Of a stretch of DNA of 64,000 bases, positions 1 to 64,000 are shown one piece after another. This stretch comes from Geothrix edaphica (GTDB taxonomy: Bacteria; Acidobacteriota; Holophagae; Holophagales; Holophagaceae), in NCBI RefSeq assembly GCF_030268045.1, contig NZ_BSDC01000003.1, forward strand, positions 310,001 through 374,000. The letters are read 5' to 3'. Within the stretch, counting starts at the first letter, position 1. Each line of letters starts with the position of its first letter. Under the pieces are notes generated by a model. The model saw only the letters and a list, made by a program, of their open reading frames with translations, was not told where the DNA came from and did no database searches. The position numbers and the translations under genes were made by a program.

Positions 1-1
1 G

Positions 2-217
2 TGTCCCAAGTGCGGTGCCAACCAGAAGGCGGCCCCCGCCAAGCCTCGCGCCGTGAAGAAGGAGAAGAGCGTCCACGTCATCGAGGACGACTTCACGCCT
101 GAGCCCGAGGCCGAGAACCTCGAGGAGGCCTTCAGCGAAAGCGGCGTTCCCATCGAGCGCGGCCGCGGCGAGGGCTTCGATCCCGGCGACCTCCGCATGG
201 ACGACTACGACGAGTAG
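2..217 (+). CDS. C-terminal part of a small zinc-ribbon/acidic protein (5' end outside window)
   Basis: The frame is open from the window edge and stops with TAG at 215-217, leaving 71 residues. It opens with CPKCG, the second half of a zinc-ribbon CxxC pair, followed by a Lys/Ala/Pro linker and an acidic tail ending MDDYDE. Small proteins of the FYDLN-acid type (TIGR02300) have this order of zinc ribbon then acidic tail, so that is the likeliest family, but the diagnostic N-terminus is not visible. No function can be assigned. Confidence 0.6.
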   Translation, partial: CPKCGANQKAAPAKPRAVKKEKSVHVIEDDFTPEPEAENLEEAFSESGVPIERGRGEGFDPGDLRMDDYDE

Positions 218-275
218 CGAATGAGCTGCGCTCATTCGCTGTGAGGAAGAAAAGCCTTTCCGGGAGGGGCCGGGG

Positions 276-1211
276 ATGAACGACCCGTCGATCCACCCTC
301 TCGTTGACCGGCACACCCACCTCGAGGGCTCCCTTGATCCGGCCTGGGTCCGGAGCGAGGCCGAGCGCCGCGGGCTGACGCTGCCCGGCCCGCTGGAAGC
401 CCTGTGGTCTGGCGCCGCCGTGCCCTTCGAGGGCTTCATCGAGGCCTTCCTCTTCGGGGCGGCCCTGCTGGACAGCCGCGAGGCCGTGCGCGAGGCGGTC
501 CGGGCCGTGACCCGGCGCACGCAGCTGGCGGGGGGCGTGGGCTTCGACCTCTGGGCCTCTCCCCACTTCCTGGTGGTCCATCGCGGCCAGATCACCCTCG
601 ACGCCTTCTGGCGGGGCCTGGAGGAGGGCCTCACTGAGGCGCGGGCCCAGGGGCTCCGGGGCTGCGTCGTGGTGGATGCCGTGAACCACTTCGGCCCCAA
701 GCATGGCCACGCGGTCCTCGACTTGGTGCTGCCGGACCTGTCCCCCTTCGTGAGGGGCTTTTCCACCGGCGGGCTGGAGGGCCGCCCCTTCCGGGACTGG
801 GCCCCGGTCTTCGACCGCGCCCGGGCCGCGGGCCTGCGCATCGCCGCCCACGCGGGCGAGAACGGACCGGGTTCGAACGTCCGCGAGGCCGTGCTGGAGG
901 GTGGCGTGGCCCGCATCGTCCACGGCATCCGGGCCGATGACGCCACCCTGGAGCTGCTGGCCGGGCGCCGCATCCCGGTCGACATCTGCCCCACCTCCAA
1001 CGGGGCCCTGGCCGCCGACATGACCCCCCACCCGCTGCCCCGCATGCTCCGCGCCGGGGTGCGCTGCGCCCTGGGCACGGACGATCCGGGCGTCATCCCC
1101 TGCGACCTGGCCACCGAAGCGGCCGGAGCCCGGTCCATGGGCCTGGACGATACCGCCCTGGCCGCCCTGAGGCGGCACGGAGCCGAAGATGCCTGGTGTC
1201 TCCTGCCCTGA
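276..1211 (+). CDS. adenosine deaminase family protein
   Basis: 311 residues of the metal-dependent adenosine/adenine deaminase family (amidohydrolase fold), expected to deaminate a purine nucleoside or base in the cytoplasm for salvage. The family's metal and active-site motifs appear in order: HTHLEGS near residue 13, HAGENG with the catalytic Glu, the RIVHG histidine, CPTSN, and GTDDPG carrying the metal-binding Asp near the C-terminus. It is somewhat shorter than the roughly 330-350 residues usual for Add, so adenine versus adenosine specificity is not settled. The ATG follows a GGAGGGGC-like SD. It stands alone between the small zinc-ribbon gene and the two tRNA genes. Confidence 0.88.
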   Translation: MNDPSIHPLVDRHTHLEGSLDPAWVRSEAERRGLTLPGPLEALWSGAAVPFEGFIEAFLFGAALLDSREAVREAVRAVTRRTQLAGGVGFDLWASPHFLVVHRGQITLDAFWRGLEEGLTEARAQGLRGCVVVDAVNHFGPKHGHAVLDLVLPDLSPFVRGFSTGGLEGRPFRDWAPVFDRARAAGLRIAAHAGENGPGSNVREAVLEGGVARIVHGIRADDATLELLAGRRIPVDICPTSNGALAADMTPHPLPRMLRAGVRCALGTDDPGVIPCDLATEAAGARSMGLDDTALAALRRHGAEDAWCLLP

Positions 1212-1265
1212 CGCTTCCGGGGTCGAAGCCAGGGGGTCTTCCCGGTAGACTAGGGGATTCGGTGC

Positions 1266-1342
1266 GCGCCCATAGCTCAGCTGGATAGAGCATCAGGCTT
1301 CGAACCTGAGGGTCGGGCGTTCGAGTCGCTCTGGGCGCACCA
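1266..1342 (+). tRNA. tRNA-Arg (anticodon TCG)
   Basis: A full cloverleaf folds. The acceptor GCGCCCA pairs with TGGGCGC, the D stem is GCTC/GAGC, the anticodon stem is TCAGG/CCTGA around loop CTTCGAA (anticodon TCG, reading CGA), and a TTCGAGT T-loop is present. Discriminator A and CCA are encoded at 1339-1342. It lies 24 bases before tRNA-Leu, suggesting cotranscription. Confidence 0.95.
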
Positions 1343-1366
1343 CCGGACAGACAATTTGGCATCCCT

Positions 1367-1451
1367 GCGAGCGTGGCGGAACTGGTAGACGCACTGGATT
1401 TAGGTTCCAGCGGTTCACACCATGTCGGTTCGAGTCCGACCGTTCGCACCA
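1367..1451 (+). tRNA. tRNA-Leu (anticodon TAG)
   Basis: A class II tRNA of 85 bases. The acceptor GCGAGCG pairs with CGTTCGC, the anticodon stem CTGGA/TCCAG encloses TTTAGGT (anticodon TAG, reading CUA), and there is a long variable arm. The T arm is GTCGG-TTCGAGT-CCGAC and CCA is encoded. It ends 33 bases before the trigger factor start, so the two tRNAs and tig may share a transcript. Confidence 0.96.
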
Positions 1452-1484
1452 TTTCGCACGTCCCTCGCATCACACGGAGCATCC

Positions 1485-3167
1485 ATGTCCGCCACCCTGC
1501 ATCACCAGTCCCCCACCCGCAAGGCCGTCGAAGTGACGGTGCCCGCCGCCGAGGTGAGCGCCACCTTCAACGAGGTGGTGGCGAAGATCGCGCCGAAGGT
1601 CCGCATCCCCGGCTTCCGCCCCGGCAAGGCCCCCCGGCCGGTCCTGATGCAGCGCTACGCCCGGGAGATCCAGTCCGACGTGGCCCAGCAGCTGGTGGAG
1701 AAGCACTTCTGGAAGGCGGCCCAGGAGGCGGGCGCCATGCCCATCTCCCACCCCTCCCTCGAGAAGCTGGACCTGAAGGAGGGCGCCGATGCCGTCTTCC
1801 GCGCCCAGTTCGACGTGGCCCCCGAGGTGGTGCTGCCGGACTACAAGACCATGGTCCTCACCAAGAAGAAGCGGGCCATCGACGAGGCCACCGTGGCCGA
1901 GCACCTCGAGGGCCTCCGCCAGCGCGCCACCAAGCTCCTCCCCATCGAGGACGGCGCTGTGGCCCAGGACCTGGTGGTCACCTGCGACATCCGCGTGAAG
2001 CCCCAGGGCCTCAAGGCCCAGACCTACCAGGACCAGGTGCTGAAGATCGACGGGACGCGCCCCTTCGACGCCCAGCTCCTCGGGATGAAGATCGACGAGA
2101 AGAAGGCCTTCAACCTCACCCACCCCGCGGACGACACCAACCAGGTGCTCGCCGGCAAGACGCTGGCCTACGAGGTGCAGGTCAAGGACATCCGCCGCCA
2201 GGAAGTGCCTGTCCTGGGCGACGACTTCGCCAAGGACATGGGCACCTTCGAGAATCTCGAGGCCCTGAAGACCGCCGTGCAGAAGGATCTGGAGGAGGCC
2301 GCCGACCGCGACGCCGTGGCCCGCCTCCACGCCACCATGCTCGACACCCTGCTGGATGCCGCCCCCTTCGAGGTGCCCCGCTCCATGGTGGCCCTGCAGC
2401 TCGATGACTACTGCCAGGAGTTCGCCCAGCACGTGGCCCGCCAGGGCATGGATCCCAAGAAGGTGAACTGGCAGGCCTACCGCCAGTACCGCATGAACGA
2501 TGCCGAGCGCGCCGTCCGCAGCGGCTACCTGCTCCAGGCCATCGGCAACACCGAGGCCATCGAGGTGCCCGAGGCCGACATCGACGCCGAGATCCGGACC
2601 TTCATGGCCGAGAACCAGGTCCAGCAGCCCTTCGAGGCCTTCAAGGCCGAACTGGAGCGCCGCGGCAACACCACCGAGATCAAGGGCCGCCTCCGCACGG
2701 ACCGCATCTTCACCCACCTGCTCGCCACCGCCACCGTCACCGAGGAGCTGCTGGACAAGGCCGCCTTCGAGGCCCTGGTGGAGCTGGAGCGCAAGCGCGA
2801 GGCCGGCATCCCGGTGAACCGCTTCGACGCGGGCGGCCTGGAGGGTGGCGACCTGGAGGGCCAGGAGGGCGGCGAGCCCGCCGCCGTGGCCCCCGCCGGC
2901 CACGTCCACGGCCCCGACTGCGACCACGACCATGATCACGAGGCCGAGGCCAAGCCCGCGAAGAAGGCCCCGAAGGCCAAGCCGGAGGCGGAACCCGCCA
3001 AGGACGCCGTGAAGAAGGCCGAGCCGGTGGCCGAGGAAAAGCCAAAGAAGGCCGCCGCCAAGAAGGAAGAGCCGGCCGCGGAGAAGCCGAAGAAGGCCCC
3101 GGCGAAGAAGGAAGAACCCGCCGCCGAGGAAAAGCCCAAGGCGAAAAAGCCCGCTGCCAAGAAGTAG
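1485..3167 (+). CDS. tig: trigger factor with His-rich and Lys/Ala-rich C-terminal extension
   Basis: Ribosome-bound chaperone that receives nascent chains at the exit tunnel. The ribosome-docking signature GFRPGKAP lies near residue 47. A PPIase-like domain follows at about 150-240, then the helical chaperone domain to about 430. The open frame extends back through tRNA-Leu, so I start at the ATG after CGGAGC, giving 560 residues. The last ~90 residues are odd: from about 472 a His/Asp cluster (GHVHGPDCDHDHDHE) is followed by repeats built from AKKEEPAAEKPKK. Ordinary trigger factors end near 430-450 residues. The cluster could bind metal and the basic tail could bind RNA or ribosomes, but both ideas are inference. 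clpP follows on the same strand. Confidence 0.95.
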   Translation: MSATLHHQSPTRKAVEVTVPAAEVSATFNEVVAKIAPKVRIPGFRPGKAPRPVLMQRYAREIQSDVAQQLVEKHFWKAAQEAGAMPISHPSLEKLDLKEGADAVFRAQFDVAPEVVLPDYKTMVLTKKKRAIDEATVAEHLEGLRQRATKLLPIEDGAVAQDLVVTCDIRVKPQGLKAQTYQDQVLKIDGTRPFDAQLLGMKIDEKKAFNLTHPADDTNQVLAGKTLAYEVQVKDIRRQEVPVLGDDFAKDMGTFENLEALKTAVQKDLEEAADRDAVARLHATMLDTLLDAAPFEVPRSMVALQLDDYCQEFAQHVARQGMDPKKVNWQAYRQYRMNDAERAVRSGYLLQAIGNTEAIEVPEADIDAEIRTFMAENQVQQPFEAFKAELERRGNTTEIKGRLRTDRIFTHLLATATVTEELLDKAAFEALVELERKREAGIPVNRFDAGGLEGGDLEGQEGGEPAAVAPAGHVHGPDCDHDHDHEAEAKPAKKAPKAKPEAEPAKDAVKKAEPVAEEKPKKAAAKKEEPAAEKPKKAPAKKEEPAAEEKPKAKKPAAKK

Positions 3168-3187
3168 TGGTCTGTCCTGGCCCCGCG

Positions 3188-3213
3188 AAGAAGGCGCCCC
3201 AAGGCGCCTTCTT
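3188..3213 (+). terminator. terminator-like hairpin after tig
   Basis: An 11-bp perfect stem (AAGAAGGCGCC/GGCGCCTTCTT) with a CCAA loop lies between tig and clpP. The T-run after it is poor (GCTATTC), so it may only attenuate read-through into clpP. Confidence 0.55.
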
Positions 3214-3242
3214 GCTATTCTGATCGACCAGCCGGAGGGCCC

Positions 3243-3839
3243 ATGCCCAGCAGCTACTATCCCCCCATCGTCATCGAGCAGACGCCCCGCGGCGAGCGCA
3301 GCTACGACATCTACTCGCGCCTGCTCAAGGACAACATCATCTTCCTGGGCACGGCCATCGACGACAACGTGGCCAACGCCATCGTGGCCCAGATGCTCTT
3401 CCTCGAGAGCGAGGACCCGGACAAGGACATCCAGATCTACATCAACAGCCCCGGCGGCAGCGTCACCGCGGGCCTGGCCATCTACGACACCATGCAGTTC
3501 GTGAAGAACGACATCGTCACCTACTGCATCGGCCAGTGCGCCTCCATGGGCGCCCACCTCCTGGCGGCCGGTACCCGGGGCAAGCGCTTCGCCCTGCCCA
3601 ATGCGCGGATCATGATCCACCAGCCCTCGGGCGGCGCCCAGGGCCAGGCCACGGAGATCGAGATCACCTTCAAGGAGATCCAGCGCCTGAAGGACAACCT
3701 GGCCGCCACCTTCGCCAAGCACACGGGCCAGCCCTTGAAGAAGGTCGTCAAGGACATGGACCGCGACTTCTTCATGAGCGCCGAGGAAGCCCTGGAATAC
3801 GGCATCGTCGACAAGGTCCTCTCGGAGCGCCCGGCCTGA
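3243..3839 (+). CDS. clpP: ATP-dependent Clp protease proteolytic subunit
   Basis: Serine peptidase (family S14) that forms the tetradecameric barrel fed by Clp ATPases. The catalytic triad is readable as Ser101 (in QCASMGAH), His126 (MIHQPSGG) and Asp175 (DRDFFM), with the spacing of E. coli ClpP. At 198 residues it has the usual length. The Ser motif has Cys where many homologues have Ala (GQAASMG). A CGGAGGG SD precedes the ATG. The usual tig-clpP-clpX order is broken because hisC comes next, overlapping the stop by one base, and clpX is not in this window. Confidence 0.97.
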
Positions 3840-4966
3840 TGAACGCGAGCCTTTCTGCCGTCCCCGCCTTCGAGCACCTGTCGCACATCCCGCTCTACGT
3901 GCCGGGCAAGCCCATCCAGGAGGTCCAGCGGGAGCTGGGTCTCAGCTCCATCGTCAAGCTGGCCTCCAACGAGAACCCCTGGGGGCCCACCGAAGCCGTG
4001 AAGGCCCGCGTGGCCTCGGTCATCTCGGGCTCGGAGTTCGAGGGTCTGGGTCTCTACCCGGTCAGCGACGGCTACTACCTCCGCCAGCGCATCGCCGAGC
4101 GCAAGGGGATCACCCCCGACCGCGTGGTGCTGGGCAACGGCAGCAGCGAGATCCTCGAGATGGTGGCCAAGGCCGCCCTCCTGGACGGGGGCAGCGCCGT
4201 CATCCCGAAGCACAGCTTCGCCATCTACGGCATCGCCACCCAGACGGCGGGCGGGCGGGTCATCGAGTCCCGGGCCACGGCCACGGAGCTCGACGCCGAT
4301 GACATCCTCCGCTCCGTCGCGGCCGACACGCGCCTCGTCTACCTCGGCCATCCCAACAACCCCACGGGCATCCACCTCGAGAAGGCCGCCCTCGAGCGCC
4401 TGGTGCGCACCCTCCGCGACGACATCATCCTCGTGGTGGACCAGGCCTATGCCGAGTACGAGGACCCCGCGAGCTATCCGGACGCCGCCGCCTACCTGGA
4501 CGAGCGCCCGAACCTGCTGGTGCTCCACACCTTCTCGAAGATCCACGCCCTGGCTGCCCTGCGCATCGGCTACGGCCTGGGCTCGAAGGAGCTGATGGGC
4601 TTCCTGGAGCGGGTCCGCAGCCCCTTCAACACCAACCACCTGGCCCAGGCCGCGGCGGAAGTCTCGGTGCAGGACCTGGCCTTCGAGGCCTTCTCCCGCC
4701 AGAAGAACACCGAGGCGCGGGCGGCCTTCGTGATGGAAGCCGCCCGGCACCGCTGCCGGCTCTCGGGCACCTCCGGCAACTTCATCCTCATGGAGACCGC
4801 CTTCCCGGCCGCCGATCTGTTCAAGGAGCTGCTCAAGCGCGGCGTGATCGTACGGCCCATGCAGGGCTACGGCCTGCCCAACCACATCCGCGTGACCTTC
4901 GGGAAGCCCGAGGAGATGCAGGCCTTCTGGGCCGCCGCCGGCCCCCTGCTCGACGGCGGCTGCTGA
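3839..4966 (+). CDS. hisC: histidinol-phosphate aminotransferase
   Basis: PLP-dependent fold-type I aminotransferase converting imidazole-acetol phosphate to histidinol phosphate in histidine synthesis. Recognisable motifs are SNENPWGP near the N-terminus, GNGSSE, HPNNPTG, VDQAYAEY with the PLP-pyridine Asp, and FSKIHALAALRIGYG with Schiff-base Lys234. 375 residues is a normal length. The ATG overlaps the clpP stop (TGATG), so it is translationally coupled to clpP. No other his gene is nearby. Close paralogues act on aromatic amino acids, so substrate is by family only. Confidence 0.9.
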   Translation: MNASLSAVPAFEHLSHIPLYVPGKPIQEVQRELGLSSIVKLASNENPWGPTEAVKARVASVISGSEFEGLGLYPVSDGYYLRQRIAERKGITPDRVVLGNGSSEILEMVAKAALLDGGSAVIPKHSFAIYGIATQTAGGRVIESRATATELDADDILRSVAADTRLVYLGHPNNPTGIHLEKAALERLVRTLRDDIILVVDQAYAEYEDPASYPDAAAYLDERPNLLVLHTFSKIHALAALRIGYGLGSKELMGFLERVRSPFNTNHLAQAAAEVSVQDLAFEAFSRQKNTEARAAFVMEAARHRCRLSGTSGNFILMETAFPAADLFKELLKRGVIVRPMQGYGLPNHIRVTFGKPEEMQAFWAAAGPLLDGGC

Positions 4967-6655
4967 TTGGGCCAGGTTCCCGACGAGATCGAGCGGCTGC
5001 GCGCCTTGCTGGCGCAAGGTGCGCGTGTGGAATGCCGGGATGGCCTGGCCCGCCTGCGTGATCGCTACAGAACCGAGCCCCAGGCCTTCGATGCGGCCGG
5101 CATCGCGGCCCTGAAGGCCCTGGCCGTCGGGCTGGAGGCTCCGCCGGACCTGGAATCAGCCCTCAAGGCCACCTTCGGCTACGGGACCTTCCGCCCTGGC
5201 CAGCGGGCCATCATCGAGGCCGTCATGGCGGGCCGCGACGTGGTGGGCATCATGCCCACGGGCGCCGGGAAGTCCCTCACGTACCAGCTGCCGGCGCGGC
5301 TGCTGGGCGGGGTGACGCTGGTGGTCTCGCCCCTCATCGCCCTCATGAAGGATCAGGTGGATGCCCTGACGGAGGCCGGCCTCCGGGCCACCTTCCTCAA
5401 TTCCAGCCTCAGCGCGGAGGCCCGCCGGGAGCGCATCCGCGCCCTCAAGAGCGGCGAGCTGGAGCTGGTCTACGCCGCCCCGGAGGGCCTCGAGCTCTAC
5501 CTGGCCGACCTGCTGCGCGAGGTGGACCTGCGCCTCATCGCCGTGGACGAGGCCCACTGCATCAGCCACTGGGGCCATGATTTCCGGCCCGCCTACCGCA
5601 CCCTGGCGGGCCTGAAGCAGCGCTTCCCCGGCGTGCCCGTCCTGGCTCTCACCGCCACGGCCACACCCGAGGTCCGCCGGGACATCGCCGGCCAGCTGGA
5701 GATGCGGAGCCCCCTCGAGGTGCAGGGATCCTTCTTCCGCTCCAACCTGCGCATCAGCGCCTACCGGAAGGGCGTCGAAGGCCTGCCGCCCGTGCGCGAG
5801 GCCCTGCTGCGCCTGGTGCTGGCCCGGCGCGGGGAGAGCGGCATCATCTACTGCCTCTCGCGCAAGGCCGTGGAGGCCACGGCGGCCTTCCTGGCGGGCG
5901 AGGGGGTGCGCGCGGCGGCCTACCATGCGGGCATGGACGCGGCCGCCCGCTCGGCCGCCCAGGAGGCCTTCCAGCGGGACGATGTGGACGTGATCGTGGC
6001 CACGGTGGCCTTCGGCATGGGCATCGACAAGAGCAATATCCGCTACGTCATCCACCGCGACATGCCCAAGAGCGTGGAGGGTTGGTACCAGGAGATCGGC
6101 CGCGCGGGCCGCGACGGCGCGGATGCCGACTGCGTGATGTTCTACAGCTGGGGCGACGTGCTCAGCTACGACCGCTTCACCGATGGCCTCGATGCCGGCT
6201 TGGCCCAGGCGCAACAGCGGCAGACCCGCGACCTCTTCCGCCTCGCCGACTCCCTCCGCTGCCGCCACCAGGCCCTGCTGGCCCACTTCGGCGAGCGCAT
6301 GGAACCCTGCGGCGCCTCCTGCGACATCTGCTCCGGCGCCGATCCGCTGGAAGCCGCCCCGAAGCCCGGCAAGGCCAAGAAGGGCTCGCCCCGCGGCACC
6401 CGCCCCGCCCTGCCTGAGGGGCCGGTGGATGGGGAGGAGGCGCTCTACCGCGACCTGAAGACCCTCCGGAAACGGCTGGCCGACGCCAAGGGCGTGCCCG
6501 CCTACGTGATCTTCAGCGATGCCACCCTCCAGCAGATGGCCCGTTTCCAGCCGGCCACCGAAGCCGAATTCTTAGCCTTGAGCGGCGTGGGGCCGAAAAA
6601 GCTCCAGCAGTACGGCGAGGCCTTCCTCCAGCTCCTGCGCGGAGTCTCGAGCTAG
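4967..6655 (+). CDS. recQ: ATP-dependent DNA helicase RecQ
   Basis: Superfamily 2, 3'-5' DNA helicase for recombination and repair. It shows the RecQ entry motif [10 protein letters not shown], Walker A MPTGAGKS (about 96-103), DEAH box [16 protein letters not shown] (from ~193), motif [12 protein letters not shown], a zinc-binding cluster (RCRH...CGASCDIC) and a C-terminal HRDC domain ending near residue 560. The frame opens with TTG immediately after the hisC stop. About 60 residues precede the helicase core, longer than in E. coli, so the true start may lie further in. The tight clpP-hisC-recQ spacing suggests one operon. Confidence 0.93.
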
Positions 6656-6704
6656 GGCCCCCGCCACGCCCGGGACCTCTGTCACAACCTGGAACGGCCC
6701 CTAT

Positions 6705-6719
6705 TGATACCAAAGGAGA
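6705..6719 (+). other. shared 15-mer upstream of cytochrome gene
   Basis: TGATACCAAAGGAGA lies in the 183-bp gap between recQ and the multihaem cytochrome gene. It recurs with one mismatch at 12069-12083 upstream of cydA. The function is unknown; the rest of the gap shows no clear promoter. Confidence 0.35.
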
Positions 6720-6838
6720 TAGGCCCTCGCCATCCCCAGGACCGTCTTGCCTCGGCACGCTGGGGAATTTAGGGTGGAAAGGGACATTACACACTCGGTT
6801 GTCATTTGTCTTTTGCCCCACGTCGCGGAGGTGGATAC

Positions 6839-8290
6839 ATGAGCTTCAAAGAACGCATCAGGGATCTCGTGAGGCTCGCCTTCCAGATGGGCAACAACTG
6901 GATGACCCTGCTGGGCGTGGCCCTGACCACCAGCTCGGCGTTCACGCTCGTCTGGTTCTGGTTCATGGAGCTGACCAGCCCGAGGGCCGTCCACCCCTAC
7001 TTCGGGATCGTCCTGTTCCTGGCCCTGCCCGCCCTCTTCCTGGTGGGCCTGGTGCTCATCCCCGTCGGCATCCTCCGCACGCGCCGCAAGCGCCGGCTGG
7101 CGGGCGAGCCCATCACGCCGCTCCAGAAAGTGGACTTCACCCAGCCCGGCATCCGCCGCCTGCTGCTGGTGGTGGGGGCGCTCACCTTCATCAACGTCGG
7201 CATCCTGGGCACCGCGGGCCTCAAGGGCGTGGAGTACATGGACTCCAACCGCTTCTGCGGCCTCACCTGCCACACCGTGATGGCCCCCGAGTACACGGCC
7301 TTCCTGAACTCCCCCCACTCCCGCGTGGGCTGCGCCCAGTGCCACATCGGCCACGGCGCCCCCGCCCTGGTGCGGGCCAAGATCTCCGGCACCCGGCAGC
7401 TCTTCGCCGTGGCCTTCGGCACCTACTCCCGCCCCATCCCCAGCCCCGTCGAGCACCTGCGCCCGGCCCGCGAGACCTGCGAACAGTGCCACTGGCCCCA
7501 GAAGTTCACCGACGACAAGCTGCTCATCCGGACCAAGTACGCCGATGACGAGGGCAACACCCCCTCCACCAGCATCCTCCTGCTGAAGATCGGCGGACAC
7601 ACCGCCAACGGCACCACGGGCATCCACGGCCGGCACCTCGATGCCATGGAGCGCATCAGCTACATCACCACCGACCACCGCCGCCAGGAGATCCCCAAGG
7701 TCACCTACCGTGACGACAATGGCCAGCTCGTGGAGTACGTCACCGACGACTACAAGAAGCTGAAGCCCGAGCAGATCGCCAAGGCCACCGAGCGCAAGAT
7801 GGACTGCGTGGACTGCCACAACCGGCCCACCCACGCCTTCGAGCTGCCCGACCGCGCCGTCGACAAGGCCCTGAACCAGAAGCGCATGAGCGCCGAGCTG
7901 CCCTACATCAAGAAGAAGGCGGTGGAGCTCCTGAAGGTCGAGTACGCCAGCCAGCAGGAGGCGGCCTCGAAGATCGTCCTGGGCATCAACGAGTTCTACC
8001 GGACGAGCTACCCCGAGGTGTTCAAGCACAAGCGGGCCCAGGTGGATGCCGCCGCGGAAGCGGTGAAGGCCATCTACCTGCGCAACGTGTTCCCCGAGAT
8101 GAAGCTGCTCTGGGGCACGCACCCCAACAACATCGGGCACGAGGAGGCCGTGGGCTGCTTCCGCTGCCACGACGGCAGCCACACCGCCGCCGACGGCCGG
8201 ACCATCAAGGGCGACTGCGACACCTGCCACACGATCCTGGCCCAGGATGAGAAGGATCCCAAGGTCCTCAAGGACCTCGGCATGAAGTAA
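6839..8290 (+). CDS. membrane-anchored multihaem c-type cytochrome (NapC/NirT-like)
   Basis: 483 residues. Three hydrophobic segments (about 20-45, 58-82 and 103-125) anchor a periplasmic haem domain. Six haem sites are visible: an atypical CX3CH (CGLTCH) at 140-145 followed by TVM, and CXXCH at 165, 214, 323, 440 and 460. The conserved block around PEYTAFLNSPH and RPARETCEQCHWPQKF is that of NapC/NirT-like cytochromes of metal-reducing bacteria. The three-helix plus multihaem layout resembles inner-membrane quinol-oxidising cytochromes of the ImcH type. I infer electron transfer from the quinol pool to periplasmic carriers. The start at 6839 is set by a GGAGGT SD; the longer frame has none. 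cmk follows closely. Confidence 0.88.
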   Translation: MSFKERIRDLVRLAFQMGNNWMTLLGVALTTSSAFTLVWFWFMELTSPRAVHPYFGIVLFLALPALFLVGLVLIPVGILRTRRKRRLAGEPITPLQKVDFTQPGIRRLLLVVGALTFINVGILGTAGLKGVEYMDSNRFCGLTCHTVMAPEYTAFLNSPHSRVGCAQCHIGHGAPALVRAKISGTRQLFAVAFGTYSRPIPSPVEHLRPARETCEQCHWPQKFTDDKLLIRTKYADDEGNTPSTSILLLKIGGHTANGTTGIHGRHLDAMERISYITTDHRRQEIPKVTYRDDNGQLVEYVTDDYKKLKPEQIAKATERKMDCVDCHNRPTHAFELPDRAVDKALNQKRMSAELPYIKKKAVELLKVEYASQQEAASKIVLGINEFYRTSYPEVFKHKRAQVDAAAEAVKAIYLRNVFPEMKLLWGTHPNNIGHEEAVGCFRCHDGSHTAADGRTIKGDCDTCHTILAQDEKDPKVLKDLGMK

Positions 8291-8325
8291 TGGCAAGGGT
8301 GGGAGCGGTCCCCCAGAATGAAGGC

Positions 8326-8991
8326 ATGACCGCTTCCGCCCTTTCCCTGATCGCGATCGACGGCCCGTCGGGGGTGGGGAAGTCCACCACAGCCCGGCGG
8401 GTCGCTTCGCGTCTGGGCTGGCAGTACCTCGATACCGGCGCCATGTACCGCACCGCAGCCCTGGCGGTGCATCGCGCGGGACTGGACCTCGCGGATCGCG
8501 CCGGGCTGGAGCGCCTGCTGGCCGGTCTGGACCTCGCCCAGGAGGGCACCCGCATCTTCCTCGCCGGTGAGGACGTCAGCGAGGCCATCCGCAGCCAGGA
8601 TGTCACCCGCGGCGTGACGCCCGTGAGCGCCGATGCCCGGGTGCGCGAGGTGCTGGTGGAGCAGCAGCGCCGCATCGGCGCCAGCGGGCGCTGGGTGGTG
8701 GACGGCCGCGACATCGGCACGGTGGTCTTCCCCACCGCCTGCTGCAAGATCTTCCTCACGGCCAGCCCCGAGGCGCGGGCCCGGCGCCGCCTGCTCGAGC
8801 TGGAAGCCAAGGGCCAGTCCCCGGTGTTCGCAGAGGTGCTCGCCGACCAGCGGCGTCGCGACGAGGCCGACAGCACCCGCGCGGTGGCCCCCCTCCGGCC
8901 CGCCGAGGACGCCACCACCCTGGATTCCAGCGACCTCACCCTCGACGAGGTGGTGGACTGGATCGTGGCCCGGCACCAGGCCCATCCGTGA
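8326..8991 (+). CDS. cmk: cytidylate kinase
   Basis: Phosphorylates CMP/dCMP with ATP. The P-loop IAIDGPSGVGKST lies within the first 20 residues, followed by DTGAMYR and VVDGRDIGTVVFP, all diagnostic of Cmk. I start at 8326 (MTASALSL), which puts the P-loop where it sits in E. coli Cmk and gives 221 residues. An ATG at 8290 overlapping the cytochrome stop is in frame but would add 12 unmatched residues. The next gene starts inside the stop codon (TGATG). Confidence 0.93.
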   Translation: MTASALSLIAIDGPSGVGKSTTARRVASRLGWQYLDTGAMYRTAALAVHRAGLDLADRAGLERLLAGLDLAQEGTRIFLAGEDVSEAIRSQDVTRGVTPVSADARVREVLVEQQRRIGASGRWVVDGRDIGTVVFPTACCKIFLTASPEARARRRLLELEAKGQSPVFAEVLADQRRRDEADSTRAVAPLRPAEDATTLDSSDLTLDEVVDWIVARHQAHP

Positions 8992-9539
8992 TGCCCCTTC
9001 TGGAACCGCTGGCTGAAGCCTGGGAGGCCGGGTGGCAACCGGTGGGGACTGCGGCCCTGGTCGGCGTGAGTGTCGCCCTGGTCCTGCTGGGCGGCGCGGC
9101 CCTGGCCTCGGAGTCCGGATGGATCCCACTGCTGGACGGCGTGAACCTGGTGTTCCACGAAGCCGGGCACCCGCTCTTCGGCCTCCTCGGCTGGGAGCCC
9201 CTCACCATCCTCGGGGGCACCCTCATGCAGCTGCTGGTCCCCATGCTGGCCGCGGGCTCCTTCTGGCTCCGCCGGGAGGCCCCGGGCACCGCCTTCGCGG
9301 GGATCTGGTGCTTCGAGAACCTGCTGAACATCGCCCGCTATGTGGGCGATGCCCGCTCCCAGGTGCTGCCGCTGGTGGGTGGCGGCGAACACGACTGGGC
9401 CAACCTCCTCGGGCGCTGGGGGCTGCTGGCCCAGGACACCTCGCTGGCCCAGGGGCTCCGGGTCCTGGGTTGGCTGGGCATGGCCGCCTGCTGGGCCTGG
9501 CTGGCCTGGCGGTGGCGCAGGAGCTCTTCGCAGGCATGA
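8991..9539 (+). CDS. small integral membrane protein with HExxH motif
   Basis: 182 residues with about four hydrophobic segments. The motif FHEAGHPLFGLLGW (HEAGH) lies on the edge of a membrane segment around residues 52-65. HExxH in a membrane helix suggests a site-2-protease-like or M50-like zinc peptidase, but the second M50 motif is not evident, so activity is inference only. The ATG overlaps the cmk stop by one base (a GTG just before it is also possible). It is followed by a perfect hairpin. Confidence 0.7.
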   Translation: MPLLEPLAEAWEAGWQPVGTAALVGVSVALVLLGGAALASESGWIPLLDGVNLVFHEAGHPLFGLLGWEPLTILGGTLMQLLVPMLAAGSFWLRREAPGTAFAGIWCFENLLNIARYVGDARSQVLPLVGGGEHDWANLLGRWGLLAQDTSLAQGLRVLGWLGMAACWAWLAWRWRRSSSQA

Positions 9540-9566
9540 ATACGGCCCGGCAGACCCGGGCCGTAT
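9540..9566. terminator. hairpin between convergent genes
   Basis: A perfect 11-bp inverted repeat (ATACGGCCCGG/CCGGGCCGTAT) with a 5-base loop lies between convergent genes. It could end both transcripts, though neither side has a T-run. Confidence 0.6.
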
Positions 9567-9584
9567 CGCAGGATCCGACCGGCC

Positions 9585-10631
9585 TCAGTAGCCCTCGCCC
9601 TCCGCCGCCGCCGTCACCTTCCCCCGGTTGAAGCGGAAGAGGAACGCCAGGTAGCCGATGGCGATGGGGAAGCCGATGAGCCACCACACCAGGCCCGTCC
9701 GCAGGCCATGCTGGCCCACGGCCGCATTGACCGCCGTCAGGTCGAACTGCGGGTCCAGGGTGGACTTCAGCATCACCGGATAGACGCAGGCCGCGCTGGC
9801 GGCGAGGAGGCCGAGGATGAAGGCCCCCGACCCGAGGAAGGCCAGTAGGAAGCGCTCTCGCTGGATGCCCACGAACACCAGGCCCAGGCCCGCCAGGAAG
9901 ATCAGGGAGGCCACCCAGCCCAGGGGCGCCTGGGGAAGGCGGTGGAAGATGTCCGGGTTCACCACGGAGGTGGCGTAGCTCGCCACGATCCAGAGCACCA
10001 GCACGCCCCCCCAGAGCTTCATGGCCAGGCCCCGGGAGCGCTCATGCACCGCGCCGCCGGTCTTCCAGGCCAGGAACAGGGCGCCGTGGGCGGCCACCGT
10101 CACGAGCGCGAACACCCCGATCAGCACGGTGTACCAATCCAGGATCCCGGGCCGGGCGCCCATCCGGAAATCCGTCCAGAGGGCCATCTCGAAGTAGCCG
10201 CTGCCATCGACGGGCACGCCCCGGAGCACGTTGCCCAGCGCCGCCCCGAAGAGGACCGGCAGCAGCACGCTGGAGATGGCGAAGGTGCCATCCCAGAAGC
10301 GGCGCCAGAGACCATCGTCGAGGTGGGACCGGAACTCGATGGAGATGCCGCGGAGCATCAGGCACCAGACCACCAGCCAGATGGCGAGGTAGAAGCCTGA
10401 AAAGCCCGAAGCCAGAACTTTCGGGAAGGCCAGGAACATCGAGCCACCGCCGGCCAGCAGCCAGACCTCGTTGCCGTCCCACAGCGGGCCGATGGCGCCC
10501 AGCACTTGGCGGCGCTCCTCGTTGGTCTTGGCCACCACCAGGTGCAGGATGCCGGCGCCGAAGTCGAAGCCGTCCATGACCACATAGATCGCGACCATCA
10601 CGGAAACCAGCCAGAACCAGAGCATTTCCAT
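9585..10631 (-). CDS. cydB: cytochrome bd ubiquinol oxidase subunit II
   Basis: Integral membrane subunit of the high-affinity bd-type terminal oxidase. The N-terminal MDGFDFGAGILH and PLWDGNEVWL blocks are characteristic of CydB. At 348 residues with multiple hydrophobic helices it is near the usual ~380. An AGGAGG SD sits before the ATG. It is encoded 9 bases after cydA, so the two form one operon. No cydX-like small frame was evident downstream. Confidence 0.95.
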   Translation of the reverse strand: MEMLWFWLVSVMVAIYVVMDGFDFGAGILHLVVAKTNEERRQVLGAIGPLWDGNEVWLLAGGGSMFLAFPKVLASGFSGFYLAIWLVVWCLMLRGISIEFRSHLDDGLWRRFWDGTFAISSVLLPVLFGAALGNVLRGVPVDGSGYFEMALWTDFRMGARPGILDWYTVLIGVFALVTVAAHGALFLAWKTGGAVHERSRGLAMKLWGGVLVLWIVASYATSVVNPDIFHRLPQAPLGWVASLIFLAGLGLVFVGIQRERFLLAFLGSGAFILGLLAASAACVYPVMLKSTLDPQFDLTAVNAAVGQHGLRTGLVWWLIGFPIAIGYLAFLFRFNRGKVTAAAEGEGY

Positions 10632-10640
10632 GGCAGCCTC

Positions 10641-11975
10641 CTAGGCCTTCGCGGAGTGGGAGACGGGGCCGTGGGCGATCTCCCGGCCGATGAGGAAGAG
10701 CCACAGGACGCTCAGCACCACGAAGATCCCGGCGAAGCCGAGGGTGGTGAAGGCCGTGTGGCCCGCATTCACGGTCGGCGACCCGCCATGGATGGTCCGC
10801 AGCAGGCCGTAGATGAGCCAGGGCTGGCGGCCGAACTCAGCCACCGCCCAGCCTGCGGCCGTGGCGATGTAGGGGAAGGGAAAGGCCAGCATCAGCACCC
10901 ACAGGACCGGGCGGTTCTGGTCCAGCCGTCCCTTCCAGAGCAGCAGGGCGGCCAGGGCCATCACCGCGATCATGATCGTCCCGAGCCCCGCCATGATGTG
11001 GAAGGCGTAGTAGAGCAGCTCGATGTTCTGGGGCCACTGGTCCTCGGGGAATTCCAGCAGGCCCTTCACATTGCTGGAGAAGCTGCCGTAGGCGATGAAG
11101 CTCAACACAGCGGGGAGCTGGATGGGATTCTCGATCCGCCGCCTGGCGACGTCGGGCTGGCCGATGAGGGTCAGGTTCGCGCGGGGACCGCTCTCGAACC
11201 GCCCCTCCATGGCCGCCAGGGTGATGGGCTGGTACTTGGCCACGAGCTTGCCGGAGATGTCCCCCGTGGGGAAGGCCACGAAGACGCTGAAGATCAGGCC
11301 CATGATCGTGCCCGTCCGCAGGTTCAACCTCGCCTGCACCGGGTGGATGCCCTTGAGGGTCCAGAAGGCGCCCATGGCCGCCACCACGAAGGAGGCCGTC
11401 ACCACCGCGGCGATCATGTTGTGGGCGTACTGGCCCAGGGCCCAGGGATTGAGGAGGAAGGCCCAGAAGCTCGCCAGCTGGAGGCTGCCATCCTTGGCCA
11501 CGGCGTAGCCCACGGGGTGCTGCATGAACGCGTTGGTGGCGATGATGAAGTACCCGGAGAGCCAGCTGCCGATCCACAGCGCCAGCGCCGCCCCGAAGTG
11601 GCCCTTCGGCGAGAGCTTCTTCTCGCCCCAGATCAGCATTCCCAGGAAGCTGCTCTCGAGGAAGAAGGCGAACATGCCCTCCATGCCCAGCGTCTGCCCG
11701 ATGATGCCGCCGGAGAAGCGCGAGAAGGCCGCCCAGTTGGTGCCGAACTGGAACTCCAGCGGGATGCCGGTCACCACGCCGATCGCGAAGTTGATGCCGA
11801 AGATCTTGATCCAGAACCGGGCTGCGTCGTTGTAGCGGGCCTCGCTGGTCCTGAGGCCCATGGCCTTCAGCACCACGATGACCAGGGCGAGTCCCATCGT
11901 GAGCTGCGGGAACAGGTAGTGGTACGTCGCCGTGAATCCGAACTGCAGCCTGTGCCAGAAAAGCGGATCACCCAT
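10641..11975 (-). CDS. cydA: cytochrome bd ubiquinol oxidase subunit I
   Basis: Haem-bearing, quinol-oxidising subunit of cytochrome bd. It shows FTATYHYLFPQLTMGL with the haem-ligand His near residue 19, a YAHNM histidine region, and the signature AEFGRQPWLIYGLLRT in the C-terminal half. 444 residues indicates the short Q-loop form. The open frame runs upstream to 12077, but the ATG at 11975 (MGDPLFWHRLQFG) has a GGGAGA SD and the family N-terminus. It heads cydAB. The 283-bp region upstream holds a CRP/FNR-type palindrome, consistent with oxygen or redox control (inference). Confidence 0.95.
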   Translation of the reverse strand: MGDPLFWHRLQFGFTATYHYLFPQLTMGLALVIVVLKAMGLRTSEARYNDAARFWIKIFGINFAIGVVTGIPLEFQFGTNWAAFSRFSGGIIGQTLGMEGMFAFFLESSFLGMLIWGEKKLSPKGHFGAALALWIGSWLSGYFIIATNAFMQHPVGYAVAKDGSLQLASFWAFLLNPWALGQYAHNMIAAVVTASFVVAAMGAFWTLKGIHPVQARLNLRTGTIMGLIFSVFVAFPTGDISGKLVAKYQPITLAAMEGRFESGPRANLTLIGQPDVARRRIENPIQLPAVLSFIAYGSFSSNVKGLLEFPEDQWPQNIELLYYAFHIMAGLGTIMIAVMALAALLLWKGRLDQNRPVLWVLMLAFPFPYIATAAGWAVAEFGRQPWLIYGLLRTIHGGSPTVNAGHTAFTTLGFAGIFVVLSVLWLFLIGREIAHGPVSHSAKA

Positions 11976-12068
11976 GGTCTCTCCCGGAATGAATGCCTGC
12001 GGTGTCTCTGGTGCCCTGATGCGCCGCCAGTATCCCACGACCGGAGGGGGGCGACCCACCGGAAGAGC

Positions 12069-12083
12069 TGACACCAAAGGAGA
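12069..12083 (+). other. second copy of shared 15-mer, upstream of cydA
   Basis: TGACACCAAAGGAGA differs at one position from the sequence at 6705-6719. Relative to its downstream gene it is in the opposite orientation to the first copy. Confidence 0.35.
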
Positions 12084-12092
12084 ATACGTGGA

Positions 12093-12106
12093 GTGACGAA
12101 GGTCAC
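12093..12106. promoter_or_regulatory. CRP/FNR-type palindrome upstream of cydA
   Basis: GTGAC-GAAG-GTCAC is a perfect 5-4-5 inverted repeat, the geometry of FNR-family sites (TTGAT-N4-ATCAA) with a different half-site. It lies 118 bases upstream of the cydA ATG, at the edge of an AT-rich island. I infer a CRP/FNR-superfamily regulator; which one is unknown. Confidence 0.5.
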
Positions 12107-12144
12107 ATTGTTTTCTATAGTATTAAATCACTATTTAGTCATAT

Positions 12145-12232
12145 CATATTTTTCATCCCAGCACCGGATCCCCCGCGGATCCGCAAGGCTCAGGGGTAGG
12201 GGAGGCGGGCCCGGGGTGGGCCCGCCGTTTTT
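12145..12232 (+). ncRNA. candidate small RNA divergent from cydAB
   Basis: On the plus strand TTGTTT (12108-12113) and TATTTA (12132-12137), 18 bases apart, could form a promoter. Downstream come hairpin CGGATCC/GGATCCG (12165-12183) and a terminator hairpin with a T-run at 12228-12232. No plus-strand gene precedes this terminator, so an RNA of about 88 bases would explain it. Both ends are predicted only. Confidence 0.35.
12204..12232 (+). terminator. rho-independent terminator (plus strand)
   Basis: A perfect 9-bp GC stem (GGCGGGCCC/GGGCCCGCC) with a 5-base loop is followed by GTTTTT. The T-run is on the plus side only. Read from the minus strand it has no U-tract, so it is not an obvious terminator for the rhodanese operon. 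Confidence 0.7.
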
Positions 12233-12258
12233 CTGGGTGGGCCGGAGTGCGCCGCCGC

Positions 12259-12609
12259 TCACTCGAAGAAGGAGTGGATGCGGCGCCAGGAGCCCAGGTT
12301 GTGGACCTCCTTGAAGCCCTGGCGCTTGAGGAAGGCCACCGCGAAACCGCTGCGGCTGCCCGTCTCGCAGCAGACCAGCACCGGGCGGGCCGGGTCCAGC
12401 TCCCGGGCCCGCTGCTCAAGCTGGTCGGCGGGGATGTTGATGGCCTTGGGATGGGCCGCCGAACGGAACTCGGCCCGGGTCCGCACATCGACGATCTGGG
12501 CGCCCCGCGCAATCAGGGCCTTCACGTCCGTCGCAGAGGCGGAACGCCGACTCCAGAGCAGGTAGCCGATGGCGGCCACCGGGATGAGGTAGATCCAGTA
12601 CTCGGCCAT
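12259..12609 (-). CDS. membrane-anchored rhodanese-like sulfurtransferase
   Basis: 116 residues. A single N-terminal hydrophobic helix (about 4-19) is followed by a rhodanese domain. The active-site loop is CETGSRS with catalytic Cys81, preceded by a second Cys at 80. DVRTRAEF is the family's CH2A-like motif. Rhodaneses carry sulfane sulfur as a cysteine persulfide and pass it to thiols. The ATG overlaps the thioredoxin stop (TGATG). It is the last gene of the ArsR/RND operon. I infer handling of persulfide on the membrane; the orientation of the domain is not shown. Confidence 0.85.
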   Translation of the reverse strand: MAEYWIYLIPVAAIGYLLWSRRSASATDVKALIARGAQIVDVRTRAEFRSAAHPKAINIPADQLEQRARELDPARPVLVCCETGSRSGFAVAFLKRQGFKEVHNLGSWRRIHSFFE

Positions 12610-12932
12610 CAGAGCTCTGCCTGCTGAAGCGCGTCCAGCAGGACGTGGACGGGCTGGACGCCCACCAGGCGCCGCAGGATGCGGCCGTCCTTGAGGACCA
12701 CGAGGGTGGGGATGTTCTGCACATTGAACTGGCTGGCCAGGAGGGGCTCCTCGTCGACGTTCACCTTCGCGACGATGGCCCCGGCCTCATTGGTCCTGGC
12801 GACCTCATCGAGGATGGGTCCCTGCATGCGGCAGGGTCCGCACCAGGGCGCCCAGAAGTCGAGCAGGATGGGAGTGCCGTGGGAGGAGACCTTGTGGAAG
12901 GCCTCGGTGGTGAGGTGGATGACCTCGGACAT
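12609..12932 (-). CDS. thioredoxin
   Basis: 107 residues with the classical active site WAPWCGPC (Cys31/Cys34) and the cis-Pro motif NIPTLVV, so a general disulfide and persulfide reductase of the cytoplasm. No signal peptide is seen. The open frame extends upstream, but the ATG at 12932 gives the standard N-terminus. Placed directly before the rhodanese, it is a plausible partner that discharges protein or low-molecular-weight persulfides (inference). It may not be the cell's main TrxA. Confidence 0.92.
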   Translation of the reverse strand: MSEVIHLTTEAFHKVSSHGTPILLDFWAPWCGPCRMQGPILDEVARTNEAGAIVAKVNVDEEPLLASQFNVQNIPTLVVLKDGRILRRLVGVQPVHVLLDALQQAEL

Positions 12933-12985
12933 GGGGACTCCAGTGCAGATCCGGCCTGGGCCGGCCGATAGAGGGGTCGGGCGGC

Positions 12986-13159
12986 CTAGCGCGCCAGGGC
13001 CCAGAGCAGGCCCATGACGGCGCCAAAGCTGATGCCCCGGAGGGGCGTCGCGGTCAGGGGGCAGGTGCCCGTGCTGCACCCCACCAGGCGGTGCCAGCCG
13101 TAGCCCAGGAGGCCGCCGACCACGAGTCCCAGGGTGATGCGGAGGGCGGTGGCCTTCAT
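12986..13159 (-). CDS. DUF6132-type small membrane protein
   Basis: 57 residues. A hydrophobic helix with small residues (GLVVGGLLGYGW) is followed by GCSTGTCPLTATP and a second hydrophobic stretch. The GCxTGTCPLT signature with two conserved Cys is that of DUF6132 proteins. The start at MKATAL overlaps the DUF2892 stop by four bases; an upstream MLP start is possible. The paired cysteines in a membrane protein beside thioredoxin and rhodanese suggest a thiol or sulfur role (inference). Confidence 0.75.
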   Translation of the reverse strand: MKATALRITLGLVVGGLLGYGWHRLVGCSTGTCPLTATPLRGISFGAVMGLLWALAR

Positions 13160-13368
13160 CGGCAACATCCCACACCGGGGCCTTCCGGCACGCCCAGCTT
13201 GCGCAGGATGGTGGACATCAGGCACCAGTTGGTGAGGCCGCTCTGGAGCAGGTTGGCGCCCACGAAGACCGTGAACCAGATCCAGTTGGGGTTGTGGAAC
13301 CGGGCGAGCGCCAGGCTCAGCAGGATGAAGGTGCCCGCGACGGTGTGCACGATGCGGTCGACATTCAT
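13156..13368 (-). CDS. DUF2892 (YgaP-like transmembrane) protein
   Basis: 70 residues with two hydrophobic helices, opening MNVDRIVHTVAGTFIL as in DUF2892 proteins, the membrane half of the E. coli rhodanese YgaP. The central segment has the usual NxLQSGxTNWC form, and the C-terminus ends in CCR. A GAGGAG SD precedes the ATG. It starts 3 bases after the RND gene, so it is part of the same operon. Together with the rhodanese it reconstitutes the two halves of a YgaP-like protein. Confidence 0.82.
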   Translation of the reverse strand: MNVDRIVHTVAGTFILLSLALARFHNPNWIWFTVFVGANLLQSGLTNWCLMSTILRKLGVPEGPGVGCCR

Positions 13369-13371
13369 GGA

Positions 13372-16300
13372 TTACTCCTCAGGTGGGGCGGCGACGGCCG
13401 ACTGGCGTTGCAGGTGGGCGGCGTGGCCCCGGCGGGCCACGAGGTAGTAGAGGACGGGCACGGCGATGCGGGACAGCAGGGTGGCGGCCACTTCGCCGGC
13501 CATGAGGCTGATGGCCAGTCCCTGGAAGATGGGATCCGCCAGCATGACGGCGCTGCCCACCAGCACGGCGGCGGCCGTCAGCAGCATGGGACGGAAGCGC
13601 ACCACGCCCGCCTCCTCCACGGCGGACTCCAGCGACATGCCCTCCCTCAGCTTCAGCTCGATGAAATCCACGAGGATGATGCTGTTGCGGACGATGATGC
13701 CCGCCCCGGCGATGAAGCCGATCATGCTGGTGGCCGTGAAGAAGGCACCCATCAGACCGTGCGCGGGGATGATGCCGATGAGCGACAGCGGGATCGGCAC
13801 CAGGATCACCCAGGGGATCTCGAAGCTCTCGAACCAGCCCACCACCAGTACGAAGATCAGCACCAGCACCGCCGCGAAGGCCATGCCCAGGTCCCGGAAG
13901 ACTTCGAGGGTGATGTGCCACTCGCCGTCCCACTTCATGACCAGGTTCTCGGTGTTCTCGGGGTGGGCCAGCCCCAGGCGCACGACCTTGGCGCCGCCGG
14001 TGCCCTTCAGGGCATCGATCTCCCTGTTGAGGGCCGCCAGGGCGTAGACCGGGCTTTCGATGCTGCCCGCCAGGTCCGAGAAGACGTAGGCGACGGGCAT
14101 CAGGTTCTTGTGGTGGATGGTCGCCTCTTCGCGGCCCTCCTGCACCGTCACCAACTCCCGGATGGGAACCATGCCCCGGGCACCGGAAACGGTGAGCTGG
14201 AGGAGCTGGTCCAGCCGCTGGCGCTTCTCCGAAGCGAGCTGCAGCACCACGGGGACCTGGCTGGAGCCCCGCAGCACGTGGAAGGCCCCGGCCGTGTGAC
14301 CATGGCCCGCCGTGTAGAGCGTCTGGATCACGCTCGCCGGGGCCACGCCATGCAGCGCCGCCTTCTCCCGGTCGAGCACCAGGCTGATCTTGGGCGTCGT
14401 CGCATTCAGGGAGGAATCCACGTCCACGATGCCATCCACACGCTGGAAGGCCTGGAGCACCTCGCCCCCGAGACGGGTGCGTTCCGCTTCCGAGGGGCCG
14501 TAGACCTCGGCCACGATGGTGTCCATGACCGGCGGGCCGGGCGGGATCTCCACGAGCTTCATCCGGGCCCCCGTCGACCTTGAGATCTTCTCCAGCTCGG
14601 GGCGCAGGCGGACGACAATGGCGTGGCTCTGCTCCTTCCGGTCGCCCTTGGGCACCAGGTTCACCTGGACATCCACCATCTCCGCCTCCTGGCGGAGGAA
14701 GCTGTGGCGCACCATGCCCACGAAGGTGAAGGGCGCGGCCTCGCCGGCGTAGACCTGCACGTCCTTGACGGTGGGCTCCCTCAGCAGGCGCCGGGCGATG
14801 TCCTGGCCCACGGCGAGGGCATCCTCCCGCGGGGTGCCAGCCGGCAGGTCGAGCTGGACCATGAACTCCGACTTGTTGTCGAAGGGGAGCATCTTCACCT
14901 TGACCACCCCGAAGCCCACCAGGGACATGGCCCCCAGGAGCAGGACGAAGACGCCCGCGAAGAAGGCCCAGCGAACCGGGGGCCGGGTCAACAGCGCGTG
15001 CATGACCTTGCGGTAGAGGCGGGTGAAGCGGGTCTCCGGAACCTCGTCGGGGCCGCGGTGATGGGGGGCCGGTTCCGGGGCCACGCGATCCGGGCTGGCG
15101 GGATGGAGGCCGGAGGTATCGGTCTCGGGAAGGTGGGCCTCCTTCCGGAACACGATGAGGCTGGCCCAGGGGCTGATGACGAAGGCGATGACCAGGCTGA
15201 ACAGCATGGCCAGGCTGGCGCCGATGGGGATCGGGCGCATGTAGGGGCCCATGAGGCCGCGCACGAAGGCCATGGGCAGGATGGCGGCGATGACCGCGAA
15301 GGTGGCCAGGATGGTGGGATTGCCGACCTCGTCCACGGCCTCCACCACCATGCGGGCGAAGCTCTTCTTCGGGCCCGGCAGATGCAGGTGGCGGTGGATG
15401 TTCTCCACCACCACGATGGCGTCGTCCACCAGGATGCCGATGGAGAAGATGAGGGCGAAAAGGGTCACCCGGTTCAGCGTGTAGCCGAACAGGTACGTGA
15501 TCAGCAGGGTGAGGGCCAGGGTGACGGGCACGGCGATGCCCACCACCACGGCGCTGCGCCAGCCCATGGCCAGGAGGATCAGGGCGATGACGCTGAGGGT
15601 GGCGATGAGCAGGTGCTCGATCAGCTCGTTGGACTTGTCGCCGGCGGTCTCACCGTAGTTGCGGGTGACCGCAACCTTCACATCGCGGGGGATGAGGTTG
15701 CCCCGCAGGGCCTCCACCTTGGCCAGCACCTGGTCCGCCAGGGCCGTGGCATTGGCGCCGGCGCGCTTGGAGAGGGTGACGCTCACCGCGGGCTCGAAGC
15801 CGGCCCGGGCGGCCTCCGCGAAGAGAACGATGGGCGGTTCGACTTCCGGCGCATCCACCACCCTGGCCACATCGGCCAGGTAGACGGGTTTCTGGTTCCG
15901 CACACCCACCACCAGGCGGCGCAGCTCGGCGGCCTGGAGCACGAAGCCCGTGGCCTCGAGCTCCGTGCGCTTGCCGCCGTCCACGAGGGCACCAGCGGGC
16001 AGCTGGGCCTCGGCGGACTGCAGGGCGGGCTGGAGCTCGCCGATGGACATGCCGAGGGCCCGCAGCCGATCAGGGTCGGGCTCGATGCGGACCATGCGGC
16101 GCGCGCCGCCGATGACCTTCACCTGGGCGGTGCTGGGCACCCCCGACAGCTCCCGGGCCAGAACCTCGCCCACTTGGCGGAGCTGGCCGGGCGTCTGGCC
16201 CGCGGCGGCTTCCGCCCCGTGGAGGTTCAGCACAAGGAAGGGCACGTCATCGATGGTCTGGAGCTTGATGATGGGCTTCATGGCCCCGGGGGGCAGCAGG

Positions 16301-16677
16301 TCGGGGTGGGCTGCCAGCTCCTGGTAGATCTTCACCAGGCTGGGCTCCTGGGGCTCGTTCACCTTGAAGCGCACGGTGATGAGCGCCAGACCGGGCCGGC
16401 TCATGCTGTAGAGGTACTCGACGCCCGGGATGCCCCAGAGGCGGCGCTCCATGGGCGTGGCGACCTGACTCTCCACTTCCCTGGGGCTGGCCCCCGGGTA
16501 GGGAATGTAGAGGTCCACCATCGGCACGACGATCTGGGGTTCCTCTTCGCGGGGCGTGAGCACCACGGCAAGCACCCCCAGCAGCAGCGAGGCGAGGACG
16601 ATGAGGGGCGTCAGCTTGTTGCGGAGGAAGCTCTGGGCGAGCTTTCCGGCCAAGCCCAGCCTGGGCTCACTTGCCAT
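13372..16677 (-). CDS. RND-family efflux pump permease
   Basis: 1101 residues, an inner-membrane proton-driven pump of the AcrB/CusA superfamily with twelve predicted helices and two large periplasmic loops. The GILVDDAIVVVENIHRH motif in the fourth helix carries the paired Asp of proton-translocating drug pumps. An extra loop (~35 residues, Pro/His rich) follows the sixth helix. I start at MASEPRLG (16677), which overlaps the adaptor gene by 11 bases. It has its own adaptor and TolC upstream, so a complete tripartite pump is encoded. The substrate is unknown; the neighbouring thiol genes hint at a thiol-reactive compound (inference). Confidence 0.93.
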   Translation of the reverse strand: MASEPRLGLAGKLAQSFLRNKLTPLIVLASLLLGVLAVVLTPREEEPQIVVPMVDLYIPYPGASPREVESQVATPMERRLWGIPGVEYLYSMSRPGLALITVRFKVNEPQEPSLVKIYQELAAHPDLLPPGAMKPIIKLQTIDDVPFLVLNLHGAEAAAGQTPGQLRQVGEVLARELSGVPSTAQVKVIGGARRMVRIEPDPDRLRALGMSIGELQPALQSAEAQLPAGALVDGGKRTELEATGFVLQAAELRRLVVGVRNQKPVYLADVARVVDAPEVEPPIVLFAEAARAGFEPAVSVTLSKRAGANATALADQVLAKVEALRGNLIPRDVKVAVTRNYGETAGDKSNELIEHLLIATLSVIALILLAMGWRSAVVVGIAVPVTLALTLLITYLFGYTLNRVTLFALIFSIGILVDDAIVVVENIHRHLHLPGPKKSFARMVVEAVDEVGNPTILATFAVIAAILPMAFVRGLMGPYMRPIPIGASLAMLFSLVIAFVISPWASLIVFRKEAHLPETDTSGLHPASPDRVAPEPAPHHRGPDEVPETRFTRLYRKVMHALLTRPPVRWAFFAGVFVLLLGAMSLVGFGVVKVKMLPFDNKSEFMVQLDLPAGTPREDALAVGQDIARRLLREPTVKDVQVYAGEAAPFTFVGMVRHSFLRQEAEMVDVQVNLVPKGDRKEQSHAIVVRLRPELEKISRSTGARMKLVEIPPGPPVMDTIVAEVYGPSEAERTRLGGEVLQAFQRVDGIVDVDSSLNATTPKISLVLDREKAALHGVAPASVIQTLYTAGHGHTAGAFHVLRGSSQVPVVLQLASEKRQRLDQLLQLTVSGARGMVPIRELVTVQEGREEATIHHKNLMPVAYVFSDLAGSIESPVYALAALNREIDALKGTGGAKVVRLGLAHPENTENLVMKWDGEWHITLEVFRDLGMAFAAVLVLIFVLVVGWFESFEIPWVILVPIPLSLIGIIPAHGLMGAFFTATSMIGFIAGAGIIVRNSIILVDFIELKLREGMSLESAVEEAGVVRFRPMLLTAAAVLVGSAVMLADPIFQGLAISLMAGEVAATLLSRIAVPVLYYLVARRGHAAHLQRQSAVAAPPEE

Positions 16678-17698
16678 GGGGCACCCCGCCGGAGAGGTCG
16701 ATGGGCTGGCCATCCTGGAGCGCGCCGGGATGGTCGATGACCTGCTCGCCCGCCCTCAGGCCCGAGCGGACCGGCAGGAAGCTGCCCTCGCCTTCGCCCA
16801 GGGAGAGCCAGCGCAGCTCGGCATGGCCGTCCTTGGCCACGAAGACGCCGGTGAGCTCGCCCCTCTGCACGAGGGCGCTGCGGGGGACGGAGAGGCCCGG
16901 GGCCGCCTTGGCGCCCGGCACGAGGATGCGTGCGAAGGAGCCCTGGCGCAGGCCCTTGGGCTGGAGCACCTTGGCGCGCAGGGTGCCCTTGTGGGTGGTG
17001 GAATCGCCGCCGGGCGCCAGGCCCGTGATCTGGGCTTCACCCTGGACGCCTTCGGCGTCGAACACCACCCTGGCCCCGCTCTTCAGCCCGCGGGCCTCCT
17101 CTTCCGATACCGTGGCGACCAGCTCCTGCTCGCCCTCACCGACGAGTTCCAGGAGGGGCGTCCCAGGACCGACGAAGTCGCCTTCGGTCACCTTGCGGGA
17201 CTGCACCACCCCTGCAAAGGGCGCGCGGATCTGGGTATAGGCGATGTTGGCCCGGAGGGCCGACACGCCGGCCTGGGCCTGGGCGACCTGGGCCTGCACC
17301 TGCTCCAGTTCCGAGGGGGTGGCGGCCTTCTGGGCCTGGAGGGCCTGGATGCGCCGGTGGTGGGCCTCAACAGTGGCAAGCCCGGTCTCGGCGGCCCGGA
17401 GCTGGCTCTGCAGGTCCTCGTCGCCGAGGGAGATCAGGAGGGTGCCGGCGGCCACGCGCTGGCCCTCCTGGGCCAGCACGCGCCGGACCTGGGCGGCCAT
17501 GCGGGTGGACAGCATGGCCGTGCGGGTGGACTGGAGCGTGGCGGCCACCCAGGCGCCGCCTTCCGGCGTGCCCTGGGCCACCAATGAGACGGCCACCTTC
17601 GGCAGCTCTTTTTCAACTCGGGAATCCTGCTTGCTCCCGCAAGCGAGATTCACGAGCAGCGCCGCGCCCAACGTGACGAGCACACCTGCGTACTTCAT
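16667..17698 (-). CDS. RND efflux periplasmic adaptor (lipoprotein)
   Basis: 343 residues of the HlyD/AcrA membrane-fusion family. The N-terminus is a lipoprotein signal with lipobox VNLAC. Next come a barrel-sandwich domain, a short coiled-coil hairpin (about 85-150), the return lipoyl half (TQIRAPFAGVV) and C-terminal beta domains. The long frame continues upstream, but the ATG at 17698 has a GGAGTGAAG SD and overlaps the tolC stop (ATGA). It would bridge the TolC and RND proteins encoded on either side. Confidence 0.92.
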   Translation of the reverse strand: MKYAGVLVTLGAALLVNLACGSKQDSRVEKELPKVAVSLVAQGTPEGGAWVAATLQSTRTAMLSTRMAAQVRRVLAQEGQRVAAGTLLISLGDEDLQSQLRAAETGLATVEAHHRRIQALQAQKAATPSELEQVQAQVAQAQAGVSALRANIAYTQIRAPFAGVVQSRKVTEGDFVGPGTPLLELVGEGEQELVATVSEEEARGLKSGARVVFDAEGVQGEAQITGLAPGGDSTTHKGTLRAKVLQPKGLRQGSFARILVPGAKAAPGLSVPRSALVQRGELTGVFVAKDGHAELRWLSLGEGEGSFLPVRSGLRAGEQVIDHPGALQDGQPIDLSGGVPHGK

Positions 17699-19008
17699 GG
17701 CTTCACTCCTTCGATGGGATGGCCGGTGGCCAGGTCGAGGCCGGCGCGACTCACGCGCAGCTCGAACAGGCTCTGAAGGAGGAGGGTGCGGGCGCCCTGG
17801 ACGGCAGCCTCCGCATCGAGCACCTCGATGAGCGGCGCGAGGCCGGCCCTGTGGCGAGCCTCGCGGAGGCGCTTGGCCTCCGTCGCGGCTGCCAGGGATT
17901 CCTTCGCGGCCGCATGGCGGGCCTGGGCGGCCAGGACGCCTTCCCGGGCCACGCGGATCTCGTGTTCCGCCTGCTGCTGCCTGAAGTCGCGCAAGTCGCG
18001 GGCGGCGCGCTCCTGGGCCCGGGCCGCCTTGGCCTTGGCCCGATCCGGGGCGGAGAACACCTTCCACTTCACCCCGACGGCGGCCCAGGTCCAGTTGCCC
18101 TTGTCGGACCAGGAGTGATGGAGGGTGCCCGCACCGAGTTCCAGACCCACCTCGGGCAGCAGGTTGCCGCGGGCGGCCTTGGCGCCCTCCCCGGCGGCCT
18201 TCGCTTGCAGATCCGCCGCCAGCAGGTCGCCTCGTGCTCCGGAGGGCAGAGGGGCTGCTGGATCGGTGGGCTCCAATGGGGTGGCCAGGGGCCCTTCCAC
18301 CGGCCCGGTGCCCGTGAGCAGGCCCAGGCCGGAGCGGGCGGAGCGCACCTGCTTGGTGACCTCCGCCTTCTGGGCCTCGATCTGCGCGTGGAAGGCCTTC
18401 AGGCGCTGAAGCTCGGATTCCAGCATCAGGCCCTGCTCGACGCGGGCCCCCACGAAGTCCTCCAGGCCCTGGATCCAGGCGCGGGAGTCCTCCACCCACA
18501 GAAGGGCCTGCTCGGCCACCTGGGTGCCGAAGTAGGCCTCCACCACGGCCTGGGCCGTCTCCTGCTTCCGGCGCTCCTGGCTCGCGGCCTCCGCCAGGGC
18601 CAGGTAGTCGCCGGCGCGCCGGGCGGCGGTGATGCGCCCGCCGGCATAGAGGGGCTGCTGGAGCACGGCGGAACCCCCGTAGGCGCCGATGGGATCCGGG
18701 TGGTTCAGGACCAGCGGGTTGAAGTCCGCCGCCCCGATGCGGGCCTGGTTCAGCTTGATGCCGAAGGCCATCATGGGCTCGCTGGTGCGGATCCCCTGGG
18801 CCTGGAGGGTGAGGCTCGGCAACCGGAGGTCGCGATAGCCTTCGGCCTCCGCCTGCCTCGACTCCACCATGGCCTGGCCCGCCCGGAGCCCGGCCTGGTC
18901 GGTCCAGGCCTTCCGGATGCTTTCAGCCACGGTCAGGCCCCCCTGCCCCAGGAGGCTTCCCCCCGAAAGCAATGCCAAGCCCAATCCCGTTATGGCTTTA
19001 ATGTTCAT
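17695..19008 (-). CDS. TolC-family outer membrane efflux protein
   Basis: 437 residues with a signal peptide (GLALLSGGSLLGQG) and two long helical repeats of the outer-membrane efflux protein fold. It forms the outer-membrane channel for the adaptor and pump encoded next. It lies 50 bases after arsR; the gap is AT-rich and holds an A-run, with a GGAATACTCC SD-like stretch before the ATG. Confidence 0.9.
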   Translation of the reverse strand: MNIKAITGLGLALLSGGSLLGQGGLTVAESIRKAWTDQAGLRAGQAMVESRQAEAEGYRDLRLPSLTLQAQGIRTSEPMMAFGIKLNQARIGAADFNPLVLNHPDPIGAYGGSAVLQQPLYAGGRITAARRAGDYLALAEAASQERRKQETAQAVVEAYFGTQVAEQALLWVEDSRAWIQGLEDFVGARVEQGLMLESELQRLKAFHAQIEAQKAEVTKQVRSARSGLGLLTGTGPVEGPLATPLEPTDPAAPLPSGARGDLLAADLQAKAAGEGAKAARGNLLPEVGLELGAGTLHHSWSDKGNWTWAAVGVKWKVFSAPDRAKAKAARAQERAARDLRDFRQQQAEHEIRVAREGVLAAQARHAAAKESLAAATEAKRLREARHRAGLAPLIEVLDAEAAVQGARTLLLQSLFELRVSRAGLDLATGHPIEGVKP

Positions 19009-19058
19009 AAAGGAATACTCCTAGGCAAAAAAAAGCAACTACATATACAAGCATTCGT

Positions 19059-19388
19059 TCATTTAAGCGCCTTGTAAGTCATCTTTGCACGATCGCTCAC
19101 ATGGCCGCAGACCAGGTCGCACAGCTCACCCACCAGGGGCATCACGGGCGTGAAGTAGACCGCATTGCCCTCGGGCTCCCGGCTCACGAGGCCCACCCGG
19201 ACCAGGCAGGCCAGGTGCTTGGAGGCATTGGCCTGGGACAGGCCCGCGGCCTCGGCCACGGCACCCTGGCTCAGGGGCCCCTTGCTGTCGAGGAGCGAGC
19301 GCAGGATCTTCAGCCGCGAGGCATCGCCCAGGGCGCTGAAGAGGCCGCTCACTTCGTCGATCATCGGGTTGCTGAGCTGGTGGTTCAC
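19059..19388 (-). CDS. ArsR-family transcriptional repressor
   Basis: 109 residues, winged-helix HTH. The recognition segment is SQANASKHLACLVRVGLV, followed by the beta wing. Cys61 lies in that segment, and Cys90 and Cys94 are in the C-terminal helix. ArsR proteins with paired Cys sense either thiophilic metals or reactive sulfur (BigR/SqrR/YgaV class); the exact Cys spacing does not let me choose. It heads the operon ending in thioredoxin and rhodanese, with an inverted repeat over its -35 element, so autorepression and control of the whole operon are inferred. Confidence 0.88.
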   Translation of the reverse strand: MNHQLSNPMIDEVSGLFSALGDASRLKILRSLLDSKGPLSQGAVAEAAGLSQANASKHLACLVRVGLVSREPEGNAVYFTPVMPLVGELCDLVCGHVSDRAKMTYKALK

Positions 19389-19415
19389 GGAATCAACTCC
19401 ATGCGACTATGATCA

Positions 19416-19441
19416 TCCGGTTTCCATCGTTGTCAACCGGA
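19416..19441 (-). promoter_or_regulatory. arsR promoter with overlapping inverted repeat
   Basis: On the minus strand a consensus -35 TTGACA lies at 19436-19431; a possible -10, CATAGT, is 19 bases on. The -35 lies within TCCGGTT-N12-AACCGGA, arms 19416-19422 and 19435-19441, a perfect 7-bp inverted repeat. This is where an autorepressor would block RNA polymerase. Confidence 0.5.
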
Positions 19442-19528
19442 AAAGAACCAGTCACAGGAAAACTGTATACCCATCGGATCATCCGGCAACCCAACATTCC
19501 ATGTTCCTGCAGGTTTCGGGGAGGGATC

Positions 19529-20092
19529 GTGACCACCGTCATGGCCCGGGGTAGGCTGGTCCTGGAGATTCCCGTGGACGACCTGGACCTGCGCGCCGCC
19601 AAGATCCGCCTGCTCTGCACCGACATCGACGGGGTCCTCACCACCGGCGCCCTGCTCTACGGCCCGGAGCCCGGCCACACCAAGGCCTTCCACGTGCGGG
19701 ACGGGGCCGCCATCAAGCACCTGCAGCGGGCCGGCATCCCCGTGGCCTTCATCTCGGGCCTGGAGGCCGGGGCCACCGTGAACCGGGCCAAGGATCTCGG
19801 CGTGGAGGACTGCTTCGCCGGCCACCTGGACAAGCTGCCCATCCTCGATCAGCTCTGCGCCAAGTACGGCCTGGCCTACGACCAGGTGGCCCACCTGGGC
19901 GACGACCTGCCGGATCTGCCCCTGCTGCGACGGGTGGGCCTGGCCTGCTGCCCCATTGACGCGGTGGACGAGGTGAAGGCGGCCTGCCAGTGGACCGTGC
20001 CCGTCCAGGGCGGGCACGGCGTGCTGCGCCAGGTGGCCGAACGGATCCTGAAGGCCCAGGGGCGCTGGGCCGAGGTCGTGGGCCGGTACTGA
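19529..20092 (+). CDS. KdsC-like 3-deoxy-manno-octulosonate-8-phosphate phosphatase
   Basis: 187 residues, HAD phosphatase of the KdsC type, which removes phosphate from KDO-8-P during lipopolysaccharide core synthesis. The nucleophile motif is LLCTDIDGVLT and motif III is HLGDDLPDLPLL; the cap is minimal, as in tetrameric KdsC. I choose the GTG at 19529 because GGGAGGG lies six bases upstream; an ATG at 19541 is also possible. The frame extends to 19409, but the extra residues do not look like the family. No other kds gene is adjacent, so it could be a related HAD phosphatase. Confidence 0.85.
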   Translation: MTTVMARGRLVLEIPVDDLDLRAAKIRLLCTDIDGVLTTGALLYGPEPGHTKAFHVRDGAAIKHLQRAGIPVAFISGLEAGATVNRAKDLGVEDCFAGHLDKLPILDQLCAKYGLAYDQVAHLGDDLPDLPLLRRVGLACCPIDAVDEVKAACQWTVPVQGGHGVLRQVAERILKAQGRWAEVVGRY

Positions 20093-20093
20093 C

Positions 20094-22187
20094 CTACTTC
20101 AGCCCGCGCTTCTCCAGCAGGGGCCCCACCTTGGGATCGCGGCCGCGGAAGCGCCGGTAGAGCAGCGCGGGATCCTCGGTGCCGCCCTTGGAAAGCACCT
20201 CGGCGCGGAACTTGGCGGCGGTGGCGGGGTCGAAGAGGTTGCCCTTCTCCTTGAAGGCCTGGAAGGCGTCGCTGTCCAGCACGGCGCTCCAGATGTAGCT
20301 GTAGTAGCCCGCGGCGTAGCCGCCCATGATGTGGTTGAAGTAGGGGCTCCGGTAGCGGGGCGGGATCTCGGCGATGAGGCCCCACTTGGCCAGGGAGGCC
20401 TTCTCGAAGGCGGCGGTGTCCTGGGGCTTCGTGGTCGTCAGCGTGTGCCAGTCCATGTCCAGCAGGGAGGCCGCCATGTATTCCACGGTGGCGAAGCCCT
20501 GGCCGAAGGTGGCGGCCTTCTTCATCTTGGCCACCAGGGCATCGGGGATGACCACGCCGGTCTTGTAGTGCTTGGCATAGAGCTTCAGCATCTCCGGCTC
20601 CATGGACCAGTTCTCCATGACCTGGCTGGGCAGCTCCACGAAATCCCGCGGTGTGCCGGCGGTGCCGCGGTAGCGGCCCTTGTAGAAGAGGCCGTGCAGG
20701 CCGTGGCCGAACTCGTGGAAGAGCGTGCGCACCTCGTCCGAGGTCAGCAGCGCAGGCCTATCCCCGGCGGGCGCCGTGAAGTTGCAGACGTTCACCACCA
20801 CGGGATCCACCTGCTTGCCGTCCTTGACCCAGGCCTGGCGGTAGCTGCTCATCCAGGCACCGCCCCGCTTGCCGGGCCGGGGGTGGTAGTCCACGTAGAT
20901 GAGGCCCAGGTGCCGGCCGTCCTGCTCCTTCACCTCGAAGCACCGCACGTCCTTCTGGTAGACGGGCATGTCCTTCAGCTCCGTGAAGGTTATGCCGTAG
21001 AGCCGGCCGGCCAGCGTGAAGGCGCCCTGGCGCACAGCGTCGATGGCGAAGTAGGGCTTCACCGATTCCTCGTCGAAGTCGTACTTGGCCTGCTTCACCT
21101 TCTCGGCGTAGTAGCGCCAGTCCCAGGGCTCCAGCTTCTGCCCGGGCAGGTCCTTGGCCATCATGGCCTGCAGCTCGGCGCGCTCCTTCCTGGCGACCTC
21201 CAGCGCGGGCTTCCAGATCTGCTCCAGCAGGCCGTAGACGCCCTTGGGGTCCTTGGCCATGTTCTCTTCGAGCACATAGTCGGCCCAGGTCTTGTAGCCC
21301 AGCAGCTGGGCCTTCTCGACGCGCAGGGCCGCGACCTTGGCCACAATGGCGTTGGTGTCGGTGTCGCCGCCCTGATTGCAGCGCTCCAGGTAGCCCGTGA
21401 GGATCCGCTTCCGCAGCTCGCGGTTCTGGGCGTATTCCAGGAAGGGCCAGATGCTGGGGCCGTCCAGGGTGAACAGCCACTGGCCGTCCTTGCCCGCCTT
21501 CTTCGCCGCGGCGGCCGCAGCCATGCGCGTGCCCTCGGGCAGTCCGGCGAGGTCGGTGGGCTTCTCCACCACCAGCTGGAAGGCCTTGGTGGCCTTGAGG
21601 AGGCGGTCGCCGAAGTCCACGCCCAGCTTCGACTGTTCGGCGTTGATGGCGCGCATGCGGGTCTGCTGATCCGCCGTGAGCGCGGCGCCCGAGCGGACGA
21701 AGCCCTTGTAGGTGCGCTCCAGCAGGCGGGCCTGATCCGGGGCGAGCTTCAGCGTGGCGCGGGCATCCCACACCGCCTTGACGCGCTGGAACAGCTTCGC
21801 GTTCAGGTTGATGTCGTCCCGATGCGCCGCCAGGAGGGGCATCACCTCGCGGTTCACGGCCTGGAGCCTGGGGTTCGTCTCGGCGCCGGTGAGGTTGAAG
21901 AAGACGGAGCCGATGCGGTCCATGAACTGACCCGACTGGTCCAGGGCCAGGATGGTGTTGGCGAAGGTCGGGGGCTCCTGGGCGTCGGCGATGGCCGCGA
22001 CCTCGGCCTTCTGCCGGGCCATGCCCTCCCGGAAGGCGGGAAGGAAGTGGTCTTCCCGGATCTCCGCGAAGGGGGGCACGCCGAAGGGCGTCTTCCACTC
22101 GGCGAAGAAGGGGTTGGAGGCGGTGGCCGGATCGGCGGCGAGGGCGGGCAGGGTCATGAGGGCAGCCAGAGCGGAAGCGGGGCGCAT
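20094..22187 (-). CDS. M3-family oligopeptidase (dipeptidyl carboxypeptidase type)
   Basis: 697 residues, thimet-oligopeptidase/Dcp fold zinc peptidase. The zinc site HEFGHGLHG starts at His491, with the downstream Glu in the usual helical region. The N-terminus is a signal peptide with cleavage likely after ALA (LPALAA), so it acts outside the cytoplasm, as some Dcp homologues of Gram-negatives do. A CCAGGAG SD supports the start at 22187. It is convergent with kdsC, the stops being two bases apart. The choice between Dcp and oligopeptidase A specificity is not resolved. Confidence 0.92.
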   Translation of the reverse strand: MRPASALAALMTLPALAADPATASNPFFAEWKTPFGVPPFAEIREDHFLPAFREGMARQKAEVAAIADAQEPPTFANTILALDQSGQFMDRIGSVFFNLTGAETNPRLQAVNREVMPLLAAHRDDINLNAKLFQRVKAVWDARATLKLAPDQARLLERTYKGFVRSGAALTADQQTRMRAINAEQSKLGVDFGDRLLKATKAFQLVVEKPTDLAGLPEGTRMAAAAAAKKAGKDGQWLFTLDGPSIWPFLEYAQNRELRKRILTGYLERCNQGGDTDTNAIVAKVAALRVEKAQLLGYKTWADYVLEENMAKDPKGVYGLLEQIWKPALEVARKERAELQAMMAKDLPGQKLEPWDWRYYAEKVKQAKYDFDEESVKPYFAIDAVRQGAFTLAGRLYGITFTELKDMPVYQKDVRCFEVKEQDGRHLGLIYVDYHPRPGKRGGAWMSSYRQAWVKDGKQVDPVVVNVCNFTAPAGDRPALLTSDEVRTLFHEFGHGLHGLFYKGRYRGTAGTPRDFVELPSQVMENWSMEPEMLKLYAKHYKTGVVIPDALVAKMKKAATFGQGFATVEYMAASLLDMDWHTLTTTKPQDTAAFEKASLAKWGLIAEIPPRYRSPYFNHIMGGYAAGYYSYIWSAVLDSDAFQAFKEKGNLFDPATAAKFRAEVLSKGGTEDPALLYRRFRGRDPKVGPLLEKRGLK

Positions 22188-22276
22188 GGGGACTCCTGGG
22201 AGGTCTTTGACGACCATACCATCATGTTATGAGGCAGGCGGCATCCAGGGGTCGGGGCCTCGGGTATTCTCAGGGC

Positions 22277-23233
22277 ATGATCAGGACTCTTGCAATCCGC
22301 ATGACCCAGGTCGGCGCCCTGCTCGGCCTCACCTTGCTGCTGGCCTGCCAGCAGCCGGCGGTCGTGGTGCCGCCCCCGGTCGTCGTGGCGCCGCCCCAGG
22401 CCCGGCCCCAGGGCCCCCCGCCGAAGCCGAAGATCGCCCTGGTCCTGGGCGGCGGCGCCGCCCGCGGGTTCGCGCACATCGGCGTCATCCGCACCCTGGA
22501 GCAGGAGAAGATCCCCGTGGATCTCGTGGTGGGCACCAGCGTGGGCAGCCTGATCGGGGCCATCTACGCCGCCGACCGCAACAGCTTCGAGCTGGAGTGG
22601 ACCGCCTTCCAGCTCCAGAAGGAGGATCTCTTCGACTTCGGCGTCATCTCCACCGTGGCGGGCATGGGCTTCGCCAAGGGCGACAAGCTCGAGACCTGGG
22701 TCAAGGGACACATCAAGCCAGCCAACATCGAACAGCTGAAGATCCCCTTTGCCGCCGTGGCCACGGACCTCAACTGGGGCCAGAAGGTGGTGCTGGACCG
22801 CGGCTCCGTCGCCCGCGCCGTGCGCGCCAGCTCGGCCATCCCCGGCGTGTTCCAGCCCGTGCAGCACCAGGGGAAGATCCTGGTGGACGGCGGCGTGGTG
22901 GACAACATCCCCATCTCTGTGGCCCGGGCCAGGGGCGCCGACCTCGTCATCGCCGTGGACATCAGCGCCAACGTGGGGAACACGGACATCACCAACCTGC
23001 TGGGCGTGAGCCTCCAGGCCGCCAACATCATGTTCGCCCTCAACGTGGAGCACTCGAAGAGGGACGCGGACGTGCTCATCTCGCCGGCCATCGGCGACGT
23101 GGGCACCCTGGACTTCACCCAGAAGAAGCGCTGCATGGAGGCGGGCATCGTGGCCGCCCAGCAGTCCATGCCCGCCATCCGCCGGGCCATCGACAAGTGG
23201 GTGGCCGCGCGGCTGGCCGCCCAGCAGCCCTGA
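22277..23233 (+). CDS. patatin-like phospholipase lipoprotein
   Basis: 318 residues. A lipoprotein signal (lipobox LLLAC, Cys24) and a Pro/Val-rich linker lead to a patatin domain. Its oxyanion loop is GGGAARG (58-64), the nucleophile elbow GTSVG has Ser88, and the catalytic Asp204 is in VDGGVVDN. This Ser-Asp dyad belongs to RssA/NTE-type lipid acyl hydrolases. Likely anchored to a membrane and acting on phospholipids in the envelope (inference). The start at 22277 precedes the signal; the upstream frame has no suitable start. Confidence 0.9.
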   Translation: MIRTLAIRMTQVGALLGLTLLLACQQPAVVVPPPVVVAPPQARPQGPPPKPKIALVLGGGAARGFAHIGVIRTLEQEKIPVDLVVGTSVGSLIGAIYAADRNSFELEWTAFQLQKEDLFDFGVISTVAGMGFAKGDKLETWVKGHIKPANIEQLKIPFAAVATDLNWGQKVVLDRGSVARAVRASSAIPGVFQPVQHQGKILVDGGVVDNIPISVARARGADLVIAVDISANVGNTDITNLLGVSLQAANIMFALNVEHSKRDADVLISPAIGDVGTLDFTQKKRCMEAGIVAAQQSMPAIRRAIDKWVAARLAAQQP

Positions 23234-23283
23234 GGTCAGGCCGTCCCCGGCGAGAGCGGCCTGATGAAGCGGGCCGGCGCCTG

Positions 23284-23826
23284 CTACTTCACGAACACCA
23301 TGTCGCCCATGGGGTTGAGGTAGAAGCGCTCGCCGCGGGCGTTCTCCTGGATCACGCGGCCCTGGGCATCCACGCCCGCCACGGACACCCGCTGCTCGCC
23401 CTTGATGCCGTCGAACTTGATGTAGCCCGCCCGGCCCGGCGTCATGGCCCGGCCCGTGGCGGGGGCGAGCTTGATGTAGCCGAGGGACTCGGCGCTGTGG
23501 AACTGCAGGTCGCCGGTGTTCGGCTCCACCTGGAAGTATTCGCCCTGGGGCGTCTTGAAGACCGGCCGGCCGTTCAGCATGCCCGCCACGGACAGGCCGC
23601 CCCGCCACTTGATGAAGGTGCCAGCGAACTTGATGGTGAACGCGGCCGCATCACGGCTGGCGGCGGGACCCTGGACCCCCGGCAGCGCCTGGGCCGTGCC
23701 GGGAGCCTTCGGGGCCATGGGCTTGGTCTGAGGGGCCTGGGCCGAGGCGCCCGAGGCCAGGAACACGCCGGCGGAGAGCATCGCGACCGCCGGAGACTGC
23801 GCCTTGCTGCTGGGTTTCCGCTTCAT
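23284..23826 (-). CDS. exported protein of unknown function
   Basis: 180 residues. The signal peptide ends near GASAQA, followed by a Pro/Ala linker (31-58) and a beta-rich domain with repeated short strands such as GYIKLAP and GYIKFDG. No family recognised. The strand pattern suggests a small beta-barrel or sandwich. It has a GGAGGACCC SD. The next upstream minus-strand gene is a SET protein, 27 bases away, so they may be cotranscribed. Confidence 0.7.
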   Translation of the reverse strand: MKRKPSSKAQSPAVAMLSAGVFLASGASAQAPQTKPMAPKAPGTAQALPGVQGPAASRDAAAFTIKFAGTFIKWRGGLSVAGMLNGRPVFKTPQGEYFQVEPNTGDLQFHSAESLGYIKLAPATGRAMTPGRAGYIKFDGIKGEQRVSVAGVDAQGRVIQENARGERFYLNPMGDMVFVK

Positions 23827-23853
23827 GGGTCCTCCATGGGGGGTGAGGCCGCG

Positions 23854-24384
23854 TCAACGCTGCGGCGGGGCAATCGGAGCGGGGTTGGCGCGTCCGCTCC
23901 CGGCGCGCCGTTTCGGCAGGGCCACCAGTGTGCCCCGGCAACCCGGGGCCCCGCAGTGGCAGGGGAACAGCTCGCGGCTGAGGGACCGGGAGATGCGGAG
24001 GGCGCTGGCGGACTGCAGCTGGTAGTCGAAGGTCAGCTCCGTTCCGGCGGCGATCTCCTGCATGGCGTAGAGGTAGGGCGTCCCGTCGAAGATGTAGACC
24101 TCGCAGTTGGGCTCGCAGCTGTGATTGACGAACCGGGCGTCGTTGCCCTGCTCCGCGCCGTCGATGGCCGTGTCCTCGTCCAGGTTCAGCACGTAGGTCA
24201 GCTTCCGCTCGCCCCGCCCCGCCGCCGCCAGCAGCTCAGCCTTGGCCAGGCGCCGGCCGGCATACTCGAGGATCCGCGTCCCCTTCGGGATCGGGCGCTT
24301 GGCGAAGACCCCGGTCCCGTGGATGCCCGAGGCCTGGACCCGGATGAAGTCCCTGTCCTGTCCTGGGCCTTGGGGGAACGGCAT
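23854..24384 (-). CDS. SET-domain protein
   Basis: 176 residues. Starting at IRVQASGIHGTGVFA, the protein has a complete SET core. It includes the knot motif RFVNHSCEPNCEV, the TFDYQ catalytic Tyr region and a post-SET-like Cys cluster CHCGAPGCRG near the C-terminus. SET proteins methylate lysine with S-adenosylmethionine; in bacteria the substrates are mostly unknown. An AGGAGGTGGC SD fixes the ATG at 24384, 19 codons inside the open frame. The C-terminal tail is basic and Pro-rich. Confidence 0.88.
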   Translation of the reverse strand: MPFPQGPGQDRDFIRVQASGIHGTGVFAKRPIPKGTRILEYAGRRLAKAELLAAAGRGERKLTYVLNLDEDTAIDGAEQGNDARFVNHSCEPNCEVYIFDGTPYLYAMQEIAAGTELTFDYQLQSASALRISRSLSRELFPCHCGAPGCRGTLVALPKRRAGSGRANPAPIAPPQR

Positions 24385-24590
24385 GCCACCTCCTGGGAGG
24401 CGTGGTGGGGAGCGGGTGGAAGCGACCCCCATCATGACCACCCTGCACCTGTGTGAACAGGGAATTCAGCCTCCCCGATCGGACCGCACAAACCTGGTCC
24501 AAGACGGAGCCCAGGTCGTAGAATCCGGTCATCCCCAGAAAGTCTGGAGTTCCATCCCCTGCTGTCAGAGCGTTCCGCGCCGAGGGTGCC

Positions 24591-25910
24591 ATGCCCATTC
24601 CCCAGCCCCGACCGATGTCTTTCCGGAGCCTGTGGCCCGCGTTGCTCACGGCGCTCCTGGTGGCCTGCGCCACCCGCCCACCGGCAGCCCACCCGGCGCC
24701 ACCGCCACCACCCCCGCCAGCCCCGGCGTCGGCGGCATCCGTGCCTCCCGCACCCGCCCCACCCCAACGACCGCCGGTGGACCTGGATGCACCCCGGGAC
24801 CGCGAGGCGCAACGGATGGAGGAAAGGGCCGAGCTGCCCCGCCGGGAGGCCTCCACCCGCCCCCCCCTGCCGCCGCCACGCCCCACGCCCGTGGGTGCCA
24901 ACCCCAATGTGGAGCGCGATGAGGCCTATGCCCGTGTGACGGTGCTGTTCGGCACCGACCGGAAGCTGGATCCCCGCACGGGCACCTTCGGCGGCGGCCG
25001 GGGAGAGCGGATCGCCTACGGCGAGGTGGCCGTCAGCGTCCCCCACGGGCACAAGACCGGCGAGCTCGAGGCCCCGTCCATCTGGAAGCTGGAGTTCCGC
25101 GAGGATCCCCGCAGGCACATGGCCATCCTGGACTGGACCCCGCACACCCGCATGGGATTCCTGAACCGCGTGAAGGCCAAGGTCCAGGCCCAGGGTTCGT
25201 CCGGTTCCAGCTTCGTGTTCGTCCACGGCTACAACGTGTCCTTCAGCGATGCGGCCCGGCGCACGGCGCAGATCACCTACGACCTGGACTACCGCGGCGT
25301 GCCCGTGTTCTACAGCTGGCCTTCCCAGGGCACCCTCCAGGGCTACACCACGGACGAGAACAACGTGCAGTGGAGCGAGGCGAACCTGAAGCGGTTCCTG
25401 GTGGACTTCGCCCAGAAGAGCGGCGTGAAGGACATCTACCTCATCGCCCACTCCATGGGCAACCGCGCCCTCACCGGCGCCCTCCGGCAGGTGTTCGCGG
25501 AACAGCCGAAACTCAGGGGGCGCTTCAAGGAGATCATCCTCACGGCCCCGGACATCGACGCGGAGATCTTCAAGCGCGACATCGCCCCCGCCCTCGCCGC
25601 GGGCTGCGACCGCATCACCCTCTACGCCTCCAACGGTGACAACGCCCTCCTGGCCTCCAAGAAGGTCCACGGCTACCCCCGGGCCGGCGACACGGCGGAG
25701 GGCATCGTGGTGGTGCCAGGCATCGAGACCATCGACGCCTCGGGCCTGGATACCAGCTTCCTGGAGCACTCCTACTTCGCCACCGCCCCGCCCGTGATCA
25801 GCGACATCCGCCGGGTGCTCCTGGACGGCCTCCGCGCCGCCCGCCGGGGCCTGGAGCCGCACGTCGCCGGAACGGGAAGCTACTGGAAGCTGAAGGGCCC
25901 GAAACCCTGA
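24591..25910 (+). CDS. DUF900-type alpha/beta hydrolase lipoprotein
   Basis: 439 residues. Lipobox LLVAC near residue 26, then a Pro/Ala-rich linker of about 70 residues. The alpha/beta hydrolase domain opens with VLFGTDRKLD, a DUF900 hallmark. FVFVHGYNVSF forms the oxyanion region and LIAHSMGNRAL carries the nucleophile Ser; a likely His is in FLEHSYF. Substrate unknown, presumably an ester in the envelope. A GAGGGTGCC SD favours 24591; an internal ATG at 24615 would also retain the lipobox. Confidence 0.88.
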   Translation: MPIPQPRPMSFRSLWPALLTALLVACATRPPAAHPAPPPPPPPAPASAASVPPAPAPPQRPPVDLDAPRDREAQRMEERAELPRREASTRPPLPPPRPTPVGANPNVERDEAYARVTVLFGTDRKLDPRTGTFGGGRGERIAYGEVAVSVPHGHKTGELEAPSIWKLEFREDPRRHMAILDWTPHTRMGFLNRVKAKVQAQGSSGSSFVFVHGYNVSFSDAARRTAQITYDLDYRGVPVFYSWPSQGTLQGYTTDENNVQWSEANLKRFLVDFAQKSGVKDIYLIAHSMGNRALTGALRQVFAEQPKLRGRFKEIILTAPDIDAEIFKRDIAPALAAGCDRITLYASNGDNALLASKKVHGYPRAGDTAEGIVVVPGIETIDASGLDTSFLEHSYFATAPPVISDIRRVLLDGLRAARRGLEPHVAGTGSYWKLKGPKP

Positions 25911-25998
25911 CGAAAATAATCCAATGGATTCCCGGCTTTGCGCCCATGCTCGCGGCGGGCCCCGGCTCCATCTGCCCGGGGCCCCGAAGCGAGGCTGT

Positions 25999-26136
25999 AT
26001 GTCCAACGACAAGAAACCCAAGAAAGCCAAAACCCCCGTCGTGCATGGGGCCACCTCCCGAGGTTCGGAATTGTCCAGCCGCCTGACCGCGCCCGTGGCT
26101 CCGCCTGCCCTCACTCCGGCCAAGAAGAAGAAATAG
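25999..26136 (+). CDS. possible small Lys-rich protein
   Basis: A 45-codon frame, MSNDKKPKKAKTPVV to a terminal AKKKK, with a GAGGC SD seven bases before the ATG. It has no signal or recognisable domain. The high Lys content at both ends and good SD make it a candidate small basic protein. It is too short to judge by coding statistics by eye. Confidence 0.4.
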   Translation: MSNDKKPKKAKTPVVHGATSRGSELSSRLTAPVAPPALTPAKKKK

Positions 26137-26145
26137 GCGGTCTTG

Positions 26146-26164
26146 CAAGGCCCCCTAGGCCTTG
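26146..26164. terminator. hairpin between convergent genes
   Basis: CAAGGCC-CCCTA-GGCCTTG, a 7-bp perfect stem overlapping the stop of the trihaem cytochrome gene. No T-run. Confidence 0.4.
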
Positions 26165-26829
26165 TGCGCGTGCACCCGGGCGAAGAGGGCCGCGTCAGCC
26201 TTGGCCCCGTGGCACTTCCGGCAGAAATCGAGGGTGGGCAGGACCAGGCCCGCGGCCTTCGCCGCAGCGGGGTTCTTCATGACGCCCATGGCCTTGTAGT
26301 CGGCACCATTGCCATGGCAGGCCTCGCAGTCGAGGCCCTTCTTGGCATGGGCCGTGGCCGACCAGGAGTCGTGCTGGAGGCGGTGGCACATCTTGCAGGC
26401 GCCAGCCCCCACGGCGGTGTGGCCGTTGGCCGCCAGGGAGGGCATGGGGCCCGCAGCAGGCGTGGGCGCGGGCTTGGGGGCAGGTGCCTGAGCAGGCGCG
26501 GGAGCGGGCTTGGGGTCCGGCGTTGGAGCTGCCGCGGGTGCAGGCGCCACCGCAGGGGCCGGAGCCGGGGCAGCCGCCGCGGGTGCGGCGGCCGGCTTGG
26601 CGGTCATGGTCTCCACGGCCTTGGGTGCCTGGGCAGGTGCGGGAGTGGTGGCGGGTGTTACTGCCGGGGCAGGGGCGGGCTCGGCCTTGGTTCCGGCAGC
26701 GGCCGGCTGGGCCGCGGGCGCACCGGCGGCCGGGGTCGTGGCCGGCGCGGTGGCCGGAGCTGGCGCCTCCTTCTCGGCGCAAGCCAGCAGGCAGGCGAGC
26801 ATCAGGGCAGGTACGGCCAATCGACGCAT
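26155..26829 (-). CDS. trihaem c-type cytochrome lipoprotein with long Pro/Ala linker
   Basis: 224 residues. A lipobox (LLAC, Cys17) is followed by a linker of about 110 residues made almost only of Ala, Pro, Thr and Lys. A compact C-terminal domain carries three CXXCH sites: CKMCH at 145, CEACH at 168 and CRKCH at 203. The His-rich surroundings resemble cytochrome c554/c3-type fragments with bis-His haems. The layout suggests a lipid-anchored electron carrier on a flexible tether spanning part of the periplasm (inference). It is followed by no other redox gene. Confidence 0.85.
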   Translation of the reverse strand: MRRLAVPALMLACLLACAEKEAPAPATAPATTPAAGAPAAQPAAAGTKAEPAPAPAVTPATTPAPAQAPKAVETMTAKPAAAPAAAAPAPAPAVAPAPAAAPTPDPKPAPAPAQAPAPKPAPTPAAGPMPSLAANGHTAVGAGACKMCHRLQHDSWSATAHAKKGLDCEACHGNGADYKAMGVMKNPAAAKAAGLVLPTLDFCRKCHGAKADAALFARVHAHKA

Positions 26830-26854
26830 GGGATCTCCTGGGGTCGACCTGATG

Positions 26855-28972
26855 CTACTTCCCGGCGGATCCGAACGCCAGATTCCGCACCATGTCCTCG
26901 GTCTTCCAGGGGGCGGCGCCGCCGCCCAGGTACTTCTGGAACCACTCGAGATGGGCGTTGTAGTAGACGGGCATGGACTTCAGGCCATCGGGCCAGTGGC
27001 CGTCATTCCTGAAGACGAGGAGGCGGCTGGGCACACCCATCTCCTGGAGCCCGGTGAAGAACTGCAGGCTCTGGGTGTAGGGCACGCGATAGTCCCGCTC
27101 GCCGGTGATGACGAGGCAGGGCGTCTTGAAGGCCTTCACGTGGCTGCTGGGGTTCATGCGGTCGTAGGCGGCGGCCTTGTCCCAGGGCGTGCCCGTCAGG
27201 TCGTGTTCGGGGAACCACAGCTCCTCGGTGGCGCCGTGCATGGACCGCAGGTCGTACACGCCCATCATGGCGGCGATGGCCTTGAAGCGCGTGGTGTGAC
27301 CCTCCAGCCACATCATGGCGTAGCCGCCCCAGCTCCAGCCCATGGCGCCCATGCGGCCCTTGTCCACATAGGGCAGCCCGGCGAGATGGTCCGCCACCTT
27401 CTCGATGTCCGTCATCACCTTGCCGTCCCAGTCGCCGCTGATGGCGTCGGTGAAGGCCTGGCCGTAGCCCGTGGAGCCGTGCGGGTTCGGGAAGGCCACG
27501 ATGTAGCCCGCGCCGGGATAGACCTGCCAGTCGCCCCGCAGGGTGTCGGACCACATCATCTGCGGGCCGCCGTGGACGTTGAGGATGAGCGGATACTTCT
27601 TCGCGGGATCGAAGTCGTGGGGCTTCACCAGGAACACATGGATGTCCTTGCCGTCGGCGCCCTTCACCCACTGCTCTTCGGCGGGACGGATGTCCACTTC
27701 GTCGGCCAGGGCCTGATTGAAGGAGGTGAGCCGCTTCAGCTCTTTGGTGCCGAAGGTGTAGCGCCAGACCTCCACCGGCTCGCCGACGCGGGTCTTGCTG
27801 AGGAGCACCGCCTTCTGGTCCGGGCTCACCACGAACTCCCGGATGCTCTGGCCATCGAGCATGCGGGTGGTCTTCCCGGAGGCCACGTCCACGCGGAACA
27901 GCGGCCAGCGGCCCTTCTCCTGCACCGTGAACCAGAGGGCCTTGCCGTCCGCCGACCACTGGAAGGCGTCCACCCAGTTGTCGATGGCCTCGGTCAGCAC
28001 CTTCCGCATCTTCGTCTGCCGATCGTAGATGGCGAGCCGGAAGCGATCGGATTCCACCGCGGGGCGGGTCTGGAACTTGTAGGCGATGTAGCGGCCGTCC
28101 GGCGAGTACTTGGGATCGCCGTCGTAGGCGGGATTGTCCGTGATGCGGCGGGGTGTGCGGTCGCCGTCCAGCGAGATCAGGAACAGATCCTGGTTGGTCG
28201 AGCGGGCCGGCACGGGATCCGTGTTGGTGACCACGCAGATTTCCCTGCCATCCGGGCTGAGGTCGAAGCTCTGGGAGCTCGGCGTCGTTGCATCCGCCGG
28301 GTAGTCCTGCTTCCCGGAGGTGAGCGCCTCCACCTTGCCTTCAAAGGTGGCGGTGAAGAGGTGGCTGTACTGGAAGTCCCGCCACTCGGTCCAGTGGCGG
28401 TAGAGCAGCGTCTCCGCCAGGTGGGCCTGCACGGGGCCCTTCTCCAGCTTCTCGGCCAGTTCCTTCTGCTTCGCGCCGTCCGCCATGGCCTCAGGGAAGA
28501 CCGTGGCCTGGAAGACCACCTGATTCCCCCCCGGCAGCACCTTGGGGGACCCGACGCCCGCCTCGAAGGCCGTCACCTTCCGGGCCTCGCCGCCCGCCAG
28601 GTCGAGCGCCCAGAGCTGGCTGCCCTCCGTCCGGCTGGAGAGGAAATAGAGCGTCTTCCCATCCTTCGACCACTCGGGCGCCGTGTCGGACTTGCCCGAG
28701 AAGGTGAGCTGCCGCGTGGCGCCCGTGGCGGTTTCCAGCAGCCAGAGCTGCGTGTTGCGCGTCGAGGCCTTCAGGTCCTGGCTGGACACCTCGAAGGCCA
28801 GCTTCGATCCGTCCGGACTCAGAGCCAGGTGCTGCACACCCTTCAGGCGATAGAGATCCTCGATGGTGAAGGACCGCTTCTCCGCGGCCCTCAGGGGCAA
28901 CGCAAGCAGCAGGGCGGTGGCTGGGACAAGGCAAAAAAGACGCACAAACCCTCCGAAGGAGCCCTTCAGCAT
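26855..28972 (-). CDS. S9-family prolyl oligopeptidase-like exported peptidase
   Basis: 705 residues. A signal peptide (ALLLALPLRAAE) leads to a beta-propeller N-domain with TolB-like repeats (LSPDGSKLAF, YSPDGRYIAY) and a C-terminal alpha/beta hydrolase domain. The nucleophile is Ser547 in GWSWGGYAM. The catalytic Asp is probably in TGERDYRVPY and the His in NDGHWPDG. This is the dipeptidyl-peptidase IV/acylaminoacyl-peptidase class. The ATG at 28972 was chosen for the signal peptide. It is divergent from the next gene with a 103-bp gap. Confidence 0.92.
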   Translation of the reverse strand: MLKGSFGGFVRLFCLVPATALLLALPLRAAEKRSFTIEDLYRLKGVQHLALSPDGSKLAFEVSSQDLKASTRNTQLWLLETATGATRQLTFSGKSDTAPEWSKDGKTLYFLSSRTEGSQLWALDLAGGEARKVTAFEAGVGSPKVLPGGNQVVFQATVFPEAMADGAKQKELAEKLEKGPVQAHLAETLLYRHWTEWRDFQYSHLFTATFEGKVEALTSGKQDYPADATTPSSQSFDLSPDGREICVVTNTDPVPARSTNQDLFLISLDGDRTPRRITDNPAYDGDPKYSPDGRYIAYKFQTRPAVESDRFRLAIYDRQTKMRKVLTEAIDNWVDAFQWSADGKALWFTVQEKGRWPLFRVDVASGKTTRMLDGQSIREFVVSPDQKAVLLSKTRVGEPVEVWRYTFGTKELKRLTSFNQALADEVDIRPAEEQWVKGADGKDIHVFLVKPHDFDPAKKYPLILNVHGGPQMMWSDTLRGDWQVYPGAGYIVAFPNPHGSTGYGQAFTDAISGDWDGKVMTDIEKVADHLAGLPYVDKGRMGAMGWSWGGYAMMWLEGHTTRFKAIAAMMGVYDLRSMHGATEELWFPEHDLTGTPWDKAAAYDRMNPSSHVKAFKTPCLVITGERDYRVPYTQSLQFFTGLQEMGVPSRLLVFRNDGHWPDGLKSMPVYYNAHLEWFQKYLGGGAAPWKTEDMVRNLAFGSAGK

Positions 28973-29075
28973 CGCATGGAAGAAACTGATGACCTTGTGA
29001 TCATGTTCGATTCGCGCGGGGCTACCATGGGGCACTCATCTTTCCAGCCGACCCATCCGCCGTGCCGGAGGCACC

Positions 29076-30470
29076 ATGCTGATCCCTGCGCTCCTTCTAG
29101 GTCTGCTGCAGGCCCAACTGCCCCCCGCACAGTCAGGCCCCCGCGCGTACGAGCCCTCCGCGCCAGCCCTGGCGGCCAAGGCACCAGGCGCTCCCGGTTA
29201 TGGCCTCCAGACCACCATCCGCTCGGGCAAGATCCTGCTCACCAACCTCCGGTTCCACCCCGTCACCCGCAAGGTGCAGGCGCAGCTCTACCGGGTTCGC
29301 GGGCCAGCGGGCATGGGGCCCTACCGGCTCGGAGTCCAGTTGCAGTTCCATCCGCAGCAACAAGCCCCGAACGATGTCCTTCATCCGATCTGGTATGCCA
29401 ACTATTTCGCCATCACGAGTGCCCAGGACGGCTTCCCGGCGAAGGAAGCCGGTCTGGAGGGGCGCTGGGTCATTGAACGCATCGATGGAAGCAACTTCGG
29501 ATGGGATCTGGGAGCCCTCATCTTCCACATCTCCAACAGCCCCGTCATCAACGTGGACGCCGCGAAGTTGCCGATGTTCGGAGGTCCGTCGCGGAAGACC
29601 TTCCGGATCACCATGCGCAAGGTGGACGGGCCCGTGGATCCTGGCGATGGGACCCTCGAACCCGTCCAGGCCAATAGTGAGATCCAGGAATGGTTGAACG
29701 GCAGGCAGACTTGGCGCGACCTGCTCATCCTGCGGTCGCGGCAGGCACGATTCGCGCCCCTTCCCATCGATCTGGCTGGCCACAGGATCTGGGTGGTTCG
29801 CAACCTCGGGCAGCCGTCCCCGGATTCCTCCCGAATGCTCGAGTTCTGGCGGGAGGATCCGCTCAACGGCGCTTGGGATACCGGACTCGTCGACCTCTGG
29901 CCCGAGCCCGCGGATGGCCTTCGGCCTGGCAGGGCCATCCGGATCGAGGATCACTGGTACCGGATCCTTGCCAACGGCCAGGATCCGGTGACCGGACGCC
30001 TTGATCGTCTGGAGCTCCGTCCCTGGGAGCCTGATATCGCCGCGCTGCTGGGTGGCGCCACCCTGGCGAAAGACCTGGGCGGACTGAACGCCCCTCCCCT
30101 CCAGGAATCCATCGAACAGCTGGCCAACGAGTCCCTGGTGGAATGGAAGACGCGCACCCTGCCGGGCCTGCTGGCCGCACAGAACCTCGGACCGGCGGAA
30201 GATCTCGTGATCCGGATCGAGAAGGGTGTCCTCGCGCTCGATCTCGAGACCAAGGGCATCCGCGCCCGCCTGGACGCGGCGGCCCGCGCCGAAGCCGAAC
30301 GCAAGGCCCAGGCGGAGCTCGCCGCCAAGAGCGGGCAGCCTGTGCCTCAGGCTCAGACAACTCCCGCCACGGAGAGCGAGCGCCTCGCGGATCTGCTGGA
30401 GCAGCGCAAGGCCATCCTCATGGCCATCCTCGGAAGCGCCAAGCAGTCGCTCGCCAACCTGCGGAGGTGA
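29076..30470 (+). CDS. exported protein of unknown family (paralogue of 31903-33336)
   Basis: 464 residues, unrecognised. A short signal peptide (MLIPALLLGLLQAQ) is followed by a mainly beta region (about 45-300) with the block RVRGPAGMGPYRLG near 75 and GRLDRLELRPWEPD near 310, and a helical, charged C-terminal third. The tail LLEQRKAILMAILGSAKQ recurs almost unchanged in the gene at 31903-33336, as do the other blocks, so the two are paralogues. A GGAGGCACC SD precedes the ATG. The next gene starts 3 bases after its stop. It is probably exported; function unknown. Confidence 0.8.
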   Translation: MLIPALLLGLLQAQLPPAQSGPRAYEPSAPALAAKAPGAPGYGLQTTIRSGKILLTNLRFHPVTRKVQAQLYRVRGPAGMGPYRLGVQLQFHPQQQAPNDVLHPIWYANYFAITSAQDGFPAKEAGLEGRWVIERIDGSNFGWDLGALIFHISNSPVINVDAAKLPMFGGPSRKTFRITMRKVDGPVDPGDGTLEPVQANSEIQEWLNGRQTWRDLLILRSRQARFAPLPIDLAGHRIWVVRNLGQPSPDSSRMLEFWREDPLNGAWDTGLVDLWPEPADGLRPGRAIRIEDHWYRILANGQDPVTGRLDRLELRPWEPDIAALLGGATLAKDLGGLNAPPLQESIEQLANESLVEWKTRTLPGLLAAQNLGPAEDLVIRIEKGVLALDLETKGIRARLDAAARAEAERKAQAELAAKSGQPVPQAQTTPATESERLADLLEQRKAILMAILGSAKQSLANLRR

Positions 30471-30473
30471 TCC

Positions 30474-31895
30474 ATGCACCGACCAGTCATCTCGGTCCTT
30501 GCTCTCTTGGTCTCTACCCTTCTCCGGGCCCAGATCGGCCTCCACAATGAAGCACCCCCACCCAAACCCCAGAGCAGCCAGAGTGGGGATGCCCTCAGCC
30601 AGCTGGAGGCGATCACCAAAACCAAGGTGGACCGCAGCAAGGTCGGGACCTCCTTCAAGGTCCAGAAGACCGTCATCCCAAAGCTGAAACCCGTTCCGTG
30701 GATCAATACGACCAGTGGCCAGAACGCCACGATGCTGGTGGGCATCTTTGGCAACCTCCTGAGCCAGGCCCTGACACCCACTTCCCCCACTGGCCCCAGT
30801 CCCGCCGAGCTCGCCCGCATCGAGGCAGAGCGGCAGGCCGCGCTTCAGCGGGAGCAAGCCGAGCTACAGGCCTGGACCAACAGTTATGCCACCCGGATGA
30901 ACGGGCTCATCGAGCACCAGCGACAGGAGCGCATGGCCCAGAACAAGGAGAGCCTGGAGGGACTTCGGGCCTCCCTTTCGGACGGTTTCGATTCCGCCGC
31001 CGGGGGTGGCCTGGCTGGAGCCCTCAGCGATCCTGCACCCGTGGTGGACCTGAGCCAGAGCCAGACCTTTACGCCCAGCCTCCTCCGGGAGGCCAATGGC
31101 ACCAAGCGCACCAAGCCCATCACGGCGGACGATCTGCTGAAGCGCCGGGAGGCCGCCCAGGCCAGGCTCAAGAGGATGATGGCCGAGAACAAGGACCTGC
31201 GCGTGCTGGGCCAGCGCTTCTACGAGCTGGAAGCCCAACTGGAACGGCTGAAGCGCCAGGCCGCCAGCCTCGGCGCCGAGGGCCGCGCCATCCAGCGGGA
31301 CATGGACTTCTGGGGCTGGAGAATCGATCAGGCGACCCAGGCCTGCATGGAGCGGGGCACCAGCCTCCTCACTGACATCATCATTCCGGAAGGCAACAGC
31401 GCTGGGCTGGCCCGCCTCAAGAAGAATCCCAAGACCTTCAACCGGCTCGTCCAGGCCTGCTCGCAGCTCAACGACTACACCGAGTTCACGACCACCCTGG
31501 GGGATCGCTACGATGCCGCGGAGCAGGCCCTGGACTGGCCCAAGGCCAAACACACCCTCATGGAGCATGTCGACTTCATCGCGTCCAACCTCCAGAATGT
31601 GTCGCCAGTCTTCAAGCCCGTGAGCACGACCTGGAGCCTGGGCAAGACCATCATCGGCACCAGCGTGGACTTGGCGGCGGAGCTGGATGGCTGGGGCGCC
31701 ATCCTGGAACGCCAGGGCGATGTATCGCTGATCCTCCAGAAGCAGAAGGCCCTCAAGCGACCCCTCGATGCCATGATCCGCGATCTCCAGGCCTCCCGCG
31801 CCCAGATCGCCGCCCAGCTGGGCGTGAAACCCGAGGACCTGATCCCCGTCCAGGCCCGGCCCAAGGGGCTGGGTTCCAATGTGGCTCCCCTTTGA
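30474..31895 (+). CDS. exported coiled-coil protein of unknown family
   Basis: 473 residues, unrecognised. The signal peptide ends near LLRAQIG. A Pro/Ser-rich region follows, then a hydrophobic stretch NATMLVGIFGNLLSQAL (~83-99). Two helical segments rich in Glu/Arg/Gln follow (about 108-160 and 218-275), the second strongly heptad-like (KRREAAQARLKRMMAEN). The rest is helical with an FIASNLQNV region. A GGAGGTG SD. It is sandwiched between two paralogous exported proteins with gaps of 3 and 7 bases, so all three should be made together and may form a complex (inference). Confidence 0.78.
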   Translation: MHRPVISVLALLVSTLLRAQIGLHNEAPPPKPQSSQSGDALSQLEAITKTKVDRSKVGTSFKVQKTVIPKLKPVPWINTTSGQNATMLVGIFGNLLSQALTPTSPTGPSPAELARIEAERQAALQREQAELQAWTNSYATRMNGLIEHQRQERMAQNKESLEGLRASLSDGFDSAAGGGLAGALSDPAPVVDLSQSQTFTPSLLREANGTKRTKPITADDLLKRREAAQARLKRMMAENKDLRVLGQRFYELEAQLERLKRQAASLGAEGRAIQRDMDFWGWRIDQATQACMERGTSLLTDIIIPEGNSAGLARLKKNPKTFNRLVQACSQLNDYTEFTTTLGDRYDAAEQALDWPKAKHTLMEHVDFIASNLQNVSPVFKPVSTTWSLGKTIIGTSVDLAAELDGWGAILERQGDVSLILQKQKALKRPLDAMIRDLQASRAQIAAQLGVKPEDLIPVQARPKGLGSNVAPL

Positions 31896-31902
31896 GGCAG
31901 AC

Positions 31903-33336
31903 ATGATCCGCACCTCCGCCCTCCTGCTCGTCGCCGGCTTCTCCCTCCCGCTCCTGGCGGGGTGGAAGCAGCCCATCCCGCGCTTCCCCGCTGTGGTGAA
32001 AGCAGATGACCTCCGCGAGGAACCCATGCCAGCCCACTGGGGGCCTCAACTCCCGGAGGCGCCCCTCGCCGGGGCCATGCTCACCACCTACCTCGGTCGC
32101 TTCGTCGTCTATCCCACGCGCTTCGATGTCCAGGGACGCCTGCGGTGGCGGGCACAGCGCGTGGAAGGTCCCGCCGGCATGGGTCCCTACGAACACGGCC
32201 TGTCTCTGGAGATGGTCTCCGAGCCGGGAGACACACAGGGCATGGCCCGGATCACGGCCATCCGGGACGAGCTGGGCATTGACCGAGGTCATTCATGGGG
32301 CGTCGGGGACTTCATCGAAGACCCTGCCAAATTCCATTACCCTGCGGTCTTCCACGATCTGACTCTTGGGCTCTTCCTGTTCCAGTACCGGATGTCAAAC
32401 CTGCCTGGCTCCATGTTCCCTGTGTACAGGCCGAACAAGCTCTTCGAAAAACGAGGTACCGGTGGGGTCCAGAGCGTGGCGCGCGCTGGGACGCCAGCCC
32501 AGCTGCCAGCCACCTTCAACCCGGACGGACCGATCCCCGTCGAGGCTGGCGCGTGGTTCAAACAAGCCTCTGCGCGTCTCCTCGTCCTCCGCGCAGCCCA
32601 CCCGGCCTACCAGCCCCTCGTCGTCGACTGGGCTGGCCGGAAGTGGGTGGTGGTGGGCCCATCCCGTTCCGGACGCTCCCTCCAGCTCGAATTCTGGGCC
32701 GATGCCCCCGGTCCTGACGCGAGGGGTTCGAGACCAGAGGCCACCTGCGATCTTCCGGGGGCCTCCAGCGCCATCGGTGCGGTCCTCTCCCCCGGGGGCC
32801 AGGCGGCCCGCATCCGCGACGCGGTCTGGGATCCCGGCACAGGACGCCTGACCCGCCTCGAACTGGAGCCCTGGAAGCCCGATGCCCTACCCTTCCTCTT
32901 GACGGGCAAGTCCGAAGCCAACACCCAGGAAGGCCTGGCCCTCGCCTTCAACGATGCGCTGGTGGACTGGAAGGTGAAGGCGCTCACCTCCTATGTTCGG
33001 GGCATCGATGAGGCTGCGGCCGCGGACTTCCTGGCCCGGCTGGAGAAGACCCTGCTGAGGATGGACATGGACATCCGTCGCCGGCGGCAGGCCCGGGAAT
33101 CCCAGGAGCAGGACGCCTTGAGCCGTCAGGCGGCGGATGGCGTCCAGCGGCTGCAGCAGGAAGCCTCCCGCCGCCGGTTCCTCCTGCCAGCGGAGTTGAG
33201 GGAGATGGGCGAGGACGATGGCCGTACCACCACCTCCGCCAGTCCCGAGCTGATGGATCTGCTGGACCAGCGCAAGGCCATCGTGTCGGCCATCCTCGCC
33301 AACGCCAAGCAGCTTCTGGCGGCGGCACGCCGCTGA
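31903..33336 (+). CDS. exported protein of unknown family (paralogue of 29076-30470)
   Basis: 477 residues. Signal peptide at MIRTSALLLVAGFSLPLLAG. It shares with the protein at 29076-30470 the blocks RVEGPAGMGPYEHG, TGRLTRLELEPWKPD and a C-terminal LLDQRKAIVSAILANAKQLL in the same order, at low overall identity by eye. It lacks obvious catalytic motifs. The start at 31903 follows the previous stop with a GAGGC SD; the open frame reaches back to 31879, but the signal peptide begins at 31903. Last gene of the cassette. Confidence 0.78.
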   Translation: MIRTSALLLVAGFSLPLLAGWKQPIPRFPAVVKADDLREEPMPAHWGPQLPEAPLAGAMLTTYLGRFVVYPTRFDVQGRLRWRAQRVEGPAGMGPYEHGLSLEMVSEPGDTQGMARITAIRDELGIDRGHSWGVGDFIEDPAKFHYPAVFHDLTLGLFLFQYRMSNLPGSMFPVYRPNKLFEKRGTGGVQSVARAGTPAQLPATFNPDGPIPVEAGAWFKQASARLLVLRAAHPAYQPLVVDWAGRKWVVVGPSRSGRSLQLEFWADAPGPDARGSRPEATCDLPGASSAIGAVLSPGGQAARIRDAVWDPGTGRLTRLELEPWKPDALPFLLTGKSEANTQEGLALAFNDALVDWKVKALTSYVRGIDEAAAADFLARLEKTLLRMDMDIRRRRQARESQEQDALSRQAADGVQRLQQEASRRRFLLPAELREMGEDDGRTTTSASPELMDLLDQRKAIVSAILANAKQLLAAARR

Positions 33337-33364
33337 TGCCGCACCTTGGTATCCTGCCCTGGAC

Positions 33365-34813
33365 ATGGAAACCCTGGACAGCCTCCGCAACCCACCCCCC
33401 GGCCGCGGGATCTTCTGCAATCGCACCCTGAACCTGCGCTCCGTGCGGGCCATCGGCTACGACATGGACTACACCCTGGTGGACTACCGGGTGGCGGCCT
33501 TTGAGCAGATGGTCTACGCCCAGGCCCGGGAGCGGCTGGCTTCCGAGGGCTGGCCTGTCGAGGACATGGCATTTGACCCGCGGATGGTGGCCCGCGGCCT
33601 GGTGATCGACACGGAGCTGGGCAACCTCGTGAAGGCCAACCGGTTCGGCTTCGTGAAGCGGGCCATGCACGGCACGCGCATGCTCGAGCACACCGAGCAG
33701 CGGGACGCCTACGCCCAGACCCTGGTGGACCTGAGCGATCCGCGCTGGGTGTTCCTCAACACGCTGTTCTCGCTGTCCGAGGGCTGCCTCTTCGCCCAGG
33801 CCGTGGATCTGCTGGATCGGGGCGCCCTGCCCCACCCCTTCGAATACGCGAGCCTCTACCGCCACGTGCGGGCCCGGGTGGATGCCCAGCACATCGAAGG
33901 GCACCTGAAGGCCGAGATCGCCGCCGCGCCGGAGCGCTACGTGGTTCAGGATCCCGAGGCCGCCCTGGCGCTGCTGGACCAGAAGGCCGCGGGCAAGAAG
34001 CTGCTGCTCATCACCAACTCGGAGTGGAGCTTCAGCGCGAAGATGATGGCCCATGCCTACGACCGGCACCTGCCGGAGGGCATGACCTGGCGCCAGCTCT
34101 TCGACGTGGTGATTGTCGCCGCCCGCAAGCCCGCCTTCTTCACGGAGCACGGTCCCTTCTTCGAAGTGGTGGACGAGACGGGCCTGCTGCGCCCTCTCGC
34201 GGGGCCCCTGCGCGCGGGCGGCCTCTATCTCGGCGGGTGCGCCGCCCAGGTGGAGCGCGACCTGGGCATCTCCGGCGACGAGATCCTCTACGTGGGCGAC
34301 CACATGTTCGGCGACGTGCATGTGAGCAAGCGTTCCCTGCGCTGGCGCACGGCCCTGGTGCTGCGGGAGCTGGATGCCGAGGCGGCGGCCCTGGAGGCCT
34401 TCCGGGGGACCGAGCTTCGCCTCATGGCCCTGATGCGCGAGAAGGAGGCGCTGGAGAACCAGCTGTCCCAGGCGCGCCTCGCCCTCCAGCGCCTCCACGC
34501 GGGCTATGGCCCCGCCCCGTCGCTGGACGCGGCGGGCCTGGAAGCCCGCGTCCAAGGCCTCCGCGGCCAGCTGGTGGCCCTCGACATCGAGATCGCCCCC
34601 CTGGCCAAGGCCGGTACGGAGCTGGTCAACGCGCGGTGGGGCCTGCTCACCCGCGCCGGCAACGACAAGAGCCACCTCACCCGCCAGATCGAGCGCTACG
34701 CCGACATCTACACCAGCCGGGTGTCGAACTTCCTGCACGCCACGCCCTTCGCCTACTTCCGCTCGCCCCGGGGCAGCCTGCCGCACGATCCCGGGGATCA
34801 CCGGCCCGCGTAG
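33365..34813 (+). CDS. HAD-superfamily 5'-nucleotidase
   Basis: 482 residues. The nucleophile motif GYDMDYTLVDY (Asp33, Asp35) starts the HAD core, LLITNSEWSF is motif II and ILYVGDHMFGDV is motif III. The size and the long C-terminal helical region (about 330-450) match the cytosolic purine 5'-nucleotidase family (HAD-IG, cN-II-like), which hydrolyses IMP/GMP. There is no signal peptide, so it is cytoplasmic. Its last 16 bases overlap the end of the convergent gene. No clear SD precedes the ATG. Confidence 0.85.
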   Translation: METLDSLRNPPPGRGIFCNRTLNLRSVRAIGYDMDYTLVDYRVAAFEQMVYAQARERLASEGWPVEDMAFDPRMVARGLVIDTELGNLVKANRFGFVKRAMHGTRMLEHTEQRDAYAQTLVDLSDPRWVFLNTLFSLSEGCLFAQAVDLLDRGALPHPFEYASLYRHVRARVDAQHIEGHLKAEIAAAPERYVVQDPEAALALLDQKAAGKKLLLITNSEWSFSAKMMAHAYDRHLPEGMTWRQLFDVVIVAARKPAFFTEHGPFFEVVDETGLLRPLAGPLRAGGLYLGGCAAQVERDLGISGDEILYVGDHMFGDVHVSKRSLRWRTALVLRELDAEAAALEAFRGTELRLMALMREKEALENQLSQARLALQRLHAGYGPAPSLDAAGLEARVQGLRGQLVALDIEIAPLAKAGTELVNARWGLLTRAGNDKSHLTRQIERYADIYTSRVSNFLHATPFAYFRSPRGSLPHDPGDHRPA

Positions 34814-36213
34814 ACCGTGATGCCGTAGTGCTCCGGATCCCAGGGGGCATCGCTGTTCCAGTGGCCGTAGGCGTGGCTGTCGTCGGTGCGGAAGCGCAGG
34901 GTGTAGGTGCCCCGGGGCAGGCTGATCACCTCGTCGGCCAGCCGGTTCTTGGTGGTCCCGCCAGCGAACTGGGTGTGATCGTAGACCATGACCCAGACCC
35001 GCTTCCCTGCAGCGTCCTCGATCCAGGCCTCGTCGGCCATCTCATCGCCGCTGCCCTCGGCGATGGCATAGACCCGCACGGAATGCGCCGCCGTCAAGGT
35101 GAACGCCACGCTGCGGTCCTGATCGTTCCCGACCCGCACCAGCTCCGCCAGGGGTACCCAGGCCATGGGCTTCGCCAGTGAGACCGCCGCCAGGTCGGTG
35201 TCCGACGGCACGGCGAGTGTGAGGCCGTACATCCACGGGTCGCAGGGGGGCGCGGCGTTCCAGTCCGCCGGGGAATGGGAGTCATCCGTGACGAAGGTCG
35301 CTTCGTAGTCGCCGGCGGGGAGGGTGACCGTCTCCACCTGGCGGCGGTTCTTCCGGGCGCCGCCTGCGAACTGGGCCTTGTCCATGCTCATCTCCCACAC
35401 CCGGGCGCGGGTGCGGGCCTCGATGATCCAGCCGTAATCGTGCATGCGCCGGCCGCTGCCCTCGCCCTCGGCGTAGATGTGGAGGGTCACCGGCTTCCGG
35501 ACATGGAAGGCCTGGGTCCAGTGGCCACTGTCCGCGGTGGCGGCGAGGGCCACGAGGACGTTCTTCCAGCGCAGTGGCGCCTCGAAGGTGGGCACCTCGG
35601 ACGGATTGCCGCCGGGCAGGTAGATCTCCAGGCCGTAGTTCCCCACCTGCTCCCGCCAGTGGCGCAGCAGGCTGGTCCGATCCGCGCCGAAGGCCGCCAG
35701 GAAACCCCGGGGCCGCTCGGCCTGCTCCGCCTGCAGGGAGCGCCGGTCGATGTTGCGGGTCCACTGGGCGAACAGCAGGCTCTGGCCGAAGCCATGGTTG
35801 GAGAAGTAGGCCTCGTAGCTTCCCGCGGGCAGCTCCAGATACTGGTCTGCCACGCGGTACTCCCAGTCCCGCCGGGTGTTGGTCCCATCCATCTGCCAGA
35901 CCACCTCGCGGGTGGCGGCGTTGAGGATCCAGCCGTAGGCGAAGAAGGGCTCATCGGTGCGGGCATGGACCAGGCGCCGCAGCCCGCCGCCCTTGGCGTA
36001 GATGTGGACCTTCATGGGCCTCGGCAGGCTGAAGCCCTGGCTCCGCACCTCCGCGGCCTCGAAGCCCTTCAGCGACACGATGCGGGGCTCCGGCCGCGGG
36101 TCCGCCGCCCCGCGCAGGGCCAGGGGCGCGAAGGCCGTGAAGAGGATGAAGGCGGCCACGGCCTGGACCGTGCGGACCAGCGCCACAGCTTCGGACATCA
36201 GGAAGGACGACAT
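34798..36213 (-). CDS. exported protein with three repeats of an unknown domain
   Basis: 471 residues. A membrane or signal segment (VAAFILFTAFAPLAL) is followed by three copies of a ~95-residue unit, at about 60-165, 215-315 and 370-471. Each has VxxxIYAEGEGS, a YGWI(x)AxTRxRVW strand and LPAGxYExxFxTDDSH. Copies two and three also share FAGGxxKNR and DPxxYGxTV. Copy one is more divergent. The pattern of beta strands suggests jelly-roll or Ig-like modules. No family recognised. The ATG at 36213 was chosen because the upstream extension lacks a signal and SD. Confidence 0.75.
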   Translation of the reverse strand: MSSFLMSEAVALVRTVQAVAAFILFTAFAPLALRGAADPRPEPRIVSLKGFEAAEVRSQGFSLPRPMKVHIYAKGGGLRRLVHARTDEPFFAYGWILNAATREVVWQMDGTNTRRDWEYRVADQYLELPAGSYEAYFSNHGFGQSLLFAQWTRNIDRRSLQAEQAERPRGFLAAFGADRTSLLRHWREQVGNYGLEIYLPGGNPSEVPTFEAPLRWKNVLVALAATADSGHWTQAFHVRKPVTLHIYAEGEGSGRRMHDYGWIIEARTRARVWEMSMDKAQFAGGARKNRRQVETVTLPAGDYEATFVTDDSHSPADWNAAPPCDPWMYGLTLAVPSDTDLAAVSLAKPMAWVPLAELVRVGNDQDRSVAFTLTAAHSVRVYAIAEGSGDEMADEAWIEDAAGKRVWVMVYDHTQFAGGTTKNRLADEVISLPRGTYTLRFRTDDSHAYGHWNSDAPWDPEHYGITVYAGR

Positions 36214-36317
36214 GGAAACTCTCCCGGGACCCTCCCAAGGTAGGCCCTTCCCCTCCGCCCCTGCCCGCGGATCGGTGAACGGTGGTTCCGGACCGGCCAC
36301 CGGTCCCCAGCCCTGGT

Positions 36318-36914
36318 TCACGCCTCGGCCCCGGTTCCGACGGACGCCACGGAGCGCAGGTAGAACGCCAGCATCGCGGTGAGCGAGGCGGGGTCCCGTC
36401 GCAGGCGGCTCCGCAGGGCCGCGCCCTCCCAGCAGTCCACCAGCAGGTCCGCCAGCTCCCGCGCGTCGCACTCGGCGGGCAGCTCGCGCCGCTGCCTCGC
36501 CTCTTCGAGGCAGGTGGCCATGCGCCCGGCGATGGCGGCAAAGCAGGCCTCGATCTTGCGGCGGAAGGCCTCGCTCACGCCCGACAGCTCCTGGCCGAGG
36601 CCCCCCAGGAGGCAGCCCATGTAGCCCTGCTCCCGGTAGGCCTGCTGTGTGAGCTCGAAGAACAACCTCACCCGCGCGAGGGGCGGCCGTTCCAGGTCCT
36701 GGAGGCAGGCGTCGAGGCCCGCATGGACCTGCGCCATGTAGGCGTCGACGACCTGCAGCGCGAAGTCCTCCTTGTCCTTGAAGTGGTGATAGAAGGAGCC
36801 CTTGGGAATCCCCGTTTCCGTGAGCAGGGCTTCGATGCCCAGGCCGTTGTAGCCGCGCTCCAGCAGCATCCGGAGCCCCGCCTCGATCAGGTGCTGCTTG
36901 GTGGAATGGGTCAT
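36318..36914 (-). CDS. TetR-family transcriptional regulator
   Basis: 198 residues. An N-terminal HTH (GYNGLGIEALLTETGIPKGSFYHHFKDKEDF) is followed by a helical ligand domain with a TetR_C-like GCLLGGLGQELS segment, similar to NemR/AcuR types. It overlaps the cupin gene stop (ATGA), so it is cotranscribed after it. A NemR-box-like half-site upstream of the cupin gene suggests that it autoregulates the pair, probably in response to an electrophile (inference). Confidence 0.88.
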   Translation of the reverse strand: MTHSTKQHLIEAGLRMLLERGYNGLGIEALLTETGIPKGSFYHHFKDKEDFALQVVDAYMAQVHAGLDACLQDLERPPLARVRLFFELTQQAYREQGYMGCLLGGLGQELSGVSEAFRRKIEACFAAIAGRMATCLEEARQRRELPAECDARELADLLVDCWEGAALRSRLRRDPASLTAMLAFYLRSVASVGTGAEA

Positions 36915-37297
36915 CCCCTCGTCTTCTCGATCAGGTGGTCGATGACGCAGGTGTGTTCATGCTGGGGGCTGAACAGGATCAGGTCCGCATCCGCGTCCAC
37001 CCGCACATTGTGCCCGGGCGGCCAGTAGAACAGGTCGTCGGCGGCCACGGTCTCCTGGCGGCCCGCAGCGTCGGTGGTGGTGATCCGCCCCTTCAACACG
37101 AACCCCCAGTGCGGGCACTGGCACAGGTCGCCCTCCAGCCCCTTGAACAGCGGTGTGGTGTCCACCCCCGCCGCCAGGCTGAAGTATTCTCCGCTGAGCT
37201 TCCCGTAGCCGTTCGTGTCTCCGAAATCCCGCTGCTGGCGCATGGTGACCCCGGGAACCTGCAGCGCGGTCGGAACCGCGTCCTTGGCTATCTTCAT
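36911..37297 (-). CDS. cupin-domain protein
   Basis: 128 residues with a single beta-barrel. The motif CPHWGFVLKGRI is the first cupin motif and DDLFYWPPGHN part of the second, but several metal-binding His are replaced, so metal binding is uncertain. An AAGGAGGACGCC SD fixes the ATG at 37297. It is coupled to the TetR gene downstream. It may be a small-molecule sensor or enzyme under that repressor (inference). Confidence 0.82.
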   Translation of the reverse strand: MKIAKDAVPTALQVPGVTMRQQRDFGDTNGYGKLSGEYFSLAAGVDTTPLFKGLEGDLCQCPHWGFVLKGRITTTDAAGRQETVAADDLFYWPPGHNVRVDADADLILFSPQHEHTCVIDHLIEKTRG

Positions 37298-37324
37298 GGC
37301 GTCCTCCTTGGTTTTTTCATGCAT

Positions 37325-37340
37325 TAGACCGATCAGTCCA
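37325..37340. promoter_or_regulatory. NemR-box-like operator upstream of cupin/tetR
   Basis: TAGACC-GATC-AGTCCA lies 28 bases upstream of the cupin start. The left half matches the NemR box half TAGACC exactly and the right half is degenerate. The surrounding 266-bp gap to the divergent gene is AT-rich (especially 37380-37430) and otherwise shows no gene. Confidence 0.45.
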
Positions 37341-37563
37341 GAGACACGATAGGCCGCCACCAGGCTCCGTCAAGCATGGGGAGACAAAAAAATAAATACA
37401 GCATTAATGATGTTTTTATCCAAATACATCGATTGTCCCACCCACTCCCCGGACATGGCTCCCTGAGGGGTCCTTGGGGGCTCCCGCCTCTCTTTTCGGA
37501 AAAACGCAACCAATGAATTGCATCATTCCCCAACCCGCCTAATATGCAACCAGGAGGTTACCC

Positions 37564-38022
37564 ATGACGACATCGAGCACCGACTGCATCAGGAAGGAGA
37601 TCCAGCTCCGGGCGCCCCAGGCACGGGTCTGGAAGGCGCTGTCGGACGCCGAGGAGTTCGGCACCTGGTTCGGCATGAAGCTGGAGGGGGGCTTCGTTCC
37701 CGGCCAGTCGGTCTTCGGACGGATCACCCATCCCAACTACGAGCACATCCACCTGGAGATGCGGGTTGAACGCATGGAAGCCGAGCGCCTCTTCTCCTAC
37801 CGCTGGCACCCCTACCCCATGGACATGAAGCGGGACTACTCGGCCGAGCCCATGACCCTCGTGGAGTTCCACCTCGAGGCAACCGGGGATGGCACCCTGC
37901 TCAAGGTGGTGGAGTCCGGCTTCGACCAGCTGCCCGCGGACCGGCGCGACGAGGCCTTCCGTATGAACGACGGGGGCTGGACGAGCCAGATGGCCCGCAT
38001 CGAACGCCATGTCGCGGGCTGA
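37564..38022 (+). CDS. SRPBCC (AHSA1-like) protein
   Basis: 152 residues of the START/Bet v1-like fold, opening KEIQLRAPQARVWKALSD and with the GxFVPGQSV(F)G and FSYRWHP motifs of the AHSA1 group. These bind a hydrophobic ligand; function rarely known. A CAGGAGGTTACCC SD. It overlaps the ArsR gene that follows by 14 bases, the usual ArsR/AHSA1 pair. Confidence 0.88.
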   Translation: MTTSSTDCIRKEIQLRAPQARVWKALSDAEEFGTWFGMKLEGGFVPGQSVFGRITHPNYEHIHLEMRVERMEAERLFSYRWHPYPMDMKRDYSAEPMTLVEFHLEATGDGTLLKVVESGFDQLPADRRDEAFRMNDGGWTSQMARIERHVAG

Positions 38023-38353
38023 TGCCATCTCCCCCGCGCGGCTGAAGGACGCGGCGCCGCTCTTCGCCGCCCTGGGGGATGCCACGCGCCTGGGCCTGCT
38101 CGTGAGCCTCTGCTCCGGCGGGCCCGTCACAGTCACGCACCTGAGCGGCCAGTTTGCCGTCTCCCGGCAGGCCATCACCAAGCATCTCGAAGTGCTGTCC
38201 GAAGCGGGGCTCGTCAAGAGCAGCCGCCAGGGCCGGGAGCGCATCTGGGCCTTCGAGCCCAAGCGCCTTGAAGATGCCCACCAGTACCTGGAGCGCCTGT
38301 CCAGACAGTGGGACGTCGCCCTCGGCCGCCTCAAAGCTTTCGTCGAAACCTGA
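38009..38353 (+). CDS. ArsR-family HTH regulator
   Basis: 114 residues. The winged helix has FAVSRQAITKHLEVLSEAGLV as the recognition segment. Only one Cys is present (LVSLCSGG), so this is not a metal-sensing member with a Cys pair. It overlaps the SRPBCC gene, with which it is coupled; such pairs often regulate themselves with the SRPBCC partner as possible ligand carrier (inference). Confidence 0.88.
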   Translation: MSRADAISPARLKDAAPLFAALGDATRLGLLVSLCSGGPVTVTHLSGQFAVSRQAITKHLEVLSEAGLVKSSRQGRERIWAFEPKRLEDAHQYLERLSRQWDVALGRLKAFVET

Positions 38354-38459
38354 ACGTGCCCGCTCGTCCGCGCTGGCCTTGGGAGTGCCTAAGGCGGGCG
38401 AAGCCCTCTCTCCATTCGGCCATCACTCGGGCCACCGCGCCCTTCCCAAGGAGCACCCC

Positions 38460-38912
38460 ATGACCCAATCCTGGGCCGCCCTCTTCAGCATCAATCGGGA
38501 TTTCCTGCTTGAGAAGAACCTGGCTGACGTCACCCAGAGCCAAGCCGATCAGCCCCCTGCCGACGACGTGAACAGCATCACGTGGAACCTCAGCCACATT
38601 CTGGAATACCGCCACGAACTCCTCAGGGATGTTCTCAAGTCCGCCTACCGGCCGACGGTGACTGTGCCCAGGACCTTGGCGCACTTCAAAGCTGCCATGG
38701 CGGACACGCAGGCGGCCCTGGACGCGACCTTCAGCTCCGCCGATTGGGATGAGCCGCAATTCCATCCCGGGTTCCAGGCCACCCTGCCGCTGGCCCAGAT
38801 CGTAGGCATGTATTTCATGCATGAGACCTACCATCTGGGCCAGCTCGGCACGGCCCGCAAGCTCCTGGGCTTGCCCGGCGTGATCAAACCGCCTGCAGCG
38901 GCGAAGGCCTAG
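38460..38912 (+). CDS. DinB-family protein
   Basis: 150 residues, four-helix bundle. Likely metal ligands are His in WNLSHILEYRHE (~43-50) and in FMHETYHLGQL (~123). DinB/YfiT proteins are putative metal-dependent transferases of thiols. An AAGGAG SD. Alone after an ArsR gene; a gap of 106 bases with no clear terminator separates them. Confidence 0.85.
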   Translation: MTQSWAALFSINRDFLLEKNLADVTQSQADQPPADDVNSITWNLSHILEYRHELLRDVLKSAYRPTVTVPRTLAHFKAAMADTQAALDATFSSADWDEPQFHPGFQATLPLAQIVGMYFMHETYHLGQLGTARKLLGLPGVIKPPAAAKA

Positions 38913-38948
38913 CTGGACGGCCAGCACCCCTGGCTTGAAGGCTCCGGA

Positions 38949-41900
38949 TCAACCTCCGAGCCATCCCGCCCACTCCGCCAGCACCCGCTGGGCCTGGATC
39001 ACGGGACCGTCCTGGGTGCCCTGCAGAGGCAGGCGCACGGCACCGTCGGGACTGAGGCTGGCGCCCTTCTGGCCGCCCACCCAGGCCAGGAGCCGGGCGG
39101 GGTCCACCGATGTTTGGGGGCTCAGGCGCAGCCTGAGCTGGCCCTTGTCGACCGCCACCTCGGAGACGGCCAGGGCCTGGGCCCGCAGCTTCACCTTGAG
39201 CACCTCGAAGAAGCGGAACGTGTCCGGATCGTCCTCGGAGATGCGACCGAAGCGGTCCTCCAGGTCCAGCTTGTAGAGCTCCAGGTCCTTCTCCTCGCGG
39301 AGCCGCGAGATGCGCTTGTAGGCCACCAGGCGCTCGGCGGCCTGGTCGATCCAGCGGCGGCTGAGCTGGGCGCCTGGCGCCAGGCCGTCCACCTTCACTT
39401 CGAAGGCGGTGGTGGGCTGGCCCTGCAGTTCCGAGAGCGTCTCCTCCAGCAACTTCACGTAGAGCTCAAAGCCGATGTCGTGGATGTGGCCGGACTGCTC
39501 GCCGCCCAGCAGGTTGCCCGCGCCGCGCAGCTCCAGGTCCATGGCCGCCACGCGGAAGCCCGAGCCCAGCTCCGAGAAGTCCTCCAGGGCCTGGAGGCGC
39601 TTGCGGGCGTCCTCGCTGATCTCGTGCCTGGGCGGGATCATCAGGTAGGCGTAGGCAGGCACATCGCTGCGCCCCACCCGGCCCCGCAGCTGGTAGAGCT
39701 GGCTGAGGCCGAAGGCGTCCGCCCGGTGGACGATGAGCGTATTGGCGTTGGGCACATCGAGGCCGTTCTCCACGATGGTGGTGGCCACCAGCACGTCGAC
39801 GCGGCCTTCCATGAAGCCGAGCATGGCCTGCTCGAGGCCCTCGTCGGTCATCTGGCCGTGGCCCACGGCCACCCGGGCATCGGGAACCAGCTCGCGCACC
39901 CGCGCGGCGATGCTGACAATGGACTCCACGCGGTTGTGCACGAGGTAGACCTGGCCGCCGCGGCGCAGCTCGAACTGGATGGCCGTCTGCACCAGTTCGT
40001 CGCTCCAGGGCGCCACCACGGTCTCGATGGCCAGGCGATCCTTCGGCGGCGTCTCGATGAGGCTGATCTCGCGCAGGCCCGTGAGGCTCATGTGCAGGGT
40101 GCGGGGGATGGGCGTGGCGCTGAGGGCCAGCTGATCCACGTTGAGGCGCAGCTTCTTCAGTTTCTCCTTGTGGCCCACGCCGAAGCGCTGCTCCTCGTCG
40201 ATCACCACCAGGCCCAGGTCCGCGAACTTCACGCGGGCGCCCAGCAGCTGGTGGGTGCCGATGACGATCTCCACCTTGCCGTCGGCCACCTCCTGGAGGA
40301 TGCGCTTCTGGTCCGCCGGATCCACGAAGCGGTTGAGCATCTCGATGCGGATGGGGAAGCCCGCGAAGCGCTCCTTGAAGGTTCGGAAGTGCTGGAAGCA
40401 GAGCACGGTGGTGGGACACAGCACCGCCACCTGGCGGCCTTCCAGCGCCACCTTGGCCGCGGCCCGCATGGCCACTTCCGTCTTGCCGAAGCCCACGTCG
40501 CCCACCAGCAGGCGGTCCATGGGGCGCGGCGATTCGAGGTCGGCCTTCACCGCCTCGATGGCCTCGATCTGGTCCGGCGTGGGCGTGAAGGGGAAGCTGG
40601 CATCGAAGGCCGCCATGTCGGGCCCGTCCGGTGGATAGGCGTGGCCCTTCTCCAGCTTGCGCAGCGCGTAGAGCTTCAGCAGCTCGTCGGCCATGTCGCG
40701 GATGGCCTTCTTGGCCTTGCGCTTGACCTTGGCCCAGCTGGCGCCGCCCAGCTTGTCCAGGGGCGGCAGGTGGCCCTCGGCGCCGGTGTAGCGCTGGACG
40801 AGGTCCGCGCGCTCCAGGCTCACGTTGAGCTGGCCGCCATCCGCGTAGCGCAGCTGGAGCACCTCCTGCTCCTCGCCGCCGGCCACGAGCGTGGCGAACC
40901 CGACGAACTCGCCGATGCCATGGTCCAGGTGCACCACACGGTCGCCGGGTTTGAGGTCCCGCAGGTCCGACAGGAAGGCCGCGCTGCGGGACTTCTTGGG
41001 CGCGGCCTGGATGGCCTTGCGGCCGAAGACCTCCCGCTCGGTGAAGAGGGCGAGGCGGAACTCCCTGATGAGCACGCCGGCGCTGAGGTTCAGCCGGAGG
41101 GCCCGGCAGCCCGCCTCGGTGCCATAGGCCTGGGGCAGGTCGTAGTCCCGCAGGAACTCGGCGAAGCGGTCGCGCATGCCGGGCGTGGAGCCCGCCAGCA
41201 CCACCCGGAAGCCCGTGAGCGCCAGCTCCTGCACCTGCTCGGCCAGGTCTGGCAGGCGCCCCTGGAACTCCCGCAGGGGCTGGGCCACGACGGGCACGGT
41301 GGCCTCGCTCTGCCACTCCGTGAGGGTGAGCGAGGTCCGGCTGGGGTCCGAGGGCAGGAAGCGATCCGTGAAATCGGGGCACACGACGCCGCCCCGGCGG
41401 AGGGCGGCCAGCCCCTCCTCGATGCGGGCCCGCTCGGCCTCCCGCAGGGCCTCCTCCCAGGCGGCATCCAGACGTACCCGCAGGCAGGGCGGCACCCAGT
41501 GGACCAGCTGGCCCTTGGGTTGCGCCAGCAGCGGGTGGAACAGCTCCTCGCCGGGGAAGTGGCCGTGGGTGGCCAGCCGCGCCCGGCGGAAGGCCAGATC
41601 ATCCTCGGGCTCGGCGGTGCGATCCGCCCGGGAGGCCACGGCCGCCAGCAGGGCCTGGCCGTCGCCGCGGTCACCCTCGAAGCGAGGGTAGAGCGTGAGG
41701 GCCTCCAGCGCCTCACCGGTCCGGCGCTGCGTATCAGGATCGAAGGGGGAGAGCCGCTCCAACTCGTCGCCAAAGGTCTCCAGGCGGAGGGGCTGCTCCA
41801 GGTGGTCGGGCCAGAGGTCCACCACCATGCCGCGGGAACTGAACTCGCCCGGCGCCGCCGCCATCTCCGTGCGGCGGTAGCCCAGGGCCACCAGCGTCTC

Positions 41901-42365
41901 GAGCAGCAGCTCCCGGGGCACCTCGGCTCCCAGGCGCAGCTCCAGCTTCTGCTTCTGGAACCAGGTGGGATGGGGCAGCCGCTCGCAGGCCGTGAGGGGC
42001 CCCGTCACCAGCACCTGCACGCGACGCTCCAGCAGGCCCACCAGGGTGGAGAGCCGGTCGCGCAGCACCATGCCCGGCGGGCTGCTCTCGCCACCGGCGT
42101 AGGCCGCGAAACCCGGGAAATGCGCCACGCCCACGCCAGGCAGCAGGGCCTGGAGGTCCTGGGCCAGGGTGCGGGCCTCGGCCTCGCTCGGGGCGTCCAC
42201 CCAGAGCGACTGGACGCGGCCCTCGCGGGTGATCCAGCCTGCCAGCACCAGGGCCAGGGCCGGCGGTGAGGTCCAGCGCAGGCGGGCGCCCGGGGTCGCG
42301 AGGGCCTCGGCGGGTACCTCGGCCAGGCGCAGCAGATCCCTCAGGTCATGGCCGACAGCATTCAT
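38949..42365 (-). CDS. mfd: transcription-repair coupling factor
   Basis: 1138 residues. Mfd displaces RNA polymerase stalled at lesions and recruits UvrA. The N-terminal UvrB-like part contains PGFAAYAGG. The RNA polymerase-interaction domain (LKPGDRVVHLDHGIGEFVGF) is near 470. Walker A GDVGFGKTE has Lys628, the DEEQ box IDEEQRFGVGH follows, and motif VI is LYQLRGRVGRS. A TRCF C-terminal domain ends the protein. Length is typical. A GAAGG SD. It stands alone between dinB and an RND operon, followed on its upstream side by a strong hairpin. Confidence 0.97.
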   Translation of the reverse strand: MNAVGHDLRDLLRLAEVPAEALATPGARLRWTSPPALALVLAGWITREGRVQSLWVDAPSEAEARTLAQDLQALLPGVGVAHFPGFAAYAGGESSPPGMVLRDRLSTLVGLLERRVQVLVTGPLTACERLPHPTWFQKQKLELRLGAEVPRELLLETLVALGYRRTEMAAAPGEFSSRGMVVDLWPDHLEQPLRLETFGDELERLSPFDPDTQRRTGEALEALTLYPRFEGDRGDGQALLAAVASRADRTAEPEDDLAFRRARLATHGHFPGEELFHPLLAQPKGQLVHWVPPCLRVRLDAAWEEALREAERARIEEGLAALRRGGVVCPDFTDRFLPSDPSRTSLTLTEWQSEATVPVVAQPLREFQGRLPDLAEQVQELALTGFRVVLAGSTPGMRDRFAEFLRDYDLPQAYGTEAGCRALRLNLSAGVLIREFRLALFTEREVFGRKAIQAAPKKSRSAAFLSDLRDLKPGDRVVHLDHGIGEFVGFATLVAGGEEQEVLQLRYADGGQLNVSLERADLVQRYTGAEGHLPPLDKLGGASWAKVKRKAKKAIRDMADELLKLYALRKLEKGHAYPPDGPDMAAFDASFPFTPTPDQIEAIEAVKADLESPRPMDRLLVGDVGFGKTEVAMRAAAKVALEGRQVAVLCPTTVLCFQHFRTFKERFAGFPIRIEMLNRFVDPADQKRILQEVADGKVEIVIGTHQLLGARVKFADLGLVVIDEEQRFGVGHKEKLKKLRLNVDQLALSATPIPRTLHMSLTGLREISLIETPPKDRLAIETVVAPWSDELVQTAIQFELRRGGQVYLVHNRVESIVSIAARVRELVPDARVAVGHGQMTDEGLEQAMLGFMEGRVDVLVATTIVENGLDVPNANTLIVHRADAFGLSQLYQLRGRVGRSDVPAYAYLMIPPRHEISEDARKRLQALEDFSELGSGFRVAAMDLELRGAGNLLGGEQSGHIHDIGFELYVKLLEETLSELQGQPTTAFEVKVDGLAPGAQLSRRWIDQAAERLVAYKRISRLREEKDLELYKLDLEDRFGRISEDDPDTFRFFEVLKVKLRAQALAVSEVAVDKGQLRLRLSPQTSVDPARLLAWVGGQKGASLSPDGAVRLPLQGTQDGPVIQAQRVLAEWAGWLGG

Positions 42366-42382
42366 AGCGCCCTTCAGAATGC

Positions 42383-42432
42383 CTCAAGCCGGGCCCCGAG
42401 ACGAGTCTTCATGTCTCGGGGCCCGGCTTGAG
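42383..42432. terminator. long perfect hairpin between RND operon and mfd
   Basis: A 20-bp perfect stem (42383-42402 with 42413-42432), GC-rich, with a 10-base loop, 18 bases after the RND stop. No T-run follows on either strand. It is likely the operon's transcript end or an RNA stability element. Confidence 0.65.
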
Positions 42433-42450
42433 AGAGGGGTTGAACGTAGC

Positions 42451-45400
42451 TCAGGCGTCCGGAGCCTCCACCACCGGGCGCGGGGCCCGGGGCTCAGCCT
42501 CCAGGGCGCCCATACGCCGGCGGATCCGGTTCCAGACCTTGGCCAGGGTGAAGTCCTCGATGATCTCGAAGAACACCGGCACCACGATGAGCGTGAGCAG
42601 GGTGGAGGTGATCAGCCCGCCCACCACGGCCCGGGCCATGGGGGCGCGCATCTCGGCCCCGGCGCCCAGCGCCAGGAAGAGCGGCAGCATGCCGCCGATC
42701 ATGGCGAAGCTGGTCATGAGGATGGGCCGCAGCCGGACGGTGCCTGCACGGATGATGGCCTGGCGGCGGGAGATACCCTCCTCCCGCTCCAGGTGCAGGG
42801 CGTGATCCACCAGCAGGATGGCGTTCTTGGTCACCAGGCCCATCAGCAGGATCATGCCGATGCTCGTCATCATGGACATCGAGTCGCCCGTCACCAGCAG
42901 CATCAGCACCATGCCCACCATGGAGAGCGGGAGGCTGGCCATGATGGCGATGGGCAGCTTGAAGCTCTCGAACTGGCTGGCCAGCACGAAGTAGATGAAG
43001 AAGACCGCCAGCAGGAGGGAGGTGCCCATGTAGCCGGCCGTCTCCTTGCTGTCGCGGGTCTGCCCCAGGAACTCCACGCGGACACCCTCGGGCAGCTTGC
43101 CGCCGGCCTTCAGCTCGGCCACCTTCTTCGCCGCGCCGGCGCTGACTTCGCCCAGGGTGGAGCCATCGAAATTGGCGTCCACTTCCACCTCCTCCATCAG
43201 GTCGTGGCGCTGGAGCTTGGCGGGGGCGATGCCCTCCTCGAAGCGCACCACCTGGTTGAGACGGACGAGGGGATGCTTGCCGCCCCCGATGTCCTTGGTG
43301 CTCTGCACGGTCATGTTGGCCAGCTGGGCCGTGAAGCGGCGCTCCTGGTCGGCGAGCCGCACGCGCACATCGCGCTGCTCGCCCTTCTCGTCCTCGTACT
43401 TCGCGACCTTCTCGCCGTCCACCAGGGGCCGCACCATCTGGGACACCAGCGCCGGGCTCACGCCCAGGTCCGAGGCGGCCTTGCGGTCCACCACGAGCCT
43501 CAGCTCGGGCTTGCCGCTGTCCAGGCTGGTGGTGACGTCCACGGCCCCGGGCACACTGCGCAGGGCCTCCTTCACCAGGGGCACGGCCTGGATGACCGCC
43601 TCACGGTCCGGGGCCTGCACGGCCACCATGATGGGGAACGCCATGCCCCAGTCGTTCGCGGCGCCGATGGCGGCGTCCACCCCGGGGACGGAGCGGAAGG
43701 CCTCGCGGATCTGCCGGCGGATCGTCACCTGGTCCGGCCGCTTGCCCTCCTTGAGCTTGATGTAGATGCCGCCGGAATCCACGGTGCCGTTCAGGCCCGT
43801 GCCGATGGTGGTGTAGGCGAAGTCCACCCCGGGGACGGACTGGATGGCCTTCTCCAGGGCCAGGGCCTTCTCGCGGGTGGCCCCGAGGCTGGAGCCGGGT
43901 TCAGCCTTGAAGGTGGCCTGGAGGTCGCCGCGGTCGTAGTCGGGCATGAAGTTGTTGCCCAGCAGGCCGGACAGGGCCATGGCCAGCACGAAGCTGCCCA
44001 GCCCCGCGAGCATCACGGTCCAGCGATGGCCCATGGCCCACTCGATGGCCGACTTGTAGAGGAGTTCCCAGCGGTCCAGCATGCGGCTGAAGGCTTCGAC
44101 GCTCCGCATGATGGGGTTCCGTCCCTTGTAGTGGACATGGCCGTCCGCGCTCTTCTCGTGCTCGGGATCCGGCCAGACGGCGCTGAGCATGGGATCGAGC
44201 GTGAAGCTCACGAACAGCGAGATCGCCACGGCGAAGGCCACCACGATGCCGAAGGGGAAGAAGAACTTGCCGACGATGCCGCCCATGAAGGCCACGGGCA
44301 CGAACACCGCCAGGATGGACAGGGTGGTCGCGATGACGGCGGGCCCGATCTCAGCCGTGCCCTCGCGGGCGGCGGTGACATGGTCCTTGCCCATCTCCGC
44401 GTGCCGCGTGATGTTCTCGCGGACCACGATGGCGTCGTCGATGAGGATGCCGATGGCCAGGCTGAGGCCCATCAGCGTCATGGTGTTCAGGGTGAAGTCC
44501 AGGACCCGCATGATGATGAAGGTGGAGATCACGGACACGGGCAGCGTGAGGCTGGTGATGAGCGTGGACCGCCAGCTCTTGAGGAAGAAGAACACGATGA
44601 TCACCGTGAGCAGGCCGCCCACGTAGATCGAGGTGTTCACATCCTCCACGTTGTTGATGATGAAGCGGGCATTGTCCTTGGCCGTGACCACTTCGACGCC
44701 CTGCTTGGCGAGCTCCGGCTTGAGCTCCTCCAGCGCCTTCTCCACCGCGGTCACCATGGCCACGGTGTTGCCGCCGGTCTGCCGCTGGATCTCGAGCGCC
44801 ACCACGTCCTTGCCGCCCAGGCGGGCGATGCTGCGCTTCTCCTTGATGCCATCCACCACCGTCGCCACCTCGCGGAGCTCGATGGGGCGGCCCTCCTTGT
44901 TGCCCACGATCACGTGCTCGAAGTCGCCCACGGACCGGGCCTTGGCGTCCACCTTCACGGACATCTCGCGGTTGCCCTGGAGCAGGTTGCCGCTGGGAAT
45001 GGCCATGGTGTCGCCCGCCAGGGCGTTCTTCACCGCCAGGAGCGCGAGGCCCTGGGACTCCAGCTTCTGGGGGTCCACCTGGACGAGGATCTCCCGGGTG
45101 CTGCCGCCCACGGGATCCACCTTGCCCACGCCGGGGATGTTCTCGATGCGCCGCTTGAGGAAGTCCTCGGCGATGCGGGTCAGCTCGCGGTCGTTCATGG
45201 CCGGGTGCTTGGCGTCCGGCTTCACCACCAGGGAGAGCACCGGCAGCTGGGCCGGGTCGAACTTGGAGATGACGGGCTCCTCGATGTTGCTGGGAAGGTC
45301 GCGCCGGATCTGGCCCAGCTTGGTGCGCACATCGTTGAGGGCGTTGTCCACGTTGCGGCCCAGGTGGAACTGGATCACCAGCGTGCCCAGGCCTTCCTGG

Positions 45401-45651
45401 CTGGTGGAGCTGATCTCCTTGATCTTCTCGATGGGGTTGACGGCCTCCTCGATCTTCCGGACGACGTCCTGCTTGACGGACTCGGGGCTGGCGCCGGGGT
45501 AGATGACGGAGACGGTGACCGTGGGGATGTCGGTGTTGGGGTACTGGTCGATGCCCAGGGTCTTCACCGAGAAGAGGCCCAGCACCACCAGCGCCAGCAT
45601 GATGCAGACCGTGAAGACGGGCCTGCGGATGGAGAAATCGGACAGGAACAT
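42451..45651 (-). CDS. RND-family efflux pump permease (HAE1 type)
   Basis: 1066 residues, AcrB-like inner-membrane proton/drug antiporter. The N-terminus FLSDFSIRRPVFTVCIMLALVVLG, LGIDQYPNTDIPTV and PGASPESV are typical of HAE1 pumps. The fourth helix carries IGILIDDAIVVREN with the paired Asp. An Arg replaces the usual Val-Glu-Asn step (VREN rather than VVEN). It has a GGAGGG SD 3 bases after the adaptor stop. It is the last gene of tetR-oprM-acrA-acrB order. The substrate is unknown. Confidence 0.95.
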   Translation of the reverse strand: MFLSDFSIRRPVFTVCIMLALVVLGLFSVKTLGIDQYPNTDIPTVTVSVIYPGASPESVKQDVVRKIEEAVNPIEKIKEISSTSQEGLGTLVIQFHLGRNVDNALNDVRTKLGQIRRDLPSNIEEPVISKFDPAQLPVLSLVVKPDAKHPAMNDRELTRIAEDFLKRRIENIPGVGKVDPVGGSTREILVQVDPQKLESQGLALLAVKNALAGDTMAIPSGNLLQGNREMSVKVDAKARSVGDFEHVIVGNKEGRPIELREVATVVDGIKEKRSIARLGGKDVVALEIQRQTGGNTVAMVTAVEKALEELKPELAKQGVEVVTAKDNARFIINNVEDVNTSIYVGGLLTVIIVFFFLKSWRSTLITSLTLPVSVISTFIIMRVLDFTLNTMTLMGLSLAIGILIDDAIVVRENITRHAEMGKDHVTAAREGTAEIGPAVIATTLSILAVFVPVAFMGGIVGKFFFPFGIVVAFAVAISLFVSFTLDPMLSAVWPDPEHEKSADGHVHYKGRNPIMRSVEAFSRMLDRWELLYKSAIEWAMGHRWTVMLAGLGSFVLAMALSGLLGNNFMPDYDRGDLQATFKAEPGSSLGATREKALALEKAIQSVPGVDFAYTTIGTGLNGTVDSGGIYIKLKEGKRPDQVTIRRQIREAFRSVPGVDAAIGAANDWGMAFPIMVAVQAPDREAVIQAVPLVKEALRSVPGAVDVTTSLDSGKPELRLVVDRKAASDLGVSPALVSQMVRPLVDGEKVAKYEDEKGEQRDVRVRLADQERRFTAQLANMTVQSTKDIGGGKHPLVRLNQVVRFEEGIAPAKLQRHDLMEEVEVDANFDGSTLGEVSAGAAKKVAELKAGGKLPEGVRVEFLGQTRDSKETAGYMGTSLLLAVFFIYFVLASQFESFKLPIAIMASLPLSMVGMVLMLLVTGDSMSMMTSIGMILLMGLVTKNAILLVDHALHLEREEGISRRQAIIRAGTVRLRPILMTSFAMIGGMLPLFLALGAGAEMRAPMARAVVGGLITSTLLTLIVVPVFFEIIEDFTLAKVWNRIRRRMGALEAEPRAPRPVVEAPDA

Positions 45652-45654
45652 GGT

Positions 45655-46800
45655 TCACTTCCCTCCTGCGGCGGAGCCGCCATTCGCGCTGGTTGGGGCG
45701 GCGCCACTGATCACGCGGAGGCGACTGCCTTCGCCCACGAGGTCCTTGCCGTTGTCCACGACCTGGGCGCCGAGGCCCAGCCCGCTCACCGGCCGGTAGC
45801 CGTCCTGTTCGGGGCCCAGCACCACCTTGTGGCGGCGGGCGACACCCTGCTCCGCGACGAAGACTTCCGCGTCCCGGTCCTGGGCCTTCACCAGCGTGGC
45901 GGGCAGGGACGGTGCCTTGGTCTCGCCCTCGCCGAGGATGACGCCCTCGACGAAGAGGCCCCCCTTCAGCGTCCCGTCCGGGTTGGGAACCTCCACGCGC
46001 ACACGCAGGGTGCGACCGTCCTGGGAGAGGCTGGGGCTCACCTGCGCCACGCGGCCCTCCACGAGCCGATCCACGCCGATGCTGTGGAAGGTGGCCCGCT
46101 GGCCCACCTTCACCTGGGCCATGGCCTCGGCGGGCAGGTCGGCGCGGATCTCCAGCTTGCGGTTGTCCACGACCTCGAAGGCGGTCTGGCCGGGATTCAG
46201 CATCTCACCGGGCTGCACGGCCCGGCGGGCCACCTGCCCCGCGAAGGGCGCCACAAGGCGCGCCTTCTTCAGCCGCAGCCGGGCCAGGCCCAGGTTGCTC
46301 TGGGCGGCCTGGGCCGCGGCCTTCGTGGCGTTGTAGGCCGTCTCGGCCTGCTGGGCGGCCTGGCGGGTGATGCTGCGCTTCTCCAGCAGCGTCACGGAGC
46401 GGTCGTTGTCGCGCTGGGCCTGGAGCGCCTGGGCCTGGGCCTGGGCCACCTGGGCCTCGGCGGCCTGGACGCCGAGCAGGTAGTCGTCCTCATCCTGGGC
46501 CCCCAGCAGGGCCCCGGCGGCGACGGTGTCACCTTCCTGCACAGCCACCCGGGTCACGCGGCCAGTGACTTCCGCCTTCAGCTCGGCGCGGTTCACCGCC
46601 AGCAGCGTGCCGGTGAAGGCCACGGCTGGACGGAAGCTGCGCTCCTGCACGGGCACCAGGGTGACGGCCACCTCGCCGGAGGTTTTCACCGTGGCCTGGT
46701 GGTCGAGCTCGGTGTTCCGCTTGCCGCGGTGGTAGGTGGCGGCCCCGGCGATCACGACGACGGGCACGGCGATGTAGAGGAGAAGGGCTTTGCGGTTCAT
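45655..46800 (-). CDS. RND efflux periplasmic adaptor
   Basis: 381 residues, HlyD/AcrA family. An uncleaved or cleavable N-terminal helix (LLLYIAVPVVVIAGAAT) is followed by the lipoyl halves (VTGRVTRVAVQEGDTV and ARLVAPFAGQVA), a hairpin of ~75 residues and C-terminal beta domains. The C-terminus is Gly/Ser/Ala rich. GGAGTCGACC SD. Encoded between the outer-membrane channel and the pump. Confidence 0.93.
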   Translation of the reverse strand: MNRKALLLYIAVPVVVIAGAATYHRGKRNTELDHQATVKTSGEVAVTLVPVQERSFRPAVAFTGTLLAVNRAELKAEVTGRVTRVAVQEGDTVAAGALLGAQDEDDYLLGVQAAEAQVAQAQAQALQAQRDNDRSVTLLEKRSITRQAAQQAETAYNATKAAAQAAQSNLGLARLRLKKARLVAPFAGQVARRAVQPGEMLNPGQTAFEVVDNRKLEIRADLPAEAMAQVKVGQRATFHSIGVDRLVEGRVAQVSPSLSQDGRTLRVRVEVPNPDGTLKGGLFVEGVILGEGETKAPSLPATLVKAQDRDAEVFVAEQGVARRHKVVLGPEQDGYRPVSGLGLGAQVVDNGKDLVGEGSRLRVISGAAPTSANGGSAAGGK

Positions 46801-46825
46801 GGTCGACTCCGGAATATCGTCAGGA

Positions 46826-48127
46826 TCAGAGGGGGGCGAGACCGAGGGCGCGGCGCTGGTCGAAGCGGGCGGACCAGAGGCCCAGCGCGGCCCGGCGGCG
46901 CTGGCTCTCGGCCTGGCGCTCGGCGCGCTCCGCCTGGAGGAGGTCGAGCGAGGTGATGAGCCCCTGGTCGAAGGACTCCCGGCTCATGCGCAGGGCCTCC
47001 ATCGTGGCGTCATGCGCCTTGCGGGCGGCCTCGTCCAGGGCGACGGCCTTCTCCAGCTCGCGGTCCGCCGTGCTCTGCTCGATGGCGATGGACCGCTCGC
47101 GGTCGATGCGCGTCTGCTTCACCTGCTCGAGCTGGGCCGTGTTCTGGGCCCGCTTGCCGGAGCTGCGCAGGCCGTCGAAGACGGGAAACTTCATGGTGAC
47201 GCTCACCTTCCAGGTGTCGTAGGGCTCCTTGAAGAGGTTGTCGCTCTTCCCCGCCTGGTAGCCGTAGCTGGCGCTCAGGTCGAACTTGGGGCGCAGGTCC
47301 GAGGTGATGATCTTCTCGTTGGCGCGGTACATGGCCTCCTGCTGGCGGAGCTGGGCCAACTCGCTGCGCTCCGCGCCGGCAGGCCTGGACGCGGGTTCCA
47401 GCTGTCCCAGCTCTGCCAGTGCCAGGGGTGTCTTGGGATCCAGGCCCAGCTGCCCGTTCAGCACCTCGAGCGCCCGCTTCACATTGGCGTCAGCCTGGAG
47501 CGCCTCGGGGATCACCGCCAGCAGCTCGCTCTCGGCCCGCAGACGGTCCAGCTCGGTGGCGGTCTGGGCCTCCAGCTTCGCCTTCACGTCCGACACGAAC
47601 TGCTCGGCGGTCTTCCGACGGGTCTCCACCACCTCCTGCTCCGCCTGAGCGGCCAGCACCGCCAGGTAGGCCTTTGCCACCCCGTGCAGGACATCCAGCT
47701 CCGAGGTGCTGAAGCCGTAGGCCGCCTCCTTCTCGCCCATCCTAGCGATGTCGATGGCCGTGCCGAGCTTGCCCCAGTAGAAGAGGGGCTGCGTCAGGTT
47801 GGCCTGGGTGGTGTAGATGCTCCGGGCGCCCACCAGCGAGGAGGGCGACAGGCCGAACTGGGCGGCGCTGTCCGCGAAGCCGCTGTTGAGGATGGAGACA
47901 TCCCGCGCGCGGGTGAAGTCGCCGATGAGGGTGAGCTGCGGCAGGGCATCGGCCCGAGTGCTGGTGATGAGGCCGCGGCGCTCGTCCACGCGGGCCTTGG
48001 CGGCCCGGAGCATGGGGTTCTCGTGGCGGGCGCGGGCCAGGGCCCCCGCGAGATCCAGGGTGAGCGGCGCGCGCGGAGCCTCGGCGGGCGCCGGGGCCTG
48101 GAGGGCGGGAGGGGCGAACAGGAGCAT
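46826..48127 (-). CDS. TolC-family outer membrane efflux protein
   Basis: 433 residues with a short hydrophobic N-terminus (MLLFAPPALQAPAPA) and the duplicated long-helix plus beta-strand pattern of outer-membrane efflux proteins. It supplies the outer-membrane channel. GAGGCACTGAC serves as SD and overlaps the TetR end region. The stop of tetR and this start are one base apart, so the channel is cotranscribed with its repressor. Confidence 0.9.
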   Translation of the reverse strand: MLLFAPPALQAPAPAEAPRAPLTLDLAGALARARHENPMLRAAKARVDERRGLITSTRADALPQLTLIGDFTRARDVSILNSGFADSAAQFGLSPSSLVGARSIYTTQANLTQPLFYWGKLGTAIDIARMGEKEAAYGFSTSELDVLHGVAKAYLAVLAAQAEQEVVETRRKTAEQFVSDVKAKLEAQTATELDRLRAESELLAVIPEALQADANVKRALEVLNGQLGLDPKTPLALAELGQLEPASRPAGAERSELAQLRQQEAMYRANEKIITSDLRPKFDLSASYGYQAGKSDNLFKEPYDTWKVSVTMKFPVFDGLRSSGKRAQNTAQLEQVKQTRIDRERSIAIEQSTADRELEKAVALDEAARKAHDATMEALRMSRESFDQGLITSLDLLQAERAERQAESQRRRAALGLWSARFDQRRALGLAPL

Positions 48128-48128
48128 G

Positions 48129-48812
48129 TCAGTGCCTCGGCTGGGGGAAGGCTTCGGGGACGCCGAGTCCCCGCAGGCTGAAGTCGGTGAAGTGCTGGGT
48201 GAGCTCGGAGAGGTCTTCGGGGTAGTCGGGGTTCCCGCGGATGAGCCGGACGATGCCCAGGGAATTGCGGAAATAGAGCATCTGCCCCTGGATGCTCAGG
48301 CCCATGTTCATCAGCTCTCCCGTGGAAAGATCGGGCCGGAGGACCTGGAGGCAGTGCATCAGGTGCTCGACATGGGGCCGGATCTGCTCCATGAGCAGAG
48401 CCGAGGACACGGGGCGGGGCGCCTGCATCTCGCGGGCCATGAGCGCCATGGCCGCCTCGTCCAGCGGGTCGGGCCCGCGGTTGCAGGCCATCAGGTCCTC
48501 CATGAAGGCCTGGATGTGCCTCTTCAGCCCCTGGAGCGCGGCTTCCCGGGCCCCGGGCCCCTCGAAGCGGGGCATCGCGGCCAGCTCGGCCACATGGCAG
48601 GCTTTGCGGGCGAAGATGTACCGGAGGGCCTCCAGGTAGAGCCCCTCCTTGCCGCCGAAGTGGTAGGTCACCAGGGCCGAGTTGGCGTTGGCCCGCTTGG
48701 CGATCTCGCGGATGCCGGCCCCGTCGAACCCCTTTTCGGCGAAGGTCAGGATGGCCGCCTCGATGAGACGCTGCCGGGTATCAAGGGATGAATCGGTGGA
48801 CTGTGCGTTCAT
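48129..48812 (-). CDS. TetR-family repressor of the RND operon
   Basis: 227 residues. The HTH is FDGAGIREIAKRANANSALVTYHFGGKEGLY, which resembles CecR/YbiH-type TetR regulators. A start at MNAQST (48812) follows a GAGGGGTT SD; the longer frame has none. It is the first gene of the tetR-OMF-adaptor-pump operon. Two near-palindromes of the form AATCAA(A/T)CG(G/T)TTGA lie 23 and 56 bases upstream, the likely operator. Regulation is inferred from that layout. Confidence 0.88.
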   Translation of the reverse strand: MNAQSTDSSLDTRQRLIEAAILTFAEKGFDGAGIREIAKRANANSALVTYHFGGKEGLYLEALRYIFARKACHVAELAAMPRFEGPGAREAALQGLKRHIQAFMEDLMACNRGPDPLDEAAMALMAREMQAPRPVSSALLMEQIRPHVEHLMHCLQVLRPDLSTGELMNMGLSIQGQMLYFRNSLGIVRLIRGNPDYPEDLSELTQHFTDFSLRGLGVPEAFPQPRH

Positions 48813-48834
48813 AACCCCTCGTCTACGGAAAACC

Positions 48835-48882
48835 AATCAAACGGTTGAGCAACAAGTCCCAAGAATTAATCAATCGTTTGAA
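48835..48882. promoter_or_regulatory. paired operator-like near-palindromes
   Basis: TCAAACGGTTGA (48837-48848) and TCAATCGTTTGA (48870-48881) are each 10/12 palindromic and share AATCAA-N-CG-N-TTGA. Their centres are 33 bp apart, about three helix turns, in the divergent tetR-tetR region. Likely bound by the repressor encoded at 48129-48812. Confidence 0.55.
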
Positions 48883-48943
48883 CCAGTCAAGGGCAAAAAA
48901 GGGCCCCAGGGTGATCTGATTCTTGACTTGACCGTCGTAATTA

Positions 48944-48962
48944 AAATTCTAAATTCGGAATA
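48944..48962 (+). promoter_or_regulatory. ATTC-N8-GAAT inverted repeat at the tetR start
   Basis: ATTC and GAAT arms, 8 bases apart, lie directly before the ATG at 48962, inside an AT-rich stretch. A candidate autoregulatory operator for that TetR gene. Confidence 0.3.
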
Positions 48963-49594
48963 TGGATTCGGAGTCTCCGGTGGCCATGGATCGGAAGAAC
49001 TTGGAAAAACAGCAAAGAAAGAACCTATTACTGGAAGCGGCCGGCCGGGTGTTCGGTCGGAAGCCCTTCGACGAGGCCACGATGCAGGAGGTCGCCGCGG
49101 AGGCCCAGATCGGGATGCAGGGACTCTACGAGCACTTCCCCTCCAAGCAGGAACTCTATGAGCAGGTGATGCTCCACCGGGCGGAGCACTTCTTCGCCCA
49201 GGCCGAGGCTGCCCTCCAGGCGGACCATCCCCCCCTGGAGCAGCTGCGGGCCATGTTCCTGACCTATGCGGACCACTTCCGGGGCCGGGCCATCTGGCTC
49301 CCCATGTTCATCCATGACCGAGTCCACTACGACTGGGGCTTCGAGTCCCGGTTCCTGCCCCGCCTGAAGGACATCTACGAAGCCGAACGGGATCGCCTGA
49401 AGGACATCCTCCGCCGGGCGGTGCAGGCGGGCCAGCTGCGGGATCTGGACGTGGAGTTCCTCACCCAGCTCTGCTTCGGCGTGCTGGAGGCCTCCCTCCA
49501 CCACAGCCACCGGCACGGGACCGATGAGGATCCCCGCGCCTGCGTGGACCGCGCCCTGGCCTGCTTCCTCCAGGGAACCGGAGCACGGGCATGA
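48962..49594 (+). CDS. TetR-family transcriptional regulator
   Basis: 210 residues. HTH segment FDEATMQEVAAEAQIGMQGLYEHFPSKQELY; the C-terminal domain contains DRVHYDWGFESRFLPRLKDIY. The ligand is unknown. The ATG at 48962 lacks a clear SD; an ATG at 48986 (MDRKN) is an alternative that begins closer to the HTH. Divergent from the RND operon repressor but with a different HTH sequence, so it is probably a separate circuit. Confidence 0.85.
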   Translation: MDSESPVAMDRKNLEKQQRKNLLLEAAGRVFGRKPFDEATMQEVAAEAQIGMQGLYEHFPSKQELYEQVMLHRAEHFFAQAEAALQADHPPLEQLRAMFLTYADHFRGRAIWLPMFIHDRVHYDWGFESRFLPRLKDIYEAERDRLKDILRRAVQAGQLRDLDVEFLTQLCFGVLEASLHHSHRHGTDEDPRACVDRALACFLQGTGARA

Positions 49595-49688
49595 ACCCAG
49601 CAGTCATCCCAGGGGCTCACGGCACCAGCCTGGCCCGACCGGAGCGGCGGCGGCGCCGTTCCGCCCCCCTCCCAACAAAGGAGCCATC

Positions 49689-50108
49689 ATGACCATCCGG
49701 AGCAGAACCGCACAGCTGGACGATGCCTCAGGAGAGCTCACGCTCGCCTTGGCCAAGCTCGAGCTGGAGGCGGCTCACGGGACCCCGAACAAGGATGAGC
49801 AGATCGATTTCGTCCGGGATCTCTCCCGGACCGCCCTCAGGACTCGGATCCATCCCTGGCGTGTGCGGACCATCCAGGCCGGGATCCTCGGCCTGGCCAG
49901 CCTCGCCGGGGCCGCCTTCCTCTCCGATCAGGTCCCCGGGGGCACGCAAGTGGGCCAACCCGTCCTCCTGGGCCTCGCCCTCCTCTTCTTCCTCCTGGCC
50001 GGCACCTGCCTGGCCATCTATCTCCGGCGGCGCCGGCGGGAACGCGGATGGCAGCGGCGGGAGGAGGAGGCTGTCCTGGCGGGCCAGAACATCCTGGACG
50101 AGCCGTGA
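49689..50108 (+). CDS. small membrane protein of unknown function
   Basis: 139 residues. A hydrophilic N-terminal half is followed by two hydrophobic helices (about 60-78 and 92-112) and a basic tail with Arg repeats (YLRRRRRERG). AAAGGAGCC SD. It follows the TetR gene at 94 bases and may or may not be cotranscribed. No family recognised. Confidence 0.7.
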   Translation: MTIRSRTAQLDDASGELTLALAKLELEAAHGTPNKDEQIDFVRDLSRTALRTRIHPWRVRTIQAGILGLASLAGAAFLSDQVPGGTQVGQPVLLGLALLFFLLAGTCLAIYLRRRRRERGWQRREEEAVLAGQNILDEP

Positions 50109-50216
50109 AACCCAGCGGCCCGCGGGTTCCCGGGGGCGGGCCAGGTTGTGACCCATGCACCGAATTCCGCCCGGGGGCCCGGGAATCGTGATACGAAGAG
50201 AGGTGAGGGTCCATTC

Positions 50217-50561
50217 ATGCTCTTCCTGGTCTTCTATTTCATCCTCTTCCTGGTCCTGATCTTCCAGGGCACCCATGTGGCCGGGGAGGTGAAGAGTCCC
50301 CTCGGCACCGTGCCCGAAGAGGTGGGACAGGGTTCCCTGGCCTCGGCCCGCTGGGGCCTCCTGCTCATCGGAACCGGCTTCCTGGGCGGAATCATCGGCC
50401 TGCTGGGCTTCCGCTGGACCGGCCTGGTGGCCCTCCGCCATCCCCTCATGGCCCTGGGCCTGGCCGTCCTGGCCCTCTTCGGCCTGTGGGTGATCTTCGT
50501 GGGCCGCAAGGCCGAGTTCATCGGGAAGCCCACGGCCACGGACGGGCACGGACACCACTGA
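50217..50561 (+). CDS. small integral membrane protein of unknown function
   Basis: 114 residues with about three hydrophobic helices (2-17, 52-70 and 80-100) and a His-rich C-terminus (TDGHGHH). The upstream frame is longer, but the ATG at 50217 is next to the first helix and preceded by GAGGTGAGG. Unrecognised. It ends before a strong terminator. Confidence 0.65.
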   Translation: MLFLVFYFILFLVLIFQGTHVAGEVKSPLGTVPEEVGQGSLASARWGLLLIGTGFLGGIIGLLGFRWTGLVALRHPLMALGLAVLALFGLWVIFVGRKAEFIGKPTATDGHGHH

Positions 50562-50580
50562 ACCATCGAGGTTGAATGCG

Positions 50581-50607
50581 AAAAGGCGGCCCGATGGGCC
50601 GCCTTTT
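50581..50607. terminator. bidirectional terminator
   Basis: AAAAGGCGGCCC-GAT-GGGCCGCCTTTT, a perfect 12-bp stem with A-run and T-run at its ends, between convergent genes. It serves both the membrane protein gene and the cold-shock gene. Confidence 0.85.
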
Positions 50608-50626
50608 CTTTGGAACGGTAGGGGGA

Positions 50627-50830
50627 CTAGATCTTCTGGACGTTGGTGGCCTGGGGGCCCTTCTGGCCCTGCGCGACTTCGAAGCTGACGCGCTGGTTCT
50701 CGTCCAGCGTGCGGAAGCCGCCGCCCTGGATGGCGGTGTGGTGGACGAAGAGATCAGCGCCGCCCTCATCGGGGGTGATGAAGCCGAAGCCCTTCTCAGC
50801 GTTGAACCACTTGACGGTGCCTTGTGCCAT
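50627..50830 (-). CDS. cold-shock protein (CspA family)
   Basis: 67 residues. [18 protein letters not shown] is RNP1 and DLFVHHTAI is RNP2 of the OB-fold nucleic-acid-binding domain. It acts as an RNA chaperone. The start at 50830 has an AGGAAACAG SD; a longer in-frame ATG at 50845 is unlikely. The 187-bp upstream region (50831-51017), partly low GC, is compatible with the long 5' leader often seen in csp mRNAs. Confidence 0.95.
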
Positions 50831-50988
50831 GACTGTTTCCTGCATGATGTCTGGTGATGATGTAGCGATGACTTTCCCCAGACAAGGCCGTCATTGCGTT
50901 GATGTGAATTCCGCCCCTGGCGGGTCACGCCAAACAGGATGACAGGATTGCCGCCGTCCACCGCTTTTTTCTGCGGGCAGCTTTTCCC

Positions 50989-51010
50989 GGGGCGCCCTGG
51001 AGGGCGCCCC
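50989..51010. terminator. hairpin downstream of the gene at 51018-51809
   Basis: GGGGCGCCCT/AGGGCGCCCC, a 10-bp perfect stem around only two bases, ending 8 bases beyond the minus-strand stop. No T-run in the minus direction. Confidence 0.4.
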
Positions 51011-51017
51011 CGGCCGT

Positions 51018-51809
51018 TCAGAACCTGATCACCAGGCCCAGGCCCGTGATCCGCCGGTCGGCCCGGAGGTCCAGGTCCCCCTCCACGGAGCCGCCGGGGA
51101 CGCGCACGCGGCCATCCTCGAAGAAGGCCCTCAACCCGAATTTCGGATAGAGGTAGGCCCGGGCATCCACCCCGTACCGGAAGGACGTGGCCCCCCGGTA
51201 GGTGACATACCGGGCATAGACCCGGGATTCCAGCAGGCCATCGACCCCCGAGGACCAGCCGGTGAGACCCACCTGGGGGACGACCCCGGTGTGCTGGATC
51301 GACTGGGTGCTGGGGGTTGTCGTGACGGCGAGTTCCCGGAGGTCCATCCGGAAGACCTGGACGCCGAGGTTGAAACCCAGCCAGGCATCCGGGCGCCGGA
51401 CGAACTTGTAGGTCCAGAGGCCCTCCAGGGTCTCGAGCTTCGCGCGGGTCTGGAGGGGGGTCCCCGCGGAGTAGGACGTCCCGTCGAGGAGGATGTCGCG
51501 CGGCAACGCCCGGTCCCCGCGATAGCGCGCGGAGTCATAGGTGAACTGGAGGCCGTGGATCTCGCCCTGGTATTCCAGGAGCACGCCGAGAGGGTTGCCG
51601 TCCCGCGCCAGCCCGAGGTCCGCGTCCGTGTCCACCAGCGAGGCCTTCCCGTGCCGGCTGCCCTGGAGGCTGGCGGACACCGAGGGCTGCACCCTCTGGA
51701 ACCCCAGCGTCCAGCCCGACAGAGGCTCCGGTCCTCCGCCCGGACCGCGTCCCAGCTGGGCGAAGGCCGGGATGCCCACGAGGAAGAACAGGATTGGAGC
51801 CAGGCGCAT
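51018..51809 (-). CDS. putative outer-membrane beta-barrel protein
   Basis: 263 residues. A signal peptide (LFFLVGIPAFAQ) is followed by alternating strands with many aromatic and Gly residues. The last strand, ITGLGLVIRF, ends in Phe, as outer-membrane barrels do. An exact family is not recognised. GGAGGGCCC SD fixes the ATG at 51809. No operon partner; the next minus-strand gene starts 52 bases upstream. Confidence 0.75.
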   Translation of the reverse strand: MRLAPILFFLVGIPAFAQLGRGPGGGPEPLSGWTLGFQRVQPSVSASLQGSRHGKASLVDTDADLGLARDGNPLGVLLEYQGEIHGLQFTYDSARYRGDRALPRDILLDGTSYSAGTPLQTRAKLETLEGLWTYKFVRRPDAWLGFNLGVQVFRMDLRELAVTTTPSTQSIQHTGVVPQVGLTGWSSGVDGLLESRVYARYVTYRGATSFRYGVDARAYLYPKFGLRAFFEDGRVRVPGGSVEGDLDLRADRRITGLGLVIRF

Positions 51810-51861
51810 GGGCCCTCCGGTCATGGGCCCATCCTATCGGTCTCTGGGGGGAATGGCGTTC

Positions 51862-54024
51862 TTAGATCGCCGCTATTTTCCGGTAGGCCTCTAGGAAATC
51901 CTTAGGCTGGGGGAGGATCTCATCTTCCAGGGCCGGATAGTAGGCCACCCAGGTGTCCTTGGCTGCCACCCGGCGCACGGGGGCATCCAGGTGGAAGAAC
52001 AGCTCGTCGGCGATGCGGGCCGCGATCTCGCTGCCGTAGCCCCAGCTGAGCGTGTCCTCGTGGGCCACGATCACGCGGTGGGTCTTCTTCACCGTGCGCT
52101 CGATGGCGGCCCAGTCGTAGGGATTGAGCGTGCGGAGGTCGAGGATCTCGACGGAGATGCCCTCCTTCTCCGCCTCCCGGGCCGCCTGCACGGCGCGGTG
52201 GACGGTGTTCCCATAGGTGATGACGGACAGGCTCGTGCCCTCACGCACCAGGCGGGCCTTGCCGAAGGGGATCGTGAAGTCCGGTCCGGGATCATTGCCC
52301 TTGTTGTGGGTCTGCCGGTAGAGGTGCTTGGGCTCCAGGAAGAGCACGGGATCGTCGCAGCGGATGGCCGTGCGCAGCAGGCCCGCGGCATCCAGGGCGG
52401 TGCTGGGGCAGACGACCCTCAAACCGGGGATGTGGGTGAAGGTGCTCTCGCCGCACTGGCTGTGGTACGTGGCCCCGCCCATGAGGTAGCCGGCGATGGG
52501 CACCCGCACCACCATGGGTGCCTTGAACGCGCCGTTGGAGCGCCAGCGGATGGTGGCCAGCTCGTCCCGGAGCTGCTGCATGGCGGGCCAGATGTAGTCG
52601 AAGAACTGGATCTCCACCACGGGCTTGAAGCCGCGCGCGGCGAGGCCGATGGCCCGGCCGATGATGGTGGCCTCGGCCAGGGGCGAGTTGTAGACCCGGT
52701 GACTGCCGAACTGCTTCTGGAGGCCGTGGGTGGCCTTGAAGACGCCGCCCTTGCCCTTCACCTCGCCGAGGATCTCCTCCCGGCTGGCGTCCGCCACGTC
52801 CTCGCCGAAGAGGAGGATGCGCGGATCCCGGGCCATCTCGTGTTTCAGCGTGGCGTTGATGAGATCGATCATCGTCTTCGTGCCGGTGGCCTGGTCGCCC
52901 GCCGCCTGCTCGGTGTCGAAGGCGGCCGACGTGGGATCCACCTCTTCGCTGTACAGGTGCTGATAGAAGCTCCCGGGCTCGGGCCGCGGGGCAGCTTCGG
53001 CCTCCTCCCAGGCGAAGTCGATCTCGGCCTGGATCTCCTCCTTCAGCATCTGGAGCTGCTCAGGGCTCAGGTCGCCCCAGGCCACGAGCTGGTTCGCGTA
53101 GGCGGTGACGGGATCCCGCAGGGCCTCGGCCTCCCGCTGGGCCTTGGACTTGTAGAGCTGCTCGTCATCGGAAAGGGAGTGGCTGTAGGGGCGTATCACC
53201 TTGGCCCGCACCAGGGCCGGGCCCTTGCGGGCGCGGGCATGGTCCACGGCGGCCTTCATGGCCGCGTAGCTGGCGAGGGGATCACAGCCGTCCACCTCAT
53301 CCAGGATCAGCAGGCCGTGCGCCTCGTAGCCCTTGAGGAGGGCCGCGACGTTCCCACCGGGGTACTGCACCTCGCTGGGGGTGCTGATGGCGTAGCCGTT
53401 GTCCTCCACCAGGAAGACCACAGGCACTTTCAGATTCACGGCATTGCTGACGGCCTCCCAGAACTCGCCCTGGCTGCAGGTCCCATCGCCCGTGGTGGTC
53501 AGGGCCACCTGGTCGGAGGCAATGCCCAGCACCTCCTGCAGGCCCCCCTGCTCGGCGCGCAGCACCGCCTCCGCCGCGCCCACGGCATGAAGAAACTGGC
53601 TGCCGGTGGGGCTGGAGGTGGTGAAGATGTTCAGGCCTTTGTGGCCCCAGTGGCTGGGCATCTGCCGTCCCCCGCTGGCGGGATCCTCCACAGCGCCCAC
53701 CGAGCCCAGGAACATCTCCTTCGCGGTGTAACCCAGGCCGTAGGCCAGAGCCCGGTCGCGGTAGTAGAAGAAGAACCAGTCGTGGCCGGGCCGGAGGCAC
53801 ATGGCCGCCGCCGCCTGGATGGCCTCGTGGCCCACGCCGTTGATCTGGAAGAAGACCTTGTTCTGGCGCTTGCCCATGATCTCTTTGTCGTCGATGCGGC
53901 GCGCCGCATAGATCGTGCGGAAGAGCCGGACGCGCTGCTCGCGGGTCAGGGTCGTGGCGGGCGCGGACACGTCAGAGCGGGCGGCCAAAGGCACTCCTGG
54001 CTTGGGATGGGCTTCCAGATCCAT
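51862..54024 (-). CDS. 2-oxoacid dehydrogenase E1, fused alpha and beta subunits
   Basis: 720 residues. The N-terminal half is the E1-alpha (thiamine pyrophosphate-binding) subunit with [13 protein letters not shown], the ThDP motif, and the C-terminal half (from about 380, [13 protein letters not shown]) is E1-beta with the VAHED and PLAEATIIG motifs. This is the branched-chain/acetoin-type E1 in one chain. No E2 or E3 gene is adjacent, so the substrate (branched-chain 2-oxoacids is the likeliest) is by family. Start at MDLEAHP (54024); the longer frame to 54039 has a GTG only. No clear SD. Confidence 0.9.
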
Positions 54025-54150
54025 TGCGAAATCTAGCACGGGCCCGGGTGGCCCCGATTTATCCGCTTATTTTCCACAGACCTTCCGCTTTTTCGAATCA
54101 TTTCGTACATGCGACACAGACCGCCGCAGATCAATTCATGACGAAAGGGT

Positions 54151-55308
54151 CTAGAAACTAGCCCCCAGGCTCACGGTGCCGGATACGCCGTCTCGGAATA
54201 CCGCCCCCTGGGCGTCCTTCAGGTCCCGGTTGAGGCGATCCCTTCGGAGTTCGATTCGGGCGAAGGCCGCCCCGTGCTTCTTTTCCACGCCAAGGCTGAG
54301 GGACTGGGCACGGAGACCGGCCCCGAGGCGACCCGCGTAGCCCGTGCCTCCGAGCCCAAGGCTCTCCCGGATCGAAGGGTCTGCGGACAAGCGCACGCCT
54401 TCGTCATCGGTCAGCCATTCCGACCGGGCGAAGAGGCTGACGGACGGCGCCACCTGATGCTTGTAGATGAGCCCATACCCCCGGAAAGCGGTCGTGACTG
54501 GGGCCGTGGCGCCGAGAATGCTGCCCTCCGCGAAGGTCTCCCGTCCCAGGGAGACCTCCCCTTGAAGGGTGGAAGGACCGCCGACCCACTGGCCCATGAG
54601 GCAGACGCGCTCGCGTTTCCGCCCTTCGGCACCGCTGTTGGCGCTGGATCCGAGGCCCTCCTGCTCCGGCCCAGAGTAGACATGAAGCGACAGGTAATTG
54701 TCCTGCGATCCCCCGTGGTTGTAGGTGATCCCGAGCCCCACGGTCTTCCCGTGGTTGTTGTCCTTGAGGCGATCCTCCCCGTTGAACGCCCAGAGATCCG
54801 AACTCCAGACCGGACTGAAGGCGTGGTGCCAGTGGATCCCCACCTGGCCGAAGGGATCCACGAAGCTGAAGAGCAGGCCCCGGCTGGCGGTCACATTCTG
54901 CGAGCCATCGAGGAATTCCATGCCGATGAAGGTGATCATCCGCCCGGCGCGGAAGGTGTCGCGTTCGCCCGTCCACACCAGCATGGCCTCCACGGCGGCG
55001 GTGCTGCCCGTCTCTCCGGTGGCGGTCTGAACGGCCCGGCCCGCCTGCCCCGCGAGCAGGGTGGCCTTGGCGGACCAGCCCTCGGCGAAGGCCGCATCCG
55101 CCCCGAGCATGAGGCCATCGAGAGAGAACTGGCTCTGGCCCGCTTCAAGGGGCCGGAAAACCAGGGAGCCATCCGGCGTCTCGCGGTTCTGCGTCACCGC
55201 GGAAGCCCACAGGGAGCCGCGCCATTTGAGCGTGGGGGCCGCAGGCGCCTGGGCCTGCAGGACGGCCCCCAGAGCCGTGAACAGGAACAACTTGGAATGG
55301 GTCCGCAT
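54151..55308 (-). CDS. putative outer-membrane porin-like beta-barrel protein
   Basis: 385 residues. A signal peptide (LFLFTALGAVLQAQ) leads to a Gly/aromatic-rich strand-turn pattern with repeats such as GLGITYNHGG and LGVEKKHGA and a terminal LGASF. It resembles putative porin-2/OmpL-type barrels (a DUF1597-like set is possible). It is on the same strand as amtB, whose stop is 95 bases upstream, but the transcript is unclear. It may be a solute channel. Confidence 0.75.
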   Translation of the reverse strand: MRTHSKLFLFTALGAVLQAQAPAAPTLKWRGSLWASAVTQNRETPDGSLVFRPLEAGQSQFSLDGLMLGADAAFAEGWSAKATLLAGQAGRAVQTATGETGSTAAVEAMLVWTGERDTFRAGRMITFIGMEFLDGSQNVTASRGLLFSFVDPFGQVGIHWHHAFSPVWSSDLWAFNGEDRLKDNNHGKTVGLGITYNHGGSQDNYLSLHVYSGPEQEGLGSSANSGAEGRKRERVCLMGQWVGGPSTLQGEVSLGRETFAEGSILGATAPVTTAFRGYGLIYKHQVAPSVSLFARSEWLTDDEGVRLSADPSIRESLGLGGTGYAGRLGAGLRAQSLSLGVEKKHGAAFARIELRRDRLNRDLKDAQGAVFRDGVSGTVSLGASF

Positions 55309-55403
55309 GCATGTCTCCGTGACACAAGGGAGGGGCGGCCCCAGAGAGCCGCCCAACCCATGATCCTTAAAACGCCTGCCTTAGCGCCGGGGCGGCGCAG
55401 CGT

Positions 55404-56642
55404 TCATAACCCCTGGGGGTAGGCCTCTTCACCGTGCAGTTCGGTATCGAGCCCCTTCTCTTCCGCCGTGGCCCCCACGCGGACCGGCGTGATGCGATCG
55501 ATGATCCAAAGCATTCCGTAGGTGAAGCCGAAAGCCCACACGGAAGATATCGCCACGGCCGCCATCTGCTTGCCGAAGAAGCCCACGTTGCCCAGGAGCA
55601 GCCCGTCGGTGCCGGCGGGGTTCCAGGCCCTGGAGGCGAAAATGCCGAGGAAGATCACGCCGATGAGGCCGCCCACGCCATGCACGCCCCAGACATCCAG
55701 CGCGTCGTCCCAGCCCAGCTTGTTCTTCAGGGCCACAGCGTAGTAGCAGATCACGCCCGCCAGGATGCCGATGAGGGCGGCTGTGCTGAGGGAGACATAG
55801 CCCGCCGCGGGGGTGATGGTGGCGAGGCCCGCCACGGCACCCGTGAGCAGGCCCACGAACTTGGGCTGCTTGGCGTTCATCCACTCCACCAGCATCCAGG
55901 TGGCGGCCGCAAAGGAGGCCGCCACATCGGTGTTCAGGAAGGCGCTTGCGGTGACGGAATCGACGCGCAATTCCGAACCCGCATTGAAGCCATACCAGCC
56001 GAACCACAGAAGGCCGGTGCCCAGGGCGATCAGGGGGATGTTGTGCGGCACGTTCTCCACCACCTTGCGGCGGCCCACGTAGAGGATGGAGGCCAGGGCG
56101 GCAAATCCCGCGGTGTTATGCACCACGATGCCCCCGGCGAAATCAAGGACGCCCCACTTGGCCAGAATGCCCTCAGGGCTCCACACCATGTGGACGAAGG
56201 GGAAGTAGACGAAGACCAGCCAGCCCGTCAGGAAGAGGAAGTAGGCCTTGAAGGTCACGCGGTTCGCGAAGGCCCCCGTGATCAGCGCCGGCGTGATGAT
56301 GGCGAACATCATCTGGTAGGCCACGTGGACGATCAGTGGGATGCCCGCGTCATTGCCCGTGAACATGGTGGTCAGGGTGATGCCCTTCAGGAAGGCGTAG
56401 TGGGTGGGATCGCCCACGATGCCGTGCCAGGTCGGACCGAAGCACATCGAATACCCGAAGGCGAACCACAGCACCGTGGTCCAGCCCAGGGAGACGAAGC
56501 TCTGGGTCATGATCGTCAGCACGTTCTTGCGGCCTACCAGCCCGCCGTAGAAGAAGGCCAAACCCGGCGTCATGAGCATGACGAGGCTCGCGCATAGAAG
56601 CATGAACGCTGTATTCCCGACATTCAGTGGCATGGGCGCCAT
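55404..56642 (-). CDS. amt: ammonium transporter
   Basis: 412 residues, Amt/Mep/Rh family with about 11 helices. The entrance and twin-His pore signatures are recognisable: FFYGGLVGRKN, FAGGIVVHNTAGFAAL with the His, and WGVHGVGGLIGVIFLG with the second His. GGAGG SD before MAPMPLN (56642); the upstream frame is not membrane-like. No glnK gene is adjacent, which is unusual for an amt gene, so PII control would act in trans. Confidence 0.95.
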   Translation of the reverse strand: MAPMPLNVGNTAFMLLCASLVMLMTPGLAFFYGGLVGRKNVLTIMTQSFVSLGWTTVLWFAFGYSMCFGPTWHGIVGDPTHYAFLKGITLTTMFTGNDAGIPLIVHVAYQMMFAIITPALITGAFANRVTFKAYFLFLTGWLVFVYFPFVHMVWSPEGILAKWGVLDFAGGIVVHNTAGFAALASILYVGRRKVVENVPHNIPLIALGTGLLWFGWYGFNAGSELRVDSVTASAFLNTDVAASFAAATWMLVEWMNAKQPKFVGLLTGAVAGLATITPAAGYVSLSTAALIGILAGVICYYAVALKNKLGWDDALDVWGVHGVGGLIGVIFLGIFASRAWNPAGTDGLLLGNVGFFGKQMAAVAISSVWAFGFTYGMLWIIDRITPVRVGATAEEKGLDTELHGEEAYPQGL

Positions 56643-56770
56643 AAAAGGAACCTCCTCATCCGGATTCGCCAGATGCCGGAAGTATGCAGAGAAGGGCTTG
56701 TGACGCGGGTCCACCGGTTCAACTTTTTACGCGCTTTTTATGCGGCTCCACCGTTTACCCTGGATCTTCC

Positions 56771-58678
56771 ATGGAAGCCGCGCCTCGCCCCATCCTGGTG
56801 GCCCTCGGAGCCGAGGCGCGCGCCCTCCGCCTCATCCAGGCCGGGTTCCGCCTGGCCCGGAAACGATCCGCCCCGTGGATCGCGGTCCACGTGGAAACCG
56901 GGGGCGCCCAGTTGGTGGAGGATGGCGAACAGGTCCAGGTGTGGCTGCAGGAGGCCCAGCGCCTGGGCGCCGAGATCCGGATCGTCCAGGCACCCACCCT
57001 GGCCCAGGGACTGTCGGAAGTAACCCGCAGCTCCCACGCGCAGGCCCTGCTGCTGGGACGCTCGCGGGACCGGTGGCCATGGGCCCGGGTGGGCCATTCC
57101 ACCGCCGACGAACTCCAGCGCCGTGGCCTCGACACGTGCATCGAGGTCCTGGACGACCGAAGCGAGTCAGCGGGCCCAGAACACCGGGGCACCGGCTTCG
57201 GGGCCATGGTGGGCACCCTCAGTGTCCTGGCGGCCTGCTCGGGGCTGGCCTGGCTGGTACCGCGGGAGGGGAACATCGCCCTGGTGCTGCCGGTCTACCT
57301 GGCCGCGGTGGCCTTCATCGCCCACCGCTGGGGCCAGGGGCTCGCCGTGCTGGCCTCGGTCCTGGCTGCGTTGCTCTACAGCTTCCTGCTGGAGACGCCC
57401 CGCTTCAGCGACGCCGCGGCTCACTGGCCGAACCTGCTCTTCTTCCTGGCCATGCTGCTTGCCGCACAGGCCGTGGTGGGGCTCCTCCACCGGCTGCGGG
57501 ACCAGGCCCGCGAGGTGCAGCGCCGGGAGGTGCACACCGCCTCGCTGTACCTGCTGGGCCGGGCCCTGGCACGCAGCCTCACCCCGAGGCAAGTGGCCGA
57601 CACCGCGGTGGAACACCTTCGCCGCGTGTTCAAGGCGGAGGCCTGCCTGCTGTTTCCCGAAGGTTCCGGATGGCGGGCTCTGCCTCCCCCCTCTCTGGAT
57701 CTGGGCCTGCCCCCGCCTGAAGAACTGCTGCCCCGGCTGGACGTCGGGGAGCGACTCGGGGATCCACTGGAGCCGCTCTCCATCGGCCGGGCCTACTGCC
57801 TTTCCCTCACGGGCACGGACCGGAGCGAAGGCGTCCTCCAGGTGCGGCCTCGGGAGACGGCCGACCTGCCACCGGGCACCTGGGAGCTGCTGAAGGCCTT
57901 TGCCGTCCAGATCGCCCTGGCCCTTGAGCGCCTGCGCTGGCTGGAGGAAGCGCGCAAGGCCCAGGTGGAGAGCGAGACAGAACGCATGCGGAGCACCCTT
58001 CTGGGGGCCATCGGGCATGATCTCCGGACGCCCCTCGCCGCCATTCATGGGGCGGCCGGCAGCCTCCTGCTGCCCGGCCAGATCCCAGAATCCACCCGGC
58101 GCGACCTGCTCACCATGATCCAGGACGAAAGCGAACGGCTGGCCCAGCTGCTGGGGAACCTCCTCGATCTCACTCGGCTGGAGAGCGGAAACATCCAGGT
58201 CCAGAAGGAATGGCAGCCCATTGAAGAGGTCGTCGGTTCGGCCCTGGGCCGGATGGAGCGCCGCCAGGGCGCGCTGCCTGTGCATGTGGACCTGCCACAG
58301 GACCTGACCCTGGCCCCTTTCGATGCGGTTCTCATCGAGCAGGTGCTCGTCAACCTCCTGACGAACGCCCAGCGCCATGCACCAGGGCTGGAAACAGATC
58401 TGAGGGCCTGGGACGAGCCGGGCTGGGTTCACCTGGAAGTGGCCGATCGGGGGCCGGGCATCCCGAGCGGGTTCGAGGATCGGATCTTCGACAAGTTCTT
58501 CCGCCTGCCGGAGGCGCGTGAAGGCGGCGTGGGCCTGGGGCTCGCCATCTGCCGAGCCATCGTCCAGGCCCATGGGGGAAGGATCTATGTGGAGGAGCGA
58601 TCAGGCGGCGGTTCCAGCTTCCGCTTCGCCCTGCCCCTCGATGGCACCCCGCCCCAGCCCCCGGAAGGTGCCCGGTGA
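56771..58678 (+). CDS. KdpD-like sensor histidine kinase lacking the KdpD N-domain
   Basis: 635 residues. It opens directly with a universal-stress-protein (USP) domain (about 10-120), then four hydrophobic helices (about 145-245) as in the KdpD DUF4118 segment. A GAF-like region (about 275-390) precedes the dimerisation domain with phospho-acceptor His416 (IGHDLRTPLAAIHGA), and the ATPase domain has N and G boxes (NLLTNAQRHA, GVGLGLAI). The ~200-residue KdpD ATP/K+ domain with a P-loop is absent. It overlaps the response-regulator gene (GTGA). No kdpFABC operon is nearby; the target is unknown. The start is at MEAAPRP; no clear SD. Confidence 0.88.
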   Translation: MEAAPRPILVALGAEARALRLIQAGFRLARKRSAPWIAVHVETGGAQLVEDGEQVQVWLQEAQRLGAEIRIVQAPTLAQGLSEVTRSSHAQALLLGRSRDRWPWARVGHSTADELQRRGLDTCIEVLDDRSESAGPEHRGTGFGAMVGTLSVLAACSGLAWLVPREGNIALVLPVYLAAVAFIAHRWGQGLAVLASVLAALLYSFLLETPRFSDAAAHWPNLLFFLAMLLAAQAVVGLLHRLRDQAREVQRREVHTASLYLLGRALARSLTPRQVADTAVEHLRRVFKAEACLLFPEGSGWRALPPPSLDLGLPPPEELLPRLDVGERLGDPLEPLSIGRAYCLSLTGTDRSEGVLQVRPRETADLPPGTWELLKAFAVQIALALERLRWLEEARKAQVESETERMRSTLLGAIGHDLRTPLAAIHGAAGSLLLPGQIPESTRRDLLTMIQDESERLAQLLGNLLDLTRLESGNIQVQKEWQPIEEVVGSALGRMERRQGALPVHVDLPQDLTLAPFDAVLIEQVLVNLLTNAQRHAPGLETDLRAWDEPGWVHLEVADRGPGIPSGFEDRIFDKFFRLPEAREGGVGLGLAICRAIVQAHGGRIYVEERSGGGSSFRFALPLDGTPPQPPEGAR

Positions 58679-59373
58679 GCCAACCGCTGATTCTCATCAT
58701 CGAGGATGAAGAGGCCCTCCGCCGCTTCCTGATCCCCACCCTCTCCGGCCAGAAATACCAGGTGCTGAGCGCGGCCACCGCCGTCGAGGGCCTGGCCCTG
58801 GCGCGCAGCCACAACCCGGACCTGGTGCTGCTGGACCTGGGCCTGCCCGACCGGGATGGCATGGACGTGCTGAAGGAGATCCGGAGCTGGAGCCGCAAAC
58901 CGGTGGTGATCCTGAGCGCCCGCAACCAGGAACGCGACAAGGTGCGGGCCCTCGACCAGGGCGCCGACGACTACCTCGCCAAACCCTTCGGCGCCGCGGA
59001 ACTGCTGGCCCGGATCCGCGTGGCGCTGCGCCACACCCTCCTGACCGAAGTGGCCGAACTCGTGGTCAGCAGCGGCGGCTTCCGGATCGACCTCGAGCGG
59101 CGGGAGGTCAGCCTGGGAGGCCGGATCGTGAAGCTGACCGCTCTGGAATACCGTCTGCTGGAGGCTCTGGTGCGCCGCAACGGAAAGGTGGCCACCCACA
59201 GCCAGCTGCTGGCGGAAGTCTGGGGTCCCGGGGGTGAGGGCAACACCCACTACCTCCGCATCTACATGGCCATGCTCCGCCGCAAGCTCGAGGCTGACCC
59301 CACCCGGCCCCGGCATTTCATCACTGAACCGAACGTCGGCTACCGCCTGAATCTGGACGCCCCCACGCCATGA
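58675..59373 (+). CDS. OmpR/KdpE-type response regulator
   Basis: 232 residues. The receiver domain has the acidic pair DE near 11, phospho-acceptor Asp54 (VLLDLGLPD), Thr/Ser and Lys (DYLAKPFG), and the C-terminal winged helix (NTHYLRIYMAMLRRKLE) is OmpR-like and most like KdpE. It starts with GTG overlapping the kinase stop, so it is translationally coupled to it. Its target is unknown; the neighbouring amt gene is divergent from this operon and a candidate only by position. Confidence 0.92.
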   Translation: MSQPLILIIEDEEALRRFLIPTLSGQKYQVLSAATAVEGLALARSHNPDLVLLDLGLPDRDGMDVLKEIRSWSRKPVVILSARNQERDKVRALDQGADDYLAKPFGAAELLARIRVALRHTLLTEVAELVVSSGGFRIDLERREVSLGGRIVKLTALEYRLLEALVRRNGKVATHSQLLAEVWGPGGEGNTHYLRIYMAMLRRKLEADPTRPRHFITEPNVGYRLNLDAPTP

Positions 59374-59432
59374 TCCAGGATCCAGGCATTGATCCAGAAT
59401 TCCGGTACAATCGCCTCTTTGCGAGCCCGCCG

Positions 59433-60386
59433 ATGTCTTTGTCCCCTGCCGAGATCCGCGCCATCCACGATCTGCCTGTGCCCGAACTGCTCTACCGGGC
59501 GGCCACGGCCCATCGGCAGCATTGGAACGCGGAGGAAATCCAGTTCTGCACCCTGGATTCCATCAAGACCGGCGCGTGTCCCGAGGACTGCGCCTACTGC
59601 CCCCAGAGCGCCCGCTATCAGACCGATCTGAAGGTGGAACCCCTCAAGGATGTGGACAAGGTGCTGGCTGGTGCCGCCGAGGCGAAGGCCAACGGCTCGA
59701 CCCGCTACTGCATGGGCGCGGCCTGGCGCGAGGTGAAGGACGATGCCAACTTCGATGCCGTGCTCGACATGGTGCAGGGCGTCTCCGGCATGGGCATGGA
59801 GGTCTGCGTCACCCTCGGCATGCTCAATGAGGCCCAGGCCAAGCGCCTGAAGGCGGCGGGCTGCCAAGTCTACAACCACAACATCGACTCCAGCCGCGAC
59901 TTCTACGAGACCATCATCCACACGCGGAAATTCGATGAGCGGCTGGAGACCATCGCCGCCGTGCGTGCTGCGGGCCTGGAGGTCTGCTCCGGCGGCATCG
60001 TGGGCATGGGCGAGACGGTGGATCAGCGCATCCACTTCCTCCAGGAGCTGACGGAGCTGGAGCCGGCACCCGAGAGCATCCCCATCAACCAGTTCGTGGC
60101 CGTGGACGGCACGCCGCTGGCGAACGTGGATCCCCTGCCTCCGCTGGAGCTGGTCCGCATGATCGCCACGGCCCGCATCCTCTTCCCCAAGAGCCGCATC
60201 CGCCTCAGCGCCGGCCGCACGCAGATGAGCGACGAGCTGCAGGCCCTCTGCTTCTTCGCGGGCGCCAATTCCATCTTCACGGGCGAGAAGCTCCTCACCA
60301 CCCCCAACCCCGGCGGCAACCACGACCACTGGCTGCTGAGCGCCCTGGGCATGCGGGTGGAGGGCGCCCCCGTTAAGAGTGCCTAA
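59433..60386 (+). CDS. bioB: biotin synthase
   Basis: 317 residues. Radical S-adenosylmethionine enzyme inserting sulfur into dethiobiotin. The radical-SAM Cys motif is CPEDCAYC (Cys-x3-Cys-x2-Cys), and SARYQTDL, GAAWREVK and YNHNIDSS are conserved BioB blocks. The frame also opens at 59370 (overlapping the previous stop as ATGA), but that adds 21 residues unlike the family. 59433 (MSLSPAEI) matches BioB and has a possible -10 TACAAT at 59406-59411. The stop lies inside the repeat end at 60376. No other bio gene is nearby. Confidence 0.92.
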   Translation: MSLSPAEIRAIHDLPVPELLYRAATAHRQHWNAEEIQFCTLDSIKTGACPEDCAYCPQSARYQTDLKVEPLKDVDKVLAGAAEAKANGSTRYCMGAAWREVKDDANFDAVLDMVQGVSGMGMEVCVTLGMLNEAQAKRLKAAGCQVYNHNIDSSRDFYETIIHTRKFDERLETIAAVRAAGLEVCSGGIVGMGETVDQRIHFLQELTELEPAPESIPINQFVAVDGTPLANVDPLPPLELVRMIATARILFPKSRIRLSAGRTQMSDELQALCFFAGANSIFTGEKLLTTPNPGGNHDHWLLSALGMRVEGAPVKSA

Positions 60387-60647
60387 CCAAACCCCCACGG
60401 GGCCGCGCGAGGGCCGCCGGGCGAGCGAGGCGAGGAACGCGAGGAGACGCGTAGCGGGTACTACGCGCGACGAGCGTGACGCGGCATCGCGACGCCCGCC
60501 GGTCCTCGCCCGGAGGGAGAAAGCCAGGTGGGCGCCCCGCGGTGTCAGCGCCCTTGAACGATGAACCACATCGCCCTGCGGGCCCTTCCTTGCGGTGCAT
60601 CCCACCTGGCTTTCTCGCAGCCCTGTCGGGGTTTTGTTAGGCACTCT
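60376..60647. repeat. 272-bp palindromic element with 12-bp perfect terminal inverted repeats
   Basis: The ends AGAGTGCCTAAC (60376-60387) and GTTAGGCACTCT (60636-60647) are exact inverted repeats; the similarity continues imperfectly for ~15 more bases (CAAACCCC/GGGGTTTTG). Nested inside are three more perfect inverted repeats: 9-bp arms 60417-60425/60505-60513, 7-bp arms 60448-60454/60461-60467, and 16-bp arms 60517-60532/60601-60616. No plausible protein frame or transposase lies inside. The bioB stop codon is within its left end. Confidence 0.75.
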
Positions 60648-60661
60648 ATGCTGTAGGCATC

Positions 60662-61321
60662 ATGCAGCTCATCGAAGACCTCCGCGCGGAACACGAGCTC
60701 ATCGAGCAGGTGCTGGGCTCTCTGCGGACCTTCGTGAAGGTGCGGCTGGAGGGCCAGGGCGATCCGGCCGACGGTCCCCGTTTCATGGCCTTCTTCCGTC
60801 GCTATGCCGGCGACTTCCACCACCACAAGGAGGAGGAGGTCCTGTTCAGGGCCCTGGCGGAGCGGGCCGAGCTGCCCGCCCACCGCGGCCCCATCGCCGC
60901 CCTCACCGGGGAGCACCAGCGCATGGCCGGCCTGCTGGACGGCCTGGAGGATCTGCTCGGCTCCGACCTCGCCACCGCGGAGGCCCGCCAGCAGATGGAG
61001 GCGCTGGCCGTGGACTACAGCCGCTCCTTGTGGCGGCACATCGATGCCGAGAACTCGGTACTCTACCCCCAGGGTGAGGAGCGCCTCCGCCGCTTCCATG
61101 TGCGGGAGCTGCCTTCCCGCCCCATGACCGGAGCCGAGGCCGCCGCCCGCGAAGGCGCCCTCGCCTTGATCCAGGTCTACCCGCCCATGCACGATGCCGA
61201 GGTTCACCGCGGTGATGGCTGCGTGGCCTGCCCCTCCTTCGGCACCACCTGCGAGGGTCTCGAATACGAGTGGTGGACCGAGCTGGAATGGGAGGAGGCG
61301 GAGGAGCGCCGGGACGATTAA
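60662..61321 (+). CDS. hemerythrin-domain (HHE) protein
   Basis: 219 residues. The four-helix HHE domain has likely iron ligands His11, His53-55 with Glu57-59, His85 and His126 with Glu130. The C-terminal ~65 residues hold a Cys pair (CVACPSFGTTC) and an acidic helix ending EEAEERRDD, which is not usual for simple hemerythrins. It would sense or bind oxygen or nitric oxide. The gene stop (TAA at 61319-61321) overlaps another copy of the repeat end at 61321. Its start is 14 bases after the 272-bp element; SD weak. Confidence 0.85.
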   Translation: MQLIEDLRAEHELIEQVLGSLRTFVKVRLEGQGDPADGPRFMAFFRRYAGDFHHHKEEEVLFRALAERAELPAHRGPIAALTGEHQRMAGLLDGLEDLLGSDLATAEARQQMEALAVDYSRSLWRHIDAENSVLYPQGEERLRRFHVRELPSRPMTGAEAAAREGALALIQVYPPMHDAEVHRGDGCVACPSFGTTCEGLEYEWWTELEWEEAEERRDD

Positions 61322-61342
61322 GAGTGCCCAACAAAATCCCCT
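61321..61342 (+). repeat. third copy of the terminal repeat
   Basis: AGAGTGCCCAACAAAATCCC follows the hemerythrin gene directly, with the flank TTA as in the first copy. It differs from the left end of the 272-bp element at few positions and resembles the complement of its right end more closely (AGAGTGCCTAACAAAACCCC). Confidence 0.65.
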
Positions 61343-61398
61343 CGACGGCGGCGCTATAGTGGACTCCCATCCACAGGCACCCCGACAGGAGGCACGCC

Positions 61399-61644
61399 AT
61401 GACGGATCCCACGCCCCACATCGCCCAGAAGGGCCCGTACCAGGTGGAGGTCGAAGCGGGCAAGACCTACCACTGGTGCGCCTGCGGCAACAGCAAGAAG
61501 CAGCCGTTCTGCGACGGCTCCCACAAGGGCGGTCCGTTCGTGCCCCTGGCCTATACGGCCGACATCACCGGCACCAAGTGGTTCTGCGGCTGCAAGCAGA
61601 GCGGCACCAAGCCCATGTGCGACGGCACCCACAAGAAGCTCTGA
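61399..61644 (+). CDS. tandem CDGSH iron-sulfur protein
   Basis: 81 residues with two CDGSH-type [2Fe-2S] motifs. The first has Cys27, Cys29, Cys38 and His42 (CACG...CDGSH) and the second has Cys63, Cys65, Cys74 and His78 (CGCK...CDGTH). Each cluster has the 3Cys-1His ligation of mitoNEET proteins. No membrane anchor or signal. Function in bacteria is unclear, possibly redox or iron-sulfur trafficking. SD AGGAGGCACGCC. It follows a repeat copy (61321) by 57 bases. Confidence 0.92.
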   Translation: MTDPTPHIAQKGPYQVEVEAGKTYHWCACGNSKKQPFCDGSHKGGPFVPLAYTADITGTKWFCGCKQSGTKPMCDGTHKKL

Positions 61645-61683
61645 TTCCGGAAGGGACCGGAGGCTGCGCCCGCCAGAGATCGT

Positions 61684-62412
61684 TCAGGGCCCCTCGGGGA
61701 CCAGCACCTGGGCTCGGAGCCCGGCGCGGATCCGGCCCTCGGGGTTGGGCACCACCACCTTCACGCGGACCTTGCCCGCGGCATCCGCACAAGGATCCAC
61801 CAGGACGACCTCCCCCTCGACGCTCGCGGTGCCACCGGGTTCGGCGAGGAGCACCCGCACCTTCCGGCCCGGGACGAGCGCAGCCAGAGCGACCGGGCCC
61901 GCGGCGCACTGGACCAGCACCCGGCTCAGATCCATGAGGCGGAACATCGGCTGGGCCCCGGCCACCGCCTCGCCTTCCTCGTGATAGCGGGTCACCACCA
62001 CGCCGTCCATGGGGGCGAGGATGGTGCGGAGGCGCACCTGCTCCACCGCCGTCTCGTACTGGAGCCGCGCCAGCTCCAGGTCGATGCGCGACTCCAACGC
62101 CCGGGCCTCGGGGATGATCTTGTTGTCGTAGAGGCGCTTGGCGCCCTTGGCCTCGAACTCCCGGCGCTCCAGCAGCGCCTTGGCCCGCTGCATCTCCAGC
62201 TCCTCCAGCTTCCCGTAGAGCAGGGCCAGGGGCTGGCCCGCCTTCACGGCCTGCCCTTCCTGCACGCGCACTTCCATGATGCGGCTCGACACCGGCGCGC
62301 TGACCTCCACCTGCCGGTACGGCAGGACGCGCCCCTCGAGCGGAATTCCCGCGGGGGCCGGGAGCGACCCCAGGATCAGGGCTGAAGCGAGGAGGCGGGC
62401 GGGAACATACAT
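61684..62412 (-). CDS. short HlyD-like efflux adaptor with signal peptide
   Basis: 242 residues, about 100 fewer than full adaptors. A signal peptide (LASALILGSLPAPAG) leads to a barrel-sandwich domain with VPxSRIMEVRVQEGQAVKAGQPL and TILAPMDGVVVTRYHEEGE, a short helical hairpin, and beta-barrel domain; the C-terminus ends there. No RND permease or outer-membrane channel lies nearby, so it is an orphan. The start is at MYVPARLL (62412). It is 43 bases downstream of the tetrahaem cytochrome gene, so they may form an operon. Confidence 0.82.
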   Translation of the reverse strand: MYVPARLLASALILGSLPAPAGIPLEGRVLPYRQVEVSAPVSSRIMEVRVQEGQAVKAGQPLALLYGKLEELEMQRAKALLERREFEAKGAKRLYDNKIIPEARALESRIDLELARLQYETAVEQVRLRTILAPMDGVVVTRYHEEGEAVAGAQPMFRLMDLSRVLVQCAAGPVALAALVPGRKVRVLLAEPGGTASVEGEVVLVDPCADAAGKVRVKVVVPNPEGRIRAGLRAQVLVPEGP

Positions 62413-62455
62413 GGGGCACTCGCGGAGACCCCTCCATCCTGTCATCCCCGGGCCG

Positions 62456-62803
62456 TCATTTGATCTGGAACGTGAACTTCCCCTCGTGGCATTCCAGGCA
62501 TTTCACCACCGGCGGCTTGTGCTGGCGGTGGCATTCCGTGCAGGGGATGGGATCGTGCGGCGAGGCATGGGGGTTGGGCTTGGCGTCCTTCGTCAGCGCC
62601 TTCATGGCCGGGTAGTCCCCGTGACAGACCATGCAGGCCTCGTCCGGTACCGCCGCCGTGGTGGGCTTCTCCTTCTGGTGGCAGTCGTGGCAGATCAGCT
62701 TCGCCTTGATGTGGGGCGCCGGCAGCGGTTTCTCCTGAGCCAGGCCGGTCCCGGTGGCCAGCAGCCCGGCCAGCCCCAGAGTCCCCATCCGAAGAAGCCG
62801 CAT
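62456..62803 (-). CDS. tetrahaem periplasmic c-type cytochrome
   Basis: 115 residues. A signal peptide ends near GLAQ (~22). Four CXXCH sites: CHDCH 38-42, CMVCH 57-61, CTECH 88-92 and CLECH 102-106, with matching His. It resembles the small tetrahaem cytochromes (STC/CctA and flavocytochrome c haem domain) that carry electrons across the periplasm in metal-reducing bacteria. GGGAGGGCAC SD supports the start at 62803. It could link the membrane quinol-oxidising cytochrome to outer acceptors (inference). Confidence 0.92.
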   Translation of the reverse strand: MRLLRMGTLGLAGLLATGTGLAQEKPLPAPHIKAKLICHDCHQKEKPTTAAVPDEACMVCHGDYPAMKALTKDAKPNPHASPHDPIPCTECHRQHKPPVVKCLECHEGKFTFQIK

Positions 62804-62865
62804 GTGCCCTCCCATCCTTCCTGCAAAGGCAATGATGACCATCATATCTTATTACATTCAAGGCG

Positions 62866-62906
62866 CACCCGGCCGGGTGTCCCTGCCTGGAAGGCCTCTC
62901 CTTCCA
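62866..62906 (+). promoter_or_regulatory. two hairpins in the valS leader
   Basis: CACCCG-GC-CGGGTG (62866-62879, perfect) and TGGAAGG-CCTCT-CCTTCCA (62888-62906) lie in the 204-bp gap before valS. No T-box motif or T-run follows. Their role is unknown. Confidence 0.35.
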
Positions 62907-63007
62907 CAGGTAGACTGATCCATTGGGTTGGCCGCTCCAGATGCAGGTCCGTTCACATCCCTCCTGATCGGGAAAGCCGGTTTGGAGTTGGGAAAGGCAA
63001 GACAAAG

Positions 63008-64000
63008 ATGGCAATGCGCGAGATGGACAAGGCTTTCGACTTCAGGACGGCGCAGACACGCTGGTATTCGGTGTGGGAGGAAGGCAGGGCCTTCGAGGCC
63101 GCCCCCGCCAGCGGCAAGGAGCCCTGGTCCATCGTCATCCCGCCGCCCAACATCACAGGCAACCTGCACATGGGCCATGCCCTGGTGAACACGCTGCATG
63201 ACGTGCTCACGCGCTTCAAGCGGGCCCAGGGCTTCGACGCGCTCTGGGTGCCCGGCACGGACCACGCCGGCATCGCCACCCAGATGATGGTGGAGCGCCA
63301 GCTCAAGGCCGAGGGCACGGACCGCCACCAGCTGGGCCGGGATGCCTTCGAGCAGCGCATCTGGGACTGGAAAGAGAAGAACCAGGGCGCCATCGAGCAC
63401 CAGCTCAAGCGCCTGGGCTGCTCCGTGGACTGGACCCGCAACCGCTTCACCCTGGATCCGGCCCTCAACAAGGCCGTGCGCAAGGTCTTCGTGGAGAGCT
63501 ACAAGGCCGGGCGCATCTACCGCGGGCCCCGCATGATCCAGTGGGACCCGGCCCTCCAGACGGCGCTGAGCGACCTGGAAGTGAAATACGAGGAGCGCAA
63601 GGGCAAGCTCTGGTACCTCCGCTACCCCCTGGCGGACGGTAGCGGTGAGGTGGTGGTGGCCACCACGCGGCCCGAGACCATGCTGGGCGATACGGCCGTG
63701 GCGGTGCATCCGGACGATGAGCGCTACCAGGGCATGATCGGCAAGCTCATGGACCACCCGCTGACGGGCCGCCAGATCCCCGTGGTGGCCGACAGCTTCG
63801 TGGATCCCGCCTTCGGCACCGGCTGCGTGAAGGTGACGCCGGCCCATGACCCCAACGACTTCGCCGCAGGCCAGCGTCTGAAGCTGGAGTCCATCACCAT
63901 CATCGGCTTCGACGCCAAGATGACCGCCGCCGCCGGGGCCTACGCCGGCCTGGACCGCTTCGAAGCCCGCAAGCGCGTGGTGGCCGACCTCGAAGAACAG
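63008..64000 (+). CDS. valS: valyl-tRNA synthetase (3' end outside window)
   Basis: 331 codons, open to the window end. Class I aminoacyl-tRNA synthetase; charges tRNA-Val. The HIGH motif is HMGH at about 54-57 (PPPNITGNLHMGHAL). GTDHAGIATQM and TTRPETMLGDTA belong to the editing domain, which removes threonyl-tRNA-Val. The KMSKS motif lies beyond the window. A GGAAAGG-like SD precedes the ATG at 63008; the ATG at 63014 is an alternative. Confidence 0.95.
   Translation, partial: MAMREMDKAFDFRTAQTRWYSVWEEGRAFEAAPASGKEPWSIVIPPPNITGNLHMGHALVNTLHDVLTRFKRAQGFDALWVPGTDHAGIATQMMVERQLKAEGTDRHQLGRDAFEQRIWDWKEKNQGAIEHQLKRLGCSVDWTRNRFTLDPALNKAVRKVFVESYKAGRIYRGPRMIQWDPALQTALSDLEVKYEERKGKLWYLRYPLADGSGEVVVATTRPETMLGDTAVAVHPDDERYQGMIGKLMDHPLTGRQIPVVADSFVDPAFGTGCVKVTPAHDPNDFAAGQRLKLESITIIGFDAKMTAAAGAYAGLDRFEARKRVVADLEEQ

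Follow-up and report, generated by a model that had tools for sequence, protein, structure and literature searches.

The window analysed here, a stretch of 64,000 nucleotides from the 3.16 Mb genome of the soil bacterium Geothrix edaphica, carries a cassette of three consecutive genes on the plus strand (g1, g2, and g3). With a probability of about 0.5, we read this cassette as encoding an exported two-component assembly, in which a PDZ protein without a protease domain (type A, here g1) and a coiled-coil protein (B, here g2) would form a scaffold or adaptor for exported proteins rather than an enzyme. Type-A proteins would contribute the PDZ domain together with another beta part and a C-terminal part that is long and helical, and B would supply a charged, probably coiled-coil framework. 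The g1 type often occurs in tandem copies, and g3 would be a fast-evolving extra paralogue of A. A and B would bind each other, presumably by packing of their helices, and the PDZ domain of A may grip a C-terminal peptide, which could be the V-x-P-L tail that B has in Geothrix or the end of some other exported protein.

Cassette layout and its gain or loss as a block

The cassette sits between the divergent genes of an S9 peptidase and a 5'-nucleotidase:

26855..28972, minus strand: S9-family peptidase, bordering the insertion site on the left, outside the cassette (Pfam PF00326, E 1e-53)
29076..30470, plus strand: g1 (type A), 464 aa; in order, an export signal, a beta part at the N-terminus, the PDZ domain, another beta part, and a helical C-terminal part
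30474..31895, plus strand: g2 (B), 473 aa; export signal, first third unstructured, long helices in the remainder (predicted)
31903..33336, plus strand: g3, 477 aa, divergent paralogue of g1; PDZ loop block retained, other PDZ signature lost
33365..34813, plus strand: HAD-type 5'-nucleotidase, right border, outside the cassette (Pfam PF05761, E 1.8e-141)

These coordinates agree with the preliminary description of the locus, which had reported same-strand genes with gaps of 3 bases (g1–g2) and 7 bases (g2–g3). An alternative ATG for g3 lies upstream at 31879 and would create an overlap with g2; the start at 31903 is favoured because homologues open with MIRTSALLL/MTRTSAFLL. The nearest relatives, judged by this locus, are G. 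campi, G. fuzhouensis, and G. oryzisoli. Across four close species, dN/dS amounted to 0.11–0.18 for g1, 0.14–0.20 for g2, and 0.33–0.55 for g3, compared to 0.08–0.12 for the two flanking genes, and all three cassette genes are, by this measure, real genes under purifying selection.

Signal peptides, which had been claimed for each of the three proteins, were judged by eye from the N-termini of the cassette proteins and their relatives. The claim held for g2 and g3, which have good signals, and was weaker for g1, where a short hydrophobic stretch, MLIPALLLGLLQAQ, lacks a basic n-region; several relatives of g1 display clearer signals. A lipoprotein cysteine was found in none of the cassette proteins. 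From their N-termini, all three would be exported, i.e., periplasmic or secreted.

Other exported-looking proteins are encoded in the window. The gene at window positions 34798–36213 specifies a protein with three internal repeats (YGWI..A..R.VW.M......DSH..HWN.....DP) and sub-threshold Pfam matches only (DUF5013, DUF4397), and is kept in every Geothrix locus with coverage on that side of the site. Two short proteins with CxxCH haem motifs, resembling small c-type cytochromes, are encoded at 26155–26445 and 62456–62788.

The cassette has come or gone as a whole, at a single chromosomal site. In all ten cassette-free Geothrix genomes examined, the S9 peptidase and 5'-nucleotidase genes stand together and the interval holds no A and no B; at some of these sites one unrelated gene (SurE or another) separates the two. 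When the two flanking genes are placed on a tree, genomes with and without the cassette are intermingled in at least three places (G046 within G001/G003; G010 beside G019; G014/G018 beside G029/G031). Comparison of two carriers, G002 and G008, revealed 97–99% identity in parts of the cassette (window positions 29000–33300) versus 80–94% for the flanks, a mosaic which points to between-species exchange by recombination. Patchy presence, gain and loss as a block, this exchange, and the raised dN/dS of g3 are what a two-gene exchangeable module with a role in competition or defence would be expected to display. We nevertheless regard such a role as highly improbable: PADLOC and PHROGs gave no match, A had none in a viral collection and B none in a plasmid collection, the junctions examined hold neither terminal repeats nor mobile-element genes, and no enzymatic or toxin domain was found.

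The PDZ region of g1 and its divergent paralogue

The preliminary description had proposed that the two outer proteins are paralogues, and a full-length alignment of g1 and g3 (29% identity, 102 bits, E 9e-28) bears this out; the three sequence blocks it had quoted as common to both are present and in the order claimed. It had further recognised no family for any of the three. Whole-protein profile searches against Pfam, NCBIfam, PADLOC, and PHROGs indeed assigned none of them singly, sequence profiles gave only chance matches against the PDB, and viral predicted structures, when searched, contained nothing credible. The statement has to be corrected in one respect, as the family of the outer proteins contains a PDZ domain according to the structural model of g1. 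The parts of g1 and g3 that bear on this are as follows:

29301..29333, plus strand: GPAGMGPYRLG, g1 residues 76–86, the most conserved block of the PDZ region, ahead of the strand at residues 87–92
29319..29627, plus strand: PDZ domain of g1, residues 82–184 (VIA-align, Foldseek, and weak Pfam PDZ matches in relatives)
29634..30050, plus strand: second beta-rich part of g1, residues 187–325 (AlphaFold model)
30378..30464, plus strand: C-terminal helix of g1, residues 435–463, LLEQRKAILMAILGSAKQ (conserved; pLDDT 85–98)
32167-32190, plus strand: PDZ loop block of g3, retained
33250..33330, plus strand: C-terminal helix of g3, LLDQRKAIVSAILANAKQ (sequence conservation)

The AlphaFold model of g1 was built from an alignment of 21 relatives (pLDDT 87, pTM 0.76). 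In this model, residues 82–184 form a PDZ domain, with the five to six strands, two helices, and peptide groove of that fold. VIA-align matched them to dozens of PDZ chains, including those of HtrA, DegS, DegQ, and CtpB (Z 11–12.5, rmsd about 2–3 Å over 85–98 residues, with 1.7 Å as the lowest value), and the top Foldseek matches were HtrA, HhoA, and CtpA/CtpB (probability up to 1.00), at a sequence identity of about 11–21% to the PDZ domains of HtrA/Deg and Ctp/Prc proteins. The assignment is carried by this structural evidence; Pfam scores fall below the gathering thresholds. No Pfam PDZ match was obtained for g1 itself; its relatives yielded E-values of 3.5e-4 to 0.08, all under the gathering scores, the best being 20.7 bits against a cut-off of 27 (PF17820) and 17.9 bits against 23.2 (PF00595). 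A Prc model hit a Terriglobia copy of A (E 0.0056; 15.8 bits against a cut-off of 218.6), and only the PDZ part was matched.

No protease domain was found in g1 or its relatives by Pfam and NCBIfam. A trypsin-like domain ahead of the PDZ was not detected, g1 having about 60 residues between signal sequence and PDZ, nor was an S41 catalytic domain after it in g1 or relatives. The roughly 280 residues that follow the g1 PDZ, together with the lack of a GspC family match, differ from the GspC-type architecture, where an inner-membrane anchor and an HR domain precede a PDZ at the C-terminus.

PDZ domains carry a carboxylate-binding loop just ahead of the strand that corresponds to residues 87–92 of g1. 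The block RVRGPAGMGPY, one of those singled out previously, runs on into RLGV directly before this strand, and from its position GPAGMGPYRLG is a candidate for the carboxylate-binding loop of g1.

For the second beta-rich part of g1, no fold emerged from the structural comparison, whose match list was filled by PDZ chains. It is followed by long helices that end in the strongly conserved LLEQRKAILMAILGSAKQ helix, with a mean identity of 83% within type A. In the tree, g3 forms a long separate branch. It has kept the loop block and the last helix and lost most of the other PDZ signature; its identity to type A is 57% in the last helix and 21% in the PDZ region. The better conservation of the helix between g1 and g3 and the largely lost PDZ signature of g3 would suit a purely structural or surface role, e.g., an envelope fibre or matrix of A and B, with the PDZ as a remnant and the C-terminal helix as the working part. 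We consider this unlikely, as the pattern GPAGxGPYRxG is near-invariant in g1-type proteins, Terriglobia copies included. That the C-terminal helix of A docks the middle protein, as had been suggested, is possible without being specifically supported; the model, in which the helix has pLDDT 85–98, would fit its packing within its own protein as well. As a separate observation, G004 has one more full-length type-A gene, located between g1 and B (L048:9578-10987), with a lower profile score and a weak codon signal; it may be decaying.

B, its C-terminal tail, and its PDZ neighbours

Type-A genes were identified in 12 of 47 Geothrix genomes, where they form a unit with B (cut off in one genome); a further 30 genomes from the family had none. 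The three genes had been taken as the unit, which did not hold: the conserved core is A-B, consisting of one to three type-A genes and then B, and g3, found in six genomes only, is missing in half of the Geothrix carriers as well as at the one locus in Terriglobia. The layouts seen were A-B-g3, A-A-B-g3, A-A-B, and A-B. B directly follows A in 12 of 12 assessable loci, usually 2–3 bases apart; two further A genes run off contig ends and lie outside these loci.

In a sample of 396 genomes from the phylum, B was confined to Geothrix, save one weak local match. When genome contigs were scanned with B, one further carrier emerged, a MAG from Terriglobia (Granulicella sp. bog_404, contig L101) with the layout A-A-B and 2 bases between genes. 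Co-location in other Acidobacteriota, a check that the preliminary description had called for, thus extends to other Geothrix genomes and this MAG. The contig belongs to Terriglobia because its flanking prenyl synthase is closest to a Terriglobia homologue (67% identity, against ≤52% to Geothrix and one other Holophagaceae genome). The Terriglobia A genes nest inside the diversity of Geothrix type A (97/98 support), in line with between-class transfer, and no other clear A copies were present in a class sample of 299 genomes. Outside Acidobacteriota, nothing was found with B in one genome-contig scan and in plasmids, or with A in viral contigs. A represents a new protein family that makes use of a known domain; as far as seen, it is limited to Acidobacteriota.

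Upstream of the Terriglobia A-A-B genes, L101 encodes a 708-aa exported, partly helical protein (L101:1914-4040) and exported TPR proteins (L101:752-1729), which may also belong to the system. The idea that the 708-aa protein is a distant B found no support in a profile comparison.

The middle protein had been described as helical and charged. The model of g2 agrees, being all-helical at low confidence (pLDDT 49), and g2 does not match the g1/g3 profile. Because this model is poor, the coiled-coil character of B rests on sequence and predicted helices, by which B is probably an exported-looking, charged, mostly helical, coiled-coil protein. Its C-terminus provides a candidate PDZ ligand:

31881..31892, plus strand: V-A-P-L C-terminus of B; the conserved form is V-x-(P/R)-L, preceded by a variable stretch

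Every Geothrix B protein whose C-terminus is intact (12 of 12) has the V-x-(P/R)-L tail, including two that are only 44–50% identical to the rest, and the tail lies behind a variable linker in a region of pLDDT 32–34. From this pattern, the V-x-P-L tail is a possible ligand for the PDZ domain of A. A universal PDZ grip on the tail of B was rejected, and such a grip is no general rule, because the B protein of the Terriglobia A-A-B locus ends in GCLAR and lacks V-x-P-L.

Close gene order by itself is no proof of an A-B complex. As to co-localisation, whose absence had been proposed earlier as a refutation, B occurs without A at two Geothrix loci, and another PDZ protein adjoins it there. These loci, in G008 and G014 (L051:9846-12385 and L050:8054-10662), are unrelated to the cassette site and hold a second, divergent B (44–50% identical to cassette B). 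The neighbour is exported, has TPR repeats, and carries at its C-terminus a PDZ domain for which PF00595 scores 28.9 bits against the cut-off of 23.2 in the G008 copy. Close relatives of this TPR-PDZ protein were confined to those two genomes, other matches being short TPR matches. Of the indirect arguments that B and PDZ domains are functionally linked, the strongest is that B turns up next to PDZ proteins in two settings unrelated to each other. A more far-reaching reading, that of a previously undescribed exported two-component system of Acidobacteriota, appears doubtful to us. In it, a protease-less PDZ family would bind the conserved C-terminal V-x-P-L tail of its coiled-coil partner, and the pairing, having taken two forms (A-B and TPR-PDZ-B), would spread blockwise between lineages at one fixed place in the chromosome.

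Comparison with known PDZ systems

Type-A proteins share with HtrA/Deg and Ctp/Prc (S41) proteins the PDZ fold, export, and a glycine-containing loop block before the PDZ strand. They differ in having no trypsin-like or S41 domain detectable by search, and in possessing extra beta and helical parts that match no family. The nearest working analogues of the cassette are CtpA-LbcA (PMC11021448) and Prc-NlpI, which likewise combine an exported PDZ protein with a helical partner; TPR repeats occur in the partner of the divergent B in G008 and G014. However, LbcA and NlpI are TPR proteins acting on a PDZ protease, whereas here the PDZ protein has no protease and B is not a TPR protein. No TPR match was obtained in g1, g2, or g3, and hence nothing resembling the TPR superhelix of LbcA/NlpI. 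The cassette is not a member of this type because its proteins hold neither protease nor TPR.

The analogy can also be turned around, with the PDZ on the adaptor side. The PDZ domain of A would then not bind B; instead, it would take hold of further exported proteins by their C-termini and pass these clients on to a housekeeping periplasmic protease (HtrA or a C-terminal processing protease), while B would serve as spacer or tether. The whole would be a client adaptor comparable to LbcA-CtpA or NlpI-Prc. The PDZ of A most resembles the domains found in HtrA and C-terminal processing proteases, TPR repeats as in LbcA occur in B's alternative partner (PMC11021448), and multiple A copies could broaden the range of clients. 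We hold this delivery role to be rather unlikely, as the cassette includes no protease gene; the adjacent S9 peptidase is not specifically linked to the cassette because it stays where the cassette is absent.

In a survey of microbial PDZ proteins, 88% of those classified carried a protease domain, the remainder being GspC, Fe-S oxidoreductase, haem-binding uptake, and ComP proteins (PMC6411480). A resembles these four classes in having a PDZ without a protease, but their accompanying domains were not detected in it, and GspC has a membrane anchor that A appears to lack. Judged by the domains found, A fits none of the four.

If the reading as an exported A-B scaffold or adaptor is true, the cassette would represent an unusual case of bacterial PDZ scaffolding, resembling the eukaryotic use of PDZ domains, and three unassigned proteins would gain a testable domain assignment and a testable partner.
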